36,915 bases of DNA from a virus. The stretch spans positions 1 to 36,915 of IMG/VR virus record IMGVR_UViG_3300028559_000101; one strand, written 5' to 3'. Each line of letters begins with the position of its first letter. Position 1 is the first letter of the stretch. Positions 1 to 36,915 of this stretch are shown here, piece after piece. A program made the position numbers and the translations under genes. Below the pieces are notes generated by a model. That model ran no database searches, had not been told where the DNA came from, and saw nothing but the letters and a program-made list of their open reading frames with translations.

Positions 1-348
1 AATGCACAGGTAAACGCTACGGCTGCTGTAGCGGCTCTTGGCGGCATGACATACTCAGGCTTTGCTGAGATCAATGCTAATGGCAATGTTGCGGTGCAAG
101 GTAGGTTAATTACCAGCGCCTTTGTACAGATTAGTGGCAATGCCTTGGTAGCTGCGAACGGATTTAAGTTTGGGCAAGAATGGTCAGTCGATTCAGCAGA
201 AGATGACACATGGACAACGCAAACGGCTGGTGATCCAAACTGGACTACGCAAAACGCTGGATCAGACACATGGACATCAGTAAACGCTGACTCTAATACT
301 TGGACAGAACAGAATACAGGGACTCAACAATGGCAACAACAAGGGTAA
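1..348 (+). CDS. Repeat-rich tail protein, C-terminal fragment (left copy)
   Basis: The reading frame is open from base 1, so the gene starts outside the window; the first ATG at 46 is internal. The visible 115 residues match the end of the complete gene at 34073-35038. The final part has short Trp repeats (DTWTTQ, NWTTQ, DTWTSV, NTWTEQ) and ends in a Gln-rich tail. It is probably a virion or tail surface protein, judged only from its position. The downstream gene starts inside its last codons. The first 45 bases differ clearly from the other copy, showing the copies are not a simple assembly overlap. Confidence 0.7.
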   Translation, partial: NAQVNATAAVAALGGMTYSGFAEINANGNVAVQGRLITSAFVQISGNALVAANGFKFGQEWSVDSAEDDTWTTQTAGDPNWTTQNAGSDTWTSVNADSNTWTEQNTGTQQWQQQG

Positions 349-1760
349 ACTTTACAGAATGGCTACCTGACCAGCCTGGCGTTGCTGGCGTAATGACAGA
401 AGCCAAGAATGTATATCCAATAGCGAATGGATATGGTGCTTTGCCGTTAGAGGTAAACCTGTCTGCCAATGCAAGCGAGAATCTAAACAACATCTTTGCC
501 GCCAAAAAGAACACTACAACATTATTGTTTGCCTCTGGCGCTACTAAGTTATTTCGCTATAACTCTGGGACTACTAACCTAACGGATGTGTCTAAGGCTG
601 GTGGATATACTACGGCAGCAGAAGATCGTACATTCTTTACCCAGTTTGGTAATGTGGTTCTTGCGGCTAATGGCGCAGATAAACTCCAAGCGTGGACTAT
701 TGGAACATCTACAGCATTTGCCGATGTGGCAGCAGCAGCGCCTACCGCAAAGTTTGTAACCGTAGTGCGTGATTTTGTAGTGTGCGCCAATACACCAGCA
801 AACCCTAACCGAGTATTCTGGTCTGATATTAACGATGAAACCGATTGGACACCAGGCGCAACAAGCCAATCTGATACACAAGACCTAGCCGATGGTGGCG
901 ATATTATGGGCTTGACTGGTGGCGAGTTTGGCTTACTGCTTACAGAGCGTTCAATCGTTCGTATGTCTTACATTGGAAGCCCGTTCTACTTTCAGTTTGA
1001 CTCCATTGCTAGGGGTCTTGGCTGTATTACAGGTAATAGCGTTGCCCAGTATGCAAGTACCACTTTCTTCTTGTCAGACGATGGTTTCTATAGCTGCGAT
1101 GGACAGGCAGTTAAAGCAATAGGCTCAGAAAAGGTAGATAAGTTCTTCTTTGCCGATGTAAACCTTAGTAAACTAAATGAGATGTCTTGTGCTGTAGACC
1201 CAGTTAAAAAGCTCGTTATTTGGAATTACACAGACACCTTTGCCGCTAAAAAGCAGTTAATTTATAACATTTTGCTAGGTAAATGGTCTTACGCAGAATC
1301 AACAGCCTCATACATTAACAATGTCTACACGCCTACACTTGCATTGGAAAGCCTAGATGTCTTTGGTACATTGGACTCATTAGGCGTTAGCTTAGACTCT
1401 CGCCAATGGGCTGGTGGCGCTTTGTTATTAGCTGGCGTATCAAGTGCAAGAGCCATCTCATTTACTGGCGCTAGAAAGACAGCATCGTTAATTACTGGTG
1501 ACTTTGGTATTCCTAACGGCAGATCAGTAGTAACCCTAGCTAGACCGATTATTGACAATGGATCAGGAAGTGTTGCCATTGCCTCTAGGGTAAACCTTGA
1601 TGACGCAATTACATTTGGTGATGCTGTGGCGGCTGATGATGAAAACAGGATTGGTCTGCGTTCTGCTGGTAGATACCATCGGATTAAGACTATCCCAAGC
1701 AGCTTATGGACTTCTGCCCTAGCCGTTGATGTAGATATTGCTCCGCAGGGAAATAGATAA
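330..1760 (+). CDS. Tail protein of 476 aa (left copy)
   Basis: Conserved podovirus-type tail/head-to-tail protein with repeated beta-strand-like blocks; no catalytic motif seen. I place the start at ATG 330 (protein begins MATTRVNFTEW). That codon is conserved in both copies and has AGGGA about 8 nt upstream, whereas the longer frame would start at a TTG here and an ATG in the other copy. Residues about 339-362 (LESLDVFGTLDSLGVSLDS) resemble a segment near the N-terminus of the upstream repeat protein, so the two neighbours share a module. It overlaps its upstream neighbour by 19 bases and its stop overlaps the next ATG (TAATG). The copy at 35020-36450 has the same length with scattered substitutions. 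Confidence 0.75.
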   Translation: MATTRVNFTEWLPDQPGVAGVMTEAKNVYPIANGYGALPLEVNLSANASENLNNIFAAKKNTTTLLFASGATKLFRYNSGTTNLTDVSKAGGYTTAAEDRTFFTQFGNVVLAANGADKLQAWTIGTSTAFADVAAAAPTAKFVTVVRDFVVCANTPANPNRVFWSDINDETDWTPGATSQSDTQDLADGGDIMGLTGGEFGLLLTERSIVRMSYIGSPFYFQFDSIARGLGCITGNSVAQYASTTFFLSDDGFYSCDGQAVKAIGSEKVDKFFFADVNLSKLNEMSCAVDPVKKLVIWNYTDTFAAKKQLIYNILLGKWSYAESTASYINNVYTPTLALESLDVFGTLDSLGVSLDSRQWAGGALLLAGVSSARAISFTGARKTASLITGDFGIPNGRSVVTLARPIIDNGSGSVAIASRVNLDDAITFGDAVAADDENRIGLRSAGRYHRIKTIPSSLWTSALAVDVDIAPQGNR

Positions 1761-2542
1761 TGTTTCGTACATTACCGAACTTTGGCTCTGATCCCCGAAA
1801 TGTGGCAGAGGTTGTCCGTCAAATTTTAAACGGCAAGACCAACAATACGGGTACGATTACATTAGCTACAGGAAACGCTACAACTACGATTTTGTACGAT
1901 GAGCGTATTAGCTCTGATACTAAGATTGTATTAGTGCCTTATTCTGCTAGTGCTTTTACAGACTCTATTCCGTATGGTGCGTTTCAAGACTCTACCGACC
2001 AAACGGCAGCAAGCACATCTGTTGCTTACCCAATGACCTTTAATACAACAGACTACTCCAATGGAGTTTATCTGTCTAACAGTAGTAGATTAAATGTTAG
2101 AAATGCTGGGGTTTATAACTTGCAATTCAGCGCACAGCTAGAAAATCAAGACAATAATCAGCATACGGTTGATATATGGTTTAGAAAGAATGGCACAAAC
2201 ATAGCTAATTCAAATAGTCAATTTACTGTACCTGCAAGAAAGAGCGCAAGCATTTTTGGTTATGTTATTGCGGCACTAAACTTCTTTGTAGAACTAGCGG
2301 CAAACGATTATGTAGAAATTGTGTGGAGAGCAGAAGATACTCTTGTTCGTATAGAGCAAACGGCAGCACAAACAAGCCCTACAAGACCAGCGACCCCATC
2401 TATTATTGCGACTATGCAAGCCATATCAGGCGGCAGTCTTAGTAATGTTTATGTCAGCGCCCAGACTCAGGGATCAGCAACAATTAGCCATTATTCCAAC
2501 AATACGGCAAATAAAACATACGGATATATTTTAGTTGGATAA
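1760..2542 (+). CDS. Tail appendage protein, possible C1q/TNF-like jelly roll
   Basis: 260-aa protein translated through a TAATG overlap with the preceding tail gene. The N-terminus (MFRTLPNFGSDPRNVAEVV) and a first domain with NTGTITL strands are followed from about residue 110 by a pattern of alternating strands (VYNLQFSAQLEN, HTVDIWFRKNG, NDYVEIVWRAED). I recognise this pattern as similar to C1q/TNF-like trimeric beta-sandwich heads in phage fibres. That assignment is by eye only. No signal peptide or membrane segment. The first 155 codons are repeated at the right end of the window, with most differences confined to the first 50 codons. Confidence 0.55.
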   Translation: MFRTLPNFGSDPRNVAEVVRQILNGKTNNTGTITLATGNATTTILYDERISSDTKIVLVPYSASAFTDSIPYGAFQDSTDQTAASTSVAYPMTFNTTDYSNGVYLSNSSRLNVRNAGVYNLQFSAQLENQDNNQHTVDIWFRKNGTNIANSNSQFTVPARKSASIFGYVIAALNFFVELAANDYVEIVWRAEDTLVRIEQTAAQTSPTRPATPSIIATMQAISGGSLSNVYVSAQTQGSATISHYSNNTANKTYGYILVG

Positions 2543-2559
2543 TTCGTTAAAATTGTGGT

Positions 2560-2955
2560 ATGCAAAAAACGCTCGTTAATCCACAAGAACTACGGCAATG
2601 GTGGGCGTTTGTTAGACCAGGATTAGAGGAAATACTCAGGAAGTCACCGGAAAGCTGGATTCCAGAAGATGTATATACAGATTGCATGAATGGCAGGTCT
2701 ATGATGTGGGTGTTCTCAGTAGACAATCAAGCAGTAGGGTTTACAGTATTAGAGCCAAAAGGCGATGCTCTGCATTGCTGGTGTGGTTGGGCAAATAGTG
2801 TTGGACATTTCAAAAGCGCAGTCGAGTGCGTTTCTGAAATTGCCAAAGCTGGCGGTAGCAGATATGTTACTTTTGAATCGTGGCGATCAGGTTGGAATCG
2901 GGTCGCTCCTAAATTTGGATTTAAACCTAAGAGTTGGGTTAAGGAGATAGAATGA
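2560..2955 (+). CDS. GNAT-like acetyltransferase-fold protein
   Basis: 131-aa protein with the shape of small GNAT-like proteins found among podovirus structural genes. It has a central strand pair (MMWVFSVDNQAVGFTVLE), a helix (HFKSAVECVSEIAKAGG) and the terminal block WRSGWNRVAPKFGFKPKSW, which corresponds to the conserved end of that fold. A canonical acetyl-CoA pyrophosphate loop (Q/RxxGxG/A) is not evident, so catalysis is doubtful. The ATG at 2560 has only a weak purine-rich upstream sequence. Its stop overlaps the next start by 4 nt. Could be a virion or assembly protein rather than an enzyme. Confidence 0.55.
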   Translation: MQKTLVNPQELRQWWAFVRPGLEEILRKSPESWIPEDVYTDCMNGRSMMWVFSVDNQAVGFTVLEPKGDALHCWCGWANSVGHFKSAVECVSEIAKAGGSRYVTFESWRSGWNRVAPKFGFKPKSWVKEIE

Positions 2956-3806
2956 GTACAGGTGGCGGTGGTGGTGGCGGTACTAATACCGTAACGAGGA
3001 CAGAGCTTGATCCAATCATGCGCCCTTTTGTCCAGTATGGACTTGAGGAATCAACACGGCTGTATCAGAACCCTGATATGCCACAGTATTACCCAGGGCA
3101 GACCTATGTTGGTCCATCGCAGCAAACTCAAGCAGCTTTAACCGCAGCGCAACAACGGGCGACTATGGGCAATCCCTTAGTTCCTGCTGCACAGCAACAA
3201 GCATTAAACACAGTACAAGGAAACTTTCTAGGTGGAAACCCTTTCTTTGAAGGCGCATTTAGAGGCGCTACTGCTGGCGCTCAAACGGCATATCAAGACG
3301 CAACTCAAGCAGCTTTATCCAACGCTAGTCGTGCTGGTCGTTATGGCTCTGGTGCTATGGGTACTGCATTAGATCGTGCTGGCGGTGTATTTGCTAACGC
3401 ACTTACAAATACTGCTGGTCAATTAGCATACGCAAACTACGACACCGAGCGAGGCAGACAACAAACTATGATCGGCGCAGCACCTGGTTTAGCTGGCGCA
3501 GATTACACCGACATTAACCAGTTGCTACAGACAGGTCAAGCCGCAGAAGGCTACCAAGAAGCTGCTATGGCTGATGCAGTCAATCGCTTTAACTTTGCCC
3601 AGCAATCCCCATATATGAAGTTACAAAGCTACTTGTCTGGCGCTTATGGCGCTCCATCAGGTATGCAACAGACTACCCCTGTTTATCGTAATCAACTAGG
3701 TAATGTTCTAGGCGGTGCATTGACTGGCGCAGCATTAGGCGGTGGCACAGGATTAGGCGCCGGAGTTGGCGCTGGTATTGGCGCAGGTCTTGGACTCTTA
3801 GGATAA
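2952..3806 (+). CDS. Gly-rich virion protein
   Basis: 284-aa protein starting by an ATGA overlap with the GNAT-like gene. It opens with a polyglycine stretch (MSTGGGGGGGTNTVT) and a conserved-looking block (PFVQYGLEESTRLYQNPDMP, then YYPGQTYVGPS). A long Ala/Gln/Gly region of predicted helix follows, and the C-terminus is a Gly/Ala-rich hydrophobic stretch (about residues 252-284). I recall similar proteins after tail genes in environmental podoviruses, but no function is established. The hydrophobic glycine tail would suit membrane insertion during DNA ejection; this is inference. Confidence 0.6.
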   Translation: MSTGGGGGGGTNTVTRTELDPIMRPFVQYGLEESTRLYQNPDMPQYYPGQTYVGPSQQTQAALTAAQQRATMGNPLVPAAQQQALNTVQGNFLGGNPFFEGAFRGATAGAQTAYQDATQAALSNASRAGRYGSGAMGTALDRAGGVFANALTNTAGQLAYANYDTERGRQQTMIGAAPGLAGADYTDINQLLQTGQAAEGYQEAAMADAVNRFNFAQQSPYMKLQSYLSGAYGAPSGMQQTTPVYRNQLGNVLGGALTGAALGGGTGLGAGVGAGIGAGLGLLG

Positions 3807-3808
3807 TT

Positions 3809-4402
3809 ATGTCAGGCATCGGATCATCTTTAGCTGATTTAGACAAAGGGGTACGCAAATCCGTGCCAGGCGGTTGGGGTACGGTTGCTGGCTTGGCTGC
3901 TGGCGGCGCTGGTTTGTATTATGGACTTGGCGCAGGTGCGGCTGGGGCTGCTGGTAGTGCTGGTGCTGCTGGCATGGGCGGTGGCACAGGGCTAACTGCT
4001 GCTGGCACTGGCGCTACTGGTTTAGCTGCTGGCTCTACAAGCGGAATTGCTGCAAGTCAAGCTGCCGCAGGTTTAGGTGGCGCTGCTGCTGGTATGGCTG
4101 CTCCATCGGCTATGGCTGCCCCTGCTGCTTTTGGAACTTTGGCTGGGGCTGGTAGTGCATCTGGTATGTTGGCAACGCAACAAGCTGCTGGTCTAGCTGG
4201 AACTACTAACCCATTTTCAATTAGCCCAAGACAGGCATTATTGGCTAATCAAATGATGGGCGGTTTATCTCCACAGCAACCACAGGGCGGTCAACAAACT
4301 TCCGTTGGTATGCGGCAAGGACAAGCACCAAATGTATCTGATCCTATTCTTGCGCTATTAGCACCTAAGATGAAGAAAAAGCAACCAATTTCACTATTGT
4401 GA
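3809..4402 (+). CDS. Ala/Gly-rich hydrophobic virion protein
   Basis: 197 aa, start 2 nt after the preceding stop. Apart from a polar N-terminus (MSGIGSSLADLDKGVRKS) and a C-terminal Lys cluster (KMKKKQ), the chain is almost wholly Ala, Gly, Ser, Thr and Met with several weakly hydrophobic glycine-zipper-like stretches (about residues 28-125). No catalytic motif. Same composition as the C-terminus of the upstream protein, and embedded in the run of candidate internal virion proteins. A role in forming the ejection channel is possible but not shown. Confidence 0.55.
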   Translation: MSGIGSSLADLDKGVRKSVPGGWGTVAGLAAGGAGLYYGLGAGAAGAAGSAGAAGMGGGTGLTAAGTGATGLAAGSTSGIAASQAAAGLGGAAAGMAAPSAMAAPAAFGTLAGAGSASGMLATQQAAGLAGTTNPFSISPRQALLANQMMGGLSPQQPQGGQQTSVGMRQGQAPNVSDPILALLAPKMKKKQPISLL

Positions 4403-4410
4403 GGCAATAA

Positions 4411-5562
4411 ATGGCAAGTTATTTAGATTACTTATTCCCACCGCAACAGCAACAGCCTGTACCCGGCTTGCTCGGTGAAGAAGATATACGGCGCAATCAA
4501 CAAATGGCGCAACGGGCTGGACTCTTAAACACAGGTTTAGGCATTATTGCTGCTAGCGGTCCAAGCCGTATGCCACAAGGTAATATTTTGCAATCTATTG
4601 CGCCTGGCATTATGGCAGGTCAACAAGCATACCAAGGCACTCTAGCGCAGCAACAGACTCAGTTAGCTGAACGCCAAAAAGCAATGCTAGAACAAGAAAA
4701 GTTAAACCAGCCTAAATATGAAAAATTAACTACTCCTAGCGGCGGTCAATCATTGGTTGAAATAGCTAGGGGTAGAACGCCATTTCGTATTGATATTGCT
4801 GGAATGGGTAGCGATGAAAAGCCTATTGAATTTAGCCCATTAACTCGTGCGTGGATGAAAAACAATTACGGAACTACTGTTTTTGAAAATTTATCATCCG
4901 ACCAGCAAAGAGCAGCAAGAAGTATTGAAGAAGCGCAAAAAACTAGAACAGCATCACTTATGGGCGGCATCAACCCGAATGCAATGCCAGTAGGAAAAGA
5001 AGGCACTAATGTTGTAGATAAAGACTTGTTAGGTATTGGTCGTGCTAGGGTAGGCTTACAAAGAACAATGTCGCAATTTGAGCCTGAGTATTTAACTATT
5101 CCCTTCCAAGCAAAAATGAAGTTGGCAACAACAACTGAGCGCTTGGGCGGCACTTTAAAGCCTGAGGATAAAGAGTCTGTAACAAAATATAGCCAATTTG
5201 TGCAAACCAGTATGCGTGATTTGAACCAATACATTAACGACATTACTGGCGCTGCTATTGGTAGTGGCGAGGAAGAAGCTCGTATTAGGGCTGGTATTCC
5301 TGACCCACAAAAAGATTCTCCTACTCAATTCCAAGCAAAGCTAAACAACACTTTAGCGCTTGGCAAGCTGTATGAGGCTCGATTAGGTTATGTTAAGAGA
5401 AACGGCTTAAAGCTGACGGATGTTCCTGTAGACTCTATTCCAGCAAAAATGCGGGCAAGGGAAGCAGAGATTATTCAGCAGCTTAAGCTAGACCCAACAA
5501 AACCAGAAGATAAAGCCGCAATACGAAGCAAGTTATCAAACGAATTCGGACTTCTTGATTAA
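4411..5562 (+). CDS. Internal virion or tail-assembly protein, 383 aa
   Basis: Begins MASYLDYLFPPQQQQPVPGL. Residues about 30-65 are mildly hydrophobic (NTGLGIIAASGPSRMPQGN), followed by a Gln-rich coiled-coil-like helix (LAQQQTQLAERQKAMLEQ, about 77-96). The C-terminal half is predicted helical and charged. No enzyme motif recognised. It lies between two other large virion-like genes with 8-nt gaps. Similar layouts in environmental podoviruses place ejection proteins here; the specific role is unknown. Confidence 0.6.
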   Translation: MASYLDYLFPPQQQQPVPGLLGEEDIRRNQQMAQRAGLLNTGLGIIAASGPSRMPQGNILQSIAPGIMAGQQAYQGTLAQQQTQLAERQKAMLEQEKLNQPKYEKLTTPSGGQSLVEIARGRTPFRIDIAGMGSDEKPIEFSPLTRAWMKNNYGTTVFENLSSDQQRAARSIEEAQKTRTASLMGGINPNAMPVGKEGTNVVDKDLLGIGRARVGLQRTMSQFEPEYLTIPFQAKMKLATTTERLGGTLKPEDKESVTKYSQFVQTSMRDLNQYINDITGAAIGSGEEEARIRAGIPDPQKDSPTQFQAKLNNTLALGKLYEARLGYVKRNGLKLTDVPVDSIPAKMRAREAEIIQQLKLDPTKPEDKAAIRSKLSNEFGLLD

Positions 5563-5570
5563 AGGCAATT

Positions 5571-7577
5571 ATGAGCGTAACTGATGAGTTATTAAGAGGC
5601 TTTAGCACTACGCCACCACCAGATCGCCAACGAGAAACGCTTAGTAGCGTTACCGATGAAATGCTTGGTATGGCTCAAACGCAAAGAGCAGAAAAAGCAA
5701 AGAAATCAGAAGCTATTGCTGATCCCCGTAGAAGCGCTGGCATTAGCACATCTTTTAAAGGTGGCGTACCAACAAACAAGCAAGACGCAATCAAGATGTT
5801 TGCGGAAGCTAGGGGTATTCCAGCAAGCCGCTACAAAGTAATTGATGGAAATATTGCGTACCAAGGCGATGACGGTAGATTCTATCGTGAAGTAGTAATG
5901 CCACTGGAAACGGCTGCTTACTATGCTCCAGATGTGCTAGAAGCTGCTCCATCCGTAGCGGCTGGCGTAGCAACTGCGCCTTTAAGCCCAGCAGTTAATA
6001 TCCCAGTAACAGGGCTAATTGGTGCTGGGTCTAATTATTTGCGCCAAAAGATTTCAGAGCAAATGACAGGTGGCAAGGTTGATCCTGTAGAGGTCGGTGT
6101 ATCTGGTCTGTTATCAGGCGCATTTGAAGCTGTACCAGCCGTTGCTAGGGTTGCTAGAGAGCGTAGATTGGCATCAGATATTGGCAGCATAGAACCAGGT
6201 CGTGTAGATCGTTTAGGCGAACTATCACGCAAGACCAATATTCCGCTAACACCAGCAGAGCTAACTGATTTATCTAGCTTGCAAGCTCAACAAAAGGTAC
6301 TGGGCAATATACCTGCTAGTTCTAAGACAATGCAGCGCTTTTATGAAAGGCGAGAAGTAGAGAACATTCAACCAGCAGTACAGGACTTCTTAGCCCAAAT
6401 CTCACGGGTAGATGAGCCTACACAAGCTGGTCAAATGGGGTTATCTGCATTACAAGGCAGAAAAGAAACGCTAGAAGCGGCTAGAGAACAAGCAACGGCA
6501 CCATTGTATCGTGCAGCGTTTGATCGATCTAAACCAGTAAATGTGTCTGATGTGGTAATGGACATTGACTCACAGCTTAAAACAGCTAAAGGTCAACAGG
6601 CGGCTACCCTTAATAAGATCAAATCTTATCTATACAGAGATGCGCCAAGGCTTGATGCACAGGGTAATGTAATTGAGCAAAAAGTATTAGAAGATCGTTT
6701 GCCAGCATTGCAAAACGCTAAGTTTAATATTGATGCTTTGTTTAAAGAGGAGTCGTTTGGAGCGTTAGACGCTAAACTCCAGCGCCAACTGCAAGGCATT
6801 CAAGAAAATCTAGTAAACGCTATGGGCAGAGAAAACCCTTTGTACTTAGATGCTAACAAAGCCTTTGCAGATTTATCAGCGCCATTAACCGAGTTTGGTC
6901 AGCGTAAGACAGGAACAAGCCTTACACAAATTAGCCCTGACAATCTAAACCAGTTTGCTAAACGTGTGTTTGAGGGTAACAGCCCAGACACTATTAGCTA
7001 TGTAAAACAACAGATAGCTTCTACAAACCCAGAAGCATGGCAAGCAGTAACACGGGCTTACCTGCAAGATACATGGGAGCAAGCATCTAAGGTTTCCGCA
7101 CAACAAAAAGGCATGAAGCTCGATGTTGGTAATGCGTGGTCAAATATTCTATTAGGCGATACCAATAGAAAGAAGATGCTGCAACGAGCGCTAGAGCCAT
7201 CACAGTTTCAGGCATTGTCTGACTTAACAGAAGTATTGCGGGCGGCGGGTAGCGTTAAAAAGCTAGGCTCTGATACTGCCTTTAATCAGCAGATTATGAA
7301 GCAAATGGAAAAAGAAGCCGCAGCCGATCCAATGAGCATGGCTGCAAAAATGGTAGGAAATGTATTATCTCCGCAAACCATTGGCACTAAAATAAACGAA
7401 TGGGCAATGGAGCGCAGTTTGGCTAGAGATGCTAGTAAGATTGCGGACATGATTACTAGCCCTGACGGTATTAAGAAGTTGAGAGAACTGCGTCAAATGT
7501 CACCAACATCTGCAAAGCGGTGGGCTGGAACTGCTCAACTATTGGGCAACTACGGAATTATTGAGCTTAAAGATTAA
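5571..7577 (+). CDS. Large internal virion (ejection-type) protein, 668 aa
   Basis: Largest protein of the ejection-like block. After a charged N-terminus there is a globular segment (about 60-105), a hydrophobic Ala/Pro/Val-rich stretch (about 117-155, including LEAAPSVAAGVATAPLSPAV), then several hundred residues of helical, coiled-coil-like sequence. I see no lysozyme or transglycosylase catalytic motif. Size, composition and position after the Gly-rich proteins and before the fibre genes fit an internal core protein that is ejected with DNA. RBS is weak (AGGCAATT before the ATG). Confidence 0.55.
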   Translation: MSVTDELLRGFSTTPPPDRQRETLSSVTDEMLGMAQTQRAEKAKKSEAIADPRRSAGISTSFKGGVPTNKQDAIKMFAEARGIPASRYKVIDGNIAYQGDDGRFYREVVMPLETAAYYAPDVLEAAPSVAAGVATAPLSPAVNIPVTGLIGAGSNYLRQKISEQMTGGKVDPVEVGVSGLLSGAFEAVPAVARVARERRLASDIGSIEPGRVDRLGELSRKTNIPLTPAELTDLSSLQAQQKVLGNIPASSKTMQRFYERREVENIQPAVQDFLAQISRVDEPTQAGQMGLSALQGRKETLEAAREQATAPLYRAAFDRSKPVNVSDVVMDIDSQLKTAKGQQAATLNKIKSYLYRDAPRLDAQGNVIEQKVLEDRLPALQNAKFNIDALFKEESFGALDAKLQRQLQGIQENLVNAMGRENPLYLDANKAFADLSAPLTEFGQRKTGTSLTQISPDNLNQFAKRVFEGNSPDTISYVKQQIASTNPEAWQAVTRAYLQDTWEQASKVSAQQKGMKLDVGNAWSNILLGDTNRKKMLQRALEPSQFQALSDLTEVLRAAGSVKKLGSDTAFNQQIMKQMEKEAAADPMSMAAKMVGNVLSPQTIGTKINEWAMERSLARDASKIADMITSPDGIKKLRELRQMSPTSAKRWAGTAQLLGNYGIIELKD

Positions 7578-7589
7578 CAGGAAAACAAA

Positions 7590-8357
7590 ATGCCAAAAAC
7601 CAAAATTAGCGAATACAGCGCAACAGCCGCAAGTAATACCGATATTAACGGGATTGATATTGCAGAGGGCTGCGCTCCTAGCGGAATAAACGATGCAATC
7701 CGTACCCTGATGAAGCAGATTAAAGACCTGCAAGCTGGTACTAGCGGAGATACTATCCCACTAACTGCTGGCGGCACAGGATCAACGACTGCTTCTGCTG
7801 CTCGTACTGCACTTGGTCTAGCAATCGGTACGAATGTCCAGGCTTACGATCAAAACCTAACTACCTTTGTCAATGTCTTTACTTTGCCAACAGCAGACGG
7901 ATCAGCTAACCAAGTCTTAAAGACAGACGGATCAGGCGTTCTAGGCTTTGCTGCGGCTGCTTCTGGCGATGTTACTACTACAGGCACACAGACCCTTACC
8001 AACAAAACATTAGAAAATCCAACAGTACAAAACTATGTAGAAAGCGTAGTCGCTATTGGAACTGTATCTTCTAGTCATACATTAGCTCTTACTAACGGAA
8101 CAGTACAGACTGCAACATTAACAGCCTCTACTGCTTGTACTTTTACAATGCCAACCGCTACTGCTGGTAAGTCTTTTGTGTTGCTGTTAAAGCAAGCAGC
8201 ATCTACTGGTAATGGCACAGCTACATTTACAGGTGTAAAATTTGGAACTGCTGGTGCGCCTACTATTACGGCTACTGCTGGCAAAATGGATATTCTAACT
8301 TTTGTAGCTGATGGTACAAACTGGTACGGCTCTATTGCACAAGGATATACACCATAA
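7590..8357 (+). CDS. Tail-fibre protein
   Basis: 255 aa. The N-terminal 60 residues (MPKTKISEYSATAASNTDIN, then GINDAIRTLMKQIKDL) are a common virion-attachment segment of tail fibres. It is followed by the recurrent fibre motif IPLTAGGTGSTTASAARTAL at about 57-76 and a Thr/Ala-rich beta repeat region with GTQTLTNKTLENPT, also typical of fibre shafts. The C-terminus looks like a compact beta domain. It is immediately followed by the polyglycine adhesin (TAATG overlap), so the two probably act together in host recognition. Confidence 0.8.
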   Translation: MPKTKISEYSATAASNTDINGIDIAEGCAPSGINDAIRTLMKQIKDLQAGTSGDTIPLTAGGTGSTTASAARTALGLAIGTNVQAYDQNLTTFVNVFTLPTADGSANQVLKTDGSGVLGFAAAASGDVTTTGTQTLTNKTLENPTVQNYVESVVAIGTVSSSHTLALTNGTVQTATLTASTACTFTMPTATAGKSFVLLLKQAASTGNGTATFTGVKFGTAGAPTITATAGKMDILTFVADGTNWYGSIAQGYTP

Positions 8358-9244
8358 TGTTTGCTGCTAAGAACTCATTTCTAGCTGGTGCTGCTGCTCA
8401 GTTATTTATAAATGCATCTACATCAGGCGCAACTGTAACTACTAGTGGTAACTATAAAATTGCAGTTTTTAATGGATCAGGATCTTTTACTGTTACAAAA
8501 ACAGGGTCAGATCCAACAGAAGGATCTGCTGTTGAATATTTAGTAGTAGCTGGCGGTGGTGGCGGAGCTGGAATATATGGCGGTGGCGGCGGTGCTGGAG
8601 GAATGCTTAGCGGGTCAAGTTTATCAATCACAGAAACTACATATACTGTTACTGTTGGTGGCGGCGGTGGCGGTACTGGAACATCTAATGTCAGAGGAAA
8701 TCAAGGATCTCCATCTGGATTTCATACTATTAGTACAACTGGCGGTGGTGGCGGTGGTGTTGCTGGCGGATCTTCTGCTGGAGATGGTGGCAATGGCGGA
8801 TCAGGGGGCGGCGGGCAAGGCTCATCAAATAGTTTTGTTGGAGGGTCAGGAACATCTGGTCAAGGAAACTCTGGTGGTAACGGATTTTATAACGCATCTG
8901 GTTATCCAAACTATATATACACTCAAAGTTCTGGCGGTGGCGGCGGAAAAGGAGCTTCTGGCACTAACGGAACAATTAGTGCCGCTGGAAATGGCGGAAA
9001 TGGAGGCAGTTCATCAATAACTGGTTCATCTGTAACATATGCTGGCGGTGGCGGAGGTTCTAGTAGTAAAAATGCTGGAGGCACAGGAGGAACTGGAGGT
9101 GGCGGCGCTGGAGTAATAAATAATGGAGGCGCAAACGGCACATCTGGCACAGCTAATACTGGAGGAGGTGCTGGTGGAGCGTTATATACTACTGGCGGTA
9201 ATGGCGGTTCTGGAATTGTAGTAATTAAATGGAGATTCCAATAA
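8357..9244 (+). CDS. Polyglycine-rich tail adhesin
   Basis: 295 aa. The N-terminal 70 residues form a beta domain ending in EGSAVEYLVVAGGGGGAG, a motif frequent in phage Gly-rich fibre tips. Residues about 70-285 contain many runs of 4-6 glycines separated by short Ser/Thr/Asn loops, and the chain closes with GGNGGSGIVVIKWRF. Stacked polyglycine helices of this type are known in receptor-binding adhesins such as T-even Gp38. The glycine runs are expected to be receptor-contacting loops. Coupled by TAATG to the fibre gene upstream. Confidence 0.75.
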   Translation: MFAAKNSFLAGAAAQLFINASTSGATVTTSGNYKIAVFNGSGSFTVTKTGSDPTEGSAVEYLVVAGGGGGAGIYGGGGGAGGMLSGSSLSITETTYTVTVGGGGGGTGTSNVRGNQGSPSGFHTISTTGGGGGGVAGGSSAGDGGNGGSGGGGQGSSNSFVGGSGTSGQGNSGGNGFYNASGYPNYIYTQSSGGGGGKGASGTNGTISAAGNGGNGGSSSITGSSVTYAGGGGGSSSKNAGGTGGTGGGGAGVINNGGANGTSGTANTGGGAGGALYTTGGNGGSGIVVIKWRFQ

Positions 9245-9660
9245 TGGCTCACTTTGCAGAATTGGACTCAAACAATGTTGTTTTACGAGTCCTTGTGGTA
9301 GATAACTTTGCAATGGAAAACGACCAAGGGCAGAGTGTAGAGCAGCTTGGCGTTAAATTTTTACAGAATTTATATGGCTTAAACACAATTTGGAAGCAAA
9401 CTAGCTACAACACAAAAGGTGGCGTTTACTACAATCCAAATACAAATGAGCCAGATTTGGATCAATCAAAAGCATTTAGAAAAAATTATGCTGGAATTGG
9501 TTATACATATAATTTAATTCGTAACGCATTTATTCCGCCAAAGCCACAAATAGAATTGCCAGACGGAGATGATTGGGAATTAGATGAATTTTTATGTTTA
9601 TGGTTTGATCCAAAAGCACCAAAAGAATATCCAAGAATAGGAGTTAGTCGTGTTGAATAA
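9244..9660 (+). CDS. Small tail-fibre-associated protein (MAHFAELD family)
   Basis: 138 aa if started at ATG 9244 (MAHFAELDSNNVVLRVLVVD), which overlaps the preceding stop as TAATG like its neighbours; an in-frame ATG at 9229 is less likely. The opening block and the NTKGGVYYNP segment match a small protein I recall beside fibre genes in many aquatic phages. Function is not established there. Rich in aromatic and acidic residues toward the end (DGDDWELDEFLCLW). Likely a fibre-tip or capping protein by position. Confidence 0.6.
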   Translation: MAHFAELDSNNVVLRVLVVDNFAMENDQGQSVEQLGVKFLQNLYGLNTIWKQTSYNTKGGVYYNPNTNEPDLDQSKAFRKNYAGIGYTYNLIRNAFIPPKPQIELPDGDDWELDEFLCLWFDPKAPKEYPRIGVSRVE

Positions 9661-10009
9661 TCCATTAACTAGTATGCAAATAGTCGATAATGTTTTTGTA
9701 AAATTACATTATTTTGTTCGCAAGGGTGATACACATCAAGGTCATGCTCATACATTTGACCATATTACTCTATTAGCATCTGGCTCTGTTTTAATGAAAC
9801 ACGACAATGGGGAAACAGAATATAAAGCTCCTCATTTAATTGTTACACCAAAAGGAATTACTCATCAATTTACAGCATTAGAGCCAAACACAGTTTTTTG
9901 TTGTGTTCATGCAATACGAGATGGAGATGGTGTAGATGATGTTGCATCTCAAGACATTACTCCCGATGAAGCATGGGATTTAATGACAAAGTATTCTGTA
10001 ACCACATAA
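9650..10009 (+). CDS. Cupin-fold protein
   Basis: 119 aa. Start at GTG 9650 is favoured because AGGAG (9639-9643) lies 6 nt upstream; it overlaps the preceding gene by 11 nt. The cupin signature is visible. Motif 1 is GDTHQGHAHTFDHITLLASG (about residues 26-45), with three metal-type histidines and a following strand. Motif 2 is PHLIVTPKGITHQFTAL (about 62-78). Small-molecule sensing, isomerisation or a purely structural role on the fibre are all possible. Its place between adhesin and lysis genes suggests a virion or host-surface-related job. Confidence 0.65.
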   Translation: MLNNPLTSMQIVDNVFVKLHYFVRKGDTHQGHAHTFDHITLLASGSVLMKHDNGETEYKAPHLIVTPKGITHQFTALEPNTVFCCVHAIRDGDGVDDVASQDITPDEAWDLMTKYSVTT

Positions 10010-10025
10010 TAGACTGGAGCTAGAG

Positions 10026-10244
10026 ATGTCCGAGTCAAATGATAAATTTGATATGTTCAAATTTGGCGGTCTTGTAAACCAAGTCGAACATTTGCAGACA
10101 AAAGTAGACGAGATGGAAGCAGACATTAAAAAGCTCGTAGCAATGGCAGAAAGGTCTAAAGGTAGCCTATGGGCGCTAATGGGCTTTGCCTCCGTTGCTG
10201 GCGCTTTTGTTACCTATATTACTGAGTTATTCTTTAAAAAATGA
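10026..10244 (+). CDS. XhlA-like one-TM lysis protein
   Basis: 72 aa with a coiled-coil N-terminal half (VNQVEHLQTKVDEMEADIKK, about 17-36) and one C-terminal membrane segment (LWALMGFASVAGAFVTYI, about 48-65) ending in Lys residues. This is the layout of haemolysin XhlA-type phage proteins. First gene of the lysis cassette, with GGAG upstream. Its stop overlaps the start of the holin gene by 4 nt (ATGA). It may act as holin partner or antiholin. Confidence 0.65.
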   Translation: MSESNDKFDMFKFGGLVNQVEHLQTKVDEMEADIKKLVAMAERSKGSLWALMGFASVAGAFVTYITELFFKK

Positions 10245-10444
10245 AGCTGTACGATAATTGGAAAGAAATACTCCGCAAGGCGTGGTCTATCCGATTTATG
10301 GTAATTGCTGGTGTGTTATCAGGCATAGAAGTGGTTTTGCCGTTGTTCCATGACTCTATCCCTAAGAACATATTTGCTACGCTATCTTTGGTGTTTGTTA
10401 CCCTTGCTTTTGTTTCTCGCCTGGTGGCTCAGAGAGATGTTTGA
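10241..10444 (+). CDS. Holin, two membrane segments
   Basis: 67 aa. A short amphipathic N-terminus (MKLYDNWKEILRKAWSIR) precedes two hydrophobic helices (about residues 19-37 and 44-62) and the chain ends RLVAQRDV. I recall this N-terminal pattern from the small phage holin family annotated DUF7940. It forms the inner-membrane lesion that triggers or permits endolysin action. Overlaps the preceding gene by 4 nt and the endolysin by 8 nt, as expected for a coupled lysis cassette. Confidence 0.75.
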   Translation: MKLYDNWKEILRKAWSIRFMVIAGVLSGIEVVLPLFHDSIPKNIFATLSLVFVTLAFVSRLVAQRDV

Positions 10445-10895
10445 GCGCAAACACATAGCTACCATTAGTCTGTCAGCAACGGCTTTGGTAGCCCTACTAC
10501 TGCATGAAGGATATAGAGAAAATGCTTACACTCCCGTGGCTGGAGATGTCCCTACGATTGGCTTTGGAACTACATCTGGAGTTAAGTTGGGAGATCGCAC
10601 GAACCCAGAAAAAGCTCTCAATGTGGCGTTACGGGATGTCCAGGGCTTTGAAGGAGCAATTAAATCCTGTGTAACCGTACCGCTAACCCAGTACGAGTAC
10701 GATGCTTTTGTTAGTCTTTCCTATAATATTGGCAGTAATGCGTTTTGCAAGTCAACGCTAGTACGCAGGCTAAACGAGGGACAATACGCAGAAGCGTGTA
10801 ATCAAATTCTACGCTGGGATCAGTTTCAGGGTAAACCCCTAGCGGGGCTTACTAAACGCAGACAAGAGGAACATAAAAAGTGTTTGGGCTTATAA
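10437..10895 (+). CDS. SAR-type endolysin (GH24 lysozyme)
   Basis: 152 aa from ATG 10437, preceded by GAGAG and overlapping the holin stop. The N-terminal stretch IATISLSATALVALLL (7-22) is weakly hydrophobic, rich in Ala/Ser/Thr, and directly precedes the catalytic motif HEGYR (Glu24). This is the hallmark of signal-anchor-release endolysins. The lysozyme block continues to VPTIGFGTTSG, with Thr40 as the second catalytic position; the usual Asp of the Glu-Asp-Thr triad is not at its T4 position, Asp37 being nearest. The C-terminal part (YDAFVSLSYNIGSNAF, GLTKRRQEEHKKC) is typical of GH24 phage lysozymes. A longer frame upstream is only read-through of the holin sequence. Confidence 0.88.
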   Translation: MFERKHIATISLSATALVALLLHEGYRENAYTPVAGDVPTIGFGTTSGVKLGDRTNPEKALNVALRDVQGFEGAIKSCVTVPLTQYEYDAFVSLSYNIGSNAFCKSTLVRRLNEGQYAEACNQILRWDQFQGKPLAGLTKRRQEEHKKCLGL

Positions 10896-11296
10896 ATCCG
10901 TTATACAAAGTAATCGGCATAATCGGGCTTGTAGCCGTTTTATTTGGTACTGGCTACTATCGGGGTTACTCAGCCGAGAAGCAGCGTTTTGATGCGTTTA
11001 AAACGGAACTAGAGGCATCCGCTAAAGCACAGGAAAAGATCAACAAACAGATCGAACAAAAGAACAAATTAATCGCTGACAATAGCAAGAGGGAATATGA
11101 AGCTAAGATTGTTGCTTTGCGGAATTATTATTTTAACGGGATGCGCCACCCAGGCACCAACAAGCTGCCCAGCTTACCCATCGCCACCCACCGAGTTGAT
11201 GAAAAAGCCACCGACCCAATATTTATTGGACAATGCGCTGAAACCACGCTCCAATTAGTATCTTTGCAAGACTGGATTAAAGCAGTAGCAGACTGA
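10880..11296 (+). CDS. Rz: Inner-membrane spanin, Rz-like
   Basis: 138 aa from GTG 10880, with AGAGGA about 10 nt upstream, overlapping the endolysin by 16 nt. It has an N-terminal membrane anchor (about residues 9-27, VIGIIGLVAVLFGTGYYRG) and a long periplasmic coiled coil (about 30-75). Rz-type spanins join an outer-membrane lipoprotein partner to span the periplasm and fuse the membranes in the last step of lysis. That partner is encoded within this gene in another frame (11097-11258). Confidence 0.82.
   Translation: MFGLINPLYKVIGIIGLVAVLFGTGYYRGYSAEKQRFDAFKTELEASAKAQEKINKQIEQKNKLIADNSKREYEAKIVALRNYYFNGMRHPGTNKLPSLPIATHRVDEKATDPIFIGQCAETTLQLVSLQDWIKAVAD
11097..11258 (+). CDS. Rz1: Outer-membrane lipoprotein spanin Rz1, nested in Rz
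   Basis: 53-aa frame lying wholly inside Rz in a different frame. It starts MKLRLLLCGIIILTGCATQ: a two-base N-region, hydrophobic core and lipobox LTGC, so the mature protein would begin at Cys16. The mature part is Pro-rich (PAYPSPPTELMKKPPTQ), the classic Rz1 feature. A purine-rich GAGGG lies 4-8 nt before the ATG. The nested Rz/Rz1 layout is as in lambda and shows that the host has an outer membrane. Confidence 0.88.
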   Translation: MKLRLLLCGIIILTGCATQAPTSCPAYPSPPTELMKKPPTQYLLDNALKPRSN

Positions 11297-11351
11297 ATAG
11301 AGGGGGTCTGCAATCTCCCCGTGAAGGATACACGCTATTCTCGCTTGTTAA

Positions 11352-11501
11352 TCAAGGCGTTCGGTCTGACTCTTTCTGAGCCAGCAGCAAAGGCTTAGTC
11401 TTTTGTATCAACTCTAGCTCTGCTATAAACGCTTTCTCTATCTCAACAATAGAGTGACCTTGGCGCAACAGTTTGGTAACAACTTCTGTTAGGTTAATCA
11501 T
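11352..11501 (-). CDS. 49-aa helical protein, last gene of the leftward operon
   Basis: Starts inside the stop of the upstream secreted peptide gene (ATGA). Sequence begins MINLTEVVTKLLRQGHSIVE and continues as a charged helix ending KESDRTP. One amphipathic helical hairpin is predicted; no motif recognised. It is the final open frame before the convergent lysis cassette (about 55 bp remain). The tight overlap supports a real gene. Confidence 0.55.
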   Translation of the reverse strand: MINLTEVVTKLLRQGHSIVEIEKAFIAELELIQKTKPLLLAQKESDRTP

Positions 11502-11635
11502 TGGCACATCACATAGTTAGGGCAAACGGTACAGATCGTTACTTTGCCGTTAATAATGTAAGTCGTGGTCTGACAGGCATACGCACTTGTCGCTAGTAAC
11601 ATATATGTTACCAATCCAATAGCTATCTTTTTCAT
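11498..11635 (-). CDS. 45-aa secreted Cys-containing peptide
   Basis: Starts at ATG 11635 with a strong AAGGAGAG upstream. The N-terminus MKKIAIGLVTYMLLATSAYA is a signal peptide with an AYA cleavage site. The mature part of about 25 residues contains four cysteines (CQTTTYIINGKVTICTVCPN, then MCQ), suggesting two disulphides in the periplasm. I recall similar micro-proteins in phages without known function. A larger frame that runs through here is a shadow of the upstream gene. Confidence 0.65.
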   Translation of the reverse strand: MKKIAIGLVTYMLLATSAYACQTTTYIINGKVTICTVCPNYVMCQ

Positions 11636-11645
11636 ATCTCTCTCC

Positions 11646-11900
11646 TTAGAATGGAATGTCATCTTCAATGGTGTGCTTTGGCATTTCGTCATCGCCCCTA
11701 GCCTTAAAGTTGCTACGCTCCTTCTCCTTGCCAATCGAAAGGCTAAAGAACTTGCCGTTCTTGCCTTCCTTGATCCAGCCACTTAGCCAATGCTCTTTGC
11801 CATTGACCATGATTGTCCCAGCATAATCAGGATGGGTTGGTTTCTCTTTGCGATCATTCTTGAATAGTGATCCGCTACCTTCTTTTAGTTCATAAGCCAT
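11646..11900 (-). CDS. Small protein with SSB-like acidic C-terminal tip
   Basis: 84 aa. The N-terminal part (MAYELKEGSGSLFKND, then YAGTIMVNGKEHWLSGWIKE) is a small beta protein of a kind common in phage recombination/replication operons. The last residues (DDEMPKHTIEDDIPF) copy the acidic tip of bacterial SSB, whose E. coli form ends DDDIPF and recruits many repair enzymes. It lies directly after the YqaJ exonuclease (11-nt overlap) and shares an operon with the ERF annealase. It may be an ssDNA-binding protein or a tip-mimicking adaptor. No OB fold can be proven by eye. Confidence 0.7.
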   Translation of the reverse strand: MAYELKEGSGSLFKNDRKEKPTHPDYAGTIMVNGKEHWLSGWIKEGKNGKFFSLSIGKEKERSNFKARGDDEMPKHTIEDDIPF

Positions 11901-12510
11901 TATTTATTTCCTTTAATTTAGAATACATCTCACTCACTTCACCTAGAAACTTACTTACTTCTTCTTCCATTGCCATGATGTAACTTACATCTCGCTCAAG
12001 GCGTACTACAAACAACTGCAAATCTTCCGGCAGGCGTGGATCGTAACTTACAAAATCACACCACTTACGGCCTGTTACTGCCATTTGGCATTGCATCTGC
12101 GGCACATACTTTGCAGGCGGTTTGCCACCCAGTAGATACTTAATATGCGTTTTGCTATTAGGGCATTTAATCTCCAGTAAACCAGTTTCACCAACCAGTC
12201 CGTCTGGGCTACATCCAAACCACTCTATCGTAGGATGATCTACAAAAGCAATCTGTTCTACAAATACATTGGCCTGCGCTTCATAAGCGATCCTAGCCAT
12301 TGGCTCGGTCTGTGTACCCCATTCCATTGCCGCATTGGTAAACGACTCTCCTGGATCGTTTGTGAGCCTTTGAACTACCAATTCTGTGCGGTAATCTTCC
12401 CTCGCAGCGGCCTCGCCCGTCTTTACCTTTGCTAATACATCGGTAATACGACTAGCCGTTACCTTGCCCAGGCGTTGCATAAACCATTCTGGTGTGCCTT
12501 GTTCAATCAT
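11890..12510 (-). CDS. YqaJ/lambda-exo-type recombination exonuclease
   Basis: 206 aa. It carries the YqaJ viral recombinase pattern: GTPEWFMQRLGKVTASRI (about 5-22), an acidic metal site in GCSPDGLVGE (about 98-107), LEIKCPNSKTH (about 110-120) with the PD-(D/E)xK-type Glu and Lys, and YVPQMQCQMAVTGRKWCDFV (about 133-152). Such enzymes resect double-stranded ends 5' to 3' and work with a single-strand annealing protein, here the ERF gene upstream at 14770-15339. Overlaps the gene before it by 8 nt. Confidence 0.9.
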   Translation of the reverse strand: MIEQGTPEWFMQRLGKVTASRITDVLAKVKTGEAAAREDYRTELVVQRLTNDPGESFTNAAMEWGTQTEPMARIAYEAQANVFVEQIAFVDHPTIEWFGCSPDGLVGETGLLEIKCPNSKTHIKYLLGGKPPAKYVPQMQCQMAVTGRKWCDFVSYDPRLPEDLQLFVVRLERDVSYIMAMEEEVSKFLGEVSEMYSKLKEINNGL

Positions 12511-12781
12511 TTAAATCCTCACTAATTCTTGCTCTCATCATTGCGTTTGCTAAGGTGTAACACCTTTCTGCAATTAGTTCGCAATTAACTTCTGATTTAT
12601 CTGATCCAACTCCATTCCAAACAAGGTACTCTTTGCAATCTATCTTTAACCATTCTTTATGGTGCTTGTATGCTATTGGCATAGCTTGCGCCGCAAAGTA
12701 ATCACGCAAGTCCATGCCTTGTTGGGTTTCTAAAGGCAAATCTATGTGCATAGTTGCTTCTGATTGTGGAAATGCTTTCAT
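12503..12781 (-). CDS. Conserved phage protein, 92 aa
   Basis: Central block GMDLRDYFAAQAMPIAY (about 23-39) is frequent in small phage proteins within recombination operons; the remainder is predicted helical with two cysteines. No function known to me. Start ATG 12781 overlaps the upstream stop as ATGA, and its own stop overlaps the exonuclease start. Confidence 0.65.
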   Translation of the reverse strand: MKAFPQSEATMHIDLPLETQQGMDLRDYFAAQAMPIAYKHHKEWLKIDCKEYLVWNGVGSDKSEVNCELIAERCYTLANAMMRARISEDLND

Positions 12782-12942
12782 ACATCAGCCTTTTCCATTG
12801 CAATTACTTTTAGCTGGGTAGCCAGCACAGAAACCTCTAAAGCGGCTTTGGCTGCCTCTACATGGTTTTCTTTTAACTCATGGTTATAAAAACTTCTAAG
12901 CATCTTCATGGCTTCCAAATACACTTCTGCGTAATCTCTCAT
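12778..12942 (-). CDS. 54-aa helical protein
   Basis: Begins MRDYAEVYLEAMKMLRSFYN and continues as an Ala/Glu/Lys-rich helix (AAKAALEVSVLATQLKVIAM). It overlaps the neighbouring frames by 4 nt on both sides (ATGA), which is strong evidence that it is translated in the operon. Predicted two-helix or coiled-coil protein; no homologue recognised. Confidence 0.6.
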   Translation of the reverse strand: MRDYAEVYLEAMKMLRSFYNHELKENHVEAAKAALEVSVLATQLKVIAMEKADV

Positions 12943-13151
12943 TCTTTATCTTCCAATGATTCGTTAATTGGCTGGGTTATAAATGGTACATCAGACAGCT
13001 CATCTAGTTCCCATTTTCTAGCAAACTCAGCAGACATGGCATCTATTGCAGCGTTCCATCCTAGCGCAAAGTATTCCTGTGGATGGTACGGAATCTTCTC
13101 TAGGTTATTGAAAGCCTCTAGGCAATGTTTGTTTATCATTTTTTCTTCCAT
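12939..13151 (-). CDS. 70-aa phage protein
   Basis: Contains FALGWNAAIDAMSAEFARK (about 28-46), a helical pattern I recall from small phage proteins of unknown function, and an acidic C-terminus (NESLEDKE). Overlaps its upstream neighbour by 16 nt and its downstream one by 4 nt. A start at the second methionine (13139) would remove most of the upstream overlap. Confidence 0.55.
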   Translation of the reverse strand: MEEKMINKHCLEAFNNLEKIPYHPQEYFALGWNAAIDAMSAEFARKWELDELSDVPFITQPINESLEDKE

Positions 13152-13339
13152 TTATAAATAACGCTACTGGTCTTTACCTCTGGAACAATGTCCTCTATGG
13201 ACTGGTTACAGATCGCACGAAAGTCGGCCCACTTCTTTTTGTAAAACTCTTGCTCACTAGCCGGAACATAGTTATACAGCTTTGCCCAACGAATAGTGAT
13301 GTCAACGCCTGATGCAGTCCAAACATAATTTTTATCCAT
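13136..13339 (-). CDS. 67-aa basic protein of unknown function
   Basis: Start taken at ATG 13339 (MDKNYVWTASGVDITIRWAK), which overlaps the end of the HNH gene by 8 nt. The longer frame to 13384 runs into that gene without a good start. The C-terminus is Lys-rich (YKWKKK). The GVDITIRWAKLYNYVPASEQ segment looks like a small conserved phage domain, possibly DNA-associated because of charge. Confidence 0.55.
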   Translation of the reverse strand: MDKNYVWTASGVDITIRWAKLYNYVPASEQEFYKKKWADFRAICNQSIEDIVPEVKTSSVIYKWKKK

Positions 13340-13823
13340 GATTTGCAAACTCCTTATGAAATTTATTTCTAGCTTCTTGGGCAACTAAATTAGCTAACTC
13401 TATATCATCAAAATACCCAAAATATTTTCTTTGCCCATTAACAAACATATTTACGCTATATTTTTTATCTCTCGAGTGCCAAACGACATTTTTATATCCA
13501 TTATGCGTTGATTTTTTCTTTCTATTTAAAGCGTTTTGTGATGCGCTTGCATCTCTTAAATTTTCAATTTTATTGTTTAATCCGTTTCCGTCTATATGAT
13601 CTATAAATTTTGGATAGTACCCATGGTGCATAGCAAATATGTATCTATGCAAGCCTCTAAATTTTTTTCCCAAAAATATTCCTTTATATCGCCCATACGC
13701 ATACCCTGCTGGTTGTAGCAATAATTTATTAGGCATATTTTTATGAGTTTTCTTTTTGTAATAAAGTTCTCCATCTTTATATTCAAATATTTCGTTTAAT
13801 TCATTTTGAGAATATTCGTTCAT
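13332..13823 (-). CDS. HNH homing endonuclease with AP2 DNA-binding domain (copy 1)
   Basis: 163 aa. The HNH core is LHRYIFAMHHGYYPKFIDHI, then DGNGLNNKIENLRDASASQN (about 58-100), with the metal-binding His-Asn pattern. A C-terminal AP2-like domain (HNGYKNVVWHSRDKKYSVNM, about 107-126, to about 160) is a usual DNA-binding partner in free-standing homing endonucleases. Codon use is more A/T-rich than the recombination genes around it, a sign of separate origin. Paralogous to 14051-14542. Confidence 0.88.
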   Translation of the reverse strand: MNEYSQNELNEIFEYKDGELYYKKKTHKNMPNKLLLQPAGYAYGRYKGIFLGKKFRGLHRYIFAMHHGYYPKFIDHIDGNGLNNKIENLRDASASQNALNRKKKSTHNGYKNVVWHSRDKKYSVNMFVNGQRKYFGYFDDIELANLVAQEARNKFHKEFANHG

Positions 13824-13969
13824 TTTTTCTTGCCCTTATATTTTTGTTCTGCGGCTCTTTTTAAACACACTCCACATCGCCAGCGATTAACTGGCCCAGT
13901 CTTTACCAGCTTAAAATCACTAGCTGGTCTTTCCACCTGGCAACTAGTACAGAATTTCCTTTCCACCAT
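13820..13969 (-). CDS. 49-aa zinc-finger protein
   Basis: Begins MVERKFCTSCQVERPASDFK and has a second Cys pair (CGVC) near residues 32-35, followed by a Lys-rich tail. The CxxC...CxxC spacing is that of small phage zinc fingers. RBS AAGGAAGG sits 4-12 nt upstream of the ATG at 13969. The stop overlaps the HNH start by 4 nt (ATGA). The RBS lies within the relic of another gene, so the start region was probably reused. Confidence 0.65.
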   Translation of the reverse strand: MVERKFCTSCQVERPASDFKLVKTGPVNRWRCGVCLKRAAEQKYKGKKK

Positions 13970-14033
13970 CCCAACCTTCCTTTAAATATCCATACTCTGA
14001 AGCATCGCATACGGCTCTGGTATCGGAACACGC
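13964..14033 (-). pseudogene. Relic of the zinc-ribbon gene C-terminus
   Basis: On the minus strand the frame reads ACSDTRAVCDASEYGYLKEG then WDGG, closely matching the end of the zinc-ribbon gene at 14607-14795 (CSDLRAVCDSSEYGYMKTGW). It lacks a start and the first zinc-binding pair, and it lies directly after the HNH gene 14051-14542. DNA identity is only moderate, so the duplication is not recent or came from a different phage strain. It fits a mobile HNH gene that arrived with, or separated, parts of this locus. Confidence 0.65.
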
Positions 14034-14050
14034 ACCTAACCGATCTATTT

Positions 14051-14542
14051 TTATCTTGCAAATTCGCCATGATATTTTTTTCTAGCCTCTGCCGCAACTA
14101 AACCAGCAAGCTCTAAATCATCAAAAGTTCCAATATGGACTGTCTTTCTGCCAACCATCAAAGAAACCCTCCATTTTTTATACGCCTTATGCCAGTAAAC
14201 ATTTCTATGTCCGCTTGTGTTTTTGTCATCTAATCGCTTGTTTAAAGCGTTTTGTGATTTTGTTGCAGGCCGTAAATTAGCAATAAGATTGTTTAGTCTG
14301 TTTCCGTCTATATGGTCTATGTACTGAGGCAAATAACCGTGATGCAATAAATACACTAATCTATGCGCCTGGTATCTTGTGCCGTTAAAAACAATGCTGC
14401 AATAGCCGCTATTTAAAATAGACCCAGCTTTAGTGCCTGCTTTAATTTTTCCGACATTTTGTTTCCAATACAGATCTCCATCCTTGTAATCAAACAAAGA
14501 TTTCACCTGGTCTTGAGTTAGTGTAGAATTTTGCGTAGCCAT
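14051..14542 (-). CDS. HNH homing endonuclease with AP2 DNA-binding domain (copy 2)
   Basis: 163 aa from ATG 14542, with AGGA 8 nt upstream; the longer frame would need a TTG. The HNH block is AHRLVYLLHHGYLPQYIDHI and DGNRLNNLIANLRPATKSQN, with an AP2-like C-terminal domain (SGHRNVYWHKAYKKWRVSLM and on). Strongly similar to the HNH protein 230 bp downstream. Flanked upstream by an intact zinc-ribbon gene and downstream by a relic of the same gene. Such genes spread by cutting phages that lack them. Confidence 0.9.
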   Translation of the reverse strand: MATQNSTLTQDQVKSLFDYKDGDLYWKQNVGKIKAGTKAGSILNSGYCSIVFNGTRYQAHRLVYLLHHGYLPQYIDHIDGNRLNNLIANLRPATKSQNALNKRLDDKNTSGHRNVYWHKAYKKWRVSLMVGRKTVHIGTFDDLELAGLVAAEARKKYHGEFAR

Positions 14543-14573
14543 CGTTGTATCCTCGTGCAATGGTGGTTAGAAG

Positions 14574-14601
14574 TGCCTAGTCAGTTGGTAGCTGCTAGGC
14601 A
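14574..14601. promoter_or_regulatory. Hairpin between zinc-ribbon and HNH genes
   Basis: A 7-bp arm TGCCTAG (14574-14580) pairs with CTAGGCA (14595-14601), extended by CAG/CTG around a 7-nt loop with one bulged base. It sits in the only sizeable gap between genes of this operon, just ahead of the HNH start on the minus strand. No clear T-run follows on the minus strand. It may insulate or damp HNH expression. Confidence 0.5.
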
Positions 14602-14606
14602 TTTCG

Positions 14607-14795
14607 TTATTTTACCTCATCCCAACCAGTTTTCATATATCCGTATTCAGAAGAATCACAGACCGCCCTAAGATCGCTGCAAACATCACACTGATCCACC
14701 CATATTCTGTACTGATGGTCTTTTGGTCTGTGTGTCCCCCACTTTGCGCCACATTCTGAACATACATTATCAGGCTGTTGTTGTGCTAGTTTCAT
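14607..14795 (-). CDS. Zinc-ribbon protein, 62 aa
   Basis: Two Cys pairs, VCSECGAKWG (about 11-20) and CDVCSD (about 36-41), give a compact zinc ribbon; the C-terminus reads VCDSSEYGYMKTGWDEVK. It starts inside the end of the ERF gene (26-nt overlap) and belongs to the recombination operon. It could be a DNA-binding helper of ERF/YqaJ, but no function is known. Its C-terminal part is duplicated as a relic after the adjacent HNH gene. Confidence 0.65.
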   Translation of the reverse strand: MKLAQQQPDNVCSECGAKWGTHRPKDHQYRIWVDQCDVCSDLRAVCDSSEYGYMKTGWDEVK

Positions 14796-15339
14796 TTAGC
14801 ATCGCCTTCATCTGCTCATAAGCTGCAATTAATTTGGCCTGCTCGGTCTTATTGTTGTTGAATTTAGGGTAAGATAGAGCGTAGGCGGTTCGGAGTTCGG
14901 CAGGGCTTTCTGCTGCCTGTAAATTGCCAATGTAGTAATCTACCGGCAACTCAGGTTTTGTAGCTAATGGCTCAGACGCATCCAGCGCATCGTGTTCTAC
15001 AATCTCCATTGCAGTAACCCACAAGTACCTACGCTGATAGGTTTCTACTGCGCCAATGTTCTGCACTTCATGGCAGCCCTTCAAGGCCGCAGAACCCATT
15101 GGGCTGGTGATAACGATATTGCTGTTATCTTCCGTATCAACAATGGTTAGGCTGGCTATCTCTGAGCTGTACGACACAATGCCGCAGAGTCCTAACTCGG
15201 CAAAGATAACCTGTACGCTAGGCAAGAAGTCACCCAGCTCAAAGTAGCGATACCCTGCAAACTTGTTATGGCCCGACTTGCTTAGTTCGGTGTTTAGCAG
15301 CTTGATTCGTGCTTGGTTTAGCTTAGTAAATACTGACAT
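14770..15339 (-). CDS. ERF-family single-strand annealing recombinase
   Basis: 189 aa from ATG 15339, with AAGGGGA 5-11 nt upstream (a GTG at 15354 is less likely). ERF features are visible: an N-terminal helix with KLNQARIKLLNTELSKSGHN, the core KFAGYRYFELGDFLPSVQVI, and SPMGSAALKGCHEVQNIGAV followed by ETYQRRYLWVTAMEI (about 79-113). These proteins anneal complementary ssDNA. Together with the YqaJ exonuclease this makes a Red-like recombination pair. Confidence 0.88.
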   Translation of the reverse strand: MSVFTKLNQARIKLLNTELSKSGHNKFAGYRYFELGDFLPSVQVIFAELGLCGIVSYSSEIASLTIVDTEDNSNIVITSPMGSAALKGCHEVQNIGAVETYQRRYLWVTAMEIVEHDALDASEPLATKPELPVDYYIGNLQAAESPAELRTAYALSYPKFNNNKTEQAKLIAAYEQMKAMLNETSTTTA

Positions 15340-15350
15340 AATTTTCCCCT

Positions 15351-15632
15351 TCACTTAGTTATAAAATATTCTGCAACTGCTTCTTGGTACTCAAACGAAA
15401 GGTAGTATAACTTTCTACCTAACTTCTCCCAATCTTTCTTTTCAATGCAATCACGCAAGAAAGACTGCAACTCGGGATCATTGCACTTTTGCTGTAGAGC
15501 CTCACCCCATTTATATATATCGGATGGATCGTACTCAGGATCGTTCTTGACAGCATCGTAAATGCGCTCTTGCAAGTCCAGCGAGTATGTATCATCTTCT
15601 GGCTCGTAGTAGTTGTCGTTGTTATAGGTCAT
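15351..15632 (-). CDS. Acidic 93-aa early protein
   Basis: Starts MTYNNDNYYEPEDDTYSLDL and is strongly acidic and Tyr-rich through its first half, with a helical second half (LRDCIEKKDWEKLGRKLYYL). Overlaps the upstream membrane mini-protein as ATGA. No family recognised. Acidic early phage proteins are sometimes DNA mimics that block host nucleases, but nothing specific shows that here. Confidence 0.6.
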   Translation of the reverse strand: MTYNNDNYYEPEDDTYSLDLQERIYDAVKNDPEYDPSDIYKWGEALQQKCNDPELQSFLRDCIEKKDWEKLGRKLYYLSFEYQEAVAEYFITK

Positions 15633-15718
15633 AGCGCACCTACACGAAAGCCGTAAACCGTTGCAGCAAAGAATACAATGACTGCTCCAAAAATACCGCC
15701 TAAAATAATGTCTTTCAT
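15629..15718 (-). CDS. 29-aa membrane mini-protein, first gene of the leftward operon
   Basis: Begins MKDIILGGIFGAVIVFFAAT and ends YGFRVGAL. It is almost entirely one transmembrane helix. AGGAG lies 7 nt upstream of the ATG at 15718 and the stop overlaps the next start (ATGA), so translation is well supported despite the size. As the first leftward gene it is expressed early. It could modulate the host membrane or another phage, but that is inference. Confidence 0.65.
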   Translation of the reverse strand: MKDIILGGIFGAVIVFFAATVYGFRVGAL

Positions 15719-15882
15719 TTTGTTACTCCTTCACGAGTTGATAAAAGTACTGCATGAATAAATACTAATCCATAAATGTAGAGTTTTTACAAGAAATGTA
15801 GAAATATTTGTAAAGTGTTGCTTTTTTGCACTATGTTGTATTTTTGCTATCGTGTAGAATAAAAGTCTACATAGGAGAAACC
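15719..15882. promoter_or_regulatory. Divergent early control region with TGTAGA operator-like sites
   Basis: This 164-bp AT-rich gap lies between the leftward operon and the rightward Cro-like gene. It has TGTAGA at 15777, 15797 (20 bp apart) and 15853. The last forms a 19-bp inverted repeat TGTAGA-N7-TCTACA (15853-15871) immediately before the RBS of the Cro-like gene. Candidate rightward -10 is TAGAAT at 15855-15860; a leftward candidate on the minus strand is TTTACA with a 17-nt spacer to TGTAAA. Autoregulation by the Cro-like protein is the natural hypothesis. Confidence 0.6.
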
Positions 15883-16062
15883 ATGACTGCTTTCGAGAAA
15901 CTAATGGCTGAATTTGGCTCAATCAAGAATTTGTGCAAAGCAATAGAAGTTAAGTATGTAACTGCCTATGCCTGGAAGATGCGTAACGGCATCCCTGCTA
16001 AATGGCACACAAAGATCATAGAAGCCTCAGAAGGTCGGCTGACAGAGCAAGACCTTGGCTAA
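15883..16062 (+). CDS. Cro/YdaS-like helix-turn-helix regulator
   Basis: 59 aa from ATG 15883 with AGGAG at 15873-15877. Residues about 11-45 (SIKNLCKAIEVKYVTAYAWK, then MRNGIPAKWHTKIIEAS) carry the small Cro-type HTH with the trailing GIPA...I..A.EGRLT..DL pattern of YdaS/Cro proteins. It would bind the inverted repeats just upstream. No large CI-like repressor is found opposite it, which argues against a standard lysogeny switch. Coupled to the nuclease gene by an 8-nt overlap. Confidence 0.82.
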   Translation: MTAFEKLMAEFGSIKNLCKAIEVKYVTAYAWKMRNGIPAKWHTKIIEASEGRLTEQDLG

Positions 16063-16369
16063 TAGCCAAAACAGCCGTACGGTGGCTTTGCTTGAGTCTA
16101 GGGGGTATAAATGCGACATCGTAGAGTCTTACAACGCCTTTACCAGGCGCAAGAAAGACCTATTCCATATATTTGATTTATTGGCTATAGGCAATGGCGA
16201 AACGGTAGGTGTCCAGATCACTAGCAAATCTAATATGAGCAGTAGGGTTAAAAAGATTAGCGAGTCTGAATACCTGCCAGAACTCATACGCAGCAAGTGG
16301 CGCATCCTTGTTTTAGGCTGGTACAAGCAACCTAACGGCAGATGGGCTTGCAAAGAAACCGAGATGTGA
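16055..16369 (+). CDS. Small PD-(D/E)xK-like nuclease
   Basis: 104 aa; the start is uncertain, TTG 16055 overlapping the Cro-like stop, with a GTG 27 nt later. The pattern YNAFTRRKKDLFHIFDLLAI (about 26-45) followed by TVGVQITSKSN (about 50-60) resembles the Asp...Gln/Glu-x-Thr/Lys core of phage Holliday-junction-resolvase or VRR-NUC-like nucleases. The C-terminus (WRILVLGWYKQPNGRWAC) also fits. Followed immediately by the long non-coding region. Confidence 0.6.
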   Translation: MANSQNSRTVALLESRGYKCDIVESYNAFTRRKKDLFHIFDLLAIGNGETVGVQITSKSNMSSRVKKISESEYLPELIRSKWRILVLGWYKQPNGRWACKETEM

Positions 16370-16370
16370 T

Positions 16371-16591
16371 GTAAGATACTATTTCCTGTGCTGGCGGCTC
16401 TAACGACATCGTAGCGGCACAGGAGCAGTAAAGCGTTACTAGAAGGGTAAGAGGCTGAAACAGCGCAATACAGGTGGCGAAGTTAGTGCCTGTGCCTCGC
16501 AAGACTGACGGGTTCTGTAACTCCGATGGAGCAGATGAAGGCGAATCTAGGTAGGCTAGGTTCGTTCACCGAAAGAGCAGATGTATCTTAT
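16371..16591 (+). ncRNA. Putative structured RNA of about 220 nt
   Basis: No open frame. A closing helix GTAAGATAC (16371-16379) pairs with GTATCTTAT (16583-16591). Inside are CCTGTGC/GCACAGG (16385-16391 with 16417-16423), AGTAA/TTACT with loop AGCG (16427-16440), GAGGC/GCCTC (16451-16455 with 16494-16498) stacked on ACAGG/CCTGT (16470-16474 with 16489-16493), and GGGTT/AACTC or CTCC/GGAG near 16510-16531. A 9-bp helix CGAATCTAG/CTAGGTTCG with loop GTAGG follows (16542-16564). GC content is clearly higher than the AT-rich DNA after it. It matches no RNA family I can name. Confidence 0.65.
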
Positions 16592-16635
16592 ATAAGACTT
16601 TAATACTGTTTATGTACAGAATAAGATACATTTTT
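16582..16635 (+). terminator. Intrinsic terminator competing with the RNA closing helix
   Basis: TGTATCTTAT (16582-16591) pairs perfectly with ATAAGATACA (16621-16630) and is followed by TTTTT. An inner CTGT/ACAG helix (16606-16619) closes the top. The left arm is the same sequence that closes the upstream structured RNA, so the two folds exclude each other. Confidence 0.65.
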
Positions 16636-17123
16636 ACCTGTTAAACGCAATTATTGACAATATAGCTTTTATTTACCATTTTGTTGACAAATAATGCACC
16701 TGCATTACCAAATCTTACAAAATGCCCCGATCAGTAACTTTTGTGTAATTAACTACACTTTTTCTTACATATACCCCGATTAGGAAACTTTTTACTTTGT
16801 TATTTATTTAACATTGACTTTGTTATTGTGGAAAAAAGCTGGTTAAGTGCATGAATTATCAATAAAAAATCATGCAAAAATAGGACATCGTTGTCCGATA
16901 TTTGTATATATTTTTCGGACATGAAAGTCTAAATTTAAACTTTAATACCGACATAAGTATTAAAGAAGTCGTTAATTAAACCATTACAATAATTGTGACC
17001 CTAGCCTTGGCGAATACTCTATCTGACTTCGAGTGGTTGGCTAAAGTGCATGGGGTCGTATATACATTGTCTATACAAAAAAACACTTGCGCCAATGTAG
17101 ATTTGTAGATTAGTATTAAATTT
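16636..17123. other. AT-rich non-coding region with direct and inverted repeats
   Basis: No gene seen. It holds two TTGACA boxes (16654, 16684) without good -10 partners and the palindrome AATGCA-CC-TGCATT (16693-16706). An imperfect 30-bp direct repeat occurs at 16713-16742 and 16763-16793 (TCTTACA...CCCCGATYAG...AACTTTT). Inverted repeats are GCATGA/TCATGC (16849-16875), GGACA/TGTCC competing with TGTCCGA/TCGGACA (16883-16921), CTTTAATAC/GTATTAAAG (16940-16965), TAGCC/GGCTA with ACTC/GAGT (17002-17043) and TACATTG/CAATGTA (17063-17099). Tandem TGTAGATT occurs at 17096-17111. It could be a replication origin or a regulatory leader. Confidence 0.6.
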
Positions 17124-17462
17124 ATGAAAACAATACGAGTATCTATGGATGGTATGTGCGCTCAAGCCACATTTTGTTACCCCTCCTGGGCGAACAAAGA
17201 ACTACGCAAAAAATGGTTAGTAGACCGTACATTGGTTAGAGGCATATTGAACGAGGGTGAGATCATTCTTACGCCAGTTCAAATTGCTACAGACCCCAAC
17301 AATAAAAAACTAATGATGGATAGCGTTACCGGCAGCTTGTACCGAGATGATGGTTCGTGCTATACATCAGACAAATTAAAGTTGGTTGGGATACGAGAAG
17401 AAAAAGACCTAGACAAAATTTTGCTAGGCATGAAATGTATAAAAGCAATGGGGGGTCAATAA
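17124..17462 (+). CDS. 112-aa protein of unknown function, first of the replication-side operon
   Basis: Starts MKTIRVSMDGMCAQATFCYP at ATG 17124, just after two tandem TGTAGATT boxes. Mixed alpha/beta composition, a C-terminal charged helix (GIREEKDLDKILLGMKCIKA), no motif recognised. The stop overlaps the next start (TAATG). First open frame after the 750-bp non-coding region, so probably an early product. Confidence 0.55.
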   Translation: MKTIRVSMDGMCAQATFCYPSWANKELRKKWLVDRTLVRGILNEGEIILTPVQIATDPNNKKLMMDSVTGSLYRDDGSCYTSDKLKLVGIREEKDLDKILLGMKCIKAMGGQ

Positions 17463-17677
17463 TGCCAATAGAGTTTATTCCGTTTGCTGGAGAAGTAGAG
17501 ATAGGCAAAACGGCAATGGAAATAGCAGACGAGCTGGAAAGCGCATTGCAGTTTAGTAATGCCATCTACGCTCTGGTAGAGGCGGCAGAGATGCTAAGAG
17601 CGCAGGAACTAAAGATTCGTGAGATGCAGATGCGAATAGATAGCCTTACTGTTTACACAAACTATGGGAGTCATTGA
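17462..17677 (+). CDS. 71-aa helical protein
   Basis: Begins MPIEFIPFAGEVEIGKTAME and then is one long amphipathic helix rich in Glu and Ala (LESALQFSNAIYALVEAAEM, KIREMQMRIDSL). GGGGG lies 6 nt before the ATG and the start overlaps the upstream stop. Probable coiled-coil oligomer; no family recognised. Confidence 0.55.
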   Translation: MPIEFIPFAGEVEIGKTAMEIADELESALQFSNAIYALVEAAEMLRAQELKIREMQMRIDSLTVYTNYGSH

Positions 17678-17898
17678 TGAGTACATGGGATGCAGCAAAT
17701 AGAATTGAAGAACTTGGTTTTAAAGCACACAGCATTAAATGTGTAGTTGATGTTATTGCAGAAGCTATATTTGAAGATCACACAAGTGGCGCACTTTGGG
17801 CAGTTAGCGAAATGCTGGATAATTTGGCAGACAAATTAGACGATGAAACTAGATTGCTAATGGACTTGTACAAGTCTGAAAAAGTTAAAAAGAAATGA
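17677..17898 (+). CDS. 73-aa acidic helical protein
   Basis: Start ATG 17677 (MSTWDAANRIEELGFKAHSI) overlaps the preceding TGA; a TTG one codon earlier is less likely. The body is helical (VVDVIAEAIFEDHTSGALWA) and the C-terminus is LYKSEKVKKK. No homologue recognised; likely a small early phage protein. Confidence 0.5.
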   Translation: MSTWDAANRIEELGFKAHSIKCVVDVIAEAIFEDHTSGALWAVSEMLDNLADKLDDETRLLMDLYKSEKVKKK

Positions 17899-18014
17899 GC
17901 TTTACTATTTACGAGCCAGGCGGTCAGATGTTCATACAATGGTTTTCTACCATAGATTTGCTGCTGGCAAGCATGGCAAAAAACCCACAAAACATTTACC
18001 ACAGAAACACATGA
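17895..18014 (+). CDS. 39-aa micro-protein
   Basis: Starts MSFTIYEPGGQMFIQWFSTI and ends NIYHRNT. It overlaps both neighbours by 4 nt (ATGA at each end), which supports translation. One short hydrophobic helix (about 12-27). Nothing more can be said. Confidence 0.5.
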   Translation: MSFTIYEPGGQMFIQWFSTIDLLLASMAKNPQNIYHRNT

Positions 18015-18250
18015 AAACAATCAAGTGGTCTGGCACTATTCTTTGTTTGTTTGGCATATTGTTGACTGCGCTAAACATTTACCCAGCCAACATCGTAATA
18101 GGTTTTATTGGCTCAACATTATGGGCGATTGCTGGATACGCTCAAGACGATATGGCCTTGTTTACTGTAGAGATCGTAGCAGTTGCTTTTTACTTTGCAG
18201 GCATTGTATTATTTGTAACTACTCAATTATCTAAGTGGGGGCTTATATGA
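18011..18250 (+). CDS. Small membrane protein with three helices
   Basis: 79 aa from ATG 18011. After MKTIKWSG come three hydrophobic segments (about 9-24, 28-45 and 52-74, including ANIVIGFIGSTLWAIAGYAQ and VEIVAVAFYFAGIVLFVTTQ). I recall similar PnuC-like or YgjV-like short membrane proteins in phages but cannot assign transport. Overlaps both neighbours by 4 nt. Confidence 0.55.
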   Translation: MKTIKWSGTILCLFGILLTALNIYPANIVIGFIGSTLWAIAGYAQDDMALFTVEIVAVAFYFAGIVLFVTTQLSKWGLI

Positions 18251-18633
18251 GTTTTGATGAGTTGTGGGGGATGTATCCTAGAAAGGTAGCAAAGCGAGTG
18301 GCGCAAAAGGCTTTTGAGCGCCTTACACAAGCAGAACAGGCATTGGCATTGGCTACCATGCCAAACCACTTAGCCTACTGGAAAGCAAACGATACGCAAC
18401 TTGCGTACATACCGCATTTAGCCACCTTTTTGAACCAATACAGGTTTGAGGATGAAATCGTTATTGAACCGCCAAAAGTAAACAAGCGCCCAGAATTGCC
18501 TTGGTACAGTTCGGAAGAATTAACAGCACGAAAAGCAAGTGAGATTGGATGCCCAGCTTACGCTGGCGAGGGCTGGCAGCAATGGAGAGCTAGGATTAGC
18601 AATAAGATTAAACAACTAGAGGAGCAGGCTTGA
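18247..18633 (+). CDS. Replication/helicase-loader-like protein
   Basis: 128 aa. The block FDELWGMYPRKVAKRVAQKA, then FERLTQAEQALAL and YIPHLATFLNQYRFEDE (about 2-77) is the conserved C-terminal domain of phage O-type/DnaT-like replication proteins. The N-terminal origin-binding part of lambda-O-type proteins is absent. Start ATG 18247 follows GGGGG by 6 nt and overlaps the preceding TGA. It probably recruits host helicase to the phage origin. Confidence 0.65.
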   Translation: MSFDELWGMYPRKVAKRVAQKAFERLTQAEQALALATMPNHLAYWKANDTQLAYIPHLATFLNQYRFEDEIVIEPPKVNKRPELPWYSSEELTARKASEIGCPAYAGEGWQQWRARISNKIKQLEEQA

Positions 18634-19352
18634 ACTACTTATCCGTATGCTCCGGCATAGAAGCGGCAACCGTAGCCTGGCATCACATGGGATGGAATCC
18701 AATAGCATTTAGTGAAATAGAAAAATTCCCATCACAAGTTTTAGCACATCATTATCCTAATGTGCCTAATTTAGGGGATATGACAAAATATAAGGAATGG
18801 GAATTAAGTGAACCAATTGACATTTTGGTCGGAGGAACTCCCTGCCAATCATTCAGCGTTGCAGGCTTGCGTAAAGGACTTGACGATCCAAGAGGCAACC
18901 TCGCTCTTACCTATGTGGGAATTCTTGACAAATTTAGACCCAAGTGGTGCATTTGGGAAAATGTGCCAGGTGTCCTCAGTTCTGGGGGGGGGCGAGATTT
19001 TGGCAGTTTCCTCGGTGCGTTGGGGGAGGTCGGGTATGGGTGGGCCTATAGGGTGCTTGACGCTCAATACTTTGGAGTACCACAAAGACGCAGACGAGTG
19101 TTTGTTGTCGGATGTCTTGGAGATTGGAAATCTGCCGCAGAAGTATTATTTGAGTCAGAAAGCCTGTCAGGGAATACTCAGAAGGGCAGAAAAAAGGGGC
19201 AAGATCCTGCCGCCTTTACTGCGAGTAGCTTTGGAAGCTACAGCGAGGGAGTTGGAACAATTAGGGCAGCAGGAGGAGATTTAGGTGGCGGTTCTGAAAC
19301 GCTTTATGTGCCTGATGTTGCAAACCGTCTGCAAACTTCTTGCGGTGACTAA
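18630..19352 (+). CDS. Cytosine-5 DNA methyltransferase, catalytic N-terminal part
   Basis: 240 aa from TTG 18630, with GAGGAG 5 nt upstream. SAM-binding motif I SVCSGIEAATVAW (5-17), catalytic motif IV GGTPCQSFSVAG with Cys72, motif VI WENVPG (109-114) and motif VIII VPQRRRRVF (150-158) are all intact. The chain stops at an in-frame TAA (19350-19352). The same frame continues past it as expected linker sequence (ADGFNMVAYETHP) to a G9 tract, where the frame is lost. The C-terminal motifs IX-X are in 19451-20026. Alone, this part lacks much of the target-recognition region. A G9 tract (18984-18992) encodes Gly119-121. Confidence 0.8.
   Translation: MNYLSVCSGIEAATVAWHHMGWNPIAFSEIEKFPSQVLAHHYPNVPNLGDMTKYKEWELSEPIDILVGGTPCQSFSVAGLRKGLDDPRGNLALTYVGILDKFRPKWCIWENVPGVLSSGGGRDFGSFLGALGEVGYGWAYRVLDAQYFGVPQRRRRVFVVGCLGDWKSAAEVLFESESLSGNTQKGRKKGQDPAAFTASSFGSYSEGVGTIRAAGGDLGGGSETLYVPDVANRLQTSCGD
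18808..19284 (+). CDS. Overlapping 158-aa frame inside the methyltransferase gene
   Basis: Frame +1 relative to the methyltransferase, GTG start with AAGGA/GGGA upstream, open for 158 codons. It begins MNQLTFWSEELPANHSALQA and its last third is KYYLSQKACQGILRRAEKRG, then KILPPLLRVALEATA. I recall the block KACxGILRRAEKRGKxLPxLL from phage hypothetical proteins encoded over or beside cytosine methyltransferases. It may be a true overprinted gene or a widely annotated shadow frame. The G9 tract at 18984 lies in both frames (here LGGGEIL), so slippage there could connect them. Confidence 0.4.
   Translation: MNQLTFWSEELPANHSALQACVKDLTIQEATSLLPMWEFLTNLDPSGAFGKMCQVSSVLGGGEILAVSSVRWGRSGMGGPIGCLTLNTLEYHKDADECLLSDVLEIGNLPQKYYLSQKACQGILRRAEKRGKILPPLLRVALEATARELEQLGQQEEI
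18984..18992 (+). repeat. G9 homopolymer tract 1 in the methyltransferase gene
   Basis: Nine consecutive G, read as Gly119-Gly121 in the methyltransferase frame. In frame here. Loss of one G would move translation into the overlapping 158-aa frame. Confidence 0.9.
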
Positions 19353-19450
19353 ATAAGGGCTGATGGATTTAATATGGTTGCATACGAAACTCACCCAGCA
19401 GATAGTAGAATTAAGGAAATGGGCGATGTTTGTCAAACCGTTACTAGTAG

Positions 19451-20026
19451 ATGGGGAACGGGGGGGGGAATGTGCCGATAGTGCAAAATGTAGCAGTTGG
19501 CGCATTTGGTAAAAATATTTCTGATACAGTTACGGCTAAATTTGCAAAGGGCGCAGAATTATTGCAACAAGGCGCACAAAATGGTGGTAATTGTGTATTG
19601 CAGCCAATCCCAATACATGACCAGGCAACAAGGTTTAGTTTAGAACAAACACCAACATTAAGAGCTAATATGGGTGATAACCAAGTTTCAGTTGCGTATA
19701 GCATAAGAGAAGATGCTACTGCAAACAATTTTAGTGCTACACCATTGGAAGTTACCCCAGCGTTGCAACCATTAAGACCGTTTGTGCAAAGCCATCACGC
19801 TCAAACATTTATTGCTAGTGATTATGCAGTACGCAGACTTACGCCAACAGAATGTGAACGATTACAAGGATTTCCAGATAACTACACTAACATTAAAGAA
19901 AATTGTGCAGATGGCCAAAGATATAAGGCGCTAGGCAATTCAATGGCAGTACCAGTAATGAGGTGGATAGGTGAACGAATCAATCAACACGAGCAGCGAG
20001 GAATGGAGAAACATTTGCGAGGCTAA
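19451..20026 (+). pseudogene. Cytosine-5 methyltransferase, C-terminal part in a shifted frame
   Basis: 191 codons in the frame reached from the N-terminal part if the G9 tract (19460-19468) held ten G. It contains the final methyltransferase motifs: DYAVRRLTPTECERLQGFPD (motif IX region) and QRYKALGNSMAVPVMRWIGE (motif X). The ATG at 19451 has no good RBS, so separate translation is doubtful. Together with the TAA at 19350 this marks a broken gene, a consensus error in the assembly, or a phase-off allele. Confidence 0.7.
19460..19468 (+). repeat. G9 homopolymer tract 2 at the methyltransferase frameshift
   Basis: Nine G exactly at the point where the methyltransferase frame is lost. Ten G would read TGGGNVPIVQ and rejoin the C-terminal part. 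Confidence 0.9.
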
Positions 20027-20222
20027 AGACCTGCTTTCCTGGCCTTTAGCGAAAAGACGGAAACAACTAGCCTTAGTATTAGAAAAGCGTGGTGAGGCTG
20101 GGTACTACAAACTAACAGAGGAAATAAAAAAGCAATGGACACTAGCCCGAACAAAGCAGTCGAGTTCATCATCAAACAATCAGGAGTCTTTGCCGAAGCA
20201 AAAGCAAATAGAACTTATATAG
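19971..20222 (+). CDS. DUF7696-like small phage protein
   Basis: 83 aa from GTG 19971, with AGGTGG about 8 nt upstream, overlapping the methyltransferase end by 56 nt. The core EEWRNICEAKDLLSWPLAKR, then RKQLALVLEKRGEAGYYKL and EEIKKQW (about 10-55) matches a pattern I recall as DUF7696 in phage replication regions. The C-terminus is a Ser/Gln/Lys tail. Function unknown. Confidence 0.6.
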   Translation: MNESINTSSEEWRNICEAKDLLSWPLAKRRKQLALVLEKRGEAGYYKLTEEIKKQWTLARTKQSSSSSNNQESLPKQKQIELI

Positions 20223-20461
20223 AGAACTATCTGCGATCAGCCAAAAGTAAACTTATGCTGGAATCCAGCGCCTCTAGCATTGCCGCAAAAGAGATGGAAG
20301 CCTACGCTACAGACGATTACATTGCTCTGCTAAAAGGGCTTAAAGAAGCCGTAGAGATAGAGGAAAAACTAAAGTGGCAGCTCATAGCGGCACAGGCTCG
20401 GATTGAAATATGGCGCAGCCAAGAAGCAACCAATCGTACTATTGATCGTGCTACTCATTAA
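20135..20461 (+). CDS. Conserved helical phage protein, 108 aa
   Basis: Wholly helical: ANRTYIENYLRSAKSKLMLE, ASSIAAKEMEAYATDDYIAL and ending IEIWRSQEATNRTIDRATH. I recall this ending from a conserved phage family near Ref-like HNH genes. It overlaps the upstream gene by 88 nt in another frame and its TAATG junction couples it to the next gene. The function is not known; a recombination or replication helper is plausible from context. Confidence 0.6.
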   Translation: MDTSPNKAVEFIIKQSGVFAEAKANRTYIENYLRSAKSKLMLESSASSIAAKEMEAYATDDYIALLKGLKEAVEIEEKLKWQLIAAQARIEIWRSQEATNRTIDRATH

Positions 20462-20745
20462 TGGCTACTAAAGATGAAAAGATCGCACTTAGCAAGATTG
20501 CAGGACTCGGATGTATTCTCTGTTCCGAAGTCCTTGGGATTACAGGCTCTGCGGCAGAACTCCATCATGTGCGCCGTTACGGAGCTAAACGGTCTGCATC
20601 CCCTGTCTTGCCGCTATGCCCAGAACACCATAGGGGAAACAATGGTGTTCACGGACTGGGTACAAAAGGTTTTGAGTCTAAATGGGGAGTTACCTACGAG
20701 GCATTACTGGAGCGAGTCAACGAAAAGCTGGGAAAAACGCCTTAG
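20461..20745 (+). CDS. Ref-like HNH nuclease
   Basis: 94 aa. Cys pair GCILCSEV (about 17-24), HHVRR (about 36-40), VLPLCPEHHRGNNGVHGLG (about 49-67) and the ending FESKWGVTYEALLERV match the RecA-dependent Ref nuclease/phage HNH family. The Cys and His residues form the zinc and metal sites. Coupled by TAATG. It ends 4 nt inside the convergent SprT-like gene. Probably acts in recombination or host-DNA breakdown. Confidence 0.75.
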   Translation: MATKDEKIALSKIAGLGCILCSEVLGITGSAAELHHVRRYGAKRSASPVLPLCPEHHRGNNGVHGLGTKGFESKWGVTYEALLERVNEKLGKTP

Positions 20746-21095
20746 AGTTCAAGATAATCCAATCCCAACTCGACCCCAACACGCTTACACCGATCTCGAA
20801 AGTTCTTACCGTGATGTAGCCATTTATCACCCTTCTGACGATGAAAACTCATGTGAATCATCTCATGGCACATCGTTGAAAGGATAGTTGTCATAAATGC
20901 ACAACGAGCAGCAGATACCGTAATCGTGTGTTCATAATCTCCACCAGTATCATATAAATAAGTTCCCATAATATCGGGATCATTTGTTACTTGAAAATCA
21001 ACTTCTTCTGGCAATGGCATTTTCCACTTTGTATACGGATAACAACATACTAGCGTGGAGTACAAATTTCGAAGTACGGATGGAGTAAGTTTCAT
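20742..21095 (-). CDS. SprT-like zinc metallopeptidase
   Basis: 117 aa with the HExxH zinc motif in STMCHEMIHMSFHRQKGDKW (about 74-93) followed by HHGKNFRDRCKRVG, the SprT-like pattern. Small phage SprT proteins of this type are common, but the substrate is unknown. Only one gene lies upstream on this strand, the metallophosphoesterase, 11 bp away, so they form a two-gene leftward unit. Confidence 0.75.
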   Translation of the reverse strand: MKLTPSVLRNLYSTLVCCYPYTKWKMPLPEEVDFQVTNDPDIMGTYLYDTGGDYEHTITVSAARCAFMTTILSTMCHEMIHMSFHRQKGDKWLHHGKNFRDRCKRVGVELGLDYLEL

Positions 21096-21106
21096 GCCTT
21101 CATGCG

Positions 21107-22066
21107 CTAGACTTTGTGCAATGCGCCACGAAAGTCTACTAAATCCTCTCCGGCTACTCGCACAATCTCAGGCTGCAACATTTTCTTGTGTTCAAAACTT
21201 AGCATTACAAAGCCCTGCCCCCAATCTTTAGGGGTATCTTCTGTGTACGCAAACTGCTGCGAGTGCGGATCAGCCAATGTGCCAGTCTGAACGCCCCAGC
21301 GAGTACCGTTATAGTCTGATACTGGAATGGCTGAAAGTACATGAGTGTGGCCTGTAATCATATTAACGCCTGAGTTCATTGCATTATTCCTGCCACCAGT
21401 CCATCCACCTTTCCAGCGATGCTTAATACAAGTATCTTCATTAACCCAAAAAGAATAACAAGGCTGCCATAGCGGAAAATACTCTTTTAGCGTAGTGCCA
21501 CGCACACCTTCAAACGCAGGCAAGTTAGCGACTATTGACATCTCTAGGCGTTGATCGTGATTGCCAAGAGGCCAAAACATCTTAGCCCCTTTTGCTACTT
21601 TTTCAATCTGCCCTAAGTAATGTTGGCAAGCCTCTAGCTCCTCTTTAACCGTAGGCAGCTTAGACCAGTCTGCTCTAGGAAAGCGGCTGATATTAGCGCC
21701 ATCTAGCGCATCACCGTTACAGACAATAGCTGTAGGTTTATATTCCTTAATCATTTCAATTAAGGCTTTGTATGCGGTAGTGGTTTCGTCAGGCCAAAAG
21801 TGGGCATCGCTAAATACAATAACTCTGCCTTTTTCTATGTCCATGCCCCTGCGAATATGCCCAGGCGTTTGATCTGCTTTTTTAAAGTATGCTGGATTAT
21901 CGCTGGCAAAAGTATCTAAGATTATTCCGTATTTATTCTCTAATGTGCGCCTACGAGCCATAACATTACGAATTGCAATACCGTGTTTTTTAGCAAACTT
22001 TGTAGGGCTACCAATCGTTTTCCAAGAAGCAATCCACTCATCATCTGTCAGGTGATAACTAGCCAT
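21107..22066 (-). CDS. Metallophosphoesterase with N-terminal HTH-like segment
   Basis: 319 aa. Residues about 5-45 (TDDEWIASWKTIGSPTKFAK onward) look like an HTH. The catalytic metallophosphoesterase motifs follow: VIVFSDAHFWPDE (about 82-94), VCNGDALDGANISRF (about 115-129), PLGNHDQRLE (about 166-175) and MITGHTHVLS (about 236-245). Related phage enzymes are annotated as DNA-repair exonuclease-like or nucleotide phosphoesterases; the substrate cannot be told here. Start ATG 22066 faces the divergent promoter region. Confidence 0.85.
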   Translation of the reverse strand: MASYHLTDDEWIASWKTIGSPTKFAKKHGIAIRNVMARRRTLENKYGIILDTFASDNPAYFKKADQTPGHIRRGMDIEKGRVIVFSDAHFWPDETTTAYKALIEMIKEYKPTAIVCNGDALDGANISRFPRADWSKLPTVKEELEACQHYLGQIEKVAKGAKMFWPLGNHDQRLEMSIVANLPAFEGVRGTTLKEYFPLWQPCYSFWVNEDTCIKHRWKGGWTGGRNNAMNSGVNMITGHTHVLSAIPVSDYNGTRWGVQTGTLADPHSQQFAYTEDTPKDWGQGFVMLSFEHKKMLQPEIVRVAGEDLVDFRGALHKV

Positions 22067-22087
22067 ATATGCCCTTTATACAAGTTA

Positions 22088-22116
22088 TTGAAATAATACA
22101 ATATTTTGGTTATTAT
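22088..22116 (+). promoter_or_regulatory. Sigma70-type promoter for the 22145 operon
   Basis: TTGAAA (22088-22093), a 17-nt spacer and TATTAT (22111-22116) lie in the 78-bp divergent gap. This is the best host-type promoter seen in the window and would drive the glycosyltransferase and sigma-like genes. Confidence 0.65.
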
Positions 22117-22144
22117 TGTAAGAACTACATAACAGGGCTAACCA

Positions 22145-22813
22145 TTGAACGCAATCGTTATCGCTACCAAAACAGCCAAGTGTTTGCCCGTATTGCTCGC
22201 ATCTATTGAGCATTATGTACCAAAGGATGTAGAAATTTACATTGCAGGTTCAGAACTGTTGTGTAAAAACCACAAGACACACAATCTGCCTAACGACTTT
22301 ACCAACTTTGGTGACTCGTACAACTACGCTGTAAGTGTTGCTTTTAAACAACACGATCATATTATTGTGGCGAATGACGATATTGTCCTTACCCCGACCA
22401 GTTACTCAAAGCTGCAAGAAGATACATTGTATCTACGGGAATACCCTTTAGGCTGGGTATCGGCTAGATCGGACTACGCCAGAGGACTACAGAACATAAG
22501 AACAGGCACAGATCGGGATGGCATACGCTTTGTAGAAGAAGATACGATCCAGCTATCGGATGTCATATCCCCATTGTTTGCCTCTATTAGCAAAGACGCA
22601 TGGATCGACTTCCCATCAATTAACTGGTACAGCGATGATGTGCAATGCCTAAAGATGCGCTACAAGGGTTTTGCGAACTTTGTAAGCCGTAGCTATGTCC
22701 ACCATGTTGGAAGCTCTACAATAGGCATGGATCACGCTAAAAACCACAAAGAGGCAATGGAATGGATGAAAACCAACGAACCTGACTTTTACGAGTATTT
22801 CAATGGAAAATGA
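22145..22813 (+). CDS. GT-A family glycosyltransferase
   Basis: 222 aa from TTG 22145, with AGGG about 9 nt upstream. The N-terminal nucleotide-sugar fold (MNAIVIATKTAKCLPVLLAS) and the acidic metal motif in HIIVANDDIVLTPTSY (about 77-92) indicate a GT-A enzyme. The C-terminal half has PLFASISKDAWIDF and a His-rich end (SYVHHVGSSTIGMDHAKNHK). It might glycosylate phage DNA, virion proteins or host surface. The next gene starts within its last codons. Confidence 0.7.
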   Translation: MNAIVIATKTAKCLPVLLASIEHYVPKDVEIYIAGSELLCKNHKTHNLPNDFTNFGDSYNYAVSVAFKQHDHIIVANDDIVLTPTSYSKLQEDTLYLREYPLGWVSARSDYARGLQNIRTGTDRDGIRFVEEDTIQLSDVISPLFASISKDAWIDFPSINWYSDDVQCLKMRYKGFANFVSRSYVHHVGSSTIGMDHAKNHKEAMEWMKTNEPDFYEYFNGK

Positions 22814-23210
22814 TTCTATAACCCAGCGCCTACAAAACTGGGCATGGTATGTAACATGGGGCGTGGTTGGTCCACAGCCTGACACCACTTGCAGATCATT
22901 TGAAAAGAACTATGTCCCCGAGCTGGGAAGCCTGTACGAGCCAGAAGAACCACACTACGAGCCAGACCATGTAGATGGGGAGCTAATAGAGCAGACAATC
23001 AAGGGATTACCCTTAAATCAGCGACAGGTGCTTAAACTACGCTATGTAAGCCATCCTTACGCATCCATTAACCAATTAGCCAATGCTGCTAGAACAACAG
23101 CGCATAAATTAGAACAAGACATCAGCAATGCAAAAAAACGACTCCAGCACGAACTGGACAAAAAGAGAAAAGCAGCACACGGTACGGACTTGTACAAGTT
23201 GCAAGATTAA
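22803..23210 (+). CDS. Sigma-region-4-like / antitermination-type regulator
   Basis: 135 aa. The N-terminus contains WYVTWGVVGPQPDTTCRSFE. Residues about 58-105 (GELIEQTIKGLPLNQRQVLK, then LRYVSHPYASINQLANAA) carry the region-4 pattern of sigma factors and Q-like antiterminators, with an HTH that would contact -35 DNA. Placed shortly before the packaging and head genes, it is the best candidate for the late-gene switch. The tail is a charged coiled coil. Confidence 0.7.
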   Translation: MENDSITQRLQNWAWYVTWGVVGPQPDTTCRSFEKNYVPELGSLYEPEEPHYEPDHVDGELIEQTIKGLPLNQRQVLKLRYVSHPYASINQLANAARTTAHKLEQDISNAKKRLQHELDKKRKAAHGTDLYKLQD

Positions 23211-23298
23211 CAAGACTACAGATGGAGGCATTTTCCTAAAATACAATGGTGGGCTAAACGAGCGTTTTATATGCCTTTCTTGCACAAAGTCAAAATAA
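23128..23298 (+). CDS. 56-aa zinc-finger protein overlapping the sigma-like gene
   Basis: Two CxxC pairs, CTSC (22-25) and CLSC (49-52), separated by 23 residues (KINKTTDGGIFLKYNGGLNE between). ATG 23128 is the only in-frame start I found, with a poor RBS, and gives an 83-nt overlap with the sigma-like gene. The real start could lie closer to the first Cys pair. The frame fills the otherwise empty gap before the terminator at 23314. Confidence 0.55.
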   Translation: MQKNDSSTNWTKREKQHTVRTCTSCKINKTTDGGIFLKYNGGLNERFICLSCTKSK

Positions 23299-23313
23299 GC
23301 ATTAAAATTGTCT

Positions 23314-23337
23314 TGGGCAGATTCGCCCATTTTTTTT
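23314..23337 (+). terminator. Rho-independent terminator after the regulatory genes
   Basis: TGGGC (23314-23318), loop AGATTC, GCCCA (23325-23329), then eight T. It separates the 22145-23298 unit from the genes that follow. The downstream gene begins 12-13 nt later, so it may act as an attenuator that an antiterminator overcomes. Confidence 0.8.
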
Positions 23338-23349
23338 ATGGGTAACGAT

Positions 23350-23721
23350 ATGAAAATGATGGGTCTGCTAGACGAGATGATGGAAAAAGAAGATAAAGGC
23401 GTAGAATATCTCGTTACTAAGAACATTAACAAAGAGATGACAGCAGCCTTAGAAAAGGCTCACCACTTTGGACCTAAAGACCTAAACAATCCTGGCAACT
23501 TTTGGAAAGAGCTGGTCAATTTTTGGGGTCTGACAGAAGAAGATGCAGCAAATCGATACTGTGCTAACTGTTGTTACTTTGACAACAGCACAGATGCCCT
23601 AGATGCAATTAAGCCTGTAGTTCCTGAGTCTGACGGTTACTGCCATAAATACGAGTTTGCTTGTATGTCTGGCAAGGTCTGTGATTCTTGGGAAGAAGGC
23701 GCTGAATACTACGAGGACTAA
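23350..23721 (+). CDS. Cys-rich conserved phage protein
   Basis: 123 aa from ATG 23350 (an ATG at 23338 is also possible). The C-terminal half has a Cys cluster: RYCANCCYFDN (about 82-92), YCHKYEFACMSGKVCDSWEE (about 110-129 of the longer form). Similar small phage proteins have this CxxC...C...C...C-WE arrangement, likely for zinc or iron, with no known role. The N-terminus is helical. Just downstream of the terminator. Confidence 0.6.
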   Translation: MKMMGLLDEMMEKEDKGVEYLVTKNINKEMTAALEKAHHFGPKDLNNPGNFWKELVNFWGLTEEDAANRYCANCCYFDNSTDALDAIKPVVPESDGYCHKYEFACMSGKVCDSWEEGAEYYED

Positions 23722-23722
23722 T

Positions 23723-23884
23723 ATGAAACCAGGTTTGTACGCAAACATCGCAGCAAAAAAGAAACGCATCGCTGCTGGATCAGGCGAAAAGATGAACAAG
23801 GTAGGCTCTAAAGCCGCCCCATCAGCCGCAGATTTTAAAGCTGCCGCTAAGACTGCTAAACCATACAAGGCTAAAAAGAAATAA
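23723..23884 (+). CDS. 53-aa basic protein
   Basis: Sequence is dominated by Lys and Ala: MKPGLYANIAAKKKRIAAGS, then GEKMNKVGSKAAPSAADFKA and a terminal Lys cluster. This pattern recurs in many podoviruses just before the DUF6321-like gene. Highly basic, so DNA-binding is possible. Directly followed by the next gene without a gap. Confidence 0.65.
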   Translation: MKPGLYANIAAKKKRIAAGSGEKMNKVGSKAAPSAADFKAAAKTAKPYKAKKK

Positions 23885-24175
23885 ATGAATGTACGGGAAG
23901 CCGCTAAGTTATTTGAGCGTGTAGGTGTAGAAGGGTTCAATAAGCCCAAGCGCACACCTAGCCATCCCACTAAGAGTCATGTAGTAGTAGCAAAAGAAGG
24001 CGATAAGGTTAAGACCATCAGATACGGTCAGCAAGGCGTTAGCGGTAGCCCAGCGACCAAAGGTGAGTCAGCAGCAGATAAAGCCCGTAGGAAGTCGTTT
24101 AAAGCCCGTCATGCAGCTAATATAGCTAAGGGTAAGATGTCTGCGGCTTACTGGGCAGATAAGAGTAAATGGTAA
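23885..24175 (+). CDS. DUF6321-like basic protein
   Basis: 96 aa. The block GFNKPKRTPSHPTKSHVVVA, KTIRYGQQGVSGSP, KSFKARHAANIAKGKMSAAY and WADKSKW is the pattern I associate with DUF6321. Lys/Arg-rich, probably nucleic-acid binding; found in many environmental phages with no assigned function. Its stop is adjacent to the start of the methyltransferase gene. Confidence 0.75.
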   Translation: MNVREAAKLFERVGVEGFNKPKRTPSHPTKSHVVVAKEGDKVKTIRYGQQGVSGSPATKGESAADKARRKSFKARHAANIAKGKMSAAYWADKSKW

Positions 24176-24700
24176 ATGGCTCACCAACAACAGTTGGACT
24201 TTGTAAAAGCAGTATCTAGGGTTTACCCTAACAACTTTAAGAACGCTAAAGTTTTAGAGGTTGGTAGCTTAGACATTAACGGTAGCGTAAGGCAGTTCTT
24301 TACAGACTGCGACTACATTGGGATTGATCTAGGCGAAGGAAAAGGCGTAGATGTTGTATGCCAAGGCCAAGATTACAACGCAGAAGATAATACATTTGAT
24401 ACTTGTATCTCTTGCGAGTGCTTTGAGCATAACCCTGAATGGGTGGCTACATTTGCAAATATGTGGCAAATGACTAAGCCAGGCGGCTTAATCGTTATGT
24501 CTTGCGCTACTACAGGCAGAGCAGAGCATGGCACTAAACGCACTAGCCCACACGATGCACCTTTTTGCGGGGATTACTACAGGAACTTAACAGAGCAAGA
24601 CTTTGTAGAACAGTTCGACATAGACAAGATGTTCTCTACATACGAGTTTGCAATAGGGCATGAAACGCATGATCTTTACTTTTACGGAATAAAGAAATAG
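24176..24700 (+). CDS. Class I SAM-dependent methyltransferase
   Basis: 174 aa. The Rossmann methyltransferase pattern is visible: AKVLEVGSLDINGSVRQFF (motif I, about 24-42), YIGIDLGEGKGVDVVCQG (motif II), DTCISCECFEHNPEW (motif IV) and MWQMTKPGGLIVMSC (motif V/VI, about 99-113). No DNA-target motif such as DPPY is present, so a small-molecule, sugar or protein substrate is more likely than DNA. Last gene before the packaging operon. Confidence 0.8.
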   Translation: MAHQQQLDFVKAVSRVYPNNFKNAKVLEVGSLDINGSVRQFFTDCDYIGIDLGEGKGVDVVCQGQDYNAEDNTFDTCISCECFEHNPEWVATFANMWQMTKPGGLIVMSCATTGRAEHGTKRTSPHDAPFCGDYYRNLTEQDFVEQFDIDKMFSTYEFAIGHETHDLYFYGIKK

Positions 24701-24733
24701 TTGTAGAATAACAACAGTTGTAGAAAAACTACA
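24699..24733 (+). promoter_or_regulatory. Operator/promoter-like element before the terminase operon
   Basis: The 10-mer AGTTGTAGAA occurs twice (24699-24708 and 24716-24725). The second extends into the inverted repeat TGTAG-AAAAA-CTACA (24719-24733). The first contains TAGAAT, a possible -10, with TTTACG 17 nt upstream. The same TGTAGA core lies in the early control region. Confidence 0.5.
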
Positions 24734-24757
24734 CCATCACCCCATAGAGGAATGGCA

Positions 24758-25078
24758 ATGGAAAATAGTACAGAAATCAATAAGGTAGAAATTGCACCAA
24801 TAAATAAAGTTGGCGCTCCATTAGGCAATCAGAACGGCAAGAAGGGTAAGCTGTTCTACAACCAGTTACGCATAGCGCTGGTGCAAGAAGATAGCCGTAA
24901 GTTAAGGACTATTGCTCAGAAGCTAGTAGATGCTGCTGAACAGGGCGAGCCCTGGGCGATCAAAGAAGTAATAGATCGTGTAGATGGCAAGGCAGTACAG
25001 GCTACAGAGATTAGCGGTGTAGACGGAGATGCAGTAGAGCTAAAGCTTATTGAGTTCGTTATTAAGCGCCCTGCGTGA
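24758..25078 (+). CDS. terS: Terminase small subunit
   Basis: 106 aa from ATG 24758. AGAGGA (24746-24751) is 6 nt from this codon but touches the alternative ATG at 24752, which decides the start. APLGNQNGKKGKLFYNQLRI and KLVDAAEQGEPWAIKEVIDR with VDGK form the DNA-binding helices typical of small terminases of this phage group (DUF5681-like). It recognises phage DNA and loads the large subunit. A GTGA overlap couples it to the large terminase. Confidence 0.75.
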   Translation: MENSTEINKVEIAPINKVGAPLGNQNGKKGKLFYNQLRIALVQEDSRKLRTIAQKLVDAAEQGEPWAIKEVIDRVDGKAVQATEISGVDGDAVELKLIEFVIKRPA

Positions 25079-26340
25079 TCGAGCAAGAGAACAAACTTAG
25101 TTTAGAGATTCCAGAAAAGCTAGAGTGCTTACTGGAAGATCACCGTTACAAGATTGTGTACGGTGGGCGAGGCTCATCTAAGTCTTGGACAGTAGCTAGG
25201 GTATTGTTAGCCATTGGTCGCAGGAAGAAGATTAGGGTCTTATGCGCCAGGGAGTTCCAGAACTCGATTAGCGACTCGGTTCATGCGCTGCTATCAGATC
25301 AGATTAAAGGCTTAGGATTAGAAGGATTCTATACTGTACAAAACACCAGTATCTTTGGTTCTAACGGTACAGAGTTCTTGTTTGCTGGCTTAAAGCACAA
25401 TGTCACCAAGATTAAGTCGTTCGAAGGCGTAGACATTTGCTGGGTAGAGGAAGCGCAAACTACATCTAAAAGCTCATGGGATGTGCTGATTCCTACGATT
25501 CGTAAAGAAGGCTCAGAAATATGGGTAACATTCAATCCTGAACTGGATACGGATGAAACCTACAAGCGCTTTGTAGTAATGCCGCCAGCTAACGCTAAAG
25601 TAACAAAGGTCAACTGGTCGGACAATCCTTGGTTTCCACAAGTCTTACGAGATGAGATGGAAGATTTAAAAGCTAGGGATATGGATGCTTACCTTAATGT
25701 CTGGGAAGGCAATACAAGACAGGTATTAGACGGTGCGGTATACGCCAATGAACTACGCAAGGCACAGGAAGAAGAACGGATCAGAGATATACAGATAGAT
25801 AAGTCTATCGCTGTATCTACCTTCTGGGACTTAGGCTGGGCAGATATGACAAGTATTTGGTTCGTGCAGACGATCCCAGGCGGCGAGGTAAGGATCATAG
25901 ACTTCTACCAAGACTGCCAAAAGACCATCGATCATTATGTGAATATCCTTCAAAACAAGGGATATACCTATAGGGATCATTGGCTGCCGCATGACGCAGA
26001 GCATAAGAACATGACTGGCAGAAGCACAAAAGAGATTATCGAAGGCATGGGGTTGCCCGTAAGGATCACTCCAAAGCTCTCGATTGCAGACGGAATCAAC
26101 TCAGCTAGGATGCTGATGAATCGGTGCTTCTTTGACCAGACCCGTTGTGCAGAAGGATTACAGGCTTTACGGCACTATCGGTACGCTGTAGACCCTGACA
26201 CTAAGATGTTTAGCGAGAAACCATTACACGATCAACATTCTCACGCTGCCGATGCTTGGCGCTATGTAGCTGTGGGCTTAGATGAACAGCCTAATAACTG
26301 GAACAAGCCCTTAAAACAAAACACCAAATGGATTATATAA
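25075..26340 (+). CDS. terL: Terminase large subunit (ATPase and nuclease)
   Basis: 421 aa from GTG 25075. Walker A is GGRGSSKS (30-37) and Walker B VDICWVEEA (119-127), followed by coupling motif region EIWVTFNPELD (about 148-158). The nuclease domain starts at STFWDLGWADMTSIW (about 246-260), with further acidic sites including HDAEHKN and DQHSHAADAWRY (about 386-397). It cuts and pumps DNA into the capsid through the portal. The length and motifs fit the phage PBSX-type terminase_3/6 group. Confidence 0.95.
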   Translation: MIEQENKLSLEIPEKLECLLEDHRYKIVYGGRGSSKSWTVARVLLAIGRRKKIRVLCAREFQNSISDSVHALLSDQIKGLGLEGFYTVQNTSIFGSNGTEFLFAGLKHNVTKIKSFEGVDICWVEEAQTTSKSSWDVLIPTIRKEGSEIWVTFNPELDTDETYKRFVVMPPANAKVTKVNWSDNPWFPQVLRDEMEDLKARDMDAYLNVWEGNTRQVLDGAVYANELRKAQEEERIRDIQIDKSIAVSTFWDLGWADMTSIWFVQTIPGGEVRIIDFYQDCQKTIDHYVNILQNKGYTYRDHWLPHDAEHKNMTGRSTKEIIEGMGLPVRITPKLSIADGINSARMLMNRCFFDQTRCAEGLQALRHYRYAVDPDTKMFSEKPLHDQHSHAADAWRYVAVGLDEQPNNWNKPLKQNTKWII

Positions 26341-28395
26341 ATGGATCAACTGAAACTTAAAAATCTGATTGACTCGGAAATCGACAACTCTATCGGTTTC
26401 TTGATGACAGATACGATTGATGACCGTAGGAAGGCGCTGGACTATTACTTGCGTAGACCTTATGGGAATGAGATCGAAGGTCGCTCACAGATCGTTACAG
26501 GCGAAGTTGCAGAAGTAATTGATGGTGCATTGCCACAATTAGTCCGTGTATTTACTGCAAGCGAAGATATTGTACGGTTTGAGCCTAAAGGTCCAGGCGA
26601 TGAAGAAGGCGCAAAGCAAGCTACAGAGTATGTGAACTGGGTATTCTATCGGGATAACGATGGCTTCTTAGTTCTACATAACTGGTTTAAAGATTCTCTG
26701 TTACAAAAGACAGGCATTGTAAAAGCCTATTGGGACACCAAGATTGAAGTAACGAAAGAGGAGTATCAGAACCTAACAGACGATGAACTCGTATTGTTAA
26801 TGTCTGATGGCACAAGGGAAGTAGTAGAACAGGACACAACGGAAGAAGTCGCCGGCATTGACCCAATGGGTATGCCTGTCGTTCTGCGTAGCCATAGCGT
26901 TAAGGTAAGCAAGAAAAGCACAAGCGGCGGTGTCGTTGTAGAGAATGTGCCACCAGAGGAGTTCCTAATCTCCAAAAGAGCAAAAGATATAGAAACTGCT
27001 CCTTTTGTGGCACACCGTAGACTGGTGACTCGCTCAGAGCTAACGGCGATGGGTTTTGATGCAGAAACCATTGCTACCCTGCCTACCAACACAGACTTAG
27101 AGTTCTCGGAAGAGCGCATTGCTCGCTTTGACCAGTCGGAAACGCCAGACAATCAGTCAATGGATATTTCGATGGAAGAAGTAGAAGTATTTGAGTGCTA
27201 TCTCCGTGCCGATATGGATGACGATGGTATCGCTGAATTGCGTAAGGTAGTCTATGCTGGCAATGAGATTCTGTCGGATGAGGAGATTGACCTCGTACCG
27301 TTCCACTCTCTCTGCCCAATTCCTATCCCGCACAAGTTCTTTGGCAACTCGCTTGCTGATCGTGCAATGGACATCCAGCTAATTAAGTCTACGATTACCC
27401 GTCAGATTCTTGACAACCTGTACTTAACAAACAATGCTCGTACTGGCGTAGTAGAAGGTCAGGTCAACTTAGACGATATGTTAAGCGTTGCTCCTGGTGG
27501 AGTAATTCGCATGAAGAACGCAAACGCTATCGTGCCGATCAATGTATCGCCTGTAGCTAATCAAGCGTTTCCCATGCTAGAGTACCTAGACGGCATCCAG
27601 TCTAAGCGCACAGGCATTAGCGATATGCAGCAGGGATTAAACCCTGACATCTTGCAGAATGTTACCGCAACCGCTATTGCAGCGACACAAAGCGCATCGT
27701 CAGGCAAGATTGAACTGATAGCCCGTATCTTTGCAGAAACAGGCGTTAAGAGCCTTTTCCAAGGCATCTTGCACCTAGTCACCAAGTACCAAGATAAACC
27801 CCGCATGATCCGTTTACGGGGCAAATATGTACCAATCGACCCTCGTACATGGTCTAACCAGTACGACCTGTCTATCTCAGTAGGTCTTGGAACTGGCAAT
27901 AAACAAGAACAGATGGCTATGTTGCAGATGGTTATGGCTAAACAAGAGCAGATTATTCAGCAGTATGGTCCAGCAAACCCAATGGTTTCTATCGGTCAAT
28001 ACCGTACAACAATGGGTAAGTTTATTGAGGCAGCAGGGTTTAAGGATGTGTCCGAGTTCTTCAAGGAGATCACTCCAGAGCAAGATCAGGCATTGTCTAA
28101 CCCCCCGCCACAACAGCAACAGCAAGACCCAGCAATCGAGGCAATGATCGCTCAGTCACAGGCACAGATGCAGATGGCACAACAGAAGCTCATGGCTGAC
28201 ATTGAGGCTAACCGTCAGAAAGCATTGGCTGACATTCAGTTGGCTAGAGAGAAAGCTGGCGCAGAGATACAGTTAGAGCGTGAAAAGGCTGCTGCTCAGT
28301 TAGAGCTAAAGAAAGCCGAGTTTGAAGTAGAAGCCCAATTAAAAGCCGCCAAGGTTGGCGCTGGCATAGCATCTAATGTGGAGATCCCAGGATAA
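26341..28395 (+). CDS. Portal protein
   Basis: 684 aa, directly after terL. The podovirus-type portal pattern is visible: EVAEVIDGALPQLVRVFTAS, GFLVLHNWFKDSLLQKTGIV, NVPPEEFLISKRAKDIETAP and PIPIPHKFFGNSLADRAMDI, with LQNVTATAIAATQSASSGKI in the core. The last 90 residues are a Gln/Ala/Glu/Lys-rich coiled coil (about 590-675), probably pointing into the capsid barrel. Twelve copies form the DNA channel. TAATG overlap with the next gene. Confidence 0.92.
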   Translation: MDQLKLKNLIDSEIDNSIGFLMTDTIDDRRKALDYYLRRPYGNEIEGRSQIVTGEVAEVIDGALPQLVRVFTASEDIVRFEPKGPGDEEGAKQATEYVNWVFYRDNDGFLVLHNWFKDSLLQKTGIVKAYWDTKIEVTKEEYQNLTDDELVLLMSDGTREVVEQDTTEEVAGIDPMGMPVVLRSHSVKVSKKSTSGGVVVENVPPEEFLISKRAKDIETAPFVAHRRLVTRSELTAMGFDAETIATLPTNTDLEFSEERIARFDQSETPDNQSMDISMEEVEVFECYLRADMDDDGIAELRKVVYAGNEILSDEEIDLVPFHSLCPIPIPHKFFGNSLADRAMDIQLIKSTITRQILDNLYLTNNARTGVVEGQVNLDDMLSVAPGGVIRMKNANAIVPINVSPVANQAFPMLEYLDGIQSKRTGISDMQQGLNPDILQNVTATAIAATQSASSGKIELIARIFAETGVKSLFQGILHLVTKYQDKPRMIRLRGKYVPIDPRTWSNQYDLSISVGLGTGNKQEQMAMLQMVMAKQEQIIQQYGPANPMVSIGQYRTTMGKFIEAAGFKDVSEFFKEITPEQDQALSNPPPQQQQQDPAIEAMIAQSQAQMQMAQQKLMADIEANRQKALADIQLAREKAGAEIQLEREKAAAQLELKKAEFEVEAQLKAAKVGAGIASNVEIPG

Positions 28396-29825
28396 TGGCA
28401 ACAGCTATAGAACAATTAGTAGCTCAGTTATATCAGCAGCAGTTAGGTCGTGAGGCTGATGTAGGCGGCGCAGAATACTTTGCTGGTCGTTTAGCTAGTG
28501 GTGCTACAGAAGCGCAGGTTGCTAAAGAAATGGCGCAATCGCTAGAGGGTCAAAACCTGCTAACACAGGCTATTACTTCTGCTTATCGTGAGAACTTGGC
28601 AAGAAACCCAGAGCAACAAGGCTACCAATACTGGCAGTCAGCAGCGCAAGATCAGGGTTTAAGCGCTAAACAAGTAAAAGATTTAGTAAGCAATGCGGCA
28701 GTAGCAGAGCAGGTACAGCGTGGTATTAGTGGCGGCTTTACCAATATGGAATTAGCAGCATTAGAGGCTGATCCGTATGCTGGTCGCTATGCAACACAAA
28801 GCATTTATAACTTGCCACAAGATGCAGTCAATGTATCAACCATTGGTGATAGACGGGCGCAATTTGTAAACCCAATTACTCAGCAGCAGTTTATTAGCCA
28901 GTACGGTGGTGGCACATACTCAGCGACACCAGGACAAGATGTATTAAGCAATCCAGTAGTAAATGCAACTCTACAAAGAGCATTAGATAGTGGCGCTCTA
29001 AATCAAGCAGGTTATAACTCTATCGTAAGCGGCTTAACTAATGCCACTAACATGGATCAGGTTCGTAATATATTTGCTACACCACAAGCCCAAGTAGTTA
29101 TTGATGCAATCTACGGTCAGCAAACAGGCGAAGATGTAAGCCTACAGGCTGCACAAGCAGAGGCGGCACAACGGCAAGCAGTATTGTCGGCACAAGACCC
29201 TGGCTACTATCAAAACAATATGGCTTTGGCTGATGCTTATAAGGCTGCTGGATTAGACTTTCCGTTTGGACCAGAAGCCTATCAAGGCTACGACACAATG
29301 ATGCGTCAGCAAGATGTGGTAACGCCAACAAACTTTAACGAGCGTGTTAATTCATTGTTGCAATCAATCTCAGGTCAGTTTGGCACAGAGAACGCCTTGC
29401 AAACGCCACAAACAGGGCAGTATTACTCTGAGGCTGGTCTGCAACCAGGCTTTACTCCATTCGGCACAGAAGGCACAACCTTCCGTAGCGGTGTAGCTGG
29501 TTATATACCACAGGCTCAGTTGCCTACTCGGTTTAATTTTGGCGCACCGCCCGTAAACATTGATTTCCAACAGTATCGCCCAGGCGCTTTCCAGCCAGCA
29601 GGTGTAACAACTGGCGGCTTTATTACAGGCTATAACCCTGATGGAACGCCAATCTACTCTACATACAATAATCCCAATGTAAATGTAGGCGGCGCAACAT
29701 CTACGCTAAATCCGTTTACACAAGTACAAAGCACTGCAATCGCTGATCTGCAAGCGCAGTTAGACGCTATTAATGCTGCTACTGCTGCTAAAGTTGCGGC
29801 TGATGCTGCTCGCAACCAAGGATAA
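28395..29825 (+). CDS. DUF4214-containing structural-locus protein, 476 aa
   Basis: The N-terminal 115 residues hold two copies of the DUF4214 pattern: VAQLYQQQLGREADVGGAEY, FAGRLASGATEAQVAKEMAQ, then YRENLARNPEQQGYQYWQSA. DUF4214 is known from bacterial surface and RTX-type proteins. The rest is Gln/Ala/Gly-rich with NPITQQQFISQYGGGTYSAT and a C-terminal helix (about 450-470). No enzyme motif. Its position between portal and scaffold is conserved in my recollection of related environmental phages, suggesting a virion or head-assembly role. Confidence 0.65.
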   Translation: MATAIEQLVAQLYQQQLGREADVGGAEYFAGRLASGATEAQVAKEMAQSLEGQNLLTQAITSAYRENLARNPEQQGYQYWQSAAQDQGLSAKQVKDLVSNAAVAEQVQRGISGGFTNMELAALEADPYAGRYATQSIYNLPQDAVNVSTIGDRRAQFVNPITQQQFISQYGGGTYSATPGQDVLSNPVVNATLQRALDSGALNQAGYNSIVSGLTNATNMDQVRNIFATPQAQVVIDAIYGQQTGEDVSLQAAQAEAAQRQAVLSAQDPGYYQNNMALADAYKAAGLDFPFGPEAYQGYDTMMRQQDVVTPTNFNERVNSLLQSISGQFGTENALQTPQTGQYYSEAGLQPGFTPFGTEGTTFRSGVAGYIPQAQLPTRFNFGAPPVNIDFQQYRPGAFQPAGVTTGGFITGYNPDGTPIYSTYNNPNVNVGGATSTLNPFTQVQSTAIADLQAQLDAINAATAAKVAADAARNQG

Positions 29826-29828
29826 GAA

Positions 29829-30056
29829 TTGAAAGATCAACGAGCTAGAGGATTGCTGTTAGACACATTCTTTAACGAAGAAATGGACTTGATTGAGCAA
29901 TCACAAATAGACATTATCGTGAACTCAGCACCACACGAAATAGATGAACGGGAAGAAGCATATCGTATGCAACGAGCCGTGAAAGCAATTAGAGCGCACT
30001 TTCAGTCTTTGGCCCAAACGGACAAGATTGATAGTAAACGCTGGAAGATTCTTTAG
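29829..30056 (+). CDS. 75-aa helical protein before the scaffold gene
   Basis: Start TTG 29829, with AAGGA 7-11 nt upstream. Helical and charged: KDQRARGLLLDTFFNEEMDL, IDEREEAYRMQRAVKAIRAH. I recall similar small proteins between portal and scaffold genes of environmental podoviruses. Followed by 50 bp containing a CCTGA/TCAGG hairpin and the scaffold start. Confidence 0.6.
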   Translation: MKDQRARGLLLDTFFNEEMDLIEQSQIDIIVNSAPHEIDEREEAYRMQRAVKAIRAHFQSLAQTDKIDSKRWKIL

Positions 30057-30106
30057 CACTTGCTAAGAACTGCACCTGACAGTATCAGGAACAATTAGGG
30101 AAGAAC

Positions 30107-31072
30107 ATGAGTGAAAACATCACCCCGTCAGGGAATGAATCGCTTACAGTAGATCAAGCTGCAAGTGGATTTTTGTCTATGATGGATGCGTCAGAAGCCT
30201 CGCAAGAGCAAACTAATGAGCAGCCAGAACAGGCAATGGAAGCCCAAGCAGAAGAAGAATACGAGGAATCGTATGATTCGGATGACTCAGAGGAGCAAGA
30301 ACAGGAACAAGAGCAACCAAAGTACCGTGTCAAAGTAGAAGGACAGGAGTACGAGGTTACGCAGGATGAACTTGTTAAAGGCTACCAAAGAGAAGCTGAC
30401 TATACTAAAAAAACCCAAAAACTTGCAGAGCAACGAAAGGCTGTAGAAGCTGAGTACATTGCGGTAGAGCAAGCAAAACAACTACGGGACACCTACGCAC
30501 AACGGTTGCAGATCATTGAGCAAGCGCTTAAATCGCAAACGCCAAGCGAGGACTTGGAAGCCCTAAAGGAAGTAGACCCAATCGGCTATGCCGTAAGGGT
30601 TGCAGAAAAGTCGGAAAGAGAAAAGCAGTTATACGCTATCAGAGCCGAGCAGCACAGAATTGCACAAATGCAACAATCTGAAAATGCCGAGCAATTACAG
30701 CGTGTAGTAGCTTCTGAGGCTGATAAGCTAAAGACTGTCCTACCCGATTATGCTGATCCTGAGAAGGGCGAGCAGGTACGAACCAATATACGCAAGTATG
30801 CTGAGAGTATCGGCTTTCAAGCCAATGAACTGGCACAAGTCTATGACTCTCGTGCTGTTCTGACTTTGTATAAAGCAATGCAGTATGACAAACTGATGAG
30901 CAACAAAGGTGCTGTTACCAAACAAGTAGCACAAGCGCCTAAGATGCTGAAATCAGGGACATCAAGACCGCAAGGCAGTTTAGAGTCAGAGCAAACTAAG
31001 AAGTTAAAACAGCAGTTTAGAAAGTCAGGAAAAGTTTCTGACGCTGCTAAATTATTTGAAAAATTTGTTTAA
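30107..31072 (+). CDS. Capsid scaffolding protein
   Basis: 321 aa, extremely acidic N-terminal third (about 25-70 rich in Glu, Gln and Ser) and then RVKVEGQEYEVTQDELVKGY (about 76-95), a scaffold hallmark. A long coiled coil follows (about 96-215) and the C-terminus is basic (KKLKQQFRKSGKVSDAAKLF), as in scaffolds that bind the capsid protein with their C-terminus. Directly upstream of the capsid gene. GGGAAGAAC precedes the ATG. Confidence 0.88.
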   Translation: MSENITPSGNESLTVDQAASGFLSMMDASEASQEQTNEQPEQAMEAQAEEEYEESYDSDDSEEQEQEQEQPKYRVKVEGQEYEVTQDELVKGYQREADYTKKTQKLAEQRKAVEAEYIAVEQAKQLRDTYAQRLQIIEQALKSQTPSEDLEALKEVDPIGYAVRVAEKSEREKQLYAIRAEQHRIAQMQQSENAEQLQRVVASEADKLKTVLPDYADPEKGEQVRTNIRKYAESIGFQANELAQVYDSRAVLTLYKAMQYDKLMSNKGAVTKQVAQAPKMLKSGTSRPQGSLESEQTKKLKQQFRKSGKVSDAAKLFEKFV

Positions 31073-31082
31073 GGAGAATTAA

Positions 31083-32054
31083 ATGACTGCACCAATCGGT
31101 ACATATACAGTACACGACACAAGTTCAACCCGTGGTGGTTTGCGTGAGGACTTGTCCGATATGATTTATGACTTGAGCCCAACAGACACGCCTTTAATGA
31201 GTACGATTGCTAAAAGCAAAGCAACTGCCGTTTATCATGAGTGGCAAACGGACTCGCTTGCTGCCGCAACCACAGCAAATGCCTTAGTCGAAGGAGACGA
31301 TGCTGTAGCTACAACTGCTTCACCTACATTCCGTATTGGTAACTATACCCAGATCGTTGGTAAGACAATCCAGGTATCAGGTACTTTGGAAGCCGTAGAC
31401 AAAGCAGGTCGCAAATCTCAGAAAGCCTATGAATTGGCTAAAGCATCGTCTGAAATCAAGCGTGATATTGAAACTATCCTTTTTGCTAACCAAGGCAAAA
31501 CGGCTGGTTCAAGCTCAACTGCTCGCAAGATGGGTACTATGCTTTCATGGCTCAAGTCCAACACCAGCTTTGATGCTACTTCTGGCGCTGATCCTGCAAC
31601 TGCTGGTACTTCTACCCGTACTGACGGAAGCACCCGTACATTCACAGAAACAATCTTGAAAGAGATTATCCGTGAGGCGTACATTAACGGTGGCAATCCT
31701 AAGGTTCTGTATGTTTCGCCAATCGGCAAGCAGAAAGTATCTAGCTTCACAGGTATTGCAGAGCAGCGTTATCAAGCTCCTAGCGATGCTCCAACAACGA
31801 TCATCGGCGCTGCTGATGTGTATTTGAGCGACTTTGGCTCAATCTCGGTTGTTCCAGATCGCTTCATGCGCACCCGTGACGCAATCGTAGTTGATCCTGA
31901 GTATGCAGCATTGGCTTACTTGCGCCCATTCCAAACCATTGAGTTGGCTAAGACTGGCGACTCTGAGAAAACCCAGTTAATTGCTGAGTTGACCTTGGAA
32001 ATGCGTAACGAAGCTGCTCATGGTATCGCAGCAGACTTGAACTTTGCACTGTAA
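31083..32054 (+). CDS. Major capsid protein (DUF5309-type HK97 fold)
   Basis: 323 aa, RBS AAGGAG before the ATG. The N-terminal pattern TRGGLREDLSDMIYDLSPTD and TPLMSTIAKSKATAVYHEWQ (about 13-55) is that of DUF5309 capsid proteins. Further conserved blocks are KTIQVSGTLEAVDKAGRK, KRDIETILFANQGKTAG and YVSPIGKQKVSSFTG (about 210-225). It forms the icosahedral shell, together with the scaffold upstream. Codon choice is more regular than in early genes, as expected for the most abundant product. Confidence 0.92.
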   Translation: MTAPIGTYTVHDTSSTRGGLREDLSDMIYDLSPTDTPLMSTIAKSKATAVYHEWQTDSLAAATTANALVEGDDAVATTASPTFRIGNYTQIVGKTIQVSGTLEAVDKAGRKSQKAYELAKASSEIKRDIETILFANQGKTAGSSSTARKMGTMLSWLKSNTSFDATSGADPATAGTSTRTDGSTRTFTETILKEIIREAYINGGNPKVLYVSPIGKQKVSSFTGIAEQRYQAPSDAPTTIIGAADVYLSDFGSISVVPDRFMRTRDAIVVDPEYAALAYLRPFQTIELAKTGDSEKTQLIAELTLEMRNEAAHGIAADLNFAL

Positions 32055-32063
32055 TTGATGTAG

Positions 32064-32091
32064 AATAGGGGCGGGGAAACTCGCCTCTATT
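32064..32091 (+). terminator. Hairpin after the capsid gene
   Basis: AATAGGGGCG (32064-32073) pairs with CGCCTCTATT (32082-32091), ten pairs with one G-U, 8-nt loop, followed by TCTAT. It lies 9 nt after the capsid stop. A weak or partial terminator that lowers expression of the genes downstream is likely. A TGTAGAAT box overlaps its left base. Confidence 0.65.
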
Positions 32092-32105
32092 TCTATAGGT
32101 ATCCT

Positions 32106-32426
32106 GTGAAAAGACTACTGCAAGCAGACCAGTCAGCTAAAAAGGTATCGGTAGCGGCTGATGACGGTGAAGGCGGCTTAATCATTAGAACGAGCCAAGA
32201 TGTTACCGAGATTGTAGAACAGAACAAAGCGCTATATAACGCTGGTTCTGTGCATGATAAATGGGGCGATCTTACCAAGATTGCTAGTTTGCCATTTACG
32301 ATTATTGATACCCTTAACCGCAAGGGCATTATGCGTGGATTTGCCGTAATAAACGAGAAGGAATTTAGGGCTTTCCTAAATGACCCAGACAATCGCTTCT
32401 TTCGAACAAGACCAGGGCGGGTATAG
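32106..32426 (+). CDS. Putative head-completion protein, 106 aa
   Basis: Starts at GTG 32106 with only a weak AGG. KKVSVAADDGEGGLIIRTSQ (about 12-31) and TEIVEQNKALYNAG are followed by KWGDLTKIASLPFTIIDTLN and FLNDPDNRFFRTRPGRV. This pattern recurs next to capsid genes in podoviruses without assigned function. Overlaps the glycosyltransferase start by 1 nt (TAGTG). Confidence 0.65.
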   Translation: MKRLLQADQSAKKVSVAADDGEGGLIIRTSQDVTEIVEQNKALYNAGSVHDKWGDLTKIASLPFTIIDTLNRKGIMRGFAVINEKEFRAFLNDPDNRFFRTRPGRV

Positions 32427-33103
32427 TGGCTAAGAAAACTAAGGTAGCAATATGTGTCCCATGTAGGGATGAACTGATGTCAGGCTTTTGCTTTGACCTA
32501 GCTAAATTAGTGCAATACGAAGCATTACTAGGAAAAGTAGAGATTGAGCTACTGCAAATGCAGGGTACGCTGATCTTTACCCAGCGTGAACGATTGGCTG
32601 AAGAAGCCTTGAAATGGGGCGCAGATTACCTAATGTGGGTAGATTCTGACATGAGATTCCCTAAAGACACGCTGTATGAGATGTTAAAACACAATGTAGA
32701 TATTGTTGGTGTCAATGCGACAACACGCAGAGAGCCAATCAAGCCTACAGCATTAAACTTAGAAATAAAGAACGCAGAAGAGCATAGCTGGATTCCGATT
32801 GATTCGTTAAACAATAACGGCATTGAGAAGTGTACGGCTGTAGGATTTGGACTTACAGTAATCAAGGCAGATGTATTTAGAAAAGTATCTCGCCCTTGGT
32901 TTAATGTAATGTGGAGCGATCACGGCGCAATCATAGGTGAGGATATTCACTTCTGCGTTAAGTGTCACGACACAGGGTACGATGTATATGTGGATCACGA
33001 TACATCTCGACAAATAGGACACATAGGCACTCGTTCATTCGGGTGGAAAGATATAGAAAATGCCTCTCTCATCGTACAACGACCTAAAGACAACGGTAGC
33101 TAG
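32426..33103 (+). CDS. GT-A glycosyltransferase within the head module
   Basis: 225 aa from GTG 32426. The GT-A signature is visible: VAICVPCRDELMSGF (about 7-21), GTLIFTQRERLAEEALKWGA (about 47-66), DYLMWVDSDMRFPKDTLYEM with the metal-binding Asp-Ser-Asp (about 67-86), and a C-terminal His cluster (DVYVDHDTSRQIGHIG). Its place among head genes suggests glycosylation of virion proteins, or simply a moron gene. It overlaps the adaptor gene by 44 nt, so it is not a recent insertion. Confidence 0.8.
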   Translation: MAKKTKVAICVPCRDELMSGFCFDLAKLVQYEALLGKVEIELLQMQGTLIFTQRERLAEEALKWGADYLMWVDSDMRFPKDTLYEMLKHNVDIVGVNATTRREPIKPTALNLEIKNAEEHSWIPIDSLNNNGIEKCTAVGFGLTVIKADVFRKVSRPWFNVMWSDHGAIIGEDIHFCVKCHDTGYDVYVDHDTSRQIGHIGTRSFGWKDIENASLIVQRPKDNGS

Positions 33104-33674
33104 TTACTTAGGTAGGTCAGATTTAACGACCCAGATTCCGGACTTTATTCGCTTGGCAGAAGATCGCCTACGCCGTGAGTTACGCATCCGTCAAATGCTG
33201 AAGGTAGTAACCGCCCCTACAACCGGTGGCGATGCAACAGTTTCTTTGCCTGCTGACTTCTTGCAAATTCGGGATATACACATATCTGGAAACCCAGTCT
33301 TTACGCTGGAGTATATGTCACCATCGTCTTTCTTCCGCAACTCTCGCTCAGTAGATAGCGGAGTACCAGTTAATTACACCGTATTGGCAAGCGAGTTTCA
33401 GTTTGCGCCTGTACCTGATTCTGCTTATACGCTAAAGATGCTTTACTACGCAAAACCTGATTACCTGTCAGATAGCGTTGCAAGCAATGTATTCCTAGCC
33501 AACTGTGCTGATGCCTTGCTGTATGGCGCTTTAGCAGAAGCCGAGCCTTACCTTATGAATGATGCCCGTCTACAAGTCTGGGCTAGTTTGTATGACCGTT
33601 CTATCAATAACATAAATGTAGCAGACGAAGGCTCAGAGTACGCTGGAGTGCCGTTACGAATGATCGTTTCCTAA
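33060..33674 (+). CDS. Head-tail adaptor protein (gp4-like)
   Basis: 204 aa. The conserved start MPLSSYNDLKTTVASYLGRS, DFIRLAEDRLRRELRIRQML and the ATVSLPADFLQIRDIHISG strand block followed by SPSSFFRNSR are typical of the adaptor/connector family downstream of podovirus capsid genes. The C-terminus has LLYGALAEAEPYLMNDARLQ. It would seat under the portal and join the tail. AGGAG precedes the next gene. Confidence 0.8.
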   Translation: MPLSSYNDLKTTVASYLGRSDLTTQIPDFIRLAEDRLRRELRIRQMLKVVTAPTTGGDATVSLPADFLQIRDIHISGNPVFTLEYMSPSSFFRNSRSVDSGVPVNYTVLASEFQFAPVPDSAYTLKMLYYAKPDYLSDSVASNVFLANCADALLYGALAEAEPYLMNDARLQVWASLYDRSINNINVADEGSEYAGVPLRMIVS

Positions 33675-33685
33675 AGGAGCATTAA

Positions 33686-34072
33686 ATGTCTGAATTTAGC
33701 AATTACCTAGAGAACGCACTCTTAAACGCAGTTCTCCGCAATACCAGCTATACCAGCCCAACAACCTGCTTTGTAGGCTTGTTTACTTCTGACCCTACCG
33801 ATGCTGGTAGCGGCACAGAGTGTACTGGCGGCTCTTACGCTCGTATCGCTGTATCGTTTAACGCACCATCAAACGGTGTAGCTACAAATAGCGCAGATGT
33901 AACCTTTAGCCAATCCACCGACAATTGGGGAACAATCAGCCACATCGGTCTGCATGACAATGTAACCTCTGGCAATCTGTTGTTCCATACCATATTGAAC
34001 TCGTCTAAGGCTATTGGTACAGGCGATCAGTTTAAGATTACTGCTGGCGCTCTTACCTGCACTCTTGACTAA
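33686..34072 (+). CDS. Tail protein, 128 aa beta-rich
   Basis: Starts MSEFSNYLENALLNAVLRNT followed by SPTTCFVGLFTSDPTDAGSG, GGSYARIAVSFNAPSNGVAT and WGTISHIGLHDNVTSGNLLF. This is a conserved small phage tail or collar beta-sandwich protein. No enzyme motif. RBS AGGAG (33675-33679) is 6 nt from the ATG. The stop adjoins the ATG of the repeat protein. Confidence 0.7.
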   Translation: MSEFSNYLENALLNAVLRNTSYTSPTTCFVGLFTSDPTDAGSGTECTGGSYARIAVSFNAPSNGVATNSADVTFSQSTDNWGTISHIGLHDNVTSGNLLFHTILNSSKAIGTGDQFKITAGALTCTLD

Positions 34073-35038
34073 ATGCCATATAGCCTAGAGCAGTTAGATG
34101 TCTATGGCTCTATAGAAAATGTACCTTATTCGTTAGATAACAGTTTTTATGATGGTAAGGTATGTGGACCTTGGACATTAGAACAGCTAGATAACTTTGG
34201 CAGCTTAGATAGCTTAACGCTGTCGCTGGACTCAGACTTATGGGTTTCAGCCGCCTGTATTAACTTAGCCAATGTTTCTATAGATGCTAATGCAATCTTG
34301 CTCGCCTCGGCAGAGCGTACATTAGTCGGTCAAGCCCAAATCAATGGTAACTTATATGTTACTAGCGAAGGCATACGATTAGCCAACGCAAACGCTGAGA
34401 TAAACGGCGCAGCATCAGTAGACGCATTAGGCAGCGCACTTAGAACTGCAAACATACAAATAACAGGTAATGCCAACTTAGACGGTAATGCAAGTGCATT
34501 GCGTAGCGGACTGGCTGAGATAGTTTGTAGCGCCAATGTAGCTACAAATGGGGTATATATTGCTAGTGCAGAAGTGGCTATAAACGGCTCTGCAAGCCTT
34601 TCTAGTGGCTCGACAAGGGTTGTGTACTTTGATGCCGCAATAAACGCCACAGCAAGCGTTGAGAGCGATTCTATACGGGTTGCTTTAGCTAATGCACAAT
34701 TAAACGGCACAGGATCAATGGCAGGTCTTGGCGGCATGACATACTCAGGCTTTGCCGAGATCAATGCTAGTGGTAATGTTGCGGTGCAAGGTAGGTTAAT
34801 TACCAGCGCCTTTGTACAGATTAGTGGCAATGCCTTGGTAGCTGCGAACGGATTTAAGTTTGGGCAAGAATGGTCAATCGATTCAGCAGAAGATGACACA
34901 TGGACAACGCAAACGGCTGGCGATACCAACTGGACTACGCAAAACGCTGGATCAGACACATGGACATCAGTAAACGCTGACTCTAACACATGGACAGTAC
35001 AGAATACAGGGACTCAACAATGGCAACAACAAGGGTAA
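34073..35038 (+). CDS. Repeat-rich tail protein, 321 aa (complete, right copy)
   Basis: The N-terminal 58 residues contain LEQLDNFGSLDSLTLSLDSD, resembling a segment of the 476-aa neighbour. From about 60 to 265 there are roughly ten repeats of about 20 residues with the core A-x-I/L-x-N/G-G/A-x-A-x-V (for example ANAEINGAASVDALGSALRT and ANAQLNGTGSMAGLGGMTYS), suggesting a beta-helix or solenoid. The last 50 residues have the Trp repeats DTWTTQ, NWTTQ, DTWTSV and NTWTVQ and a Gln tail. Probably a fibre or tail surface protein. The left window end holds the last 115 codons of a variant copy. Confidence 0.7.
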   Translation: MPYSLEQLDVYGSIENVPYSLDNSFYDGKVCGPWTLEQLDNFGSLDSLTLSLDSDLWVSAACINLANVSIDANAILLASAERTLVGQAQINGNLYVTSEGIRLANANAEINGAASVDALGSALRTANIQITGNANLDGNASALRSGLAEIVCSANVATNGVYIASAEVAINGSASLSSGSTRVVYFDAAINATASVESDSIRVALANAQLNGTGSMAGLGGMTYSGFAEINASGNVAVQGRLITSAFVQISGNALVAANGFKFGQEWSIDSAEDDTWTTQTAGDTNWTTQNAGSDTWTSVNADSNTWTVQNTGTQQWQQQG

Positions 35039-36450
35039 ACTTTACAGAATGGCTACCTGACCAGCCTGGCGTTGCTGGTGTAATGACAGAGGCTAAGAAT
35101 GTATATCCTGTTGCTAATGGGTATTCTGCCTTGCCTTTAGAAACCAACCTGTCTAACGCTGCAAGCGAAAACTTAACAAACATCTTTGCCGCCAAAAAGA
35201 ACGCTGTATCTTCTTTGTTTTGCTCTGGCATGACTAAGCTGTTTAGATACAATTCTGCCAATAACAATCTAGTTGATGTGTCTAAGTCTGGTGGGTATTC
35301 AACCGCTACAAGTGAGCGTTTTTACTTTACTCAATTTGGTAATGTTGTTATTGCAGCCAATGGCGCAAATAAGTTACAAGGATGGACATTAGGATCGTCT
35401 AGTGCATTTGCTGATCTAAACGCTGCTGCTCCAACAGCACGATATGTAACCGTAGTACGGGACTTTGTAGTGGCTGCTAATACTGTTACTTATCCTAACC
35501 GTGTTTATTGGTCTGATATTAACGATGAAACCGATTGGACATCAGGCGCAGGGAGTCAGTCTGATACGCAAGATATAGCAGACGGTGGCGATGTAATGGG
35601 CATTACAGGTGGCGAGTTTGGCTTAATCTTGATGGAGCGCTCGATTGTTCGTATGAGCTACATTGGTTCGCCATTCTTCTTTCAGTTTGACTCTATCGCT
35701 AGAGGATTAGGCTGTATTACGCCTAACTCAGTAGGTCAGTACGCATCCGTTACCTTCTTCTTGTCAGACGATGGTTTCTATAGTTGCGATGGTCAATCAG
35801 TTAAGCCGATTGGCACAGAAAAGGTAGATAAGTTTTTCTTTTCGGATGTAAATCTAAATAAGCTAGACGAGATGTCAGTTGCAGTAGACCCTCTTAAAAA
35901 GCTGGTTATTTGGAACTACACAGACAACTTTGCGACTAAAAAGCAGTTGATTTATAACATCACGCTTGGTCGTTGGTCTTATGCAGAAACATCAGCTAAC
36001 TTTATTAACAATGTCTATACCCCATCTACCGCTTTAGAAAGCCTAGATTTGTTTGGAACATTAGACTCATTAGGCGTTAGTTTAGACTCTCGCCAATGGG
36101 CTGGTGGTGCGCTATTGCTGGCTGGCGTATCAGGCAATCGAGCAATATCCTTTACTGGAGCGAGAAAGACCGCATCTTTAATTACGGGTGATTTTGCCTT
36201 AACTAATGCTCAGTCTTTGGTTACGCTTGCTAGACCCATTATTGATGGCGGCTCTGGATCAGTAGCTATTGCTTCACGCCTAAACCTAGACGATGGACTA
36301 ACTTTCTCTAGCCCAGTAGCGGCAGACGCAGAGAACAGAATAGGCTTACGATCTTCTGGTCGGTATCACCGTATTCGTACAATTCCTAGCGGATTGTGGA
36401 ACTTTGCCCTTGCTGTAGATGTAGATATTGCACAACAAAGCACACGATAA
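35020..36450 (+). CDS. Tail protein of 476 aa (right copy)
   Basis: Same length and domain order as 330-1760, with the start at ATG 35020 (MATTRVNFTEW) and AGGGA upstream. Differences from the left copy are mostly conservative and spread over the protein. Blocks such as RSIVRMSYIGSPF, FFLSDDGFYSCDGQ and FGTLDSLGVSLDSRQWAGGA are unchanged. This supports a constrained structural role. It overlaps the repeat protein by 19 nt and the next gene by TAATG. Confidence 0.75.
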   Translation: MATTRVNFTEWLPDQPGVAGVMTEAKNVYPVANGYSALPLETNLSNAASENLTNIFAAKKNAVSSLFCSGMTKLFRYNSANNNLVDVSKSGGYSTATSERFYFTQFGNVVIAANGANKLQGWTLGSSSAFADLNAAAPTARYVTVVRDFVVAANTVTYPNRVYWSDINDETDWTSGAGSQSDTQDIADGGDVMGITGGEFGLILMERSIVRMSYIGSPFFFQFDSIARGLGCITPNSVGQYASVTFFLSDDGFYSCDGQSVKPIGTEKVDKFFFSDVNLNKLDEMSVAVDPLKKLVIWNYTDNFATKKQLIYNITLGRWSYAETSANFINNVYTPSTALESLDLFGTLDSLGVSLDSRQWAGGALLLAGVSGNRAISFTGARKTASLITGDFALTNAQSLVTLARPIIDGGSGSVAIASRLNLDDGLTFSSPVAADAENRIGLRSSGRYHRIRTIPSGLWNFALAVDVDIAQQSTR

Positions 36451-36915
36451 TGTTTAGAACGCTACCCCAATTTGGATCAGACCCTCGAAATGTAGCCGAG
36501 ATTGTCCGTCAGATTATGAACGGTAAGACCAACAATACGGGTACGATTACATTAGCTACAGGTAACGCAACAACGACAACGCTGTTTGATGAGCGTATAA
36601 GTCCTGATACTAAGATTGTATTAGTGCCTTATTCTGCTAGTGCTTTTACAGACTCTATTCCGTATGGTGCGTTTCAAGACTCTACCGACCAAGCGGCAGC
36701 AAGCACATCTGTTGCTTACCCAATGACCTTTAATACAACAGACTACTCCAATGGGGTTTATCTGTCCAATAGCAGTAGATTAAATGTAAGAAATGCTGGG
36801 GTTTATAACTTGCAATTCAGCGCACAGCTAGAAAATCAAGACAATAATCAGCATACGGTTGATATATGGTTTAGAAAGAATGGCACAAACATAGCTAATT
36901 CAAATAGTCAATTTA
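36450..36915 (+). CDS. Tail appendage protein, N-terminal fragment (right copy)
   Basis: First 155 codons of the variant of 1760-2542, cut by the window end. Codons 1-50 differ from the left copy mainly at silent sites; from about 36600 on, the DNA is nearly identical. No stop inside the fragment. Confidence 0.7.
   Translation, partial: MFRTLPQFGSDPRNVAEIVRQIMNGKTNNTGTITLATGNATTTTLFDERISPDTKIVLVPYSASAFTDSIPYGAFQDSTDQAAASTSVAYPMTFNTTDYSNGVYLSNSSRLNVRNAGVYNLQFSAQLENQDNNQHTVDIWFRKNGTNIANSNSQF

Follow-up and report, generated by a model that had tools for sequence, protein, structure and literature searches.

Is a phage methyltransferase gene whose reading frame is lost at a run of guanines a phase-variable gene, a decaying one or an artefact of assembly? 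The question arises from the window, by which we mean the whole stretch analysed, a 36,915-base virus record from IMG/VR that encodes terminase, portal, scaffold and virion proteins. The first-pass annotation had noticed in it a cytosine methyltransferase gene with two G9 tracts and a nonsense codon, and had proposed phase variation.

A phage methyltransferase gene interrupted twice

The gene is a phage orphan C5-cytosine methyltransferase (PF00145) on the plus strand. It follows a gene of unassigned function (132 aa, 18235..18633, plus strand), whose stop overlaps the methyltransferase start and which serves as a syntenic anchor in relatives. The first methyltransferase ORF (240 aa, 18630..19352) starts at a TTG at 18630, with AGGAG at 18620-18624, ends at a TAA at 19350-19352, and spans the catalytic core as far as motif VIII and the first part of the variable region; it matched PF00145 with E = 3.9e-44 over profile positions 1-167, and TIGR00675 was also matched. 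After the TAA, the first frame is open again from 19353 to 19466 (plus strand), with homology to relatives and an in-frame ATG at 19374. Past the second tract, the homologous continuation sits in the -1 frame, in a distal ORF (191 aa, 19451..20026, plus strand) that holds the remaining variable region and motifs IX-X and matched PF00145 with E = 1.5e-13 over profile positions 269-323. The C5-methyltransferase core profile and motifs IX-X are thus both present, as had been claimed for the catalytic motifs, and are split across two frames. No single continuous frame joins them in the window (TAA at 19350, frame change at 19460-19468), and the gene as read gives no full-length enzyme. Promoter and terminator scans gave results at chance level. 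Elsewhere in the window, positions 13328-13604 and 14047-14320 form a 285-base direct repeat with 69% identity.

Both G9 runs lie where the first-pass annotation had placed them. The tract that we call T1 (18984..18992, plus strand) is in frame within the catalytic part and codes for the GGG of SSGGGRDF, directly after the ENV motif, while T3 (19460..19468, plus strand) is -1 out of frame relative to all frame-intact relatives. They are the only G/C runs of at least 8 in the 36,915 bases, a pair that the first-pass annotation had called striking in this AT-leaning genome. They yield 4 overlapping octamer matches where 0.30 would be expected, a number reached in 0 of 100 shuffles, and a homopolymer tract above chance in coding sequence is what a phase-variable gene would carry. 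The tract glycines are coded by GGC, GGT or GGA in other relatives, and among the window genes checked GGG accounts for 32 of 598 glycine codons; judging by this codon use, the protein does not need poly-G.

Tract length and reading frame among relatives

To place the window gene, we used 80 viral contigs with catalytic parts 71-95% identical, to which more were added via tract patterns; further relatives were gathered via the neighbouring gene, a route without selection for tracts. All tract lengths given here are at the level of metagenome contigs, in which long G runs are error-prone. The modular methyltransferase family has three tract sites: T1 after the ENV motif (SS-GGG-RDF), T2 in the recognition-region module VAGGGKLIM, which is missing from the window, and T3 in the module TVTSxWGTGGGNVP. 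T1 is G9 in 33 of the 35 contigs found by pattern and G10, out of frame, in the other two (L090 and L118), so most T1 copies are ON and length variation is modest. The invariance of its fourfold sites is not unusual compared with the surroundings, the surrounding core being itself conserved at the DNA level. T2 is in frame as G10, as G9 followed by C, or as G12 after A (L053, where four glycines represent an in-frame expansion), and out of frame as G11 (L043) or as G7 followed by C (L090). T3 is in frame as G10 (after AC) or as A plus G9, in agreement with the expectation that ten G would restore the frame; the window alone has a T3 that is out of frame, with G9.

Tract lengths that differ between close relatives and change the frame were found, at contig level, in the pair L026/L090, in L118, in L043, in the window and in the pair L140/L151 (described below). 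L026 and L090 are 99.8% identical over 2142 bp with 2 substitutions, and their only indels are at T1 (9 versus 10) and T2 (9 versus 7). Contig L026 ends just at T3, and the first G of T2 is also the first base of contig L089; breaks of this sort are to be expected if the assembler ran into heterogeneity or into reads of poor quality.

We then counted frame breaks in 58 distinct modular methyltransferase genes. Among the full-length genes with a tract, 4 of 26 were broken (window, L043, L090 and L118) and 22 had a continuous frame, compared with 0 of 28 broken, that is 28 continuous frames, among those without one (p = 0.047). All five frameshifts of the four broken genes fall in tracts, which occupy about 2% of the gene; the rough probability of this by chance is 8e-9 if independence is assumed. 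L043/L086 and L089 share an out-of-frame T2 that possibly comes from the same reads, and were not counted as independent.

The nonsense codon and constraint on the window copy

The TAA (19350..19352, plus strand) lies inside a recognition-region module that reads SCGD*IRADGF in the window and SCNDYSRADGF in relatives. Since the surrounding codons (GGTGACTAAATAAGG) differ from those of relatives (e.g. AATGATTACAGTAGA) at several positions, a single base-call error is unlikely to account for it. Among the collection contigs scanned, we found no other carrier of the TAA allele. Reassignment of the genetic code was ruled out, as 15 of the 18 window genes checked end in TAA. The dN/dS ratio was 0.09-0.20 for the catalytic part (window versus the closest comparable relatives) and 0.07-0.10 for the distal part (window versus L018 and L024). 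With values of about 0.1 on either side of the lesions, both halves of the gene were under purifying selection until recently.

On the best reading, the window copy is OFF at T3 and acquired a nonsense codon as well, either before or after the tract change. Slippage cannot reverse a TAA, so this copy is nonsense-interrupted in addition, and the earlier remark that tract length alone would not repair it holds. The proposal of phase variation is well supported for the gene family, where several of the relatives, along with three further families of DNA-modification genes, show length differences that affect the frame; for the window copy, in which the TAA is a separate lesion, the support is partial. 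The window ends (1-2225 and 34691-36915) are 82% identical over 2.2 kb, each encoding a phrog_3287 virion protein. They may represent a diverged duplication of the virion gene, or an assembly that ran past full circle into another strain; as the window may therefore be a composite of two strains, the linkage of the TAA and T3 on one molecule needs confirming.

A modular, putative recognition region

From the core to motifs IX-X, the methyltransferases are mosaics whose blocks are some 20-45 residues long. With 19 seeds, we distinguished 36 block orders among 48 distinct variable regions, with the same block at differing positions. The window modules (19490..19813, plus strand) comprise VGAFGKNI..., a TPTLRANMGDNQ-type block and AYSIREDATANNF..., which the module comparison found in other orders in relatives. 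Genes with cores at least 98% identical differ by whole blocks (L041/L042, L037/L038, L018/L024 and L011/L078), which suggests that recognition modules are exchanged rapidly, whole units being gained, lost or replaced. From their position, these modules would be recognition domains. An AlphaFold2 model of the intact relative L024, built with 19 sequences, had a mean pLDDT of 48 and values below 50 in the variable region. T2 and T3 are located within blocks, so a switch could travel together with its block. The near-identical methyltransferase cores of L059 and L061 also differ by whole variable-region modules.

Poly-G tracts in other DNA-modification families

In the contigs first fetched, 54 G/C runs of at least 8 fell in methyltransferase DNA (123 kb) versus 2 outside it (634 kb), and both of these were in PP-loop genes of the PAPS-reductase family. 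In the wider viral loci, C5-methyltransferase DNA accounted for 34 distinct run contexts and PP-loop genes for 8, and another 9 lay elsewhere; five of the last were in a phrog_757 DNA methyltransferase and two in a C5-methyltransferase with overlapping products. Such runs are very rare in these phages save in genes of DNA-modification type.

The PP-loop genes (PF01507, phrog_424) match SspD of DNA phosphorothioation (PADLOC). They carry tracts at L104:1857, L200:2022, L203:2019, L208:2005, L226:2012, L095:2302, L132:3144, L271:2352, L273:1011 and L274:1440, several of them at PP-loop glycines; by protein search, the tracts at these glycines keep the frame in L200 and L203, whereas those of L208 and L226 are out of frame. 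In a second PP-loop subfamily, L095 is in frame and L132 out of frame. The phrog_757 methyltransferase has its tracts near the N-terminus (L121:4450, L128:4451, L149:1420, L162:4453 and L272:960) and mostly stands where the window has its methyltransferase, following the same upstream gene; in L162 the tract is G8 and out of frame. Finally, there is a second cassette of the C5-methyltransferase type, whose DNA codes for two overlapping products and has one poly-G tract that sets the frame of both (L122:4649, L124:4649, L136, L140:2765, L151:4652 and L154). Both products are intact in the contigs with G10 (L122, L140 and L154) and both are broken in those with G9 (L124, L136 and L151). L140 and L151, which are 92.5% identical across 1461 aligned bases, show no indel other than the tract.

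Across the four families (modular C5-, overlapping-frame C5- and phrog_757 methyltransferases, and the PAPS-reductase/SspD-like PP-loop protein), 46 genes bear a tract; 35 of these are in frame and 11 have lost it, in every case at the tract. None of at least 86 tract-free homologues is frameshifted (Fisher p = 3.9e-6, a guide only, given the kinship of genes within a family and the collection of contigs around these genes). The tract-free PP-loop genes L268, L278 and L241 scored as interrupted, which we attributed to an artefact of the motif test or to a contig end. The comparison with homologous genes of related phages that the first-pass annotation had called for thus gave tract lengths that vary and frames that break at tracts.

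Probable slippage switching and its alternatives

With tracts of varying length and their effects on frame, module exchange, restriction to DNA-modification genes and purifying selection on both gene halves all at hand at contig level, we consider it probable that the poly-G tracts are slippage switches, that these are phase-variable phage methyltransferases, and that the window copy was caught OFF. The enzyme would consist of one fixed catalytic core with an array of exchangeable recognition modules, and the tracts would be contingency loci at which replication slippage gains or drops Gs. An out-of-frame T1 would truncate the protein before motifs V-X, and an out-of-frame T2 or T3 before motifs IX-X, in either case leaving no enzyme until further slippage restored it; some tracts would be carried within exchangeable modules. 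The likely use would be bet-hedging of methylation, ON against host restriction and OFF where the mark did harm or served no purpose. Being out of frame at T3 and carrying a nonsense codon as well, the window copy would be OFF and probably on its way to loss. That slippage takes place in vivo, is reversible and brings a benefit is what we infer from these contigs.

One could argue that the tracts are real glycine runs, that their out-of-frame lengths are errors of sequencing, PCR or assembly, and that the enzymes are never switched off. Such errors of tract length in metagenome assemblies are the chief alternative to slippage switching: runs of G9-G12 are difficult for short-read chemistry, one contig starts at a tract and another ends at one, and 35 of 46 tracts are in frame. 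However, T2 in L026 and L090 (G9 and G7) differs by two bases at a moderate length, error leaves the concentration of tracts in DNA-modification genes unexplained, and the window also has a lesion outside any homopolymer, so we regard this explanation as unlikely, while giving it some weight. The G runs could also be a by-product of local mutational expansion at glycine codons, hypermutable and of no adaptive value. The four glycines at T2 of L053 are an in-frame expansion of this kind, but confinement to DNA-modification genes in four families would be unexpected from a purely mutational process, which makes this a rather improbable account.

As to the window copy itself, it could be an ordinary decaying gene, unneeded and without switching, that took up a nonsense mutation and a slippage deletion. 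The two independent lesions agree with this, as do the several base changes at the TAA, found in the window contig alone; yet two lesions in 465 codons, with dN/dS of about 0.1 on both sides, would make any decay recent at most, and the family-wide tract pattern is left unexplained. We hold this to be quite possible, while leaning somewhat against it, and for the window copy it is compatible with slippage switching. A further option is a split enzyme like M.AquI, a two-subunit C5-methyltransferase (PMC3404938), made of the first ORF and a separately translated distal ORF. The window enzyme is divided near the same place as M.AquI, both halves show purifying selection, and an in-frame ATG follows the TAA at 19374. 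Nevertheless, a product from that ATG would still run into the frame change at T3, which lies between the two parts, the second ORF has no clear start signal (we found no convincing ribosome-binding site before 19451), and the split is not conserved: frame-intact relatives are single ORFs, the same split occurs in no other contig, and no conserved, separately translated second subunit was found. We therefore consider a split enzyme very improbable.

Beyond slippage switching in this one gene, the tracts could mean that a group of environmental tailed phages has a 'phasome' limited to DNA-modification genes, a reading on which we are evenly divided. The tracts would have arisen independently in at least four families, for the most part at conserved glycines that belong to catalytic motifs or lie close to them; the modular enzyme would combine on/off slippage with module exchange, and in one cassette a single tract would switch two overlapping genes.

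Relation to known systems

In bacteria, restriction-modification genes are well known to vary in phase through homopolymer slippage; the type III methyltransferase of H. pylori HPK5, for instance, has a G9 tract and is phase-variable (PMC12003011). As in bacterial poly-G methyltransferases, the tracts described here are in the coding region, and one-base changes would toggle between full-length and truncated protein. Unlike them, the genes are phage-encoded and of the C5-cytosine type, have up to three tracts per gene, some within exchangeable modules, and are known from assembled contigs.

Bacillus phage C5-methyltransferases of the SPbeta and phi3T type are multispecific, with one catalytic core and a long variable region. 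The enzymes studied here likewise have one core and a long variable region that apparently holds several recognition modules, whereas their modules have no relation by name to those of the Bacillus enzymes, exceed them in number and pass freely between close relatives. To our knowledge, the Bacillus enzymes have no G tracts. Multispecific Bacillus phage C5-methyltransferases are cited in PMC4190342. The Streptococcus thermophilus 5093-group phages have totally overlapping C5-methyltransferase genes (PMC5601072), which resemble the cassette of L122, L124, L140, L151 and L154 in having two methyltransferase-like products in overlapping frames; in that cassette of the relatives, which is not the window's gene, one G tract shifts both frames at once.

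Our text searches of the open-access literature, which were not exhaustive, found no description of poly-G phase variation in phage-encoded modification genes. If slippage switching is true, phages would gamble with their own DNA marks as bacteria do with restriction, which would bear on how phages keep pace with switching hosts and on the abundance of orphan methyltransferases in phage genomes, and the 'broken' methyltransferases of viral assemblies should not be written off as pseudogenes. Regarding the hosts, a scan of the genome collection gave 8 bacterial loci, mostly betaproteobacterial, at distances too great for naming a host. A methyltransferase relative with 81% identity in L192, with G7 and G8 runs (L192:5661 and 5834), lies on a contig binned with an uncultured betaproteobacterium; this is possibly a phage contig or a prophage, and would then hint at the host group.
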